From Gamsiella multidivaricata (Eukaryota > Mortierellomycota > Mortierellomycetes > Mortierellales > Mortierellaceae): 64,000 nt of DNA. The DNA is taken from contig NW_026251754.1 of assembly GCF_025024155.1 (NCBI RefSeq), positions 186,001 through 250,000 on the forward strand, given 5' to 3'. How positions within the stretch are numbered: the stretch's first letter is position 1; every line of letters starts with the position of its first letter. Made by a program: the position numbers and the translations under genes. The notes under the pieces were generated by a model. The model saw only the letters and a program-made list of their open reading frames with translations. It did not search any database and had not been told where the DNA came from. Positions 1 through 64,000 of the stretch are shown here, piece by piece.

Positions 1-196
1 TGGAGGCGGAATAAATGGTTCGGTACTGGGCGGCATTATCGCCTGCGTCGTCCCAAAGAGAAAAGGAAGCCTTGGTTGAGTAAAGGATGTCGTTGTCGAA
101 GTGGAGGCCGATGCAGTATGCGTAACTGGCATTAGCTGTCTTGAAGACCAACAGCAGGACGGCCAGGAAGAGAGACACTTGGTTGAGGCGAGCCAT
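1..196 (-). CDS. Secreted protein, N-terminal part only (runs off the left edge)
   Basis: The start codon is at 194-196 and the frame stays open for 65 codons to the window edge, so the 3' part is missing. The first ~24 residues look like a signal peptide: a short basic n-region (MARLN), a hydrophobic core rich in Leu/Val/Phe, and a small-residue exit ending in TANA, with cleavage likely just after it. The mature part begins with SYAYC and has one visible Cys. I do not recognise the family; small secreted proteins of this kind are common in fungi. The upstream DNA (200-260) is AT/pyrimidine-biased as expected for a promoter, but I see no clear TATA box. Confidence 0.6.
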   Translation of the reverse strand, partial: MARLNQVSLFLAVLLLVFKTANASYAYCIGLHFDNDILYSTKASFSLWDDAGDNAAQYRTIYSAS

Positions 197-2214
197 TTTT
201 CTATTCCGAGGCCATCCATTAAGTATGATTGTGAGAAGGAATGAAGAGCGTGCGTGCTAGAGTTAAAAAAGAAAATACATTGGCGATTTCACTTGGTGAT
301 AATGAACACGATAAGCGCCGTTATAATGATATTCATGACATACCAAGATGGCAAGGGTGTGGTGGAGGAGTTACTGAAGAGGATGGACAGTGGGCAAGGC
401 AGCAAAGGTAAAAGAACTGCGATCCTTTTTATATGGGTATGGCAGCCATGGATCGCCAGAAGGTCGTTAGATTGATGGATGAGGTGCATGTTCAGGATAT
501 CGATGCTCAAATGGCTTCTTGGCACTCATTTTGTGTCTGGAGAGATCGCGCTGCATACTCTGATTGCTCTCACATTCCTTCATGTCGTTTAGCGCCCCGC
601 TCAACTTTATGTCATGATGTCCCCCAATGCCCTGCCCTCATCCTCACCTTTGCCCTTGCCCTCGCCCTCGCCCTCGCTTCCTTCTCCTGACAGAATAAAA
701 CCTCATCCACAGAGAAGGATAAGAAGTAGTGTTCCTCGTCAATAGACACAGGTACACCATGATTGCACACCTTTGAAGCTAATGTAGAGACTAGCTGGCA
801 ACCAAGAGAAAGGGAAGAGAGAGAGAAGAGGGAGAAGGAGTTGTCTACAGTAACCGTAAACTGGTAGAGCGAATGTGTGTTTGTGTGGTAAATATCCGTG
901 CATGTCCGGATTAAAACAAGGCATGAGCGATACGGTGCCTGCGGTAATTGTCTAAGCAAAACTTTGGGGTGCATAGTCTATGGTTTGCATGAAAAAGGGG
1001 AGAAGGGGACTCTGTCGTCTCTTTACTTGACCGACCCTCGAAGCCACGATACCGATGTTTGCTGTTTAAACATGTTGTTGGCCAGCAGTCACTGAGAGTT
1101 GTATGTATATGTATGTCGTATCCAAGCCGTATACATAAAAAAAAGTTTATTATTGGAAGATCATGACAGTAAAAGAACAGATACACACACATCTTATCAG
1201 GGGCATGCAGCCCTTTGGCCTTTTTCGGCTGCCTTCACCATCTTTATTGTGCTCTGACCACCCCAAGTTACAGCACTTACTAGTCACACTTTTATCCATT
1301 TTCTTGGTTTACGCCATATTTTTCTTGTTCAACACCACCCTTTTGATTAAAGCCCTGTTCATTAGTCCCCCTTCAGACCTAATTTTTCCTGTAACTGCGC
1401 CAGTTTACTTTTATCCCCTTAAAAAAAGAGGGGAGGGGTTGGTTGGCTGGTTGGTTGGAAAATTGTGATCAATGGGGAATCAACAATGATGTCCACTGCT
1501 TGAACGACCTTCAGGTCTGCATATAATGCATAATAAATGGCTTGAGGCAGCGTTCAGAGCGACGTTGCTCTTTCAACAGTATTAAGCGAGGTCTTGGCTG
1601 TTTAAGGGGCAGAGAAATGCACTATGTATGTACGATCGCGTTTAGAGCACAGCGACTGTTTCAGGCGGCACAGCTAAAATTTCTAATTAGGTTTAATAAC
1701 TAGTCGCATATGGTTCCACATTACAAGAGTTGACGGTTCGATCCCGGTCCGCGGAATAGAGCAACAAGCTACTGTATACAGTCGCTGAAGCTCAGGCTTC
1801 TGCTGTGCGAATACGCTTAGTTTTTCTAGGCGTGGCCTCCTTTCTTCGAAAACATTCCACCTATGGCTGGAGAGAGGGGTCAATTATAAACAAAAGAATT
1901 CGTATACACCATACTTTCTTTCTCATCCAACCTTCACTCCCATTTGATCCTCCATCATCCCCCATTATTATTCAAGTCATAACTCCATATATTCGGTCTT
2001 ATTCCCTGGTTAATTGGAAGTGCGAAGGTTGTACAGGAGCCTTGCGAAGTATATATGAATCAGGAGTCAATGAGAACAAGAGAGGGATCTTTAATATTAA
2101 TCCACCGAGAACATTATATGTTACTCGGTGGCTTAAGTAAATTGATAGGACTCGCTGGATTTAATTAAATACACGCGGTGGCAGCATGTAATATGGCTAT
2201 ATGCCACAAGCCTC
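197..2214. other. Intergenic, no convincing gene
   Basis: About 2 kb with only short overlapping frames, homopolymers and C/T-rich runs. A GGTTCGATCCC-like segment near 1735 recalls a tRNA B box but has no matching acceptor stem (see rejected items). A short imperfect hairpin lies at 2102-2131. Confidence 0.5.
2102..2131. repeat. Short inverted repeat (hairpin)
   Basis: CCACCGAG at 2102-2109 is matched by CTCGGTGG at 2124-2131, and the pairing continues inward as AACAT/ATGTT with a one-base bulge. It sits in AT-rich DNA just upstream of an unidentified coding relic. It could be a small transposon remnant or a terminator-like structure; no target duplication was found. Confidence 0.4.
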
Positions 2215-2784
2215 ATGTTGTTAGCGTGTATTAGTATGTACGCATATCTAACACCTTCTACTTGCGTTTGTTTAAACTATGAAAACAATCAATATAGACA
2301 ACGCATTCAACCTTCCTCTGAACACCTTTTACATTGTGGTGTTGGTGGCGTCAGAGATGACGATATCATTGCTACTGGATTGGCAAAGATCATCCATGAG
2401 ACTTCAGGAAAGGAAGACACATCCGCATTCGAAGAGGCCGTTTTGACCCCTAGGAAGGTCGACCCCAAGACCGAAATAAAAGCCTACACTGAGTGCTTTA
2501 TGCCTATCGCATTTGAACTAAAGGGTCCCCCCAGGTACAATGCTCTTTGGGCTGATTTACTGCTTATAACGTCCATTGCAAATGTCTGGGACATCACGCC
2601 CAAGTTTCGCTATGATTTTAAGGTCTCTTTCCTGGACGAGTGCTCATACCTCGATCGGATTGAGAAGGGGGGGATTTTTCATTTCTTTCATCGGCGCAAG
2701 CAGAACTGGAGCGAAAAAAAAACACCCAAGAGCGAAATCGTTAACAACGAACACAAGATACTGTTTAGTGCCTACGAGACATGA
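2215..2784 (+). pseudogene. Unidentified coding relic
   Basis: A 189-codon open frame whose central part (about residues 50-150) has a normal, non-repetitive composition (…AFEEAVLTPRK…, …IAFELKGPPRYNALWADLLL…). The C-terminal stretch becomes Lys/His-rich and erratic, which suggests a frame break near 2670-2720 around a run of G and then A. The first codon is not clearly a start. I do not recognise a domain. In this transposon-rich AT-biased stretch, a decayed element gene or truncated host gene is the likeliest explanation. Confidence 0.3.
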
Positions 2785-5374
2785 GTTTGTCGCTATGCTG
2801 ACGCATTGGGATGCAAGCCGAGGGCATCTGCGTCGACTCCCAATGCCAGGCCCCGGGGGTGCTGTAAATCGTATAAGCAAGTTCAGCACCAGGCTACGCT
2901 GTAAGGCTGCAAGCAACGGAATACCCACCTTCCTGGCTCAAAATATAGTGAACGAGGACACAACAGAAAAGCGATAAAAGTAAAGCATGTTTATTATCTG
3001 ATAACAATTCGTCTTCAATTCAACTATGCACAAAGAATTCCATGCCAAATAAGGACGTGCACTCGCCACTGGCCGCTAAAAGGTCCGCTTTTTGAAGCAA
3101 TTATGTTGTGATGTAGTGAAAGCATACATATATCAAATTAATGTGATGTACAAGTCTATACAGTCTCCTACATGGCATCGTCCTTCAAATGCCGTTTTCT
3201 CTGCATTCCATGCTCCAATCTTTTCAAACTACCACCTCATTAATCCTGAAATATCCTGCTAAAAACTTCGATCAGTAAGCTGGGAGATAAAAAGACTTCC
3301 TTCTGCTCCAAACACATTACACTTATTGTGCCTTCCAGAAAAAATTATAAATTCGTCTTGCTAAGTGGAGTATATAATTTTTTTCAGATTGGTTAAACTT
3401 AATTTTGAATCTATGGTCACCCAGAATAGAAGACTAAACTGACATTACAATGTCTATTCTATGTATATGAACATCCTCTAAGTCAGGACCCATAGTTCAA
3501 GATACGCACCCCGTTTAGTAACGTCTTATGCTTTTATCATTTTTTTGATAAAAATGTAAGGTTTTACTAAGTTGAATCGGTGAGGCAATTGAGGGTGGGA
3601 GTAAAATAATACTGTCGACAAAAATAATTCTTCACAAAAATTCTCCGCTAACAATGGCCTACTCTGAAGACCCTAAATGGCATCCTGTTGGCGCTGGCGC
3701 GGGTCAACCTTCTGGGTGGCATGTTGAGAATGACGGCGAAATGAAAAAATAAAATAAAGGAAAACACAATAAATTTTCAGATAAACAATAATCCGTTTTG
3801 GGCTAAACCCCGAATAAATAGATTTTGTTTTGGTAATTTTATCTAAAATTCACAATAACATAATGGGTTAATCTGCTTATCGACCGACACATTTTACATA
3901 CATATTAATCGACCGGTACACAGCTGTAGCAGCAGCAGTGCCATTGCTTTAACCATTTACGTGTCAAATAGCCTTCAAGGCGCCTTTACCACCGCTCGCA
4001 GCGCAACTAATAAAGTCTTTTTATCTACTAGTCCATTAGCATACTTTATCCTATCAAATATACTGGTCGATAAATATGATCATTAAAATATGTAAAATGG
4101 ACTGGTTGACAAATAATCAAGTCCGTTATCTTAGGCGATGAAGAGAGAGATACTACAAGTCTTATTCGGGGGCACCGGAACACCACCCGATCCAGAGGGT
4201 ACATTCATTAAAGTACTACATGGATTTCACGCCGATCACTTGAGGCACCAGACCTTCAAACCATTTGTGGGCACAGGAACACTACACCAATCGATTGAAG
4301 ACACTAGACAGCCACTTAAGGCTCTTGTGGACTAGTTGTTCGATTAATTTCAGTCTGTGCTCTCCTAATGATGTTTTCTAATTCTGCCCTTCGTTCCCAG
4401 TATGATCGAAACTGTTAGTGGCGAGGACTGCAAGTCAACCAATCGCCAGTCCCGTTGGTGTATGCCTCTTCCGATTCAAGCCCCTGGTGCCGATACTGAC
4501 GTTTCTCTTCGTTACGCTCTTCATTAGTATGATCGTACGTGTCCATAAGATGCATGGTGGATGACTAAAGGAGAAAACAGCATCAAGCTGCTGGAATAAT
4601 GATATTGGTTGCGATCGACGCGACTTTGAGGTTAAAACTTACTCGAAGTAAAAGAGATGGTGAAGCGCCAAGAGAGATGTTGACATGTTCTTCATGGATT
4701 GGCCGAGTTTTACTGCCTTCCATTTCAACAGCCTTGTTACATTATTTCCATTTGGGCCCCAACACAAGGCGATACACTGTGTGCATAGCCCTACGTGACG
4801 AATGATAGAGTGACCAATGCGAGTCCAGATGATAAAAAAAAAAAAAAAAAACTATGCATCGGGATCTTACCTCCAATGACCAACCCTGGCACTAGGACAT
4901 CCCGCATCTTGTCGGCCCTCCTACCTCCACTGACCTCCCCAGCATTACATCGTGCAATTGCTGAGGAAGCTTGAATGGGCTTTCGTGGATTTATTTCAGT
5001 CCCGGGTCGTCCCATGCCTTTGCGGTCTCACCAATTACCCAATCCTTCTCGGGCGCGAGTATGGTACGCCATATGAGGTCTGCTCGAACCCCCATCTTCT
5101 TTCTCGCTGTTCGTGGTGTGACGTTGATCAGGCGTTCCTTGTTCTGCGGTGTTAGTAAAGTCCATAGGTCATGTCCCCTGTTAGTATGAAGCATCCAGAA
5201 GTTTTTTTGTCAATTGACTGCAGATACCCCTTGCCCGCAACAACCACTATGATTCGGAGAGGCTACTTTAAATCGCAAAAGGAGATGGACTTGTCATCTC
5301 ATACAAATTTAACCAAGAAAACTAGCGCATAATGAAGCAAGGCACTTCTGTATTCACCAATCGACCAAGCACAA
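2785..5374. other. AT-rich intergenic stretch with relics
   Basis: No intact gene. It holds very AT-rich DNA (roughly 2980-4130), a 65-codon frame at 4138-4335 starting MKREILQVLFGG that I cannot assign, and an A19-type homopolymer near 4831-4849. Nothing here supports a functional call. Confidence 0.4.
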
Positions 5375-5815
5375 ATGAACCAGCTCGAGCTCCGCATCCT
5401 CGGAACGGTGACTGATCCTCTTTCTGAGGTCCCCGATGATCTTCACTGTATCAAAGGTACCCAAGTGTGTCGAAGTCGCATTAGCATAAGGCATAGCACT
5501 AGGAATATCATTCTCGATCTTCGTCTAGCCCTTCTTGCTGAACAACTCGCGACTATATGGATTGGGCTAGATCAACATGTAAAACGAGAGCAGGAATTTA
5601 TAAGAAATTAAACATACGGACAGGGACTTCTTATTGGCGAATTCTGAGTTCCTGTCCAGCTATGAAAGCGCATCCTCTACGACAGTAGCCGACCCCAATG
5701 TCCACTTTGATCCAAGGGAAGTGTACCGCCACTGCAATGATTTCCGCGCGCTATCAAAAAACTATGGACCACAGATCGAAAATGTAGTGCATTCAGTGAT
5801 CCAAGTCAGATAGCT
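5375..5815 (+). pseudogene. Degenerate coding fragment, unknown family
   Basis: An ATG at 5375 opens a 78-codon frame (MNQLELRILGTVTD…). After a stop and a frame change near 5611-5620, protein-like sequence resumes (…DRDFLLANSEFLSSYES…, …HFDPREVYRHCNDFRALSKN…) up to a stop near 5812. The junction lacks a convincing splice pair, so I read it as a decayed gene piece rather than a spliced gene. No domain recognised. Confidence 0.35.
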
Positions 5816-6400
5816 GTACGAAATTACAAGTCCGATCTCTTCTTTATCTGGTTATCACCTTTCTTCCTCTTTCTGTTAACGTTATCTTCCGCATGAGTCA
5901 CGAGTGGATCTTCAAGCAGTTGCTTCTTTTTCGTTAATGCATCAACGGTGTTACCTATATCAACTACAAAAGTATCTAACTAGCAGCCCATACCACGATA
6001 TATCAAGGTACCAAGAGATATGTACAGTACATACAGGTAAACAGCTCGAAGGGCGTTGTCGTGGGATCTTTCAATGATTTTTACGGGAGAGACTAGACGT
6101 TGCAAAATGTATCAAGACGAAAAGTTTCGGAATCAACGGTCAATTTAACTCCCAAGGACACACAGTCATCAAAACTGCGAATGAACACATACGATCATCT
6201 CCTGTGAGATTGTTATCGTATGGCATACTGCCTAGCTAACCACCCAGGATATCGCGTGGTAGTTTCGCATGTCTGATCTATCACTCAAGTTGAAGTGACG
6301 CATAAAGCTTCCAAACGCAACACGTTCTTTGCCTGGATCTTTATCCAGTACCGAGCGCAGGTAGGATGTTGATCTCGCTGCACTTGCAGAAAAGCTCGGC

Positions 6401-6424
6401 AAAAAAAAAAAAAAAAAAAAAAAA
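6401..6424 (+). repeat. A24 homopolymer
   Basis: A run of 24 consecutive A residues within a relic-rich stretch. It could be a slipped microsatellite or the tail of an old retroposed copy; no flanking duplication was identified. Confidence 0.7.
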
Positions 6425-7189
6425 GGAACAAGACCTCAGCGACTATACCCCAGCGTCGATAGTATCTCTCCTGGCTTGTATCAAAGGACAAATCAGTCAG
6501 GACTTGCTGCGGCTTGCGAGCCATCTAATAGACGCGTGCAGGCCAACGCTAAATGTGTGAGATTGCAAGGTATTGGAATAACATGGCGCGTCGGCCGGGT
6601 CTAGGTGAGATTGGACAAGGCTAACCATATCGACATTCTATGTGGGCACGATCCATACTGGCAACGGAGATGATCGACCAATCCGAGTAAAGGCGAGAAT
6701 GCTGTATGTTGGCCAGCGTGATCGGGTAAAATTTAATTTCGGGCTTCAGTCCGTCGGCGGGCTCCCGTCATCTTTTCACTTCTTTGCAGCGTGATTCCAT
6801 GCATTCAACAATATAGTAGCACAGAAAGAAACGTTTATTTGGGTCGCCGTGTGCAACGTATACCAGTTACAAGATACAGCAATTCCAATAGTCGAGTCTG
6901 TGATATGAGCTTTCTCGGGTTCTTTGCTCATGCATTCGATATGCATGCGTTCGGTATCAGTGTCCAACTACTTCTGAAATATGTATAGGTAGCTCAGTAT
7001 CTCAGCTACCCTTCATTGAAGCCTGGGTCCCGTCCGAAAACTTTCACAAGGAGCATGATTAGTACTTCACCTCTCATTGGTCCCGTTCTTTCACACGCAT
7101 TTTCAACTACATGTACATTTCTTTATGGTCTTTGTAGTACTATCACTCCAAACTACGTTTAATACTTGCTATGGCTTTCTTCTGTACGT

Positions 7190-8000
7190 TGGACGGCTTA
7201 AATCCGGCGCTACATGCTTTCAAGAAGGCCCTAACAGATTGAAGCAGGAATGGCGTCCCAGCTTGGTAATCCCTCCTGGTGGTGTCTGGTATCTCGCTAA
7301 CAACCTTTTAAGACGCGTCGTAGATGTCCTGTTGGATTCAGGTCCGGTGAGTTGGATAGCTAAAAGAAAAACCGGTATTCATAATGCTCGAGAAAGCGGG
7401 CCGTGATGTTGGCGGTGTGTTTTGGGTCATTGCCATGCTAAAAAATCATATCCGCTAGACCGGTGTTATAACAGTCTTGAATCCAAGGAATACATTCGTC
7501 GAGAAACTCACTGTGTAGCCTTGTGTCCAATCCTGCCTCGATTAAGGGATATGTAGCTAGGACTATTCCATGTCATACGGCCTCAAATCACAAGGGGCCC
7601 TCCTCTATACTGGAGTCTTTTTTAATTAACTGCGCCTACATACCGATTTTGTTGTTTTTCCAGACTCATTGGATCCGTCAGAACCGTAACGGTTAATTTC
7701 CGACTTCTCAGTGCACAGAACCTTCTCCTAGTGCTCAGCTGCCCAGTGCTCATATCCGCGCACAAATTCATCCGCTTCTAGATGTAACCCTGGTCGATAT
7801 TGGGTGTTCATTCTCGTACTGTGCGGTGATATCCTCTTCCTTGAGGATCAACCTCACTCTGTTGACTGAGATATCGATGTCCAACTCCTCTTTCAGATAT
7901 CGCTACACTTGAATGCTATTGTCGGGAAATCTTGCTGTGGTACTGCAGGCCATGAGGCGCCTTGTTGGCAATGGAACCCGACCAGGCCACCTTGTTTTTG
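7190..8000 (-). pseudogene. Decayed Tc1/mariner transposase
   Basis: Reading the minus strand from about 8000 to 7190 gives, in shifting frames and with several stops, the ordered landmarks of a fungal Tc1/mariner transposase: HGLQYHSKISRQ, then LKEELDIDISVNRVR, then a SDG-x(4)-VWK-like piece, EFLDECIPW, NDPKHTA and SPDLNPTGH. NDPKHTA and SPDLNP flank catalytic Asp positions of the DDE/DDD core in this superfamily. Multiple stops and shifts make it non-functional. Terminal inverted repeats were not found. Confidence 0.75.
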
Positions 8001-8173
8001 GACACGCTATTACAGAAATGGAAGTAATGATAATGCAGCTACTGTAATTAAGACAGCCCAGACCAACAATGATAATTTATGCACTGTTGACCCCAGGGGC
8101 TCTCATATACAAAATAATACTCCAGCGAGTACATGTATAGTCACCGTATTATTAATCTTGACGGACCCAACAG

Positions 8174-8179
8174 TATAAA
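8174..8179 (+). promoter_or_regulatory. TATA box of the polygalacturonase gene
   Basis: TATAAA lies 94 bases upstream of the ATG at 8268, followed by an A-rich and then C-rich leader. Spacing fits a short fungal 5' UTR. Confidence 0.6.
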
Positions 8180-8267
8180 GGTTGATCCATTGAGCATGCT
8201 AGGAAAAAAAACTCCCCTACTCCAATTACAACTACTGCAATTCTCAACCCACCGAGACTCCTTCACC

Positions 8268-9960
8268 ATGAGAATCTCTGCCATCGTTGCTGCCCTTGTG
8301 GCCACCACCGCTATTGCTAGCCCCATTGAGGTGTGTATCGCGAGAACATTGCATATCTTTCCGCGAGGATATCTGACTTACCTACTGTCGAATTTTTCTA
8401 GAAACGCGCTGCATGCACAGCTACATCTTACGACGGAATCGCTGGTACCAAAAGCTGCAGTGCAATCGTCATTCAAGGACCTTTCACCGTACCTGCAAAC
8501 AAGAAAGTTGATCTCACCGGACTCAAGGCTGGCACCACGATCAAGATTAGTACGCTCAAGCAGTCTTTTTCTTCTTTTATTTTTGCGCTGGTTTGCTTTC
8601 TTCCAAGAAAACCTGATTTTAACAATAATTCAAATCGACCTTCTCGTTTTTAGCCGGCACCATTACCTTCGCCAAGGGAAATCTTGGCAAGAACGATGAT
8701 CTCGTAACCATTAGCGGCACCAACATCAAAATTGATGGTTCCAATGGCATTCTTAACGGCAGTGGACCAGTATGTTCAACTGCTTAGTTTTATGGTTACT
8801 TCATTTGTTAAACGACATTATGCATAGCCTCTTGGCCTAATGACATTCCTTTTCTAATCATCGTCAAACTAAGAAATACTGGGACGGTAAAGGTGGCAAC
8901 GGCGGCGTTAACAAGCCCAAGTTTGTCAGACTCAGTAACTTGAGCGGCTCAATCACTGGGTTGACTATTCTTGGGTCTCCTGTCCACACATTCTCAATCA
9001 ACAACTGTAAGGGACTTACTCTTACGGGTGTAACCATTGACAATCGTAAGTCCAAAGCCATACATTTGCTTGCCAATGTAGATGATTTCAATATTAGATT
9101 GGATGTAACGGTCTCTTCTCACACTGTTTCTCCTTTGGATCTTTTCGTCCCTCTCCCCTCCACCTTTTCTTAAAAAAAAAAAAGGTGGAACCAACTATGC
9201 CCTTGGCCACAATACGGATGGCTTCGATATTGGGGGCTCTAAGGACATTACCATCACTGGCGCCAAAGTATACAATAACGACGACTGCCTTGCCGTTAAT
9301 AGCGGCTCCAACATCGCCTTCACCGATAACCTCTGTGACGGTGGCCATGGTATTTCGATTGTAAGTGGACGTTTTCATACTTGACATTTTCATTTCATCG
9401 TGGGATCTCAGCAAGCAATTTTAAGCTACCAGTCTCTCACATGCCCGCTCATTCCGCAATTGAATTACAAAGGGCTCTATCAAAGCCGGTCAAATTGTTG
9501 ATGGTGTCTCGGTCACCCGTTGCACCGTCACCAACTCCGATAATGCTGTTCGCATTAAGGCCTACGCCAACGCGACGGGCGGCAAAGTCAACAACGTCAC
9601 CTACACAGACATTACGATGTCTGGCATTCAGAAATACGGTATCATCATCCAACAGGACTATACCAACGACGGTGCCACTGGCAAGCCAGGCGGTGCTGCC
9701 CCAATCACGAATGTGAACCTCAACAACATCCACGGCAGTATGGCCAAGGGAACCAAGGGAAAGGATGTCTACATTCTCTGCGCCAATTGCAGCAAGTTCA
9801 ACTTCCAAAAGATTGCCATCACCGGTGGAACGGCTCCCACATGCACGTACGTTTTTCTCCTGAGGTTTATTGATTTATATATTTTCAGTTTCGGACGAGT
9901 TTATATTAACTTTGATATACTTTATTTAGTGGAATCTCCCCCAAGCCCAGCGGCTGTTAA
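8268..9960 (+). CDS. Secreted polygalacturonase (GH28)
   Basis: Seven exons: 8268-8330, 8402-8549, 8654-8769, 8874-9045, 9185-9360, 9473-9846 and 9930-9960. They total 1080 nt, a 359-residue protein. The first ~20 residues form a signal peptide ([18 protein letters not shown]) followed by a Lys-Arg site (PIEKRA) typical of Kex2-type processing. GH28 landmarks appear in order: [23 protein letters not shown] and VRIKAY. These supply the three catalytic Asp, the His and the substrate-binding Arg/Lys of the right-handed beta-helix. The enzyme hydrolyses alpha-1,4-galacturonan in pectin outside the cell; endo or exo mode cannot be told from sequence. The fourth intron (9046-9184) is the longest and ends in a poly-A tract before AG, so an extra small exon cannot be excluded. 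No damage seen. Confidence 0.93.
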
Positions 9961-10464
9961 GGTCGGCGCTCAAGCATCATCGTGTCAAAGTCATTTTAGA
10001 GATGTCGCAAGCAATGTTATACAGGAGCTCTATATCCATATCTGCACCTTTGAATTAGTCAACAGTTTTTTTAGAAAGTCTTAAAATTGGTCGAAGCATC
10101 TACTGATTTCATAAAGTTAGTTGGTACTTCAGGTGGTTATACTTGTGTGAAATGGTATGGCAAATACAATATTTACTTTGAGATTCAAGGGCCTTGTCCA
10201 GGTCAGCCCCTCTTTGCGATATTCAAGGCGTTGCCTCTTTGATGGAGTGCTGTTGACATTCTCATGGATCTTTCAACGCGCTTGCTAAAAGGCCCTTTCC
10301 CTAATTCTCATGCTTCTTGGAGTCCTATTCATTTGAACATAAGAGCAAACCTTCCGTAAGAGTGGGTCCTTGTTCTGCTCTATGTATTTTCATGGAGTTC
10401 CTTATTTCTGATGGACTGTCCCTATGCCCATCTCGTGGTGTTTAGTCTACTCCAAAATCGGGAT

Positions 10465-10599
10465 TAGTGATTCTCACCGGTGAACGGTTAACCGCGGTGA
10501 ACAACTTTTTTTGTGATTTTTTCACCGGTGAATTCCACATATGGTAATAGCACTTCTATATCATTGAGTTTCACTGCATTTCACCGGTGAGAATCACTA
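10465..10599. mobile_element. 135-bp hAT-type MITE
   Basis: The ends are perfect inverted repeats: TAGTGATTCTCACCGGTGAA at the left and its reverse complement at the right. They are flanked by 8-bp direct repeats differing at one base (ATCGGGAT at 10457-10464, ATTGGGAT at 10600-10607). An 8-bp duplication and a TAGTG terminus are typical of the hAT superfamily. The 10-bp palindrome TCACCGGTGA occurs in both ends and once internally (about 10521-10530), and related half-sites occur near 10491. It is non-coding, so it would need a transposase supplied elsewhere. Confidence 0.85.
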
Positions 10600-10934
10600 A
10601 TTGGGATAGTTGAAGTGGATAGGGCTCAAGCAAGCAAGTTACCGAGAATCGCGCTAGTGTCCTAATTGCTTGGCAATGGACTTGTCGGAGCATGTATCCG
10701 CTGGACGCGGATGTCCTTGTCCTCTTATGCACAACTGATAGTGTAGCAGACATCTTGCGCCCACCTAGTCGTAGTAAACAGGTCGAAAATCTCAATATCT
10801 ACCAGTGTCTGCTCGACTATGCGTCGGATTGCCTAATACCTCTGACTTGCCATGCAGTGCAGGGTCTCTAGCAATGAAGAGGATTCTGTACAGTGTTGGA
10901 TTAATAAAAGAGAGATCGCAACCCGGAGTTATCC

Positions 10935-10953
10935 ATTCTAGACCTGCACTGAC
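10935..10953 (+). repeat. 19-bp direct repeat, copy 1
   Basis: ATTCTAGACCTGCACTGAC is repeated exactly at 11189-11207, 254 bases away. It is followed here by a T-run. The spaced exact copies suggest a duplicated or inserted segment upstream of Qcr9; origin unknown. Confidence 0.6.
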
Positions 10954-11188
10954 TTTTTTTTTTTTATTGACGCCAGATCCCCCCAGGCGTGCAGGCGTGC
11001 CACAGGCTGCATTGTCCAAGCCTCGGCTTGGACTGTCAGCCGGCCGATAGTTACCTAAAGATAGCTATCAAGAGGCCCCCACTAAACTAATGTAAAATGA
11101 GGAACCAAATACCTATGGTGAACATTCTGAGTCGTATGGTTTCTAATACTTGAGCCGGGGCCCAAAACCGCTACGCAACCTGTCGGGT

Positions 11189-11207
11189 ATTCTAGACCTG
11201 CACTGAC
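11189..11207 (+). repeat. 19-bp direct repeat, copy 2
   Basis: Second exact copy of the repeat at 10935-10953. It lies about 170 bases upstream of the Qcr9 start codon, so it may fall in that gene's promoter. Confidence 0.6.
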
Positions 11208-11375
11208 AGACGCGGTCCGCCGGATGCGAAATACGTCACGAGACGTAGACGTCACAGGACGCTGTTTGAGCAAAAGCTGTCTTTCGGACCTGTGTTTTCC
11301 GAGCCAGGCGAAAGTGCCGATCAATCCAATCCTTCACATCCCTTTCTTTGTCACCTCCGCAAAAGTCTTTCAATC

Positions 11376-12018
11376 ATGCCCGTCAAGTCCAACAACGGCT
11401 CTGCCGCCAACAGGTTCGCCCGCCTGGGCTACAACACCATCTTCAAGCGCAACTCCGTCTTCATGACCACCATCTTCGTCAGCGCCTTCGCCGCGGAGAT
11501 GGCCTTCGACACGATCTCTGAACGTGTCTGGGACAACCTCAACAAGGGCGTAAGTGATTCTCTGCCTTCTCCAGTTGGCGCCACACCACTTTCTCTTTTC
11601 TCCACGCAACTTCGCTATCGGCCTCCATGTTCGCATCTTCAGCAGATCAATTGTCCGGCATGTCGGAATAGCAACAACAATGCATACCAGGCAGGAACGC
11701 GCCTTCCAAAACGATGATACGGGAATAGAATTCAGCTTGATATTCGTATCGTCATTGTTGATTCGCACCTTAGCGCTGCCTTGCAATTAACGCATGCCAG
11801 GTTTAAATCTTGAGTTGATGTGCGAAGCAGGACAGGAAGTGCGGAACTGATCAGAATTGGACCAACTTCAGCAAACACCATATGGCCGACATCTCTCCAT
11901 CGTCCCACTGTTCCTTCGGCTTTATGGCGCGTTCAGCAACGACTAACGAGCTACTTCTGTGCTGTGTCTTCTCTAGCGCCAATGGAAGGATATTTCCGCC
12001 AAGTACACTACCGAGTAA
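11376..12018 (+). CDS. QCR9: Cytochrome b-c1 complex subunit 9 (Qcr9)
   Basis: Two exons, 11376-11549 and 11977-12018, joined in phase 0 across a 427-base GT-AG intron, give 71 residues, close to the family's small size. The core YNTIFKRNSVF, the single membrane segment after it (about residues 28-45) and the terminal WKD motif match the UQCRX/QCR9 family. It is a small subunit of respiratory complex III in the mitochondrial inner membrane, near the Rieske protein. The N-terminus is somewhat extended (MPVKSNNGSAANRFARLG) compared with yeast. The intron is unusually long for this window and contains no recognisable gene. Confidence 0.92.
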
Positions 12019-12379
12019 ATACGGCAGACACCTCGAACGAAACCATAGAGCGATACAGTAACATTCCCCTTACCGCTCGCAGCCATGTCATACAACTCAA
12101 ATAAACCCCAAGTTGCGTCTTCATCTCGTTGCATCGCTTGAATGGACTGGGCGAAAGTGTAGTTCAGGAATACGGGCGCATAGACGATACGCGAAGAGCA
12201 ATGCGATTTCGTCAAATACTTTCCTAATGAAAGACCACAGAAAGCGTGGTGTCTTTGTGGGGGACTCAATCAAGGACTCTGCTGACCACAGCCATCTCCT
12301 CACCTGCAGGGCATATTCAATCTCGGGCATTGTGAAAGGATCCAACATGAGGTCCTTTCGACCCACTGCTTGTGAGCGA

Positions 12380-12386
12380 TATATAA
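12380..12386 (+). promoter_or_regulatory. TATA box
   Basis: TATATAA lies 79 bases before the ATG at 12459. This is the main argument for placing a transcription unit start here. Confidence 0.5.
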
Positions 12387-12458
12387 GCCCGTCTGCTTCT
12401 GTCGTGCCTTACTATGCCCTTGCTGACTTCTCTTCTCTGTCCTCAACCATCTACAACA

Positions 12459-13480
12459 ATGTGTCCTCTTCGTCGTCAAAATGTGCCTCCTCGACGGCTG
12501 TCTTTCACCAGAGAATCAGCACCGAGCCCGCCAGCTACCATACGTACGTCTATTGATCCTGTCGCGCGCAGTGGTAGCAGCACATCACAAATCTGTCGCC
12601 CTGGAGATGCGCCTGAAACTCGACCCCAATGTACAAGACTAATGTTCCTGCTCTCTGACGGTATATGGAATGGTGGTAAGAATGATTTTTTATTGTTGTT
12701 CAAAATATATTTACTGTGCAACCATGTTCGCCAAGTAAAAGTCGGTCCTGTCCTTTCGACTTTTTAGAATCCTTGCATCCGAACATATGGCTCTGCGGCC
12801 AGCAACCAACTGTGTCTGGTGAGAGTGCATCTTCCGCTTCTCGAGTCCGCAGATGGCATGACATCCCCTCCTGGCCCTGGGAGGTGCCTCTTTCAGTATT
12901 AGCCAATAAAAGTCGGCTGGAACAACGTCGAAATGCCATCAGCGTACCCCATGGCCAGGAACAGGAGTATGTCTCCAATCCCTCATCGTTTTCGATTCCT
13001 TCCGTCACGGTTTCTCAGCTACAAGGATTCGGTACAGCATACAGGGTACCAGTTGACTCAGAGCAACGGTCTTCGATGTTTACCTCTAACACCCGCGATC
13101 AACACGACAGCCCGTCCAGGCATTCGGCACCCCAAGCGACGATAGTACGATGGCCCCCTGTGTACATGGTGCCAAACCGACATATCGATTGCCAATCTTG
13201 CTGTTATTCCGTCAATACTCCTCTGTTTGAATACCCTCCATATACATCCTTCAGTCAAATGGACTTGAGCAATTCAGCCATGCAGAACTTGTACATCCAT
13301 CCTTATGTGCAAGATAGCAATATGGCGTATGATGGATTTGATATGAGGTCTCAGCTTCCAATACCAAATGAATGGATCGCCATGCGGTTGCAGCCTTATG
13401 CGTCTGGAGATAATAGCGGGAGACCTCCTACTGCGGGACAAGGCAGGCGAGGAATGGGCCATCAATCGTACCACGGATAG
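12459..13480 (+). CDS. Hypothetical protein, tentative three-exon model
   Basis: A TATA box at 12380 precedes an ATG at 12459. A model of exons 12459-12543, 12572-12630 and 12803-13480 uses GT-AG sites and totals 822 nt (273 residues). The last exon is the best supported: a long open frame rich in Ser, Pro, Tyr and Gln, ending …QGRRGMGHQSYHG. No domain is recognised and much of it looks disordered. The start of the last exon is uncertain, because the frame is also open upstream to 12716. A transcriptional or RNA-binding role would be a guess, so I give none. Confidence 0.45.
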
Positions 13481-13886
13481 CAAGAAGCAAGAAACGATAT
13501 TTCGACCACAAGAAGAGATGGAGAAAGCTGGACTTTCTCTACTTCAGTCGTCTTCATTCCTTTTTTTTCTTAGTCCCTCAGTTTGCTTAGCCGTTTCATT
13601 TTTTTTTTTATAAAAGCCGTGAGCAATAAACATTGTACAAAGAAAATGAAGGAAAAAAGGCACAAAAGAGACTAAAGGTGGGATTGAGCTTGGAGTTAGA
13701 TATATAACAAGGGCCTGTCGTTCTGTGCTCATCTTCATTTTTACACGCCCATCCTCTTACATCTATACCTTCAAACCCTTCACCTTCACGACGCAACAAA
13801 AACCAATTCTCAGACCAGCCCACTGATTCTTTTGCAAGTTTTCTTTTTTTTTTTTTTTTTTTTTTCTTTAAAAAAAACTTTGGATT

Positions 13887-14426
13887 ATGATGCAACAAGT
13901 CGAGTTCTTGACCCCATCGTCCCATAGGAACAAGAGTCTTATGATTCTCCGTCATCTGGATGCGGCATTTGTAGAGTTCCACCAAACCCGTCGTGAAGAT
14001 TCTGCCCGATCCTTAGACATGACCATCCCAGGTTTCCAAGCGATGGTACAAGGCACATGCCGCAACAAAATCTATCCACAATACCTTCCCCGGGTGATTC
14101 TCACCATCACGACGTACTATCAAGTCTGGAGGGATGAACGCAAGGTCCTGGATGCGGCTGAGGATGACGATCTTGCACGGTACAAGGAGTGCGAGAGGAA
14201 TAATGTGGAGCCGCTACCGGAGCTTGGAGAGTGGGTGATGCCGATGTGGCCGCCTAAAAGGGGGAAATTTTATATGAAGACAAGGGAATTGAGCGAGAGG
14301 GACCGGGAGATGGATAGGGCTATTACACAGAGGTTTGCGTCTGCGGAGGCGTTGTTGACGCTCTTGGACGAGGCAATTATTGGGCCGAGAGCTGTTAGGC
14401 CGGGGAAGTATGTCTGGAGGGGTTAA
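13887..14426 (+). CDS. Hypothetical protein, 179 residues, intronless
   Basis: A clean single-exon frame beginning MMQQVEF with balanced, non-repetitive composition. It has a hydrophobic/aromatic middle (YLPRVILTITTYYQVW), an acidic stretch (EDDDLARYKECE), a WVMPMWPPKRG motif and a helical charged C-terminal half. No family recognised; fungus-specific conservation is likely given the composition. It is preceded by a T23 tract and an A-rich run within 50 bases of the start, the kind of poly(dA:dT) element that keeps fungal promoters nucleosome-free. Confidence 0.6.
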   Translation: MMQQVEFLTPSSHRNKSLMILRHLDAAFVEFHQTRREDSARSLDMTIPGFQAMVQGTCRNKIYPQYLPRVILTITTYYQVWRDERKVLDAAEDDDLARYKECERNNVEPLPELGEWVMPMWPPKRGKFYMKTRELSERDREMDRAITQRFASAEALLTLLDEAIIGPRAVRPGKYVWRG

Positions 14427-16406
14427 ATAAGGAGGACACGCGTTGAAGAGAAGGGATCGTGTCACAGCACAACTTCATAGCACCAGCACAGCAGAGCACA
14501 GCAGAGCACAGCACACATTAACGCAAGTATATTGAATCAGCTTTTGTTTATCGAGTTCCAAAATAAAAAGAAACAGTATCATCATCTATCATGAAATGCA
14601 TAGGAAACGTCTTTCAGCTTCCTTCTATCCATGGCCGTCTGCGGGGCGTTCCTTGCCCAGTTACGGTTTTCATATTTCAAGTTGCCGCCACCGCTGCCAC
14701 CGCCACCGCCAAAAAAGAAGCTGTAGTAGAGTAAAAACCTCTCTGCGCGATATGTGCTGCCTCGACAGGACATACAGCCTCCATGGACACAACGTGCTAA
14801 AAATAAAAGACCAAGTGCCCTTTTCCCTACTAGTCAAGGGTCAATCCTAGTTAGGCCACGAACATATCGCTCTTTCATCTTCATTTTCATCTAACAGCAG
14901 ACAAGGCGAAGTTTCAACGGTTATTGTTTTGAGATAAGTCGGTCAGTCTCGGTGTGTGACCAGAACGGAACCACAATAATTTAAGAGGGCAGAAAAGAAA
15001 GGGAGCCACAGCTCTGAAATGAGGATGGATCAGCGATGGATCGATCATGGATGCAGCAGGGCTGATGGCATGGCATCGCATGAAAAACGTCATCAAGTGA
15101 GGAACACCCCACGAGTCAGGGACTCTGCTCAGGGGACACAAGTGCCAGGTCGGGTTTATGAGCCCACATAGTGCGTACCATACTGACCTTCGTACTAATT
15201 TCCCAATATTTCATCCTCCAGCAGCAGCAATTACCAATGACTCCTCTTCCAGTCGATCGACAGCGACAGCAAGTGTTTCCGTTATACTTTGTAGGAAAGA
15301 TGACAGTGGTTGTGACTCCGATCGATCTATACGACTGGAATCCGAATCAGTGCGCGGTGCTGCTGTGGGTGGAGCATTCGAGTTGGCAGCATGGTAGGAT
15401 GGATTGTAATTAGAGTATGAGCGAACGGCACTCGTGAAGATATGTCTATGCAGTAGCCCTCAGGCTGGAGCCTTGTTACCGAAGTCAGCGCGTGGTCATG
15501 GCTGAACGATCATTTGAAGCTGAAACGGTAAATGGGCATTTAAAAAGACGCGTCGTAGACACTGGTGCGTGTAATCCCGTAGTCCACTTTGATGTAGCAA
15601 ATAAAGAACGACCTGTATCAAATGCACTTGCGTCAAAAGTACTTGCTACCCCTGTTTAAACTACGCCTTGTACTAGACGCGTGGCTTCCTCGTAAAGATA
15701 CCGGAGTTGAAAGGGAGAAATCCGAACCAACGGTCATGCAGCTACATAAAGGGAATGCTAAGAAATGCTCGCCGATTTCTCTGTTGTATGTGATCCTGAA
15801 GACTTCGCATTTGTGTTTGGAAGCTCAATGTTGCGGCCACCTTAGCCTCCAATACATCATACCCTACTACTTATTTTTGCTGAATACATAGAGGAGGCAA
15901 AACGAGCGTGGCGCCGTGATGGAAGGAAATGCACACGGCATTGTAGTCATCTGTGTCCAGCAGAAAGATCTGCGTGAATTACAAAAATACATTAGGGTAC
16001 CACGGCTCTTCAATGCAACTGCATGCGATTTTGATGTGGATCTTCCAAGTTCCTACTCTTTCTCTATTCTCATCTCTATTGTGTACTCATTATTACACCC
16101 TGCCTAGTTTCAGCATGTAACCATTTAACCACCATCAAGACAAAACACTTACTCTAGCTGTATAAAGGTGGTCAATTCTTTTTTTTTTCCCCTCTCCCTT
16201 CGTCCATCGTTCTCCATTTGAGCTACAGAAAGCGCTTGCAGTTCTTCTGCACCCTCACTCACTGCATCTTCGCTTAGGAGCCCTTGTTGTTTCGTCCAGC
16301 GCGCCTTCGCTATTGTTCCTTACCACAACCCTTTCCATTCTCGTTACACTCCCCCATTTCACTTCATATAACCGCTGCCTTGCTCTTCATACCTCTCTCA
16401 ATCCCC
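14427..16406. other. Intergenic, weak open frames only
   Basis: Contains short AGCACAGCAG-type repeats at about 14486-14515 and two overlapping ~80-codon frames at 15158-15413 of unknown meaning. A stretch at 15480-15900 may be element debris. None is supported as a gene. Confidence 0.4.
16161..16166 (+). promoter_or_regulatory. TATA box of the 16.4-kb gene
   Basis: TATAAA lies 246 bases upstream of the ATG at 16407 and is followed by a pyrimidine-rich leader, implying a fairly long 5' UTR. Confidence 0.45.
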
Positions 16407-19097
16407 ATGCCATCCCCAAAGCGTGCCTACTCGCAGCTTTTGAGCCAATTACCCACTTACCAGGCGCCCCTGGAGATCCTGCGCGAGATGGTCTATTTGG
16501 TTCACGAATCCAAGGCAAAAGGGAAAGCTTCTCAGGGTTACGCTAATAGGCAGACAAACCCGAAAAGATTGTCACTTGATCTTTTGCGAGTGAAGGTCAA
16601 GCAGGATTCTAAGCGGGGTAAAAAGCGCAAATCAAAGAAAGAGGCATTTGCTACGTGCATCGAGGAAGGCAGGTGTCGCCTATTGTATTTTTTTATGACG
16701 TGATTGGCAGATTCAACGCGTAACTAACATATAGAAGGTATCTATATCTTTCCTATTTTCCACAAAGCAGCCAAGAGGATCTCGTCTTATGACGGAACCA
16801 AGGTCCGAGGTGGAATCCCAAAGCAAGGCAAGGCCTCTGAAGTCCGACCCCCCATCTACGGCCACCACCCTTATTGGGACCCGGTCTCGAGTCCTAAGAC
16901 TATGATCAAGGGTGCAAATCTTGTCAAACCCGTAATTAACACCGCGGCCCCTGGTGAAAAACCCAGACCCCAAGCTCCCAAATTCATCAACACTGCTGTA
17001 GATTACCAAGAAATGTCAAATGCCGCTGAGATTGCTAGCCCAAGCCCTTCTTTTTCAGAAATCATGAATCCCCAGTCGCCACCCATTTTACAGGACTTCA
17101 CCAAGTACTTTAGCAGCGCCCCAGCTGGACCTCCAGTCGCAGCTGGGCAAGGTCAATGTGCTTCGCCTGAAAACCTCGATATCGAGTTATTCAGTGAAGA
17201 TGCCACTGAATATCCTGGCTCCCCATTCATGGAACAGCCTCGATTCGACTCCTCTGCTCTCTGCGCCCTTTACGCACTCTCTGAACCCAGCCCAGCAAAG
17301 TCCTCGACGCCCACTCAGACCTCTGGAGTTCCTTCTTGGTCCCAATTGGCTCAGTCGCCTCGTCCTGGCACCCAACGTCATGACGGAGATAGCGGCCAAA
17401 AACTCGGCCACCATGATCGAAGCGAGTTTGGTGATGAACAAGACGGCTCAGGGTCTAGCCACAACTATCCCGGAGACGACAGTTATGGTCCTGATGACGA
17501 GATTACCCAAGAAGGCAATGACGACGAAGACCAAGATGATGATAAAGGAAGTCAGCGATCGTCACCTTCTTCAGTATCGGGTTTTAATCTGGCCCAGACG
17601 ATTTGTGCAGCTCATGTAGCCGCCTGCGCCGCCTCTGCCGCTGCCGCGGCAAACTTTGCAACGGCCTCGGCCCAATCTGCATCTTCTGCGGCGTCATCAG
17701 CCCTGGCTTTTGAACTTTCAACCAAAGTAACCAGATCGAACAGAAAGAGGAAGATGCCTAGTCCATATGCGCAGACCCAGCAGACATCTACTTCGATGAG
17801 CCCGAGGAATTCGCCCAGTCTTTCTATCCGAGTCCAAGCATCACCTGTGGCGAGCCTCAAACATTTACCCAACCGACTTGTCCAAGATATTGGAGGGCAG
17901 CTGCGCGCAGGATTCTCTAGTCCGAGTTCCTGCGTCGATTTGTTGGAACTAATGCACAGGAACGGCCTATTGGGCAATAATATGTTTGACACGCTCTATG
18001 AAAGAGTGGCCAGTGACCTGAAAGTTCACGATCATCCTGATAACGATGAGCAAGAACGACGACTACGCGAGATCAATGGACAACGTTTCCTTGAAACGGG
18101 CGGTACTGCCAAGGAATTGGCTGCCATTAACGAGCGACAGGCTCTCCGTGAGCGCCGTCGACGAAGCGATTATTCTTCAGTGAGTGCAAGTCGGCCAATG
18201 GACCCAGGTTTGAGGACTCCAACCCCCACAACGGCTGCAAATCAACACTCTGCAACTCATCTCAGCACTCCTACCCTTGCTTCTGCTCCCTTCAACCAGC
18301 CAACTGCATCCGACAGCAGCACGCCTGCTTGCAATCCAATTCCTTTGAATAGACCAACGGATCCTCGTTCGAGACCTCATTCTTCCGCCCCATTGAAGAA
18401 GCCAACTGTACCTCATATTTTCGGTAGCAGGTCTTCATCCAGTTCAAAGCAACAAACTGTATCGCACATCAACAGCCCTTTCCTGGCCGCTTTAAGCCAA
18501 CAACAACCATCTCACGCGAGCATCTCTACATTGGTTTCATCAGGCCAGCCGACAACATGTCAAGTCAGTGCCTCTCTTCCAACTAACTTGGGCCAGTCAA
18601 CTACACCCCACATTTTTGGCAGGAATTCTTCGTTGGATCAAGTGTCCTTGCACCAATACACCTGGCCAGCACCCATATCTACCGCACCAACTTCATCAAC
18701 CCCTCTCTCTCTACATCGCCCGCAACCGGACATTCACAGCCGTATGGACAGCAACAGTAGAGATGACCAAGAGTCTAGGCAATTCAGACCTTATCCGAAC
18801 GTGAATGTTGTCTACAATGAGGTTGGCCCTGTCGAGAGCTTTCATCAGCCCACATCTATCTCTTTCACTCCGTCTCTTCCAAGTGCGTCCTTTTTCAGTG
18901 CTTCATTGAGAGCTACTGCACAGAAGTCTAGCGTCGCCTCGCGTGGAGCGACGCGGCCGGCACCTCAACTGCAACCCCAGCCGCGCAGTTTAAGAGCTGA
19001 TCAGGGTAATGACGATCAAGGACAAGGGGTATCGGAAGCACAGACTCCGTATGTTGTTGAGGAGCCCAGAGCTCCTAGTTCTCTCCGGAGTGAATGA
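16407..19097 (+). CDS. Large Ser/Pro/Gln-rich disordered protein, unknown function
   Basis: Two exons. The second (16735-19097) is one long frame and the first (16407-16668) begins MPSPKRAYSQLLSQL. The total is 2625 nt, 874 residues. Frame continuity is best met by a GC-AG intron (donor AAG|GCAGGT, acceptor ATAG, with a CTAAC branch-like site just upstream). A GT donor at 16675 with an acceptor at 16737 is an alternative. The N-terminal ~140 residues are basic and folded-looking (KRGKKRKSKKE, then IYIFPIFHKAAKRIS). After that come acidic (DDEDQDDDKG), Ala-rich (CAASAAAAANFATAS) and long Ser/Thr/Pro/Gln-rich tracts with repeated HIFG and QPT motifs. It may be a nuclear regulator, but no domain supports that. 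Probably intact. Confidence 0.7.
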
Positions 19098-19417
19098 TCA
19101 AGGCGACAGAGTTGCCTAGGAAATCTCGAAGGAATGATGGAGGCGATTCATCTTTTACTGCCATGTGAGCTCTAGCAAATCGAATTTTGATATACTTATT
19201 TTTTTATGCGAATGAAGTAAAGATACACACAAGGAGTGTCCCATTGAATAAAAAAATAATAATAAAAGAGAACCATCAGCATTTGGTGCATGCCTGAGCA
19301 AGTTCTGCTAGTTGGATTATATCAGCTCATCCTCATATTACAACAGGGTAGAATAACTCTCCTGTATCACTAAACCAGAGCTAAGACCTATAAAGCAGTT
19401 CCCAGTAGGAGCATTTT

Positions 19418-20041
19418 CTACCGATTATCTAGGATGTAGAAACGCTTGTTTGCAAGTGGTCGTCCGACGACCATAACTTCAGCCGCATAGCCCTTCGAGT
19501 ACTTGATGTTGGTCGCAGCAACAGTCGTCTCTGTAGGACTGTGCTCGCTGAAAATAGTGACATTAGGACTGGACTCACAGATAGCATTGATATGGGAGTC
19601 TTTGCCGAAAGCGTCTGGCTCACTGTGGTAATTGTAAGCTTCTGATCCAAGACCGGCAGATCCCTGCAATCTTGTAACAGGGATGAAGTGAGCGAAATAT
19701 GCGTGGTCTGCTGCCCCTTCAAGAAATCCCAGAACAATCGAGGATCGCGACGGAAATGATTGTGAACCAAGATCAGCGACGCACCGAGAGCCAGCGTTAT
19801 GAATACCTTAGCTTCACTGTGGTCGGGACTCGGTGAGGTGTATTCCACGACCCGTACTCAAAGAATCAATGTCAAACTCTCTTGGTTGATGGGAGACTAT
19901 GTTGATTATGCCGCCATGCTTAATCATCACACCCCTGAGCTTGCCTGTGGAATCAGAGATATATATCACATAGGCATGGTGGTGCAAAGTCAAGTTGGCT
20001 ATCTGTGGCCCACGCGCATTCAGCTGAGACTTGAGAAGCAT
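19418..20041 (-). pseudogene. NRPS adenylation-domain fragment (pseudogene)
   Basis: Reading the minus strand from 20041 to 19418 in three successive frames recovers core motifs of a non-ribosomal peptide synthetase adenylation domain. They are AYVIYISDSTGKLRGVM (A3, the AMP-loop motif, normally YTSGSTGxPKG), FITLALGASLILV, then TETTVAATNIKYS (A5) and GRPLANKRFYILD (region before A6/A7). Stops and at least two frame changes interrupt it, and no condensation, thiolation or thioesterase domain flanks it. It is therefore an isolated remnant of a once larger synthetase. In intact enzymes this domain selects and adenylates an amino acid. Homology-like residue strings may persist to about 19360. 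Confidence 0.75.
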
Positions 20042-20208
20042 GGAAATGCAACGCCGGAGGCGGGCTGCATGATTGTTCCGGTTTGCTAACCTTATTTGTT
20101 CCAGGCACCAATTTGAGGGGCCGTGCTGAAACTATTTTTGACCGCAAACATCTTCATGACTTTTGAGCTTTGAAAAAACACGCTTCAGAAGAGAATTGTT
20201 TGGCATTC

Positions 20209-20211
<3 letters not shown>

Positions 20212-20239
<28 letters not shown>
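20212..20239 (+). repeat. T-homopolymer of about 28 bases
   Basis: Long T run between the NRPS relic and the 3' end of the large minus-strand regulator gene. Length is prone to assembly error. Confidence 0.6.
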
Positions 20240-20246
<7 letters not shown>

Positions 20247-20393
20247 CCTACAATTTCCCTAATCATACATATCTCCGCCTCCATCCTTACGTCCCCAAAG
20301 CATCCTCTATCTCCATCATCTTTTCATGTCCGCCCACCTTTCCTCCTCCTACTGCTAGTGATGTTGCTAGTGATGCTGCTGATGATGTTGATG

Positions 20394-23300
20394 CTAATGC
20401 TGTGCGTTCCGTATTACGGCCGAAAGATTATTCGTGGTCGCCGATGCTAAATTTTTCGCAAAGACTCTCACTCCAACATTGGCCTGGGTACGAATCCTCT
20501 CCAACTCGTCCACGGCTTGCCGAATCGTCATACTCCTAACCCGTACCAACCTCTCGATCTCCAGCAACACAGAGCGAGCCTCGATATAAGTGACCCGATC
20601 CTCGGGCGCGAGCCATCCGAGTTGATATTGCTGGTTTAAGGAACCGATCGATGGCCCGCCTTCCCAGCCGACGGTCCATTCCATCCAGTAGTCGTGTACG
20701 GTCTGCGTATTAGTGCTTAAGCGATAGATTGGAGGGCAAGGTAGAGGAGAGTAGGGTGACAAATCTGTTCCCTGAGCTGGGGCAGATGTTGAAGTGGCGC
20801 CAGAGGTTATACTTGTTGTTGTCGTAGTTGCAGTCGTTGTTGTCGTATTTGTAAGTTCTGTGGACAGCGCGCCCATATTATTATTCCGAGCCTCTACAGA
20901 TATTCCAGTTCCTGAGGTGGCCATCATCGCCGCCGCCGATTCTGATCTCGTTGCAGTGTTTGCACCAGGCTGGCTGGCGGCCAGCGAGAAAGATCCGGTT
21001 GTGGGCGTGGTCGCGGCGATGTGCTGCGACCCTGAATCTACATTAGTGGGACTACTTGAAGGCTGTGCGTACACGGACTGTACTAAGGACCGTACTGAAG
21101 ATAGAGTTAAAGAGCGTGCCGAAGACTGCACCGAGGACTGTGCTGAGGACTGAGCTTCCAGACGAGATAGCCTTGCATTGGCCATAACTAGAGCTCGAGC
21201 TGCATGATGACTTGCTGTTGCTGTTGCTGGTGCTGGTGCTGGTGCTGGTGCTGGTGCTGGTGCTGGTGCTGGTGCTGGTGCTGGTGCTGTTGCGTTAGTC
21301 ATTCTTTGTTGTGTCATCATCGACATAGCGAGACTTGAGGCGTTGTTGCTGCATAGAAGGGACGCTGCTGGAATCGTGGTCGGTGCTGTTTGCAAAGCCT
21401 GTGACGTTGACAAGTTTAGTCCAGTCTGTGATACTGCCACATTTGGTCCATTGGTTTGAATGTGCGCCGGCGCCGAGACAAGAGCAGGGATCGAGGCTTG
21501 AGTGGAGAAGGGCGGCTTAGATAGGGAGATGCTTGTTGGGGTGGGGTTGGCGATGTGTTCCTCAGGGGCAAATGAGACCATCTGCGTCGGTGGAGTAATA
21601 CTAGCGGCTGTCGCTGTCACTGTCGGCTGCACCGATGCTGCCTGAGTCGTTGCCGTCTGAACTGGAATCTCGGCGAACGAGGCAGAAGTAGGTATCATAG
21701 GAGATACGGATGCGGAGATGAGGATGGGATCCTGCGCCATTTGACCGTACCGAGAGGTACTGATGCGCGGCAAGTTGAGATCCAAGTCCTGTGTCAGCGT
21801 TGTTCCTGTTGCTGTTACTGTTGCTGTAGTAGTGGTGGGGCTCTGTACCGGTGGTGACGCGATTGCAATTGGAGTAAGGGTTGACCCCTCGTGCAAATCC
21901 GGCGCAGCCGCAGGAGAAGTGTTTCCTTGAAATAAGTCAGGCACTGAAGCTATCGGCCCGTCTGCCGTCTGTGAGGTCTCGCTTGGCGACAATTGAGAGG
22001 AAGGCAGCTCAATCAATGCTGACCTATCGGTAGCAGCACTCAAAGCTGCTAGCGATATGATGGTTGGCGTAGACGGTGCTGCTAATCTAGTGGGTGGAGC
22101 TGATGTCGTTGCAGGCTGTTCATCTATCAGTATGGGCGGCGTTGTTGCCGCTAGGGATGCTGTCGTCTTTGCTGCTACCACTGCAGACGATATTGAGATT
22201 GCTTCGGACGAAGCTGAAATTGTTGCTGTCGCTTCAGGCGATGCTGCGCTTGAAGTCGTTTCTTTCTTAAGCGACCGAGCGGCGGACCTCGGGGCAGGCT
22301 TATTCGATCGGCTCTCCACCACGACCTCATTCCACGCCTGCGCATAGTCTGGCGATGAAGGCTCCGAAGATGGGACTTGGTCCGTTGTAGCGTAGATCCT
22401 GGGCTGAATTGTCCCTACACCAGTATGCATAATATTCTTCATGCCGGGATGCTCTCTGACGATACACTGAGCCAGCGTAGCTAGCGATTTGGCTCCCAGT
22501 CTCTGCTGAAGCGAATCGATCGCTTCGCTCTCCGTCATGCCTTTGTCCGTCATCAGTCGCTGGATCTCCCGCACAATCGTTCGTGAATGGAGCAGGTAAA
22601 GTCTGTCCTTTTCGACCCCCCAAGTGGTACCATAGCGCTCGTCCAGTTCTTTAATGGATGGATTACCATTGATACCTTTGGTCATTTGATCCCAGATATG
22701 CTGAATACTATGGTCACCCTGAAACATCATGTACTTGAGTTGGCCATTTGATTTGCGTGTGCTAGCTGTGGTTGACTGGCTGGATGATGAACGTGAATTC
22801 ACAGACTCCAGATGCAGGATATTGTCTTGATCAGCGCCCTCCAGAGACTGATGCCGCTGCTTGCCTCGAGCGCCGCTATTCGTAGGCCTTGCAGGAATAA
22901 TATCAATATCCTTGGATTCCAATCTCACAAACAACGCCTGGATCGTCTTGACATGCTCTTCAAGAACAGTAATGAGCAGGGGATCGCAATAGAGTCCACT
23001 CAGGCCCAGTTGCTGTGCTCTGCTCTGGGAAACTCGCAATTGCTCAAAGAATGATGGTGATATTAGTTGTTGAACATTGACCGGACCACCTGCTGGGTCT
23101 GGGAGGTTGAGATACTTGGATATAGACTCGATTAGAACCGAAATTGAATGCGTGATGTCGAGAGAATATTCGAGGCGCGATAGGTCGTTCTCGGCGGTTG
23201 ATGACTCAGCTGGTGGGGATTCCTCTGGGCTCAGCTTTACAGGTCTCCACTGGGTGCCCTCCATTTCATCCTCTTCCTCCGTCTTGATACTTTCCAAGTC

Positions 23301-24411
23301 AATCACCTCAATCGATTTCGGCGCCGAGCTCGAGATCATATAAATATCATCGTCGCTATCATCATCAGGATAGTGAGCCTCGGTCGACATGTGTCCATGC
23401 GAGTCATGGTCGGAGGATGGTTGAATACTTTGATTCGCAGGTATTGAAACTTGCTCAGAGGGCGAAGAAGCACCAGCCAGTGCTGATTGGGATATAGCGT
23501 TGAACAGAGATGGGATGACGGGCGACGACATGCTGGGGATTGACAGGCGTCTCTTTCTTCCGGATGTCCTGGTGTCGTCGTCGCCGTGCTCTTGCTTGCG
23601 CCACAGCCGTAAAACTGGCAGAACAAGCGACTCAGTGCCCAGGACTGGGAGGGCAGATCGGTCGGTACTAGCTTTGAGCACCTGAATTTCTTTTGGTAGC
23701 ACTGTCGTCTCAACATATTCGATAAACTTTTCGAGCGTGACAAAATATCCGTCGCTGAACATGCGTGCTTGACACCAGTTCTATCATTATAGAGAGATAT
23801 TTTAGCATTCCATGCCCGTGATGAGAAAACATGGGCGATATGGTTGTCCATTGTTCCCTGAATGAAATGATGCTTCAGAAATGTGTAGCCGCAGATCGCC
23901 TTTTGCTCCAAGTTCGCACCTTCCATGTCTTGACACCTTGGCGCTCCATTGCATGCGCGAGCATCTTGTCTTCTTCCTCGGGGGTCCAGAGTGCGTCAAC
24001 GAAATCATTCGAGGCATCGGGGAAAAAATCATGATCCTCAATTGGCGACATCGATTGCGCCCGTTCTCGGCGGCGGCGATATCTCTTGTCAACTGACAAG
24101 CCCAATTCGTATTCTTGTTCTCGATGATGTTCCCGTTCCTTCCTGCGCTTGTTTTTTCTCCTGTTACGGTGCTCTCTTCTTGGCGATCGCTCGCGCGAGG
24201 GCGATGAACGGCGCTACATATACAAAAACTGAGAGGTCATTCGACATTATCTCGCACGGGTCCCATAGAGAAACGTAGTGCAATTGCTTACATGTGAGTG
24301 CTTGCTGCGCTTGCGGTATTCTCGGTCAATGATGTCCCTGTCGCTGTCTTCATCCTCCTGCATACTCCTTCTGTGCCGATCCTCGTCTCGGTGCCTGTGC
24401 GAGCCGCTCAT
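20394..24411 (-). CDS. GCR1_C-domain transcription regulator, two GCR1_C domains
   Basis: Three exons on the minus strand: 24411-24292, 24213-23920 and 23780-20394. They total 3801 nt, 1266 residues. The N-terminus is Arg/Ser/His/Asp-rich. About residues 118-190 contain LWTPEEEDKMLAHAMERQG and then NWC-x(n)-YFVTLEKFIEYVETTVLP, matching the N-terminal module of the gene at 28.1 kb. Two GCR1_C-like domains follow, at about 484-575 (IWDQMTKGINGNPSIKELD) and 1152-1225 (YWMEWTVGWEGGPSIGSL). In yeast Gcr1 this domain binds CT-box DNA of glycolytic promoters. The long middle is Ser/Thr/Ala/Gln-rich with a Pro-Ala dipeptide run encoded by a (GGTGCT)n microsatellite. The target genes are unknown. Confidence 0.82.
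21228..21289. repeat. (GGTGCT)n microsatellite coding a Pro-Ala run
   Basis: About ten hexamer units inside the large regulator gene, read on the minus strand as alternating Ala-Pro. Hexamer slippage changes length without breaking the frame, so it is a likely polymorphic linker. Confidence 0.85.
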
Positions 24412-25202
24412 TTGTACGTCTCAAGTGCGAGAGGCAATTCCGGGATGGCCCTGGCGCGCAAGATTGACAACTGAGGAATGACAAAGATGCGAAGATCACT
24501 TGAGCTGAGTTCGAGGTTATGTCGATGGAAGGAGAAGAGGGTGATCAGTAATGCAAAGAAAAAAAAAAGAAAAAAGGGAGAGTGCTGGGGCTAGAGCCTC
24601 TTGTGTTCTTCAGGTCCGAGGTTTGTCAAACCATTTGAATACCTAATTTAATTCAATACATTTGCCACCAATATACCCTACCCGCGCCCTATCCTCATCC
24701 ACATCTCTAGTTCTGCCACCATCTTCATCCTCATCTCTGCAGAAAAAAAATAGCCTACCGAATCGGTATACTATTCTTTTTAAAGTTTCCAGAATATAAT
24801 GGTGTGCGACAGTCTAGTCTGGATTTTGACTACGATATGGGCGCCTTCTATAGCGCTGAGAAATTCAAATAATGCGGCCTTGTCAGGATTTTTATATCAT
24901 AAACACGTAGTTTTTTAACTAAGTGGATGTAAAGGCAATGCTATCCGCTTCCCATTTATTGATTGAGCAGTTGTAGAGAAACTACGGGTTAGGAGACTTG
25001 GTCCAGAGCAGAGGCAGCAGGACAAAACGCGTTCAAAAAAATAAAGCAAGGGACCAGCGGAATGCATCGTCCTGATTCAACCAAGCCTCCGAGTGCTCCC
25101 AAACAACAAAGCACTTTTTTTTTTTACTCTTTTGATGCGACAGTCCATTTTTGCCTGCCTTCTCAACGCTTGCCTCCGCCGATCCTCATTCTCATCAGCG
25201 CC
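24412..25202. other. Divergent promoter region between GCR1_C gene and TRM6
   Basis: About 790 bases between two divergent start codons. It has A-rich runs (24558-24580, 24742) and AT-rich sequence around 24770-24960. No gene or clear motif is seen beyond this. Confidence 0.4.
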
Positions 25203-27125
25203 ATGGCCACTGTCAGCACCTCAGATACCATCAATGCAGGCGAGCATGTCTTCATCAAAATGCCCAGCGACAATGTCAAATGCATCGTCTTGAAGCCCAA
25301 TTCGTATGGTCTTTGCACTGCTATCTTTTACTGCAGGAAGCACTCTGCGTTTGGTCCATTCCTCATATCTGACCTCCGTTTGTCTTTTTTCACCCTCACA
25401 ATTTCATCCGCACCATCAAAATAGGACCGTCTCACTGGGAAAGTTTGGAACGTTCAAGACTAACGACATTATCGGCCGAGCATGGGGCAACACATACGAG
25501 ATCTACGACAAGGATAACAAGACCCGGGTCTACCATCCAGACGAGATCAGTGAGATCGAAGAGACTGAGAACAACAACCGAGAGATCATCGACGACTCAA
25601 CCTCACAGAAGCTAACATTGGAAGATATCCAGGCCCTCAAGAGCGAGGGACTCAAGGGAGAACTCACGGGAGAGGTACGCATGACAACAGGACAGTTCTT
25701 CAAAGGATGTTGTTGAACCATCCACAGACAATTAGATCATCCTGGCATCTTTATCGGAATTCTAATGCTGAATCTCTTTTCTTTTTCTTTTCGTCTCTCG
25801 ATCACATCTCAGGAAATTGTCAACAAACTGAAGGAGAGCCATGCCACATTCGACAAGAAGACGGCGTACTCACAGGCGAAGTATCTGCAGAAGAAGGGCA
25901 AGAAATTCCACAAGACTTTTACACCGATCAAACCGACCACATACTCTGTCAACGAGTATTTTTACATCAAGAACCCAGCAAAGATCAGGGACATTCGGAT
26001 GGACACGCTTTCGCAGCTCTTGTCGTACTCGAACGTGCATGCTGGATGCAGGTTGCTCGTTGTTGACGATACGCAGGGGATGGTCGTCTCGGCCCTGGCT
26101 GAGCGTATGGGAGGTATGTCTTAATATCTTCAAAAACTCGTGCAATTTCATGCGCCCGTGTGCTTTTTGTTCGAAACAGATCTTCTTTGTTTGTTAACCA
26201 TGATGCTGATATCGCATAGGCAAGGGAACGATTCTTGGAATGTACGACGGCGACAACCCACACTATGACGTTCTTAAATATATGAACTTTAACCAAGAGA
26301 TTCTCGATTCAGTAAAAGTGTTATCGTGGCTCCGTATTCACCGTGCAGAAGACGAGAGTAGGTCATGGACTAGACTTTGGTCATCATTTCGTGGATTGCT
26401 TATAAAGGAAGAAACTGGTTGTAACTAACGCCAATTGTTCTCCTCCTTGACGCTTCTGTTTGACAGAGTCACCGGATGAACTTCAGGATGTGACACAGCT
26501 AACAGGAAAGGACCTGGAAGGCTACTACCGTCGTCTAAAGGCATATACAATCGTAGAGGAATCACGTAAGATTTTGTTTGAGGGAGATTTTGATGCATTG
26601 ATTGTTGCATCGCAGTATCAGCCAGAGTCGATTCTCGAGAAGCTTCTCCCGTATGTGCGTGGATCAAGACCTGTGATTGTGTATCATCCTCATAAGGAAG
26701 CTCTGTTGGAGACGAGCACATGGATGCGAAAGTGCCCAGATCTGCTGGCTCCGCAATTGACAGAGAGTTGGTTGAGGAAATCGCAAGTCTTGCCAGGAAG
26801 GACTCATCCGGAGATGTCGACATGGGGCTCTGGCGGATGTTTGCTGACAGCGACAAAGGTGATTGATCAGCCTGTGCAGGCAGCATTGACGAAGAGGGAG
26901 CGCATGGCGATGGAGAAAAGGAATGCGGAGGTCAAAAAGTTGAAGCGGGCACGCGAGGAAGCAGAGAGCGCTTCGGTATCACCTGCGGTGGACTCTTCAA
27001 CAGAAGACATAACAGTAGCGGAGACGACAAGCAGCGGCGTAGTTGAATCTGACGGTGTTGACGTGGAGAAGGAGGGCGAGGAGGAGGGAGTCGAACGAAC
27101 GAACAAGCGCATCAAGCAAGAATAA
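25203..27125 (+). CDS. TRM6: tRNA m1A58 methyltransferase non-catalytic subunit Trm6 (Gcd10)
   Basis: Five exons: 25203-25303, 25425-25674, 25813-26113, 26220-26357 and 26467-27125. They total 1449 nt, 482 residues. The N-terminal beta-domain (…HVFIKMPSDN…, TVSLGKFGTF) and the middle (…KKGKKFHKTFTPIKPT, HAGCRLLVVDDTQGMV) match the Gcd10p/Trm6 family. The fold resembles Trm61, but the S-adenosylmethionine-binding loop is not preserved, as expected for the tRNA-binding partner. With Trm61 it methylates A58 in the T-loop of tRNAs, including initiator tRNA-Met, in the nucleus. The C-terminus is charged (EKEGEEEG…RIKQE), normal for fungal members. The frame is open upstream to 25062, but the ATG at 25203 gives the usual N-terminus. 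AATAAA overlaps the stop. Confidence 0.93.
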
Positions 27126-27732
27126 AGTTTTTTTTTGTTTTTGTTCAGCGTGTTCTGATTCGCTGTTTCCATTTGGTGGCGTTCTTTGCTAGACCCTGTA
27201 CGCGTTAAATTCGCGTGAAAGGAGGGTGTATTTGCATGCCACGTTTCATCCATGTTGCCGCATGAGGGACAGAAAATATCAAGAGTATAAGCAATTGAGA
27301 CAGATGGATAGACAGGGGAGGGGAGGGGGAGGAGAAAGGGAAGAAGAAAAGAAGGGAACTGTGTTGCGCGACTGTTGTACAGACACGTGTGAGAAAGAGG
27401 GAGAGAGGGAGGGAGAGAGGGGAGTGGGAGGAGTGCGCGAAAGAGTGAGAGAGAGAAAGAGAAGAAAGGAGATAGGTTGAGCGAAGACCAAAAAGGGGGA
27501 AAGGATGAGAGGGTGAGCACGAATATGAAAGAACAAAACGGAAACTCCACCAAATGAGAGTGAAGGAAAGAGGGATGATGGTGATGGCCCGGCTCTCTTC
27601 ATTCTTCCTGAAAAGACATGGCGATGGTAATGGTGATGATGATGGTGATGAATAGCGATGGTGCAATGATAAGCAGCGACATGATGTGTGTCCCCTTTGT
27701 TCTCTCCCACACATACACACTCACACACACAC

Positions 27733-27776
<44 letters not shown>

Positions 27777-28053
27777 TCTTCTTTCTTCTTCTCTTCCTCT
27801 CTCTTTCTTTCGCTTTGTACTTCTCTCTTCTTCCTTTTTCCTCATCGTCCCCTCGTTCCACTGTCATTGCATTCTTGTCATTCCATTAGTCCAACCTTCT
27901 TTTCTGTTTTCTTCTCCCACAATTGCTCTAAAAAAAAAAAAGTGCTTCGCCCTACTGCACACTACCTTTCTCCACCTTCCCCTATCTGACTGACAGCTCC
28001 CACTTCTTGTTCCAACCATACCCCTCGTTATCAGCGCTCCCTCGTTGCTCCCT
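27126..28053. repeat. Polypurine then polypyrimidine low-complexity region
   Basis: About 27290-27490 is G/A-rich on the plus strand (GGGAGGGGGAGG, GAGAGAGGGAG). About 27705-27905 is C/T-rich (CTCTCTCTTT repeats, with a CACACA run before it). The CT tract lies in the likely leader or promoter of the GCR1_C gene starting at 28054. A GATGGTGATG repeat sits between them near 27620-27660. Confidence 0.75.
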
Positions 28054-30516
28054 ATGAGGGTCAATCAAGGTGCCACAATTGCCCACACACGTCAGGCTGA
28101 AAAGATATCCCCAGTTCTCCATGACCACACTCACATATACAACCACACCAATGCATATGACCACAGCAAGCAGGACAAAGACAAAGAAGACGGCGAACTA
28201 CTACGGCGCAAGGTCCATGTGAAGGAACACCACCGCTCTCAAGACGCAGATGTGGTACGCCTTGGGATCACCATCGAAGACAAGGCCTGCGATACAATCA
28301 CCGATATCCAAATGGAACCGGCATCAGGCCGCGATGTTGACACAGCACCTTCTGTAACCGCCCAGCAGCCAGATCTAGGCTTTTGTAACACCAAGAGCAA
28401 AGAGGATTTCCCGCAGCAACAGCAACCCTCAAACAATGGTTCGACTGCCCCCATATCGTCTCCCTCATGTGCACAGCCGTTGGGGGCGAGTGATCACCGC
28501 AACAATGGCCATACCAACGAAGAAGGCCTCGATCTGTGGCACGTAAGTTAGCCCCTCATTTGCGCTCATTGTCAAGCAGCCACACTTCCCATCAGAAGGA
28601 CAACCCCTAACCCACTCAACCACCTGATTTTCTTCCCTGCCTCTCCAAAGAAATGGATTGCACAGCAACAAAACAAAGCTAATTCGACCAACCCTCAGAT
28701 CACGCCTCGACTGCTTTTGGAATACTTGAACGCCGTCATCCTACCAATGGAGCTCTCCTCAGAACCGAAACCAATGGTCCAAACATACGTTAAACCCATC
28801 CTGCAACTCTGGGAGCAACAGCAGCCTCAAGTGAAAGAAACCTCGCCAGGAAATATCGAGCGAGATCAACTCCAAACTTCATCTCTACCGCCTGCGCTCC
28901 TGGCCACACATGATTTCAACGGAACCACAGCTACACAACGGCAACAAGATCATCTGGAGCGATTGATCCAGCTAGAGCGGTCGCATCGGGATACTACTCT
29001 CGTCATTTCGCAGTTACAGGAGCAAGTTCGGTACCTTTTGCGAGACAAAGAGAGGGGACTGCGGTCGTGGGATCACGATGAAACCTACCTCCAGAGACGT
29101 CGACTCCAACGTCCCCTATCGCCTTCTCCCCCTGGCGAGGTGATCCATCCTCCTCGCAGTCATGTCCTCTTGCACCGTCCGCATTTAGGTGCACGTTCAC
29201 ACTCGGAGATCATACAGTATGAGCCATATTCTCACCACTCTCCACAGCATGTAGATTTTCAACAGGGGGAGTCCTTGGGGGTTATATCGCTTGAGCCGCC
29301 GATCCGCAATCGAAAACGGAGTAGCAGTATGGGTGGACCGGGAGCACTCATCAGAGAGAACATCAAGCAAGCGCGTTCATGCTCACCCCCGCGACCAAGG
29401 ACAAACTCTGGTGCGACCGCACGGGAGGGGAGCCTGGCACTGACAGCTAGTCATGACAGCAGTAACAACGTACCAGGGGGTGAAGGCCATATTCATGCGC
29501 AATCTCAGCCACCTCAGTCGGCCTCAGTCCCGCCGTCAGCATCTCTGACGTATTCCAAGTCGTTCAGTGGCGCGGTCTCAGACACATCGGCGCCCTTAAA
29601 GGATGGCTCATCGATCTCGATCCAGTACGGTACGGTAGACATGCATAAGAGTCAGACAGCACATTACAGACAGCATTCACGCTCGATTCGCGGACACAAG
29701 TACTCGCATACATCTCAGCTCTCGCGTTCGGTGCCCTATCTGGACGATGAATATCTGATGTTCCATCAGCAGCAACAGGGCCATATATTCCAGCATCCTG
29801 AAGATGAGTCCTCCGCCGCTGCATTCGACTCGCATGGTATTGAGCACCACTACTCGCCCTATTTTCAATCGAACACCAATCACGGCTACCGTGGACGGCA
29901 CTGCAGGAACCAGGACTCGGTCTCAAGCCAATATTCGTCTTCACAGCACCAATACCAGCGCAATGACTCTCGAGTGTATCATGAGTATGATCTACATACG
30001 CATCCGCAGCAGCAACAACCGCAATTGAGCAACTACCGTGACCAGAAGGACGAAGATGTCAAACCGATCACACAGCAGCATCAGCAAGATAATTATCATG
30101 CGATGCATTCGAAGAAACACCAGCAACAAGAGGGGCCACCACCAATTTATGTGATGAACCGACAGGTCAACACTGTACCAGAACTGTGGAAGGAATGGAC
30201 TGTGGGCCTCGGATCTGGGAACCCGAGTATACGGCAGCTGGAAGCACAGTTCGGACCGAGCTGGAGGACGAGTAGTTCGGCGGCGAACTTCTTTTCGAGA
30301 CGGTTGAGGATCATCAATGAGATTCAGCGGATGATCGATTTTGAAGGGCTGAGCGAGGACGAAGCTGTCAATAAGTTGGAGGCGAGGCGAGAGCAGGGAG
30401 TGGTGGTGCCGGGGACGGAGGGCGTTATTGGACCGGATGGGCAGCCGGCGCAGCAGACGACAGGAGGGATGTCGTTGCATCGGCTATCGGAGATCTTGAG
30501 GAAGAAGCAGTTGTGA
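28054..30516 (+). CDS. GCR1_C-domain transcription regulator
   Basis: Two exons, 28054-28542 and 28651-30516, phase-0 GT-AG intron, 2355 nt, 784 residues. The intron falls between LDLWH and KWIAQQQ, the same position and phase as the last intron of the gene at 20.4-24.4 kb, and both are followed by a similar module (ITPRLLLEYLNAVILP here). A single C-terminal GCR1_C domain lies at about residues 660-745: VPELWKEWTVGLGSGNPSI, then FFSRRLRIINEIQRMID. The middle is rich in His, Ser and Gln with poly-Gln/His patches. It is probably a DNA-binding activator; the start at 28054 is the first in-frame ATG. Confidence 0.85.
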
Positions 30517-30871
30517 AGGATTATATTTTTTTTGCGAGCATTATTGTGTACTCTATAGAACTTCATTTAGAAATATGGCTCAAGTTTGCATTTGTCGTCC
30601 TTAAAACGATTTGCATCATTCAAATCGTTTCCTTTGCTTCTTTCTGTCTTTTTTCTTCTTCCTAATCCCTTTTTTTATGATATGACAGTGTTGAACTTGA
30701 GATTTGCACACGCTTGTTATACTTGCGAGAAAGTAATAAAAAGTATTTCGTTTATAAGATTAGCAATTTGTCAGCGATAAAAAAAGCCATGTCAAAAACA
30801 GGGCAGTTTTTCGTGCTTGTTGCCATCGTTAAGAAACAGTCAGAGAAAGAGAAAGAGAGAGAGAGAGTTGT

Positions 30872-31132
30872 TTATTGGCACATCGCACCACACTTCTGCA
30901 GCTGGCTATTTAGTCGAGACTCGCATTGTTGGCTTCCACGAGAGGTACTCGAACAGACAGAGTACTCGTTATTGGCTTTAGTACGACAGCTGTCAAGACA
31001 TTTACGGATGCGACTTTCGTTCGGGCTGCTCTGAGATCCGAGCATTGGTGCGGCCTCGGAATGGACCAAGGGGGTGAAAAAGAGAGTTATGGTGTAGAGG
31101 GCCAGAGCGAAGATGACGAGTGTGGAGCGCAT
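30872..31132 (-). CDS. Small secreted cysteine-rich protein
   Basis: An 86-residue intronless protein. Residues 1-25 form a clear signal peptide (MRSTLVIFALALYTITLFF… ending VHSEA). The mature ~60 residues hold six cysteines (spacing roughly KCLDSC … VC … QC … KC … MC), consistent with three disulfides and a helical CHCH-like or hydrophobin-unrelated fold. A TATA-like ATATAAAAAG lies about 120 bases upstream on the minus strand. No family recognised. Small secreted six-cysteine proteins in fungi include effectors and antimicrobial peptides, but nothing here proves either role. Confidence 0.72.
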   Translation of the reverse strand: MRSTLVIFALALYTITLFFTPLVHSEAAPMLGSQSSPNESRIRKCLDSCRTKANNEYSVCSSTSRGSQQCESRLNSQLQKCGAMCQ

Positions 31133-31248
31133 GGTTTGCGTGTGTGGAGTGCTTGGTCTGTGCGTGGTGGGGCAACCTGCGTGGGGTAAAATTGGCGATA
31201 CGAAAAAAAGAGTTTGTTTAAGCTGGTCTAGTCTGGTCTAGTCCCCTC

Positions 31249-31258
31249 CTTTTTATAT
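31249..31258 (-). promoter_or_regulatory. TATA-like box of the small secreted protein gene
   Basis: CATATAAAAAGG on the minus strand, about 120 bases upstream of the ATG at 31132. Two tandem CTGGTCTAGT copies lie between it and the gene (31223-31242). Confidence 0.5.
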
Positions 31259-31637
31259 GGCTAGCATTTGAATCCGCTTAGAAGGAATGTATGGGCGGCC
31301 GGGTTCATTCCACGCAGACGGATGCGGATCATATAGATAGCAATACACAGTTTATGCAGGAGGGAGGCACAAGGCAGATGGAAACGCCCCTTCGATCTCC
31401 CTGCAAGGCTGTGAACAGAGAACGGAGGACTGTTTCCCCTCCCTACACTGTACGCACACGTCAAACTTTTTCGTTTACGTATGCGGCTTGGATGGAAGCA
31501 GGACTTTTCAGGCGTAAACCTCCTGATTGGCAGACTTTTTGGACGGAAATAAGTTTTTTAAGGGTGGCAATAAGGACCATCCTATTTTGGAACACAATCT
31601 TTGTCCTGTTTGACAACGGCTAGCTGCTTCAGCACAT

Positions 31638-34496
31638 TTATTTCTGACATCTTTGTCCCGCCTGGACAGCATTGAGGCCCTTCACCTCAAGCAAGATCTT
31701 CCTTACTCCTGCAATTGTGGTCTGGAAGTACTCAAGCGTACATTTCCTCTTCTTTGTTGAGCCAGTGGCAATGACGATCCCCGATATCATGTTTTTCAGA
31801 TCGGCCTCAAGATCCTGAAGCTCCTGCTCTTGTTCTTTTTCTCTGGCTATTCTTTTCTGTTCCGCCTTTCCTGCCCTTTGCCTATGAAGTAGAAGAAGGA
31901 TTGCTGGTGGAAGGGTTTGCTCCAAAGACGGTGGAAGTGTTGAATCAGATGAAGGATCAAAATCATTCTGGTCGGCCTGTACTTGTAAGTGGTCAATTTC
32001 GTAAGGCTCTCCTTGATAAGAAATCTCCATGCCCTTATAGACCCTTGCGGTTAAATACATATGTTTGCACGGCGCCTGATGTTGAGCATAATAGTTGCGG
32101 TGACAGGCAGCAATGATGGCGAATTCTTCGTCTGTACGGACGTCATACGTGTCGCTGGTTACTCTATTGACAGTTATAGGATTGTCTATAACAGCGAAGG
32201 ACTGGACCTTGAACTAGGTAAAATAGGAATGTTAATAAAATGCCGTTGAGACCATTGTCCAGGGCTCTGGAGACCGGCGATATGGATATACCTTTTGTTC
32301 GTCTGTGTTTAGTATGACCATAGTCTGAGCAGTGTTGAAGTCAACAGCGTCTGTCTTTGCTTTCTCCTTTACGTTGTATGAGGACAGTTTCTGCGGGATC
32401 ATGTTGTTGAGTCTTTTGAAGTAGAGGGTTCTAAAGTCAATATCCACAACCCCTTGCAACAAGTGTACAAGGTCATCTGGACGCAAATTCCGTTCTCTTC
32501 CCAGGTACTGTGATTTGAGCGTCTTGTGCCAGCTTTCGACTAAATTATTGGTATCGTTGTGTTGGTAATCCTAACGAAGCCATCAAAAAAAAAAAAAAAA
32601 AAATGAACATATTATAAAAATAAAATAAAATATGAAAAAAAATTAGCAAAGTTGGATCACCACAACACTTTGGCAGAGTTCAAATGACCCGTCCATGCTC
32701 ACCGATCGAAGATATAGAGCCCATTTCACAAGTCTTGTTGGTTCCATCCATTTCCCGAGATAGATAATAAAAGCGTCTGCAGATGGTGAAAAATTGGTTG
32801 TGAACACTCTCCACTTCAGTCCTCGGTCCTCGTCTGACAGAGCGTTAAGGATCCCGTTCAATGATTTCCGCATGGCATCGCTTTCTGCAACCTGGAGCAG
32901 ACCAAAAGAGATTGAGTAGGAAATATTAGAGGACGAATGGAATAATGGAACGTCTCCGGCCGACATGGGATTCTTCCTTTGCCAGTTACACTTACATTGT
33001 GAAGTTGACGCATTTTCCGTTCCCAAGCTTGATCAACGTGAAACTTGCAGTAGTAAATATCCAAGGAACGAAATGCTTGCTTGAGAGCCTCAGTCTCGAC
33101 GACAGAGCAGTCCACCATAAACTTCGAAGGGTTTAGGCCACACTCTTCTTTGACCCAAGTCAGCCAGGTACTGAGAACATCCCTATTGCAATTAAGGAAA
33201 TAAAACACGAGGGAATGTGAGTCAGCCGAGCATAATACAAACCTGATAGTTTTTATTTTTTTTCCTTTGAAAAGATGAAAGAAAGCACACTTTGTACCAA
33301 ACGGCGGAACTTACGTTGATTCAGAATTGCATACCATGAACGCAACCGGCACACCCAATTGTGTCTTCACATCCTTCACCAAAAGAGTTAACAGATACGC
33401 AGAGGCGAATCTCACCGTTTTTTGGATCTGGCTTCAATGACTTGACGGTTTTGTGTGTTGAGTCCATACACTCGATTTTAGTGCTGTCGCTCATGACCTT
33501 AAAATCATTGAAGGAAAAGTATAGAATAAGTAAAAGATCGAGAATATCACGTTCTTGCCTCCAAAAAAGGGTACCTTAAGTTGGAACTTGGTACTCCAAG
33601 CAAACATGTAAAGATCCGCGTCTCCGGCAATCCCGTCAATAAACGTCCCTTTACCTCCGTCTTCTTTGATAGTTTCGATCCAGGTCTGCACGCTCGCCGT
33701 CGTATTTAATGATTTCCGAGATTTCTTTATCCGTTGACGATACACCGTCTTTCTCACATCCTCGTATGACAGGCAAAATGCAGGAGGGACAATGCCGCCA
33801 GATTTCTTCTCTTCGATCTATGTGTTGTTAAAGGACAAAGGAGCCAAGAGATAGTAATGAGAAGTTGTGAGACAACGGCTCGACTCAATATAACATGATA
33901 ACATAAAAACGGTACTGGACCTCTGACATCGAATTCTCATCCATTCGCAACATAGCTCGTATCCCCTTCCAGTCGCTACCCTCAGCCACCTTCAGCTTGA
34001 TCCAGCTGCGTTCATTCGCGCCCATAGGCATATTTGACAAGGTCTGGGCCGAAAGGTCATGGCTGTGCTGCCACCGGTAATCCACGAGCACCGCATCCAT
34101 GCCGACAGGTTTTTTCATCCGGATCTCAACAGGACATCCAATGCCAATAGATGGCCGGTCGATCGCCAAGGGTCTGGGAGGACCGTGTCTTCTGCATTGA
34201 AAGCGGAAGCTCCAGTCATAGATCTTTGGTCTACCGTTAGTACCAGGAATGGTGATATGGAGAGGGAGGAGAGTGTCGCCGGACTGTTTTCGGATGTCGC
34301 GATTAGGTCCTCGTTCGGAGCAGGGAACAAATTGAATGGCGGTTTGTTCCTGAAACCAGAAGGCTTTGAAGTCTTCCGGTGTAAATCTAACCATCCACAC
34401 CTCCTGTTCACGCGGGAATGGGTTGGGCACAACGAGATCTCGAGGTTTGAAATCGCTGGGATCGATGAAAATGTCTTTCACTTTGAGCCCACCCAT
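31638..34496 (-). pseudogene. SWIM/MULE-type transposase gene with one frameshift
   Basis: Seven exons on the minus strand: 34496-33921, 33817-33575, 33497-33315, 33182-32996, 32891-32703, 32570-32292 and 32207-31638. The sum is 2227 nt, one base more than whole codons. The extra base maps to an A6 run in the gene (T6 at 33418-33423), where the frame must shift to restore VRFASAYLLTLLVKD. The N-terminus looks like a WRKY/GCM1-type zinc finger (CRRHG … YRWQHSHDL). The core has MULE landmarks ECMDSTHKT, FMVDCSVVE and LVESWHKTL, then a C-terminal SWIM-like CHRN…PCKHMYL in which the first Cys of the usual CxC is absent. The frame error may be real decay or a sequencing slip. Confidence 0.75.
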
Positions 34497-34683
34497 CCTT
34501 GAATGCAGTGACAACAGGTGTAGATGGTGAAGATAAGAACAAGAGAGGAATGGCAATGCAGGGGCAACCGATGGGAGAGAGGAAGACAGGGAGAGGTTTG
34601 GGTCAATAGAATAGAGGCGCAAAAGTAAAGTCAACAAGAAGTAGTCACTTCAAACTCCTGGTGGTCTTCACATGCACCCCTTT

Positions 34684-34691
34684 CTCCACAC
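34684..34691 (+). repeat. 8-bp target duplication, left
   Basis: CTCCACAC, repeated exactly at 34811-34818 on the other side of the MITE. Confidence 0.8.
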
Positions 34692-34810
34692 CAGAGATAT
34701 CAGCGGATTGATTTTTTTGGTGGGACGCTGTCAACTACAGGAGTTTTGCTTAACAAAATATTCATAATTGACAGCATCTCACCAAAAAAATCAATCCTCT
34801 GATATCTCTG
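34692..34810. mobile_element. 119-bp hAT-type MITE in the divergent promoter
   Basis: The 43-base ends (34692-34734 and 34768-34810) are inverted repeats matching at 40 of 43 positions and start with CAGAGATATCAG. Exact 8-bp direct repeats CTCCACAC flank the element. CAGAG-type termini with an 8-bp duplication fit the hAT superfamily. It sits between the divergent starts of the MULE transposase gene (34496, minus) and the XPG-TnpB fusion gene (34928, plus). It can fold into a long hairpin and may influence both promoters. Confidence 0.88.
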
Positions 34811-34818
34811 CTCCACAC
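34811..34818 (+). repeat. 8-bp target duplication, right
   Basis: CTCCACAC, exact copy of 34684-34691. Confidence 0.8.
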
Positions 34819-34927
34819 CCTCTCATTCACTTCCCCACGCATACATTATCTCACACAAACTTTCGAATTTATTAATCTCTCGACTCACTTTCTACATCAC
34901 TTCTCTCTATTTCTCATGTAAACGACA

Positions 34928-37900
34928 ATGGGCCTAAAAGACGGATTCGCTTTTCTACGAAGAAAAGGCTATTCTCCTCGGGTGATACACAGGTCGGCGA
35001 TAGTGTCTGCCCTGGGCAGTCGGAGAGGTCTCGTCGACGTGTTGTCCTTTTACGGCGTCATCAAAAACGCCTATGCCCATTGTACCGCAGAGAAGGCCCA
35101 TGCAAGGCTTGAACAGCATGTCTTGGGGTTTGGCTCTAAAACGAACCTGGTCCTGTACATCGACGGCGGGCCAGCACTAGAGAAGTAGGAGACGGCGAAG
35201 CAGCGCAAGGAATCTCGGAGCAAGGCTGCCTCCAAATGTACTGAAAGCCTCGACAAGCTCGGAAGCATCATCAAGGACGGCAGCAAGCCGCGAAGACGCC
35301 ACTTCGTTGACGTTAGGAAAAGTCTCTCGGCCACTTTCTACTGGTCTTTGGAGGATCGTCAAACATTCATCGGGTACCTTCAGCAGGCCGGCTGGTCAGT
35401 ACGCATTTGTGAGACAGAGGCGGATGTCGCGATCGCGTTTGATTGTGGGCCAGAGGATGTCGTAATTTCTGCTGACAGCGACATGTTGGGCTATGATTCT
35501 GTCTTGACTCTTTGGCGTCCTATCTCTAAATGCTTGGTCCTGGAGTACAAGCTCAACGATGTTTGTCGGCTACTTGGATTGACTCGAACTCAACTCACGG
35601 CCCTTGCGGTGGTGTCGTCGAACGACTACAACCGCAATATATATTCCCTGGGACCAGCAACAAACCTCTCCATTATCAAGAGCCTCGATGCACCCAGTAA
35701 GCTCAAACAAAAAAATAAGACGAGCAATTATGATTTATGGTCTTGGAACAATGTAACAGGAAAAATATCTTTTTTTTTTTTTTTGTTTCTTCTTCAGACA
35801 CAGAGGCTATTGTGGCCGCCTATCTGAACCACATCAAGGTCTCGACCAAGAACACAACAAACGAGGATTTTCATGTATCCTTGCGGGTCTTTGTCGATAA
35901 GAAGCAGACTCTTGTCTCCCAAACCTCCACTCCAGCAGGCCCGTCTTTCAACAATCTCTGGGACAGGTTCAGAGACCTTTGCTCCCGTTACGAGCAGCTC
36001 AAGAAAAGTCGTCCGCCTCAAAGGAGGTAATATTTTTATTTTTGTTGTGGTTGCTCTATTCCATGTTGTCTGTAGAGACTTGCTTGACTGATTTTTTTTT
36101 TTTTTTTTTTTCAAATTAACTAGCTCAACCAACGTGCAAATCGTGCGCCTGAGATCACCCCAGACACCGAACCGTTTCAAGGCTGTGGAGTCGCCGATGT
36201 TCATTAAGGATCGTCAGACGGACTCTCAGGTTTCTTCCCTTTCCCAACCAGCTACTGGACAGCAATCACAGCAGTTCGCCGCGGTCACCCAACAAACACA
36301 GCAGCTTGCTTTAACCACGACCCAAGGTCCGTCTTCACCTCAGGAAGAAGTCGGTCACTCTGCTTTGCCATGAACCCGAGTTCCCAAGAAAAACTGCCCT
36401 CGATACTCGTTTAAACGACAAGATCGGACTAAAACGAAACGGCGATCACCGCCAGCAAAGATGAAACAATACGTCTGGAAGCCTTTCAAGGAGCCTGAAC
36501 CCAAGACTGAGAAACCGAAGCCAAAGCACAAGCAAAAGCCTGCGCCAAAATCGTTATCAACTTCAACAGCGAAAACCTACAAGTTGAAAATCACTAGGAT
36601 GTTGGCCTACCAGCACCCGATGACCTCTCTGCACATCGGCACTCTATCCGCCAATATCGAGCAAGCTCTTCCCAACCAAAACAGTCTCCAATACGAGGTG
36701 AAGTCTGCCCTCTTGGATGCTGCAAGTGAGGCGGCTCGCATCAAGCGCAAGGCCCAGATGTTGATTGGGAAATACTTAGAACGCCTGGTCGAAAAAGGAC
36801 TTGAGGGACTGGATGCTCAGGATCGGACCTTTCTCGATCTGATATGTCCGCGAGTCACCATGAAGGATGTCAAGAACAACGCCGATGATGCCGTGGAGGA
36901 AGACGAGGATGGGGATCGGATTGCTGGCATTGTGGACGAGGACGAGGACGAGGAGGATGAGGGCAATGTTGAGGAGGATGACACCGATATGGGAGGATCA
37001 GGCGGGAGTGACCAAGCGCAGCGGCATTTCCTTTCAAGCTTTCTTGTTTATCTGTATTCTGGCAACATCCCAGCAAAACAGGAGGTCGTCAAGTTCATCA
37101 AGCGTCTTGAAGAACTTCATCTGTACAATCCGCCGCGGACTTGGGCTGAGATCAACGAAAGAATGCCAAGGACCTAGTGCGATCCGTAGTCGGACAGCTG
37201 AAAGCTGAGCTTAAACGAATGTACAAGACTGGAACCTGCGATCTCCACAAGATGGTAAGACTTGAAGTGGCATGTCATCAATACAGGTGTTCATTGGCTC
37301 TACAACGTGTTTCTCAATTTTTAGTTGATGAAGAGGGCCAATCAAAGGCAGCTGGGCAAGCCCAACGCGGAAATCCAGATTCGGGGGGATCTCTCGGCCA
37401 TCGAGAACTACCTGACTCTGAACAAGTTGTCTCCGAACCCCAGAAGGACTATCCCTATGACGTCGTCCAAGCAACCGTATGTCGGATTCTCTGAGAGAGA
37501 GCTGGCTGGGTTCTTCTTCAAGAGAGGTGGAGCGCTTAAGCAGAGGCTTATAGATCTGGCAACCGAGGACGGATTCCATGCTTCTACCGACGAGGTCTAC
37601 AGATGGATGGGCGAGAAAGAGCCCGGGTTCTTGATCAAGAACTTTGTCGCCGATATCGATCTTAAAGGCCTGAAGGGTCGCCAGAAACGAAGAGCAGGTC
37701 GCCGAGCCAAAATCAAACTACGGTCCCTCAAGAAACTCGAGAAGCACTTGCAACAGCTTGAGGAACCTGGATTCCAGCCAAGAGACTACGTCGAGAACGG
37801 GTATATCTCGAGGGGATCCCTAATGAAAGATGGATTGGGATTGTACCTGTCGACCTTCAAGTTGAAGGAGCTGCAATCTGTACGATATAGGAGGTTACCA

Positions 37901-39109
37901 GACGATCGTCTGCCGCTCAGGATCGTGTCGACAGTCGGAGGCACAGACTACTACCTTCAAGAGATTCGTAACGTGATCTGGACCGAGGAGGACATCGAAC
38001 AGTTGTGGCCAGGAGTCAATCCAAGCAATATCAAGATCCTGACACTCGATGCTGGTCAAGCGTTCGTGGTTGGTGCGTATGCCTATCTACCTGAGGATCC
38101 CGACGGTCACTACAACCTCGCGGTGAATCAAAAGGCAGTTATGCAACCTGTTTTTCGTTACAGGAGATGGCTTGAGAAAGAAAAAAACTCAAAGGAGGGC
38201 AATCAACCAGAGTCGATTTCGGAAATGGAGTCTCGTTTCCCACTACTTCGGGGTCCAGGCGCGAGCATCACCAAGTACTGGGAGGCACTTGAACTAAAGA
38301 AGAAAGGCCCAGAGGATGACGACGAGGAGGAGGAGTCGAAATGTCCAGCAGGAGAACGACTCTTGGAGTTCTATGCTGGATCCAACAACAGATTCAAAAA
38401 GCATGGTTGGGATTGGGACAGGGCGAAGCAAGCAGAATACCAGGCTATTGCGGCGAGTCTGTTGGGTATCGTAGGCGGAAGCATTGGCCATCCCCGGGAC
38501 CCAGCCAATCCAGTCTTGATTGGCGTTGGTCTTGGTCAGTTCAAGAGTACAGGGCGCATTTCGTCCCTCCATTCAACCTTCCTGGACTACTTTATCCCAT
38601 TGGTATGTATGCTATTTATCATGATTGCAAAGTGTTCAAATGTTTGACATATGTAGAGAAGGGTTGACACAATTTATTAAAAAAAAATCTAGGCCCGGTC
38701 ATTGGGGTATATTGTTGTGGGACTCAACGAGTACTATACCTCAAAAAAGTGCCCTGATTGCCAAAACTTTGTGGCACAGGTGACCCTCCGCGAACTGAAC
38801 TGTCCACACTGCGAGCATTATCACCACAGAGATGCGATGGCGGCTGAGAACATGTCCAGGATTGTCAGAGGACACCTGGAGAAGCAGGAACGACCTCTTT
38901 ACCTACAGCCCAAGACGGCCGATGGACGGTACCCTTGGCAGGAGGACCCAAACATGAACTCTTCCACAGTTGGCACCAGCAACACCAACAGCAGTGCACC
39001 AACGACCAGCGCCAGTACAAGCACCGGTGCTCTCCCCCGTGGTCGCAAGAGGACACCATCTGTATCGAACAAGCCAAGAAAGCCCGGGAAAAAAGCAAAA
39101 GAGTTTTAG
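34928..39109 (+). pseudogene. XPG/FEN1-like nuclease fused to TnpB/Fanzor-like RuvC-zinc ribbon protein
   Basis: Five exons: 34928-35696, 35798-36026, 36124-37254, 37325-38602 and 38693-39109 (3824 nt, one short of 1275 codons). The N-terminus MGLK-x-GF is typical of FEN1/XPG. Candidate metal ligands are D37 (LVDVLSF), D79 (LYIDGG), E162/E164 (CETEADVAI), D183/D185 (SADSDML) and D233 (SSNDYNRN). A Gln/Pro/Lys-rich and acidic linker follows. The C-terminal part has a RuvC-I-like LTLDAGQA (D952), a VGLGQF motif where TnpB has its second acidic residue, and GYIVVGLNEYYTSKKCPDC … CPHC … HRDAMAAENM (D1183). Damage: TAG at 35186-35188, TGA at 36371-36373, and a one-base loss near 37155-37164. The RuvC half from 37164 on is open. 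Confidence 0.72.
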
Positions 39110-39899
39110 TATCATAGTTAAGACTAGTTTTTTGTGTGTCCGGAAACACACACCATATTGCTGAATTCGGTGCATTAAGGAGGGCACCTATTTCACTTCG
39201 GTGACGTAGTTTACGCCCGAAATGCACTGGATTCGCTTGGATGCGATATATTTCCGGGATTCACGACACCTCGGAACTCTTATCTTTTCTTCATATCAGA
39301 ATCAGAATTCATCGTTCGAAGACATGGATCAGTGCTTTCGAAGAATGAGTTCCGGCTCTGATAAAAGAAAAGCTACACACAGTTTGGGTCCCATCTTGCG
39401 AATAACAGGCTTTAGTCATCATGCTTATTCGGCTACGCTGAATAATATCCGCATGTATCAGCCCTTGTTGTGGAGAAGGGGCGTAATCTTGCTTCCCGCA
39501 TCCAATATGGTTTTGCCGAAACGCACCAGCTTGTACAAGTCCCAGTTGACCTTCCCATCTTGTATCGCTGCTTCAGCCCAGTCAGTTCTCCATAAAGCAC
39601 TGGGTGATGTTGTGCCCGGACTCTCATACCTGCACAGCCTGGTGTCACTTTCTGTAGAAGTCTGTCAAAGAGCTTCTTTAGTAAGGCACTAAAACTACCA
39701 AGAAAAGTTCGGATACATCCTTCCATTTATCTGTGCGAAAGAAGTAAATCGATGACTGGTGAACTACAGAGGGAGAGAGGGGAACAATGATGATGCGTCG
39801 TTACTAAAACAGGACGGGAAAACAGGCACGTGCTCGAATAGTACCATTTTGGAACATGGTCACTTGCAGTCCGGGCTTATTTTTCCATCCCTTGCCAAC
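39110..39899. other. Intergenic between fusion gene and fluoride exporter
   Basis: About 790 bases. Both strands have ~100-150 codon frames at 39222-39726 that overlap and that I cannot assign; element debris is possible. No clear promoter motif. Confidence 0.4.
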
Positions 39900-41593
39900 A
39901 TGAGCGAAGACAGCAGAAGTGCAACCTACATAGACATGACCCAGCGCCAAAATCCCATGGAGCAGAAGGAGCATGTGTCTCATTCAGGATCTCAACGCTC
40001 ACGGCAACAGTCAGATGAGTCATGGGATTCAAAATCAGCGTCCACGGCTTCACTACAGATTGAAGAAGGTGCGGAGATGCCGCCAACAGACACAGAGAGT
40101 TTGGAGAGAAACCGTGCGTCTTATTCAGGATCTCAGCGTTTGCAACAACAGCTGAATAACCGATGGAAATCAGAGTCAGTGTCCTCGTCCTCGCTGCAAA
40201 TTGAAGAAGGTGCAGAGCTGCCGGCAACGGATGCAGAGAGTGAGACAGAATCAGATACGCACAAACCGGCTGCTGCAGCACGAGAGCTGCCTAAAAGGGC
40301 GCCGATTCTCCTGCCTTCATTGATTGTTCCGTTTTCAATCCTGGGACTTTTGATCCGCTTGGGGTTGGTATCGATCGAGACGTTTTCGGGACAGCAGGTC
40401 TTTGCGCTAGCATGGCCGCAGTTCATTGGATGTGTGCTTATGGGTTTGTTTGTTACGACCAGGGCGTGGATCGAGGAAGGCTTTGTCAAGGATAGGAGCA
40501 GAAGGAAAGGGCATTGGATTGGAGCGTTTATCTATGTAGCACTATCGTCAGGACTGTGCGGATCGATTACGACCTTCTCATCGTGGAGCTTGGGGGTCTT
40601 TGTAGAGCTAATCAACCCGTCCAAGATCCAGCGCCATGTGCTACAAAATGTGAGTGTGTATAACGATCAACGGCTATGTTGTTGTGCGATCTGGAGCACT
40701 GTGTTTGACAGAACATCTTTGTACGTATAGATTTTATCAGGCATTTCAGAGTTAATTGTCACCTTGGCTGTATCGATGTCAGGATTGCAAATGGGAGCAC
40801 ATCTTGGACAGGCTGTTCTTCAACACATCCGTACAGAAGCACCACCTGCTGCATCTGTACCATCTACTACAACACCATCACAGGATACCCAGGCAACCGC
40901 AACAAAGGATGAAGCTCAACTCAAACGAGCACCAACCCAAACGTTGGACCCAATTCGCCCGCTCCCACCCACTCACTGGACAGTCCTTGATGCTGTTATC
41001 GTATCGTCAGCTATTATTATCTGGATCGGCATGATTCTGGCTGCCATCTTTACACCAGAGGGCTCTCAGTCATCATGGCGGCACGTAGTCCTGGCGATAT
41101 GTTTTGCGCCACCGGGAGCCATTTTGAGATGGTATCTCTCACGGCTCAACCCACGAATGAAGAAGTTCCCTCTGGGTACATTCGCAGCGAATATAGGAGG
41201 GTCGATGTTCTTAGCAGTGATTGTTTGTTTGCAACATAGTCCAGTCGCTGGAGGCAAGAGTGCACTGGCCTGCCAAGTGCTGAGCGGACTGCAGGATGGG
41301 TTCTGTGGTAAATACAGTACATGTCAACGCACTTCTGCGATGGCTTATTTAGAAGACAACCTAATGAAGATATCTTTTTTGGTCAATGTGAACTGCTAGG
41401 CTGCTTGACTACAATTTCAACATTCGTATTGGAGCTAAAGACTTTACCACGGAGGTCATCGTATATCTATGGACTCGTCTCGATCGTAGCGGCTCAACTG
41501 GGCATGTTTGTCGTTTTGGGCTCATTTGTGTGGACACGGAGGTCAACAGTTGAGGACGACAACGTCTATCAGCATGACATGTGTTCCATGTGA
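39900..41593 (+). CDS. FEX1: Fluoride export protein FEX (two CrcB domains)
   Basis: Three exons: 39900-40649, 40731-41307 and 41400-41593, 1521 nt, 506 residues. Two CrcB/Fluc domains are fused as in eukaryotic FEX. The first starts near residue 138 with motif GLCGSITTFSSW (about 218). The second starts near 333 with GFCGCLTTISTF (about 443), the Cys-Leu pair crossing the last intron. FEX exports toxic fluoride through the plasma membrane; the paired GxCGxxTT/SF motifs line the pore. The cytosolic N-terminus (about 130 residues) is Ser/Glu-rich and contains a 47-residue tandem duplication (39979-40119 and 40120-40260). The frame is open upstream to 39759, but MSEDS at 39900 is the first ATG. 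Confidence 0.93.
39979..40260 (+). repeat. Tandem 141-bp duplication inside FEX
   Basis: Two units with period 141 bases (47 codons). Shared landmarks are ATTCAGGATCTCA at 39982 and 40123, and TGAAGAAGGTGC at 40061 and 40202. The encoded units share SGSQR and LQIEEGAE and lie in the cytosolic tail. Confidence 0.85.
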
Positions 41594-43433
41594 GAGTCCC
41601 TATCGCCTTTATTGTACTCTTAACCCGGCATCTTAGAAATAACTCCACTATATAATAAAGCAAGCAAGGTATAAGCCACCATAATTAGGCGGCAACTCTA
41701 CATTTTTTCACGTAGAGGATGCTCTACCATGTCGCGTAGACCTCTCTCCCTCATGCCCGAGGGCCAGGAAAATAAAAAATAAAGAATATTTCTTCTCTGT
41801 CTTTCTCTCTCATCCACTCTCTCTCTCTTTGTCTGTCTCTATCACCGCTGCCTGCCGCCATCCTACTTTGAACCCCTTCAACATGCCCAAGAGCGAATAG
41901 TGCAAGAAAAACCGTGACCGTCAGACCTACTATACATGCCCGAAAAGATATTTCATGTCACCACGTCGCTCGCTCATTTCGCACCACAACAAACACAGTG
42001 GCTGCTTAGTCTAAGGTGCACTTATCTCATTCTTCTTTTTCTTTTGTTTGCACCTTACGAACCCAGCGGTGCTTCATCAAGTGCAATCCTTGAGAATGGC
42101 CAGTGAAAAACCTCCTTTCTGGCTCTTTGTACATCTCGAGTCAAGCGCAAGAAGGCTGGTAACACTGAGAAGAAGAGGAAATTTGTTGTCCATGCTTCCC
42201 AAAAAAATGATAATATGGCATTTGAAGAAGGAGGAGAAGGATCCAGTTGCTGATGCGTCTCTAGCGGAGCACCAGATAGCTGATGCCTCTATAGAGACAA
42301 ACCTGAAGTAGAGGCTATCTTTAGGAACGAGATAGCATTGCACCACCGACATATCTTTGGAGCGGTAGATGCCTCATTTCACGACACCATACAGAAGCCG
42401 GTCATCCAGTATGGTAGGAAGATTATCATATTTTGGAGTCGATTACCGTCAAGGCTTACCAGTAGCACCTCGAAGAACCTCTGGCCAGGTCGAGGACGCC
42501 TGCCTCAAGAACTCTTGAAAGACCGGCCGCACGTACAGACATTGTGATTTAGGGGAAACATGCGAATAAGGGAAATCCGCTCAACCGACCTTTCGTAAAG
42601 TGGTTGGTCGACATTGGCACGGAGCTAACAATGAGCTCAAGTCTGCACAACGATTTAATTAGGATCTCAAACTAGTACATCTTCAACCCGGAGAATCAAG
42701 GACTAACAAACCCATATCTAATCATGGACAGGATTGGAAGAAGGTTCGTGTAAAGTTGGATACTAGACAAGAAGTGGATCCTAAGATCCATGACTGGGCA
42801 AACATTTAAGATATAGTAAGGGGCCACTGTTATTCATGGCGTGTTCCAGGCTCCATTCTACCATCCAAATAAACCGTGTTCGTTTTCCCTCTTTGAATAC
42901 TTCGCGCTACCTATTTTCTTGAAGATGGAGCTTTGACATGTGCGCTTAAGGTTTGGGGTGACGCGTAGCACAGCGCACTGTGAAATCATTCCGTCTGCTC
43001 TGCTCTCTATCGACTGTCGCTGCTTTCGCCTACTCTGCATATCCTTCTACTTGCCATCCTTCCCGCGGTTGTTCGCAGTCAGCGACTAAAAGCCGTTCAA
43101 ATCTGAACCTCATCTGACGCTACTAACTGTCGCGTCCTTGGTAAACAACCCTATCTTTCTGTAGCGGAATAATTCGTTACGAAAAGAACAAAGCACCTAG
43201 CCATTTGCTCTAACCGAGTTTCTATTACACATCTCACTCGCTTCGCTCTTTTCCGCTACAGACCCTTTGGCGCTGTCATACAAGACGTTCGACATATGTA
43301 TTTGTCTTGCTAACGAAAAAGATAAAGAACATTAACGCTGACGTGAGGCTTCCCCGAATTGATAATCCACTTTTTATTGCAGAGGCGAGGATGAGAATGA
43401 GGATGAAGGCAGACTGATGGCAAACATAATGAA
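41594..43433. other. Intergenic, transposon debris suspected
   Basis: No intact gene. A C/T-rich tract lies at 41790-41845. Around 41883-42010 a broken frame reads YYTCPKRYF…SLISHHNKH, like a C2H2 finger of some fungal transposases. At 42050-42547 two short frames of unknown identity follow. Evidence is too weak for a family call. Confidence 0.35.
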
Positions 43434-44373
43434 TTGAAAAATCATATTAGCTTCAGCACTTTCTGGCGAGGACCTTATCCTGTTGCAGAAAGAAAGAAAA
43501 GTCGAAAGGATACTCATAAAGTACAAGTAATTTTTAGATGGGTTTACTTCCTTGTACCAGGAAATGAAAAAGCGTGGGCCCCGCCAAGCTTCGTCGATCC
43601 AAAATCGTTGGCGAACACACAGTTTGAGGTGAATTTCCTTGAATCATTTTACTCGGAAATGGTGCGCTTGATGATCAAGAACTATAACGAAGGTCGTGTG
43701 CTCGAAGTAGGTCACATCCTGGGGAAGAAGCTGTTTGAGACTTTTGGGCTCTGCAGGATTCACATTGACGGCGATATGACCACTGAAAAGGCAAAGGCTC
43801 GCCTGGAACGCACCATCAGTAGCGACGGTAGTAGTAGTAGTAGTAGTAGCAATTCTCTGAGCACCACCGACATTAACAGCGAAATCAATGTTCTGGACAC
43901 AAAAAACCGTAGGTTGCATGTTTGGATTACTCCATCAAGGGTATCTTGAGCATGGCGGGTGGACCGGAGGGTCGGAGGAAGCTAATTGAGGATAATTTAG
44001 TCCTTTGCTTTGGCCTGGGTTCATTCAACACTCAAACCGTGACTGTATCATCAGAGTAAGTCCTAATGCGCGTCCAATGTATACTCCCGTGTTCGTCTGT
44101 ACTATCTAGGCAAAGAGCTTGGGATACGTCGTGCTGGGAGCACACGAGTATTATACAAACGCAAAATGTCCCCGTCTGGACTGTAACCGGTTTCTGGTCA
44201 AGCTGCCGTTTCGTACAAAATATTGTCCCGGGTGCCATGTCCTGTTCGATCGCGATGCAGTGGGAAGCGAGAACATAGCCCGTGTATGCCAAGTGCGGCT
44301 ACAGGATCAAGCCTCTGCAAAGTTCTGTAACAACAGCAGCAGCCCTAGGTCCGGTCATTTCTGCCAGGGCTAG
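43434..44373 (+). pseudogene. Second XPG-TnpB fusion copy, internally deleted
   Basis: The upstream part encodes an XPG-N-like segment (FEVNFLESFYSEMVRL, then RIHIDGDMTTEKAKARLER) matching the LVDVLSF…YIDGG…EK region of the copy at 34.9 kb. After a Ser run from (AGT)n and a stop, a short piece reads CFGLGSF, the equivalent of VGLGQF. A GT-AG intron (44056-44109) then precedes AKSLGYVVLGAHEYYTNAKCP … CPGC … DRDAVGSEN. The XPG-I domain and most of the RuvC domain are missing, the reading frame does not join across the intron, and HRD has become DRD. Both ends of the fusion therefore survive in a ~1-kb remnant. Confidence 0.7.
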
Positions 44374-44499
44374 AAGCGTCAGACGCCAGCAGGCCCCAGC
44401 GCATCAGTCACCACATGCAAACTACAGTAGGAGCCGCGAGGACATCGCTGGAGCAATACGATTTATTGGGCTTGAAAGTTCCATGAACAATTTGTAAGT

Positions 44500-45459
44500 T
44501 ACAGTCTTTATGTCTTTACTTGCTTTGCTTGTTGTATTAATAATATGCGTATTCCTCTGAATTGGATGCAGACGCTACTAGTAGATATTCAAATATTGAT
44601 TTGTGGATGCTCAACTGAGCAAAAGGATCGATCAAAATAACTTCGTGAGCAGAAAATTAGGAAGAATCAGAGGGATCTGGACTTTCCGCAACAGGTGGTA
44701 AATAGGGCGAAAAGAAACAAGAGCTGTATGGAGTCACACACATTACGCCCATGGCGAAGCGGGAAGTCGTACATGCACATGTTTTGTGCTTGCTGCTTCT
44801 TCCCCTCCACAACCTCCCTCCTCCACAGCCCCTCGTCTTCTCTCCTTCCTCTTTCGTTCATTCAGTCATCAGTCATCCTTTCTTTCCATCTACCCTATTC
44901 ACCCCCCATCCCTCACCGCCTTCCCCTCCTTCATCTAACTAACAACTAACTGTCATCAGCAACTCTTAAAATAACCATCCCTCATTATCTTGAGCCTACA
45001 CCGCGTTTTTCTATTCTTGCCTGAACCTCCGTCGCCACTTTACTTCTTGAACAAACAGTGCAGAACCGAGGTCTCGGGCTGCCCCATATAAAGGAACCAC
45101 TTTTCTCTCTCTCATCTACACTCGAACCGGCGATTCGCCCTTGTTCATCATTCCTTTCTGTGAGAGGTAAGGGTTAACCCCTAAGTAGTGAAGCTAAACC
45201 GTGTCACACACCAGTTGTCTCATACCACCACCTCCACACTCCCATAGATCAGCGAGCCAATTCCTCGGGAACCCAATTCAGGGTACTAGAGACCAAGCAT
45301 CATACAATAGTACTGATCAAGTCTACTAATATCCAGGATAAATAGCAGGACCAGTCAGTTGATCCTGCAGGAACCATCTATCTGAACGTGCACATAGGAA
45401 GGAGGGACGGAAAGAAGGAGCGGCGCCCCACCTCGTCCTCCTCAATTTAATTCGCTGCC
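44500..45459. other. Upstream region of the golgin gene
   Basis: C/T-rich sequence at about 44790-44940, a TATA box at 45087 and a possible 5'-UTR intron donor (GAGAG|GTAAGG) near 45168. No coding gene seen. Confidence 0.45.
45087..45092 (+). promoter_or_regulatory. TATA box of the golgin gene
   Basis: TATAAA in CCCCATATAAAGG, 373 bases before the ATG. The distance suggests a long or spliced 5' UTR. Confidence 0.5.
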
Positions 45460-48400
45460 ATGTTCTCGTCCTTCAAAGAGCGCCTCAATACAGGTCTTTC
45501 GAACCTGCATGAGAAGGGCGTCTCAACCAGTGCCACAGCTGCCAATTCACCCACGCCGCCATCGTCCATAAAAGCAACGATACCAGGGACACCAGACACC
45601 ACCCACGCGGCCGGAGCTGAGGGTATTCATGACGATAAAGCAGGATCATTGACTTCGTTAGCCTCGCCACATTCGCCAACGCCGTCGTCTACTCCTCTGG
45701 CTCAGGGACCACCACCCACAGCCTCGTCTTTTGTTTCGCTTGCGTCAAGAATCAGTGGCGGTGTCGCATCTACAGCTTCTTCATCCTCATTGTTCTTTCG
45801 GCGACCTGTCCAGCATCAACAGGCCGCCACGCAGTCATCTCCATCCAGCCTTATTGTTTCTGGAAACGCAGGATTAGGGTCAGGCGTAGGAGGAAACATA
45901 GTTGGCCTTGGCAGCAGTGTGAGCGGTGGTAAATTAGCAGAACTGGTGCAGAGATTGACACTGGACCCCAAGGATGAGACGCCGGACAAAGCAGACCTGG
46001 CGGCTATCCGGGAGCAGTATCAAAGTGCTGGATCGACGGTACATAAACAGGAACAACAACTACAGCAGGATAAACAAGGTCAGGAAGAAACACAGGAGGA
46101 GAGGGAGCACGAAGAGCAGCAAGGGCAAGTGCAGCATCAGGGACTCAATGAGAATGGGCTTCCGGAGGATGTGATTGAGAAGCTGGAGATCTTGCAGCGG
46201 TACGAGGCAAGATTCTCAGGTGAGAAGATGAAAATGGAGAAGAGCAGCATCAACAATAGCAGCAGCGAAATAAGGATGAAGCAGACTGTGATGATAATGA
46301 TGAAGGGGAAGAAGGACGATATGAACGCTAAAAGGGCGAGGACGGCTTTCTTACCTCAACGAGGCACGCACTTGATTTTCTTCTTTTCTCTTTGACTGTA
46401 TTATGCTGCAATTTCATCCGCTGCTGATGGGTTATGCTCATTGATGATCCCCATGCATTTTCTCGAACGTATGAGTTCCAAAGGAACTAAGTCTTCCTAT
46501 TCTCCTTCTTCTCGGGGAATAGATCTGGCAGGCGCATTCAAGAAAATCGTGCAGGAGAAAATTGCGGCCGAAGCTGTACTCAAGGCGACAACAGCACTCG
46601 AGGATCTGGGAGACATCGAGGCGCTGCAGGCGCATATGCAGAACATGGCTCGCAAGAGTGAGGTATGGTTTCCGAGATACCTTATTGCGATAAACGTTTA
46701 CCCACTTCAAAATACGCTGTCTTCTAACATTGCTGGGGGTTATCGTTCATTTTCATTACTAGATGTCGATGCAGGAAATAAAACGCCTGTCAGATGAACT
46801 TCGAGGTACATGATATACTGGATTCAGCTTTTATTATTTGGTTCACATCTCTATTGTGGTTAGTATCCATCGATGCTATTCTAGAAGCCCAACTCACTCT
46901 GCCCTTTCCACCTCCCATTCGGCCTCAACAACTTTACAGAAACGAGAGCTGCCAAGGATACCGAGGCGGTCTCGCAAGCGGCATTAATCCAGGACTTACG
47001 TAACCAGCTCTCGCTGCGCCTGGAGGTAACAAAGATTTTGATTAATGTTGCGGCGACAGATCCATTTCAATTCAAGAGAATAGAGATACTGATATGTATC
47101 CACGTGCTTAAATGTCTACACAGGAAATCGATCGTCTCAAGCACCGGCAAAAGGATTTGTCTGCATCCTCAGACACCCTAAGTCTGAGTGACACTCTCTC
47201 CGTGCACCACCTCGACCATTCTTCAGATGTGGATACAAAACCCAACTCCATCGATCTCATCTCCACACCATCTTCTCCTCAGCCACCTTCCTTGTCCGCC
47301 AGTGCTTTAGACCCATCTCTAGACTCTGTAACTGTCAACCTGCCAACAGTAGCAACCTCAACAGCATCTCTCACCACTCCATCTCCTACTTCAACCGTCG
47401 CCAAACCGAAGCGCGCGACCAAGGACAAAGATCAAGCATTGAGAGAACTCATGGCTCGGTTGGAGTCTGTATTGAAGGAGAAGAACCAAGCACGAGAGGA
47501 CCAGGAGGAGACTGTGGAGCAAATGGAGTACTGGAAGAGAGAGTTGGGGAAAGAGAGGGAGGCGAATAAGGCAATGGCCGAAAAGATGGATCGGTTGCAG
47601 GCTCAGATCGCAGAAATCGAGGAACAGAGAAAGAAGGAAGCTACTGCTGCTGGCGCTAGCCCCTCAACGAGGAGGACGATTCAAGAAGGTGTTTCTGAAG
47701 ACGCATCTACTGACTCAACGACGACTGCGACTACAGCTACGACAAAAACCGTAGACGGCGTGGAAGATGATTCTGTGGAGGATCGACTATCGCTACTGCA
47801 GAATGAACTCTGTACAGTCCGATTGGAGCTCGCCGCAGCTCTTGAGCGTGAGATCGCCCTTCGAAAAGCGCATGAGGAGCTTGCAACTCTGCAACAGGCC
47901 TACTCAGCGCTTCAAACGTCCAAGACTAAAACCGAACGAGCGCTTGATGCCGCTATGGGTCAGATCCAGGAACTCGAGGACCTAGCAATAGCATTGGGTG
48001 AGACAAAGCAGGCTCTAGTCGAGGCACAGGAGGAGGTGCAAGAACGGCAACAGCTGCTAGACTTGGAGAGGCAGTGGCGCGAAGAAGCAGAGAAGAGCAG
48101 GGATACGATGAAGAAAGAGTATGATGGGGCGGTAAGGCAGGCTAGGATTGAGGCTGAAAAAGGGTTGCAGGAGAAGGTTCGGACGCTGGAACAGCAGGTT
48201 GCGGAAGCAGATACGCAGCGCAAAACTTTAGAGCATGCTATGATAGAGCGTTCTGGGGCGGTGGAAGAAATTGTTGTGCTTAAAGAGAAGATCTTGCAGC
48301 TTGGGAAGGAATTGGAAGACACAGCGACAAAGCAGCAGGCTGCATTTCACGCCTTGCGAGAGGAAAAGGAGAAGGTTGTCGCAGCGCTTATAACGCAGCA

Positions 48401-51400
48401 GCAGCAAGAGCAGCTTCGTCAGTCCAGGATTCAGGAACTAGAGTCTGAGTTGAAGGAATTATCTACGAACAAGATCCCCTCTTTTGCACAGGACAGTGAG
48501 GCCGACAACAAGACTGACAAGGAGCCCAGTCAGGAGACGGGGAACCTAGCCGCTGATAAGGTACCATCCAAGAATGCACTCAAAAAGTTGCGACAGGAAC
48601 TCAATCATGTCAGGAAGGCGAGACAAGAAGCCGAGACCACAGTGGCCGCACTGCAGAGTGAACTAGAGACAATGAAGTCGCAGATCCATCTCGCTTACAG
48701 TACTAGTCATCGACGTTCCCTTGAATCCAGCGCCAGTGATGCACAGGTAGCAAGAGATAACCATATTTCTAGTATCGAGGAGCTTCAGTCGCTCAAGCAA
48801 GAGCGGGAAGAGCTTTCCGAAAAACTGACTCGGCTGGAGCGGCTCCATCAAGGATTCGAGCGCTCATCTTCAGAAAAGATCCGAGCCTTTGAGCAAGAGC
48901 TAGCAGTGTTGGTCGAGCAGAAAGTCGCCTTGGAGGCCCAGGTTCAGGAGCAGTCAGATCTGCTGATCAAGGAGAAAGAGAAAGAGAAGGAGCTGGAACA
49001 GGCACGGGTCGCCGAGGGCATAGAACGCGTGACACTCGAGTTGGCGGCAGTGCGAACAGCTGAACGGTTCGCGAGCGATAAAGTCACAGAGCTGGCCAAG
49101 GACCGGGATATGGTCATTGAGAAGGTCGCCAAGCTAGAAAAGCGGCTAGAGAAGCTGCGAGAGTGCAAGGTTGGTCAAGAGCAGAGCTTGACTGGACAGA
49201 TTGAGGAACTGAACAAGGAGAAGACCGCCCTTGAAGGACAGCTTGTCGAAATCAAAACAGCATTCGAGTCTTGGAAGGCCAAGAGTGAGGAGGAGAAAGA
49301 ACAGCTACAGGAAAAACATACTGCGTTGGTCGGGGAACACGAACAAGCCATGGCAAGGATCTCGGAACTGGAAGAGAAGCTAAAGGGCGCTCCTGGAAAG
49401 ATCGACGATGGCTCTAAGATCCAGGACCTGGAGGCCCAGCTGGCAACTCTGAAGACAGAGCTGCAGACGAAGATCAATAATCTAGAAGTTGCACAGGGTC
49501 AAGCTCAAGTACAACGGACCCTGCATGCCGATAAGGTCATGGAGCTCACAAACCAGATCCAGACACTCAAGGCTGAGTGCGACTCATATGCCCAGCCCAA
49601 GCATGAGCTCGAACTGCAGCTGCAAGAGGCGGCCGATCAGGCAGAATCTCTCCGCGAACAGCTTAAGATTCTAGAGGAGGACAATGCACGACTCATGAAC
49701 GCCAAAACTGAGTCTCAGGAACAGATGAGTGAGCTTCAGTCCAAGATCAGCGCATTAGGTCTGAAGGAGAAAGATCTCAAGGAGGCGTTGGACCTTGCAA
49801 AGGATACAATCCATCAGCGGGACGAAGACCTGTCTGCAATTCACAAGCAACTCAAAGAGACAGAGACCGATCTGGCGAAGACTGTGCAGAAGCTGTCGAA
49901 GCTGGAGAACGAGCGAAAGTCACTTTCGGAAGATGTAGAGTCGATCAGGGCGAATTTGACAAAAACGCAGCAGGAATCCAAGGCCGCGGTCGCAAAATCG
50001 AGCAATCAGCAATCTGCGACGGCGCAGGAGTTGCAGCGGCTAAAGGCGACGCATGTGAAGATACTTCAAGAGAGGGACCAGGTCACGCAGGAGCGGGATA
50101 AGCTGAGCCAGGAAAAGGAAGCTCAACAGAAGGAGATGCAGATGAAGCAAGCGGAACTGGAGACCCTGCAGAAGATGCATGAATCTACTGAGTCACAAAT
50201 GCGAGAATACCAGACGCAGCTGACAGATGCAAGAAATAGAGTCGATACGCTGGAAGAGCTCACATCGATTGCGAAGCGTGTCGCCGAGACCAAGGTGGAG
50301 GAGTTTGAGGCATTGAAGGCAAGAGGTGAACAGCTGGACGAGGAGCTGACGTATACTAAAGAGAGTTTGCGGAGGAGAGAGGAGGCGTATGGTGAGATGG
50401 TGCGCAAGTTGAAGACGGACATTGAGGGGACGAGGGAGGTTCTAGGAGAGGAGATTTCAGGATTGATTGAGCAGGTCGAGCACAAGAAAGAGGAAGTGGA
50501 GGAATTGCGAGCGAACGAGGAGCGGAACCGGAATGAGATTGAGGAAATGAGTAGGGCTCTGGAGGAGAACTCACAGACGATTGAGAAGTTGGAAACGGAG
50601 ATCCAGGAATTCAAGAGTCGAAAGCGGGACCTGGAGCTCGAGCTGGTATGTGTACGCTATCTTTTGGTCTGCGTTGAAATTGGTGCGTGAAAGATGGATA
50701 CTGATACTATTGCCTTCCTTTTGCTTCTACAATAGCAACATTTTAAGGACCTGGAAGAGATCCTGGCTAAGGAAAAAGTAGCGCATGCAGCTGCTGTGGA
50801 AGAGTTCAAGATGCGAGAGGGCCATCTTCGCACCGTCAACAAGGTACCAGACGAAATTCGTCTCTTTCCTTTTACTAGAAGTCATGTATCGGGCTCCATC
50901 TGCCTTTTGAGAAATACTCTAACTCTTTTGTTTCCTCCGCATTGTAGACACTGAAAGAAGAAGTCCGTAAATTCCAAAAGCACATCTCGCCACTTCCTTC
51001 GCCCTCTACGCCGTACTCGCCCTACTCACAATCCAACGTTTCACAGGCACCAGGCGGATCCGCAGCAAACTACCACAGCACTCCATCCACGCCTAAACCC
51101 AAATCTTCCGCCTCTACAAGCCCTGGTGCTGCTTCAACTATGAATGGCGGGCGTTCGTTCTCGTCGCCAAATATGACGCCACCTGCGACACCTCGGTTCG
51201 TCCGGCATCAACCACCACCGGATGAGGATGTGAATATTGAGTATCTGAAGAATGTGCTTCTGAACTTTGTGGAGCATAAGGAACGTCGGGTAAGGATTCA
51301 TATTGCTACTGCAGTCGTGTTTTCGCGCTATGTGTTGTGCAGTATGGACCTTGACACTAACTTCTCCCATCTTGTCCCATTCGTGTCTCATAGCAACAAC

Positions 51401-51471
51401 TGATACCCGTTGTGGCACAGATGCTGCGGTTGTCGGCTGACGAGCAGAAGCGATTTACAAAGGTCACTTAA
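45460..51471 (+). CDS. GRIP-domain golgin (Imh1/golgin-245 type)
   Basis: Eight exons: 45460-46219, 46523-46662, 46763-46805, 46940-47025, 47124-50645, 50736-50843, 50948-51289 and 51394-51471, 5079 nt, 1692 residues. The N-terminus MFSSFKERLNTGLSNL is followed by a ~200-residue Ser/Pro-rich segment. Then YEARFSDLAGAFKKIV opens a coiled-coil extending over more than 1000 residues. The C-terminal ~45 residues (NIEYLKNVLLNFVEHKERR|QQLIPVVAQMLRLS) are a GRIP domain with the conserved Tyr. GRIP domains bind Arl1-GTP on trans-Golgi membranes, so the protein should tether vesicles arriving from endosomes. The last intron splits the GRIP domain. The gene is convergent with the GH5_12 gene, only 147 bases apart. 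Confidence 0.9.
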
Positions 51472-51618
51472 CCACTTCTCTACTTCTCTTATGGTTTTCT
51501 TAACATGTATCTTTTGTATACCCCATGCATTCAGCATTATTATAATGTTTTCCTTTTTTTTTTGTCCTTGAGCGTTTATTCGATCGTCTTTTTCTCGTAA
51601 TAAAAAATACCTATCGCA

Positions 51619-54405
51619 TCATCGTCGCCTTTTCCGTATCTCAATCCAGTGGTCTGGAATGTCGCTGTTCTTGCTGTACACCCACAACAGAATCTGCTGC
51701 TCCGTTTTCCATTCCCATAGTCCATCGCTCAATGTCACAGCAAAGTTCTTTGGCCCACCAGGGAAATGGTATGCAGGAACATAAACCTCCGTCATTGCGG
51801 CATCCGTATCCTTGACTGCAGCCTGATATTCCTCAATTCCGAATTTCGTTCGCAGCTTAAACACCTTTTTATGTCGGTCGAACGATATCTCAGTGGGTTG
51901 CCCCACGGTTGCAATTGGGTACGGGCGACAGAACTGCTCGATGGCACGCCCACCTCGATCTAGTTTATGACCGTCTTTGCGCTCAACGTATGCGGAGTTC
52001 GAGCAGTAGAGACTGAGATTTTCGCCGTTCCAGCCATCACCAAAAGAAGCATCATTTCCGATGGTGTAGTTCCAAAGAGTGTAGTGGGCCATTGTCTTGT
52101 CTAGACCGTTGAGGATGTTGTCAAAGGCCTGCTGAAACTGCTTGGATGTGGCAGCAGGCGGCGTCGTCTGCGTTACTTTGCTGATATTGGTGCTAGTACT
52201 GTCGTTTCGTTTGATGCTCCCGGCTTGCCGTGCCTTATCGAGTCCAACATCAAAGTGTAGCCCAGTCTCTCCTATCAGAACTGGTCTTTTACCTTCAGGT
52301 TCGAGAGTTCACAAAAAACATTTCAAAGAAAGGTCAGCACAGCAAGAGAGCATGTAAGCAGAACGAAATAAAGTGAATAGGACGAAAAAGCGCTTACCAA
52401 GCCGTTCATAGCACTCCTTTTGTATCTCGCCTATCTGCTTCCCAAACAGGGTTTCCGTAGCTTTCTTGCCGAGAACAATTGATCGGAAAAGGTTCTTGTG
52501 TCGCCCACGGCTTAGACCCAACAGATCGATGTTGATCCAGCCCAGGTACCGCTTCGTCAACAGCACAAGGTCGTCGTAATGGTGTGGAGCATAGACCATG
52601 TTGGTTATCAATTCATCATCCGATGCCTTGTCGCTTTTAGATGTCAAATGGGTAAGGTCGGGAGGAGGGACATAAACCGGCGGTTCCAGAAACAGAATAG
52701 CTGTAGGATGCACCTTCCGAACTATTTCAGTAACACGCCTCGCAAAGGGCAGCCAGTGATCCGGTACCCATTGAATCAGGTCCCGCTGTTGAGCAGTCGG
52801 CAAGGATGACTCTGGTCCTCTGGCAAAGTAATCTTGCTGCAGTATTTTCCGCTCCTTGATCGACCACACGCCATGCTGTGCCCACAGACACTCTCCCGCC
52901 TTGGGAAATCCAGGATCCCGGCGAATGCCATACTGACGATCCAGCTCATCCCGTAGCTCAGGGCTCAGCCACGCCTTGGTCGGCCGTCCATGCGATGAGA
53001 GATGCGCAGATGGGTTGATAGTTCTCGATCCAGATTTAACAGGTCCTACGAGTTCGAGCTTATAGGTCGCTACATCTTCCACGACAAGTCCCTCGCCTAA
53101 CATGAGCGACTGCAGTGGCGTGGGCATATCTCCCTGTCGCATATCATGCTGATCCGGCAACATATCCAGTCTCCCGAGTCCAATCCATCCATTCGACGGT
53201 TCGTTCCAGGAATCGTACCCGAGCACAACATGGTCCTCCAACAGCGGGGCTCCCTCGGCGTCTTTACATTCATGAATCCTGTCGACCAACGCCTGAATTG
53301 CGCCCAAAAAGTGCGACTGGAGATAGTCCTGGATGTTGACGCCTTGGTCAAACATACATTTGGGGGCCAGGATCTTGCCCGCGTAAAAGAGTGTGAACAT
53401 GGAGGCACAGGCTAACTTGTAGTAGTTTGTCAGCCAGACCATTCGCAGTAAGGGCTCGTTGTCTTGGAGGGTGTTGTGGACGACAGCGGCACCCGTGGCA
53501 GCGAAGTTGTGGGGGTCCAGACCGGCTGCGTAGAATGTCCAAAGAGGGGCCCCTGAGCCTCCCGAGAACCTTGACCACTGTTTTAGAGGTAGCCGTAAAG
53601 AGGGTAAGTTTGGGAGTATTGTTAAATCGCGCACACATAGTTCAGGATGAGCAAGAAAAGAAAACTCAAGGCTTACCACGTCCTGGTGAAAGTCTATCAT
53701 GACCTTGAATCCATATTCTTTGGCCTTGAGCAGGGCTTTTACAGTGTAATCGAGGAAGTCTTCGTCATATCTCCCACTTCACCGCAAAGACATGAAAAGA
53801 AATACGGTCAAATATAATACATGGGCTAATGTATACCGACTGTATATAGCACACTCGCTTCTAACTTACGGTCCTTGGTGCTCAACGGCCTCCCAAGTAA
53901 CGACCCAACGGATCATCCTAAAGCCCCAATGTCTCAGCCGTGCGAGGTGTTCGTCCGCCTCCTCTAACTCAAACGGTCTCCCCACAAAAGAGATGAGGTC
54001 GTCAGCAGTCGGCTCAGCCCTGACGGCGGCGGCCTCTGTCGTAGTGGTGGGATTGTCACTCTCATTCCGTTGCTCATGCTGCCCAATGTCATCCTTGTTG
54101 CGATTCCCAGTCGATGCCTCGATCGTGGTTGAATCATCCCTCTGGTTACGCCTTTTCAAAAAAGCGTCTCCGCCGACGTGCGAGGGAACAGGGACGGGAT
54201 ATTTGGGGAACTTGCAGCAGCCGCTTAGATTGACACCCCGCATGAGCCACGCGCGGTTGATGGCGTCGCGCAGAAAAATGTCATTAGGTTCCACCCTTAA
54301 ACGAGCCTTGGCTTCCACTGGAGTAGAAACCGAGGTCTGAGGATCTGTGGCAGATACAAGGGGAGGAGGAGAAGGCCTGGGCTGCGTAGCTGGTGTATCT
54401 GTCAT
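51619..54405 (-). CDS. GH5 subfamily 12 beta-glucosidase (glucosylceramidase/sterylglucosidase type)
   Basis: Four exons on the minus strand: 54405-53870, 53770-53677, 53577-52398 and 52292-51619, 2484 nt, 827 residues. Family landmarks in order are MRGVNLSGCCKFP, FVGRPFELEEADEHLARL, RWVVTWEAVEH, DFHQDVWSRFSGG, SWNEPSNGWIG (acid/base Glu near residue 335) and VLIGETGLHFD (nucleophile Glu near 612). A C-terminal beta-sandwich follows. Fungal relatives such as EGCrP2/Sgl1 remove glucose from steryl glucosides or glucosylceramide inside the cell, and no signal peptide is seen here, which agrees. The exact lipid substrate cannot be decided from sequence. A Ser/Thr/Asn-rich insertion sits at about residues 75-125. 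Intact. Confidence 0.88.
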
Positions 54406-54781
54406 TTGCGGATAGAGAATGGAGGTGGAGAGTCGAAGGAAAATGTGTGTTGCAAGAGTGAGAAGAACATTAGTCGTGTGGAGAAATAAGTCCAGGGAAT
54501 GCGCAATGGCCTCTCAACGGCTCGCGAAGGAAAAAATATTTGTCAACCTGCAGCAAGCAAGCTTCTATTCCCGGTTCCTGGGAGCATTCCGCTCTTTAAG
54601 GCGCTGTTGTTGTCGGGGGAGGGGGAGAGAATGGCCACATTTACAATAAATGGCCCCCGTATTTAATCATTGTGATATTACATTCATTCTTACTCTGGGT
54701 ATCTTGCGACTTATTACACTTACGGTGTCTGGAATGGTTGCTAGGCCTTAGAAGGGCTAGGTTCGTACTGTTGCAGGTTGC

Positions 54782-54802
54782 GGGGGGGGGGGGGGGGGGG
54801 GG
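54782..54802 (+). repeat. G21 homopolymer
   Basis: Twenty-one consecutive G. Such tracts can form G-quadruplexes and are rare compared with A/T runs. The length is error-prone in short-read assemblies. Confidence 0.75.
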
Positions 54803-57800
54803 TGAATCCTCCGGGAGAAAGCATCTGATGGCAACCGAAACGGTCTTGCTGCCTATGTAATTTCTCAGCCCTGGGGCTTCCTAAGAGGAAGATGAAGAAT
54901 GTATGCTACGGTTGCGGTTATTGAGGATAATAATGACGGAGAAGATGCGTCCAAAGAATTTGTCAGCATTGACGGATGTCAATCGCCGAGTCCAGGACAC
55001 CGTTAAGACCATGCCCCTGACAAAAAAGCGGATGCTACTGAGACTGAAGACATATCGATGAAGGGTAGTGCTGCTGTTACGGTTGGGAAGAGAAGCGCTG
55101 CTGACCATAACTCGATGAGGGCTATTGCTGTTGCAGCCACTGATATAGCGACAAATGGAGTCGCATGTGCAGATGGGCACAGGACGACCAGAATAGGCGA
55201 TGATACTGCTACTGGCGGTACGTATCATCCATGTTCACTCACTGCCTGTTTAGATTGCCTGCCAGGGACGTCATGGCTATCAAGTGAGTTTCTTCTACTT
55301 CAAGAGGCATGGGGTTGAGCATTGGTCTGGCGGAGACTGGTCGGGGCGCAACTGCTGACGGTGCTCCATCAGAGTAGGTCAAGTCCGACATTGTAGTTTG
55401 TACAGGCTTACACTACACCCATGCTGAGACTCTGTGAAGATCCAACAAAGGCTCGAAGCGTATCATGATTGTTAACTATGGCCAATATGGACAGGCAACC
55501 CTGGAAATCTTGGCTTGCTCCTACTGCTGATCCATGTAGGCCTTCAAACAGGGCGCCTGGGCGCTATGTGGTCCTGAATTTCTGATATCACTGTTCAGAC
55601 CCACCGATGCCAATGGAGATCCTATCGCTTCCTATAACACTTTAGATTGCATCTGCTGCTACTGTCGATATCCTCTCCGGATATACCTTTTGTCCCTTTG
55701 CCCATTCTCCTTGTTGGACGAGTTTGAGCTCATCCTCATCCAAAGGTCCTTCGCTGTTTTTTTTGTTCACAATATGACTTGATATGCAAATAGATTCGTC
55801 TATGCGATGTATCTTGGTTCACACTGCACATATAGCTCGCGGTAGGCAAATTGAATGGCCTCTATGCCATACCAAATTTCCGCCAGGAAGCTTAGACTTT
55901 AGCATGATCTCCCTACAAACGCCGCCAGGAGATCGTTCATCAAAAACTGAATTCTTCATCTTGAAATGCATCTATGAACAAGTCATCCCCAGACACTGGA
56001 AGGGAGCAGGTAAGTGGGGCAGGCACTCCTGTAAAAGAGTGATTGGAAGAATCAAACACACCAGATTATATATATATAATCGAGGCCATAGCCTCAAATA
56101 CCCGTTTGCGCTTCCGATGATACAGAGAAATGCACCTTCCTTCGGTACCAGATGATCATTCATCGCGGTCTACCTTTGACGCGCAATCTCTTCGAGGGAT
56201 ATCTGCAGGCCTGAACTCGACCAACCAATTTGAGTGCAATGTTGAACCCATGGCGTCCCAGTTTGTCGCATCCATTGTAGTCCACGATCTTCTAAATCTG
56301 TGTGGCAATTGAGCAAGTTTGTCGACACTAAGGACTAACAGGCTTGTATCGACATTGACAGAGTTACGGGTCATATAGGCCCTCAGCTCTGCCAAGGTGG
56401 ATGTCTTTAGCTCACTGCTTATAATGAACTTGACTGCAGTAGGTCCACCAATCGTCTTATCCCAGGCGGGATTGGCGAAGGCCCATATACGGCCATATTA
56501 CGGATAAAAGACCAAACATAAGGATATAATTGTTCAAATCGGTATGTCTTTATTGATACTCTTTCAATCGCCTTCATGAGACTCCCGATTGAAGTCTTAA
56601 CTGTGGCGTGTAAGAGTACTTGAAAGACTACTGCGAATCGCCCCCGAGTCGACGATCTCGAAAGACCCGCTTTATAGTGCCTAGGTTCAACCATGCGCGC
56701 CTTAATGTCCTAGGCCCCTACGTACAGAGAGATGCTCGAAGAGGCGAGTCATTCATTTACGTGCGCACGCGCTCTTGCATTACCAACTGACCAATGGCCG
56801 GAGGGGAATGGATCACACACAGACATAAAACGAGAAATAGAGGTGGCATGCATGCATGAAGGGGAGGATAGGGTCTCGAATGGCGTCAGCAGATTTAATC
56901 AACCAGCATGTGTGTGAGAAAGGCCAGGGGGTTGTTTTCGCTCGCATTGGGCGTGCATGAGAAGTGCACGCCATTGCAAATAATAATAATAATAGTGAAT
57001 AGAATAGATGTAAAGCACACAATCTTTTGTTCTGGAATGTTAGAAGTGAAACAAACAAATGTAGGCGCGCGTCCTAACCAGGATGTTTGTCACCAATAAT
57101 GAGGCGGCTAATTGCTCAGGAACCTGATCGTGAGAGAAAAAAGAACAGAGGCGAACGAATGAAAGGATTTGGTCGGATGCACTGGATATTATAGGTGTGA
57201 TTGAGGGAAATAAACAGATAACTCGCTCTCTCGAGAAGTGTTATGTGAAAAGAGAAAAAAGAACGCGTGCAAGTTCAAAAACAGATGTTCGGTTGGAGGG
57301 AATGGAATAAAAAAAAAATCGAAAAACAAGTAGACATGTCGTCTCCTTGGAAAGGAGATGTGCGGACCGTTGGCGATGGCATCATTCGGGAACTTTGACG
57401 GCCCATTCGCTCTCTCTACCATAAATTCACCTGCGGTCTTTTCTATTGAAGTACTCATTCACAGCAGAGAAAAAGCATGCCCTCTGGCGTCGCACCAGAA
57501 GCGGGTTGAGTGCTCTTAAAGTAATACTTTCTAAGAATTCAACTAGTCTATTATAGCCTAGTGTGCACCTGAGGTTAGAATGAGGTGATCCAGGCTCTCA
57601 ATCATTGTGTCCTCCGTGTATTGTAGTCTATGTATCCAAGGTCTTCCACGGTTCACTCTCTCTTTTTTTTATTTTTTTTAAAGAGGTATAGACCCAAGGG
57701 CAGAGAGGCACTCCGGAGCGAAAGGACAGATGGAGCATAGGATGCATCCAACCATAACGGACAGCGACCCCAACCGTTGGGGTTGTATGTATCTCTCCGC

Positions 57801-60800
57801 ACATAAAAATTCCAGTTGTTGACAGTCTTTTTCTCATCCACTTTCCCAGGGGAACTGGCACGCTAAGACCCATTGACCCATTTGCAGGGTGCAACTATAA
57901 ACAACAGAGAGCCAATGGGAGGCTCTTACCAGATGCTCGTCTGCTCTAAAACACAGTTTACTATCGAAACTTAATTTGTTGAAAACTTTATGGCGTGCGA
58001 ACCTCAAAGGTTCGACGACCCTCGGGGTCACCTTCGACAGATTCGTGAGTGAGCAAAATACATGTAGACTAATAGCACATGCAAAGCATTTCCACCAACC
58101 TCCAGCCGCCCAGTCGGATGGGTTCCGTGGCGCCAGATTATCCAGATGCATGATCACGATGGTTAATTATTATACTATCATGTCATCCTCTTCTTTATCG
58201 TGGCAACACTATGTCCCTGCATACCTGGCTTGGTCTGGACCCTGGCAGCCTACATAATCTACGTATGAATGTGCGGTGAACCTGTGGTTCGTAAGGGGGA
58301 TGCGTACAATATAGTGTTTAAGTACTTGAACTATCCTCTCACTCTCTTTTTTTTGCGCGTATTACCAGGAAAAGTTTGACAATATCTATTGTTCGCGTAG
58401 ATTGCCTTGGGAAGGGTCAAAGGAATGGGCGGCGGGCATGCAGCAGGGGGACCTACAGAATTCAGGGGTAAGATATGTGTGGCCGCATGGGCGCGCAACT
58501 CTAGGGCATTATTTGTTTTCGTATCCAATCACGGCGCTCCATTTCTGGGCTGCAAGTGCATATGACGGGCTGCACTGAGTGCCAAATGTGTTGTTGTACC
58601 TGGCCCTTGTATTACGCAGATTCTATCCCTACGGGCATCGTGTGTGTGTTCAAATTGCCCTGTAGTTATTCACAGGATCCAAATATGGTGTCGTCCACTG
58701 TCATTCAGAATGTCGGAGACAAAAGGGCGGGGTAGTAACGCTAGTAGGAAAGGCATACCATGATGTCTGAATATGATACACTCTGTCCCTCTTTTGAAAT
58801 AAGTTTCCCCTGGACGCGTTCTGCCGCAGAATAGAATGCGACCTGACGTAGAACCCACCCTGCGCTGGAATAGCCCCTCAGCCTTCCTACTATAACTCCT
58901 TCTTTTGCTCATGGGCGCTCTTTTGTGTTCATGGGCCTTGCACTCCACCCAACAAAGCCAAGCGGTCTCTCTAATACAAGAAAAGTGCACAGCTGATAGC
59001 GAAACAAAACTGGCGTGATACATGGGAGAATTACTTGGCAAATGTATGAGAATCCCTCGGGGACAAAATGTTCAGCCCTGAGAGGCGCCTATCTATCCTA
59101 TCCTTCTTTCATGTCAATTATGCACTTGCAATTTCAATTGGTGTGTATAGATGAAATTTATATCATTGAAAACGCGATATATGCTATAGGTCCTTGACCT
59201 CAACTGATGCCATTTTTATTTCTACATCATATTCTATTTCGCAACGCCAGTGCACTTTGCTGGCATGGCTTTGTTTTCTTTCACCATCGACTTATCGTTC
59301 ATGAGAGTTCCCAACGACTAATTCGATTTGTGTTATCGAGGTTGTCCGTTACATATGCACGTACGCCGTTGTTAATTAGCACTGTTGCAGCAGCTACTTC
59401 TCGTTTTTCACACGACCCCTGACGGGAACTAGACATAAACCTCTAGTAATCAACAAATAGAAAAGCGTGGACAACTTTCCCACAAGAGTGTAGATCCCAT
59501 GTTAAGATGGCTAAACCAGAGTGCATGGTTCTAACCGGCTACTGCATTTCTCAATTCCCGGTAATTAGATAGCAATTATAATAAATAACAGCAAATATTT
59601 ACAAACAATAGCAGCAACAATAACAATAACAATCAATAGAGAGGCCAACGGTTCAAGGATGCAGTTCGGGGTCTTCATTTAAACCGGGCCAACGATATCT
59701 AGTATAAACATGAGATTGAGAAGAGACTTGCGAGGATCGAGGTTTTTCCACAGACTAGTGAACCGCGACCGTTTACACTATTGCATTCCAACCAACAAGC
59801 AGCGTTGGTAAATAATGGTCAGGGCACTAACTAATCTTGTCTAGCTCATGTAGTCGTCCCTGATGCGAATCTTATTTTGGATGCAAAGGTTATGAAGCAT
59901 AGGTTCAGATATGGAAAATACTAGCTCCAATCGCGTCTACATGCCCTCTCTAGTCAACGAAATCGAGCGCTGATTCTCATACGCATGTTGCTCGATATTT
60001 TTGTCCGTAGAAAGTAGAAAGTGCACGCCATTTCCATTTCACTGGCATCATCATGCATTTACAATAACCTTGTGCAAGCTACAGTGAACTTGTCGGAGGG
60101 GCCCTACTTACCCATGGGCTAGGGTTACCAATCATTCTCAACCAATCGTTCTTTTGACAAATAAGACACGTAATTTCTTCAATGAAGGTACGCTCTCATG
60201 TATATGTCTATCCCTCTATGCTATCATCAATTTCACTATAGTCTGCAGCAATTTGGTAGCCCTTGACGATTTTCGCCGTTTTTCTGCAGGGGTATTTTAA
60301 TGGTCAAAAGCTGAATTAGAATGGATGAAGGGACCTGCATGACAAATCTACCGAAAACGGTTCAGGTTCTGCAGCAACAAATAAATAAAGTTCAAATAGT
60401 TGGCTCTTATTTGTTTGCTTGCGAGGGCGACAGTTTTCCTGGTATCAAGGGAAAAAAAACAATAACTAAAAAACCTGGCAACGAACCCTTGCAGCACAAG
60501 GGTTGAAGAGGGATAGACCCTTCTGTTCCGAATGGGGACACAAGACAGCAAAACAAACAGAGCTCAACAGCAAACAAACACATCCCCGGATAAAAAACAG
60601 AAACACGACATCGGCATCAGGGAGAAGCAACGCCATTGGACGCTGACAGGATTGCGGGTCTCCCAGGGTTCAACATGAGAAAATAACATTATGCGTGAGA
60701 AGACAATTGCGGCAAGATTGCATTCGCTGCTCTCGCTCTTTCCCTCATTGCGCACGCGCGTATTAATTTCAAACGGCACCAGGATGCTTTCACAACAGGT

Positions 60801-60869
60801 ACATGCACTCCATTCAAATGGATCTTAAAGAATCCCTCTAAGCATCAAGAAATAACGCGCCTGAATCCG

Positions 60870-60877
60870 TATAAATA
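60870..60877 (+). promoter_or_regulatory. TATA box of the S8 protease gene
   Basis: TATAAATA lies 142 bases upstream of the ATG. The leader between them has repeated CCAAGTCTTTTCAA-like units (60938-60985). Confidence 0.65.
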
Positions 60878-61011
60878 CCATCCCTTCATCTGCCATCTTT
60901 CCATTTTTTTTCTTCATCCTGCATCCTCTCCTCAGCTTCTCCAAGTATCTCCAAGTCTTTTCAAGCCTTTCCAAGTCTTTTCAAACCAACAACAACCTCA
61001 GCTCTTTCACC

Positions 61012-62172
61012 ATGAAGTACACTATCATCCTCGCTGCAGTCATTGCCCTCGTCCAGGCTGCTCCTCTGATCAACAACGGCGGCAAGGCTATTGCTGACTC
61101 GTACATTGTTGTTCTCAAGGACGGCCACAACGCTGATTCTTTCCAGGCCAAGTTCGATGACATTGCCAAGCGCCAGAACGGCCGTGGTCGCAAGCCCACC
61201 ATCCACCGCAAGTACCAGAAGTTCCCCGGTTTCGCTGCCACCATCAACCAGGCTGCTCTCAAGGAGCTCCTTGCTGCTGATGAGGTTGATTTCATCGAGC
61301 AGGATGCCATCATCTCCCTCCAGGGCTCCCAGACTTCCCCCCCATCCTGGGGTCTCACCCGCGTCTCCGAGCGCAACCTCGGCCTGACCCAGCCCTATCT
61401 CTACAATGATGCTGCCGGTCAGGGTGTCACCGCCTACGTTGTCGACACCGGTGTCTACGCCGCCCACTCTGACTTTGGCGGTCGTGCTACCTTCGGTGCC
61501 AACTTCATCTCCGGCTCCGCCAACACTGACGAGAATGGTCACGGTACCCACGTCTCCGGCACCATCGGAGGCACCAAGTACGGTGTTGCCAAGAAGGTCA
61601 GCATTGTCGGTGTCAAGGTCCTCGATGCCCAGGGATCCGGTGCCACCTCTGGCGTCGTTGCCGGTATGGACTGGGTTGCTGCCCGCGCTGTCCCCGGCAA
61701 GTCCGTTGTCAATATGTCTTTGGGTGGTAGCAAATCTTCTGCCATCGACGCTGCTGCCGCCCGCCTTTATGCCGCCAACATTCCCTTGATCGTCGCTGCC
61801 GGTAACAGCGCCACCACCGACGCCTGTGATGGCTCGCCCTCCGGTGCCGCCAACGCCTACACCGTCGCTGCTTCCGACAAATACGACGCTGTCGCTTCCT
61901 TCACCTCGTACGGTTCCTGCGTCGAGATTTTCGGACCCGGTGTCGCCATCACCTCCGCCTGGATTGGCTCCACCTCTGCCACCAACACCATCTCGGGTAC
62001 TTCGATGGCCACCCCCCACGTTGTCGGTGTTGCCGCCTTGTACCTCTCCTTCAACAGCTTGCCCACCGCCTCGTCTCTCTTCAACAAGTTGACCTCGACC
62101 GCCACCACCGGCAAGATCACCGGCAACTTGAAGGGCTCGCCCAACCGCCTCGTCTTCAACGGCGCTGTCTAA
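61012..62172 (+). CDS. Secreted subtilisin-like serine protease (S8, proteinase K type)
   Basis: Single exon, 386 residues. A signal peptide (MKYTIILAAVIALVQAAP) is followed by an I9-type propeptide (SYIVVLKDGHNADSF … VDFIEQDA) that acts as folding chaperone and inhibitor. The catalytic set is complete: D145 in AYVVDTGV, H177 in NGHGTHVSGT, oxyanion N265 in VAAGNS and S331 in GTSMATPHV. The mature enzyme should digest extracellular protein. The codons strongly favour C in the third position, unlike the neighbours, and the gene has no introns. These fit high expression, though a processed-copy origin is possible. The strong third-position bias also creates a long antisense open frame that I do not consider a gene. 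Confidence 0.95.
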   Translation: MKYTIILAAVIALVQAAPLINNGGKAIADSYIVVLKDGHNADSFQAKFDDIAKRQNGRGRKPTIHRKYQKFPGFAATINQAALKELLAADEVDFIEQDAIISLQGSQTSPPSWGLTRVSERNLGLTQPYLYNDAAGQGVTAYVVDTGVYAAHSDFGGRATFGANFISGSANTDENGHGTHVSGTIGGTKYGVAKKVSIVGVKVLDAQGSGATSGVVAGMDWVAARAVPGKSVVNMSLGGSKSSAIDAAAARLYAANIPLIVAAGNSATTDACDGSPSGAANAYTVAASDKYDAVASFTSYGSCVEIFGPGVAITSAWIGSTSATNTISGTSMATPHVVGVAALYLSFNSLPTASSLFNKLTSTATTGKITGNLKGSPNRLVFNGAV

Positions 62173-62597
62173 ACGACACTTTATCAAAGAAATTTTAGGG
62201 AGTAAGGGCCGTTAGGACTGGGTCCGCGGTTGCTTCTTACCTTTCGTATACATATCCTATTATTTTTGTGAATACCCATCAAGAATCAAAATAACTACAG
62301 CAAAAGACAAACCTCCCAGCCTATGTTGTACATAGCCAATACCTTAGTCTTGAATGGAATAAAATCTGAGGCGTTGATCGTCTCCAAAAAAAAAAAAGAT
62401 GGATCTTCATTAGACTGCGGTTTTGACAATAACTATTGGATAGCTGCTTCGCACTGCCCATACACCAGAAATCGAGTTCTTCATCGCGTACTTTTTAATC
62501 ATTAGAATGGAATTGGTACTTTGTATAACCCATACTCCAGAAAAACAAAAATGCATTTTTTTTTTGTTATTTATTTGCAGCCTATCTCGAATAACTT
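62173..62597. other. Convergent intergenic region
   Basis: The 3' regions of the protease (plus) and the peroxiredoxin (minus) meet here. A12- and T10-type runs at about 62385-62397 and 62558-62567 are probably transcript-end sequence. No gene seen. Confidence 0.5.
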
Positions 62598-63915
62598 TTA
62601 CAACTTAGCCAGAACAGCACCGGCTCCTGACACAGAGACACCGAACCTGCGATAAAGTTAAAAAAAGTCAAAGTTAGGATTCAATTGACTTTGCTGTCAA
62701 GTTTATACTGAGAGCCAAAGAGAATGGACTTACTGGGTCTCAACACCGATGTAGGTGACCTTCATATCCTCGACGACCATAGCAAAGCGCTTGGAGCGGA
62801 CAGCACCCATGCCACCCTTCGTCAAATCTGTTGTAAATGGCGGGTAAAATAACAATAATGATGATGATAAGAGAAAGAAGAAGAAGAAGAAAAAGATGGT
62901 GAGTGGCTATAGATATACAGCCGCAGGTGGTACGGCTTATGGATTCGCCAGTGATAAGGATTTGTTACCTTGCACAAGCCCAGTGGCCTTGACAAAATCA
63001 CCGTTACCGTCGGCAGCCATGATAACCTTGTCGCTAACATTTGTCCACTTGCCCCAGGCATCCATCACGCTATGTTTAACGTCGGCATATGAAAAAGATG
63101 GAGGCAATGATGTGAGGATAAGGAATAAGACGCAAATCGGTGGGACATTTCAACAGACGATCCATATTGCTATTACAAGGCATCTGCGGTGCTGATGCAC
63201 ACGACCTGGTCGATACCCTTGTTGACAAGATCCTGGTACTTTTGATGGTACCTATTCATCATTCAATGTACGATCGATCCAGGGTTAGAAAATCAAGCGA
63301 GCATGCGATCTTCTTAAAGTGTTGTTTCACAAGGTCTAAATGGGGGCGGCAAAAAACAAGTCCTTACTCGGGCAGGTGGTTGTTATTGCAGGTGGGAGTG
63401 AATGCACCGGGGACACCGAAGATAACGACCTTCTTGCCCTTAAAGGAATCCGTACTCAAGTTCTGAGGGATGCCGCATGCATCCTTGAGCGAGGGGTCAT
63501 ATGGGCTTTGTTGCAAAAGTAAGAAAAAAAGAATAAGTTAGCAGCTGCTTTGGAGTGATCAAAAGCGCCTAGCGAGGAGTCATAGCGGAGATTAGCACCC
63601 TTACCAGTACTTGAGGGTGATTGAAGGAAGAGTATCGCCGACTTTAATCTGAGATGTTTGCAAGGAATGACATAAAGTAAGAAGATGCCCTTAAAGCCCA
63701 GGCATCCTGAGACAGCAAAAATTTAGTGCTGAGTCCATGCTATGCCGCGGCTGTAGTTCCTCCCGTCTGATTCGAACCCGAATGTCGGAAGTGTGGAACG
63801 ATGGCGAGATTGTTGTCGCTGGCCGGTTTCCTGTTTAATATGATGCTCCAACTGGTCTTGCCCTGAGAAGCCGTGGACCTGTGTCGTTCATCTGACAAAC
63901 ACTTACTTGAGACAT
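62598..63915 (-). CDS. Type-5 (AHP1/PMP20-like) peroxiredoxin
   Basis: Seven exons on the minus strand: 63915-63907, 63648-63605, 63505-63368, 63251-63177, 63069-62969, 62827-62734 and 62646-62598. They total 510 nt, 169 residues. The first exon carries only three codons (MSQ). The peroxidatic Cys is C57 in [19 protein letters not shown], and [11 protein letters not shown] supplies the conserved Arg. C18 or C28 could be the resolving Cys. The enzyme reduces hydrogen peroxide and organic peroxides with thioredoxin. There is no obvious targeting sequence, and the C-terminus AKL resembles a weak peroxisomal PTS1, as in PMP20 proteins, so peroxisomal location is possible. Confidence 0.92.
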
Positions 63916-64000
63916 GGTGAACGACTGAAATGAGGTTGCAATGAATGTGAAATGTTATGATGGAGCGAGTGATGGGTAGAGGAGAGAAAAGAGAGGAAAA

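Follow-up and report, generated by a model that had tools for sequence, protein, structure and literature searches.

Fusion of an XPG/FEN1/EXO1-like nuclease with a Fanzor1-like nuclease carried by a transposon of Mortierellaceae

As shown in Table 1, a transposable element was identified in the window, the whole stretch of 64,000 nt of Gamsiella multidivaricata that was analysed (NW_026251754.1, positions 186,001 to 250,000, forward strand). The element carries a nuclease fusion gene and, divergent from it, pieces of a putative transposase. The coordinates, strand, motif order and introns given for the gene by a sequence-only reading were all reproduced on the window sequence. That reading had closed the gene by allowing for one lost base; the frame break was located, but two in-frame stops had been overlooked, and because of these stops and the break the window copy is a pseudogene. 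The XPG_I profile (PF00867) matched the window gene with E=2.9e-5 and 24.8 bits, slightly below the cut-off of 24.9, and the profile of the Cas12f1-like TNB domain (PF07282) matched with E=1.8e-12. Numbered on the read-through translation, the window copy has XPG-type acidic residues at D37, D79, E164/D166, D183/D185 and D233 and RuvC-type residues at D951, E1148 and D1182. The RuvC-type residues were found downstream of the XPG part as proposed, and the XPG positions stood except for the second pair, which conservation in relatives places at E164/D166 and not at E162/E164.

Table 1. Features of the element and its nuclease gene in the window.
Feature	Position	Strand	Basis or remark
Left target site duplication, GCTTGGAT	31486-31493		exact copy at 39235-39242
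Whole transposable element, 7741 bp	31494-39234		homology boundaries, inverted ends, 8-bp TSD
Left terminal inverted repeat, imperfect, about 26 bp	31494-31519		inverted-repeat search and direct end alignment
Putative MULE-like transposase remnant, divergent to the nuclease gene	31638-34649	-	ORF pieces
XPG-Fanzor fusion gene	34928-39109	+	five exons; pseudogene in the window copy
Exons	34928-35696, 35798-36026, 36124-37254, 37325-38602, 38693-39109	+	
Introns, GT..AG	35697-35797, 36027-36123, 37255-37324, 38603-38692	+	
XPG/FEN1/EXO1-like half, about residues 1-332	34928-36026	+	PF00867, PDB profile match, model of relative P0016
In-frame stop TAG	35186-35188	+	ORF reading
Linker, limits approximate	36124-36598	+	disorder predicted in relatives
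In-frame stop TGA	36371-36373	+	ORF reading
Fanzor1-like half, start approximate	36599-39109	+	P0012 model vs SpuFz and PpFz; TNB match
Frame break in the Fanzor1-like half	about 37150-37180	+	
Alternative RuvC-II glutamate (NEYYTSKKC), C4 zinc ribbon, RuvC-III HRD	38693-38866	+	PF07282, motif positions
Hairpin 1, directly after the stop (GTGTGT ... ACACAC)	39134-39153	+	
Right-end hairpin, candidate guide-RNA scaffold	39163-39234	+	core GGTGACGTAG at 39200-39209
Right terminal inverted repeat	39209-39234		alignment of ends
Right target site duplication, GCTTGGAT	39235-39242		exact copy of left

The left boundary of the element (31493/31494) is where the two longest alignments with other copies start, and an inverted-repeat search aligned 21 nt of the ends at 81%. 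The transposase pieces contain, as read by eye, SWIM-like and MULE-like motifs; a Pfam search of these pieces gave no match naming a transposase. There were 20 MULE matches in the genome, from weak to strong, and four of them lay divergently upstream of sibling genes (two at C93, and those at C159 and C95), with E values of 0.004-0.18, under the cut-off. The expectation of conserved element ends in several copies was borne out in part: across the four elements, the 8-bp TSD was exact in the window and C93, but had one mismatch in C159 and was not found in C95. MULEs have TIRs and a TSD of about 8-11 bp, and the TIRs and 8-bp TSD of the window element fit this. One family of copies (L035) comprised 12 copies with a common right end and varying 5' stops, leaving out a 141-bp piece at C32. 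LINE-like 5' truncation or retrotransposition was dropped for this family, as seven of the 12 stops were contig ends (C12, C33, C88, C62, C140, C121 and C111); no TSD was seen by eye at the other five 5' junctions.

Relatives in the Gamsiella genome showed the same order of parts as the window gene. Among 27 database homologues, 15, from seven named genera, had both the XPG E-A-D and the RuvC-III HRD/HKD motifs, and 12 of these 15 were 1208-1358 aa long; long relatives containing both parts are annotated in six genera of fungi. Since the genome relatives keep the order of parts and annotated proteins elsewhere span both halves, the fusion is far beyond chance. It is extremely improbable that two neighbouring genes were wrongly fused by gene prediction. 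Such an error would agree with the absence of the XPG E-A-D motif or of RuvC motifs from 9/27 database models and with stops between the XPG and Fanzor parts, in the frame followed, in six of nine copies tested, but three of the nine (L031, L038 and L044, from the same genome) run in one unbroken frame from the end of the XPG fold to the Fanzor start, and models with both ends come from several genera. No TNB match was found within 6 kb downstream of 42 of the 103 XPG stretches of the genome, and no XPG match upstream of 55 of its 109 TNB matches; contig ends, runs of N, truncation and divergence account for these only in part. In the C32 copy (L029), the upstream part is missing because the sequence there consists of 3900 N.

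Apart from several metagenome proteins, relatives outside Mortierellaceae were limited to those of the C-terminal half in Umbelopsis (P0120 and P0124) and to short Apophysomyces contigs (P0036 and P0066), which may be contamination. The searches run gave no relatives in viral contigs or in plasmids. A limited search of the CC0, CC BY and CC BY-SA part of PubMed Central, a scope outside which most subscription papers, supplements and preprints fall, found no description of an XPG-Fanzor fusion; no report of Fanzor in Mortierella was found in the same part of PubMed Central.

The predicted structure of the relative P0016 has the XPG/FEN1/EXO1 superfamily fold, and the closest folds of the XPG half model were DNA flap nucleases and exonucleases. 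Residues 338-436 of this model, the linker, had pLDDT <50. In an alignment of 17 sequences (A4), E164, D166 and D185 were invariant and D79, K86, R93 and D233 nearly so. The D37 and D183 columns were missing from the list of conserved positions because several models have no N-terminus and D183 is replaced in some (P0011, P0013 and P0017). The model places the XPG half in the XPG/FEN1/EXO1 superfamily; an XPG-type function is presumed.

For the C-terminal half, the model of the relative P0012 shared its fold with the Fanzor1 structures SpuFz and PpFz across 470-489 aligned residues. The sequence-only profile of this half (A5) matched SpuFz with E=0.61, and its assignment to Fanzor1 is drawn mainly from the structure model. 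The Fanzor motif of Bao and Jurka is D-X(125,275)-[TS]-[TS]-X-X-[C4 zinc finger]-X(5,50)-RD in the text of PMC3627910; the window read-through has D951, X=199, TS, K-K, a C4 ending at 1175, X=5 and RD at 1181. As described in the text of PMC10711439, a RuvC-I DPG is near exclusive to Fanzors, the alternative glutamate stands six residues ahead of the zinc finger, and the WED of Fanzor1 carries a TDG motif. When 126 proteins were scanned, none of the 101 RuvC-I motifs found was DPG, and DAG, DLG, DGG and other variants made up 42, 27, 23 and 9, respectively. Of the 40 proteins matching the pattern, 36 had E at the alternative glutamate position (K in 2, G in 2), many of the 126 scanned being partial. 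The TDG string was present in 79/126 proteins by a plain string count, its position not being checked in each, and the window copy has KDG there. Because RuvC-I was mostly D[A/L/G]G and never the published DPG, we named the half Fanzor1-like, a lineage with D[A/L/G]G instead of DPG. The catalytic residues were retained in most members. With homologues running past the linker and a Fanzor1 fold predicted where the sequence-only reading had proposed a RuvC, its pairing of a flap nuclease with a TnpB/Fanzor-like protein in one polypeptide was upheld. Sequence, alignments and models support a fusion of two DNA-cutting nucleases carried by a transposon of these soil fungi, and in intact members both halves are likely to be active nucleases.

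The expectation of a structured RNA after the stop was borne out in part, by two hairpins. A string like hairpin 1 was found by a simple pattern in 27 of 49 3' regions; one arm or the whole hairpin was lost in the closest relatives, C101 and C1. The right-end hairpin of the window had a fold z of -4.45, and similar right-end hairpins recurred in diverged families, but covariation did not reach significance (alignment A2; 102 of 500 shuffles reached the same value). An Rfam search of 501 bases gave no match, and for 22 right ends, aligned either on anchors or with MAFFT, RNAalifold found no shared structure (energy 0). Pairs compared across 11 families showed two-sided changes at 25/32 offsets, which is illustrative only because each fold picks its own pairs. 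The model R1 matched its own sequences, second copies of loci, the close relative C1 and two right ends that belong to a different family (L067, E=2.4e-4; L055, E=0.029), with no convincing match in the remaining families.

The right-end hairpin is a candidate guide-RNA scaffold, and RNA guidance of the fusion protein is likely. The hairpin could instead be only a DNA palindrome bound by the transposase, with a Fanzor half that no longer uses RNA guidance, which we consider rather unlikely. The 3' arm of the hairpin coincides with the terminal inverted repeat, which together with the absence of significant covariation speaks for a palindrome. In addition, z was no better than -2 in 15/28 right ends, and for the reverse complement it reached -2 in 9/28 and was the lower of the two in 7/28, so part of the hairpin could be due to a palindrome that the transposase reads. 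The sense strand, on the other hand, was more stable in 27/28 right ends and had the lower z in 21/28, and the text of PMC10711439 predicts Fanzor1 guide RNAs with TIR and TSD inside the scaffold.

Taken together, we propose that a MULE-like transposon of Mortierellaceae carries, in divergent orientation to its transposase, a gene for a single polypeptide in which a FEN1/EXO1/XPG-type nuclease is joined through a disordered linker to a complete Fanzor1-like nuclease. The fusion gene is presumably expressed, and the structured right end, transcribed together with the gene's 3' part, would most likely serve as the scaffold. By analogy with Fanzor and TnpB, the flanking host DNA from 39235 on would provide the guide, so that the enzyme would recognise the present or former site of the element. 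Once the element has been excised, RuvC would cut the empty site or allele; the flap/5'-exonuclease tethered to it would resect or trim 5' ends at the break, which would favour homology-directed repair that copies the element back in. As a whole, a MULE-like transposon encoding an XPG-linker-Fanzor1-like protein, with its right end as scaffold and with cutting and resection promoting copy-back, seems to us evenly balanced between right and wrong. The resection or trimming role of the XPG half is held tentatively, at somewhat below even. It is possible, and rather doubtful, that this D[A/L/G]G lineage forms a self-contained eukaryotic RNA-guided homing enzyme joining a programmable double-strand break at the empty site to 5' resection or trimming and homologous copying of the transposon.

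Other roles of the XPG half were weighed against resection. XPG acts at bubbles and FEN1 at flaps, and the XPG half might work inside the R-loop, nicking the displaced strand or trimming flaps after the RuvC cut and so changing the cut geometry and not repair resection. We regard this as fairly unlikely, because the RuvC motifs are retained in most members and a second strand-cutter would be unneeded. It is unlikely that the XPG half serves transposition itself, processing the ends of the element or the gaps or flaps that arise on insertion, with the Fanzor half only a DNA binder or retention factor; the inverted ends and 8-bp TSD of the element and the MULE-like transposase pieces adjoining some siblings agree with such a role, but across genera XPG stays fused to the Fanzor half and not to the transposase. 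The XPG half could also act on RNA, removing sequence on the transcript's 5' side and thereby maturing a guide RNA carried in the 3' end of the mRNA that encodes it. The stop codon is followed directly by the candidate scaffold, and hairpins could halt a 5' exonuclease, but the nearest folds are DNA flap nucleases and exonucleases and TnpB-type proteins are known to mature their own RNA without an XPG-type domain, which makes this very unlikely.

Fanzors are the eukaryotic RNA-guided nucleases, and the fusion bears on why transposons retain them. Selection keeping a flap/5'-exonuclease-type domain joined to a Fanzor-type cutter suggests that end processing belongs to the job, and with two active sites in one protein the idea of retention by recombination becomes directly testable. 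If active, the protein would be a naturally occurring RNA-guided nuclease that brings its own end-processing partner.

Compared with FEN1, EXO1 and XPG, the structure-specific nucleases of the Rad2 family, the fungal half had an identity of just 12-19% in the matches shown and differs in being fused to a Fanzor-type nuclease and transposon-borne. To our knowledge, no nuclease fusion of such a kind exists for TnpB/OMEGA (ISDra2 and others) or Cas12; their match to the C-terminal half was weaker than that of Fanzor1, and the fungal gene differs from them in being eukaryotic, with introns and the alternative glutamate. The text of PMC3627910 (Bao and Jurka 2013) places Fanzor1 in the MuDR-like elements ROr-4, PBl-3 and MCi-4 of Rhizopus, Phycomyces and Mucor, respectively, and the words XPG and exonuclease are absent from its main text. 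These elements likewise carry a Fanzor1-type protein inside MULE-like elements of early-diverging fungi; they differ in having 9-bp TSDs, against 8 bp here, and no MuDR transposase reported in that text, against the putative MULE-like remnant here. The fungal proteins resemble Fanzor1 (SpuFz1, PpFz1 and GtFz1) in fold, in the alternative RuvC-II glutamate, which stands six residues ahead of the C4 zinc ribbon, in HRD, in TDG in many members, in DNA-transposon carriage and in a structured right end. Most Fz1 proteins are 600-700 aa according to the text of PMC11423790, whereas the fungal fusion adds an N-terminal FEN1-like nuclease and a long linker, and its RuvC-I is mostly D[A/L/G]G and never DPG.

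Contig C122, of which the window covers positions 186001-250000, is one of 180 contigs in the 37.5 Mb genome. The sequence-only reading had proposed an XPG/FEN1-like nuclease joined to a TnpB/Fanzor-like RuvC and zinc ribbon in one gene, and the motifs were found in the claimed sequence in that order. The gene reads as about 1275 codons over five exons with GT..AG introns. The copy in the window is a pseudogene because it contains an in-frame TAG, an in-frame TGA and a frame break.

Coordinates of features in the window
Feature	Position	Strand	Remark
Left end shared with other elements	31493-32150		
Pieces read as MULE-like transposase	31638-34649	-	recognized by motifs
MITE-like short inverted repeat	34692-34810		46-bp arms, 91% complementary
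Motifs of the XPG-Fanzor fusion	34928-39109	+	
In-frame TAG	35186-35188	+	window fusion gene
In-frame TGA	36371-36373	+	window fusion gene
Frame break	near 37150-37180	+	window fusion gene
Gene encoding two CrcB-type (fluoride channel) domains	39897-41396	+	PF02537, E=3.3e-9 and 4.2e-12
Degraded Fanzor-like remnant	43407-44373	+	HEYYTNAKCP ... FDRDAVGSEN
PF07282 match of the remnant	44110-44370		E=5.7e-6, 26.8 bits (cut-off 26.3)

The XPG-Fanzor fusion is a trait of the family, beyond the window copy. At least 109 matches to the zinc-ribbon family PF07282 were found in the genome, together with 103 stretches matching the XPG-bearing exon of the window. Of the 109 PF07282 matches, 54 had an XPG stretch on their own strand at under 6 kb upstream (about 0.9 expected under random placement), five had one on the opposite strand, and three had one downstream on their own strand. 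Counted in reverse, a zinc-ribbon match followed 61 of the 103 XPG stretches and was absent for 42, several of which (e.g., on C97, C118 and C146) still had a match to the RuvC exon; some copies were cut by contig ends and runs of N. At 20 fetched loci, the parts N1-N2-E2-E3-R-Z always occurred in the same order where found, with 27-98% identity; part sets were incomplete at some of these loci, and L040 contained a second, inverted element. One uninterrupted frame connected the final portion of the XPG fold with the beginning of the Fanzor part in three of nine genome copies tested (L031, L038 and L044). Stops lay between the parts in the frame followed in the other six, which may be explained by an intron at that place or by decay.

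Searching 5.8 billion proteins and scoring 7998 candidates yielded 27 homologues. Fifteen carried the XPG E-A-D motif together with that of RuvC-III; P0008, P0020 and P0023 contained XPG and RuvC-I and ended early, and the remaining nine were eight proteins without the E-A-D motif and P0016 without RuvC motifs. Twelve of the 15 were 1208-1358 aa long and came from six genera, namely Mortierella, Entomortierella, Gryganskiella, Haplosporangium, Linnemannia and Podila; the last five, and Dissophora, which joins the 15 through the partial model P0019, are members of the Mortierellaceae by taxonomy. Pfam XPG_I matches in the homologues were close to or below the cut-off. Relatives of the Fanzor half also occurred outside the Mortierellaceae, in Umbelopsis (P0120 and P0124), and since the P0120 gene model starts in a linker-like stretch, XPG exons upstream may have been missed. 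In the gene model of P0059 (Haplosporangium gracile), a prefoldin subunit (PF02996, E=5e-28) is joined to the Fanzor half; faulty gene prediction, or an insertion beside a host gene, is the probable cause.

In the alignment of the XPG half (A4, 17 sequences), E164, D166 and D185 were invariant and D79, K86, R93 and D233 nearly invariant, while D183 was missing in P0011, P0013 and P0017. The K and R sit 7 and 14 residues past the D of the DG motif, the spacing of FEN1 K93 and R100. In window numbering, the RuvC positions are D951 (RuvC-I), E1148 (alternative glutamate, which 4 of 40 proteins replace with K or G) and D1182 (RuvC-III). Copies were compared in pairs, seven times for the XPG part and nine times for the RuvC part, and dN/dS was below 1 (0.19-0.62) in all of these 16 comparisons except that of the RuvC part of L036/L038 (1.45 at dS 0.014). 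These ratios provide modest evidence of selection, because some copies were used in more than one pair and many pairs are close. Divergence of the two parts differed strongly within single pairs of copies, with DNA identities of 69% (XPG) and 87% (RuvC) for L033/L034 and 96% and 84% for L032/L046, which suggests exchange of halves by recombination.

Among the matches to other copies of the element, the longest two started on the left at 31493/31494 and others slightly further in; on the right, three matches ended at 39234. The element ends are imperfect inverted repeats, and the exact 8-bp repeat GCTTGGAT flanks the window element on both sides. Sibling elements were flanked by the exact repeat CCGACGTT at C93 and by the pair GCACGTCC/GCACGTTC at C159; no flanking repeat was found at C95. 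The minus-strand pieces presumably derive from a MULE-like transposase, as recognized by motif; a Pfam search of them gave no transposase match, but 4 of the 20 MULE matches in the genome lay divergently upstream of sibling nuclease genes, all four below the cut-off (E 0.004-0.18). The MITE-like repeat between the transposase remnant and the nuclease gene occurs at about 20 more places in the genome. The window element looks chimeric, because its left end is 88-97% identical to those of elements at C111, C126, C134, C118, C146, C131 and C19, and yet the XPG parts of these elements share just 48-57% identity with that of the window. Five copies of the L035 family (C98, C131, C19, C105 and C126; junctions in L071, L077, L081, L083 and L085) keep the right end and are cut on the left at differing points, with no TSD seen by eye at these left junctions. 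The CrcB-type gene lies immediately downstream of the insertion. The degraded Fanzor-like remnant, about 5 kb downstream, is a second one and belongs to another family, and the genome-wide XPG/zinc-ribbon pairing count gave no XPG match upstream of it.

Two hairpins lie between the stop and the right end, a short one, with a similar string in 27 of 49 3' regions, and a terminal one, which is a candidate guide-RNA scaffold. The conserved 3' strand of the terminal hairpin is GGTGACGTAG, and the element ends about 33-37 nt past the point where this core begins, to the precision that flank comparison allowed; the flanks beyond differ among the copies compared. From the 49 regions, which include some loci twice, 28 right ends were folded, which are not independent of one another; near-duplicates (L004, L039 and L068 among them) were excluded, as were regions in which the core was unclear. 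A z of -2 or lower was obtained for 13 of the 28 (window -4.45, L029 -4.23, L067 -5.98) and for none of 27 downstream controls; the 15 that missed it include L041 and L042, to which the window copy is most closely related. A role of the terminal hairpin in DNA only would agree with the complement strand reaching z -2 in 9 of 28 right ends and with formal covariation on the right-end alignment A2, where the count was matched by 102 of 500 shuffles, but the sense strand was more stable than the complement in 27 of 28 and had the lower z in 21. The scaffold of published Fanzor1 guide RNAs is predicted, in PMC10711439, to include TIR and TSD and to have no pseudoknot, and the right end here fits this prediction. 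RNA guidance of the XPG-Fanzor protein is considered likely.

The fused XPG half could act in several ways. By cutting the empty site, TnpB promotes retention of the element through recombination, and EXO1 and FEN1 carry out 5' resection and flap removal. From these activities, the most economical reading is that the Fanzor half would be the cutter and the XPG half the cutter's own end processor. Alternatively, the XPG half might nick a strand within the R-loop, serve in transposition or mature the guide RNA.

No description of an XPG and Fanzor combination was found in the literature searched, the coverage of which was limited. By predicted fold and active site, the XPG half is a member of the FEN1/EXO1/XPG superfamily. 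DPG in RuvC-I is given as a Fanzor fingerprint in PMC10711439, and it was present in 0 of 101 motifs found among the proteins compared. The C-terminal half is called Fanzor1-like because it shares the predicted fold of Fanzor1 but its RuvC-I lacks this fingerprint. The Fanzor half of the fusion probably works like Fanzor1.
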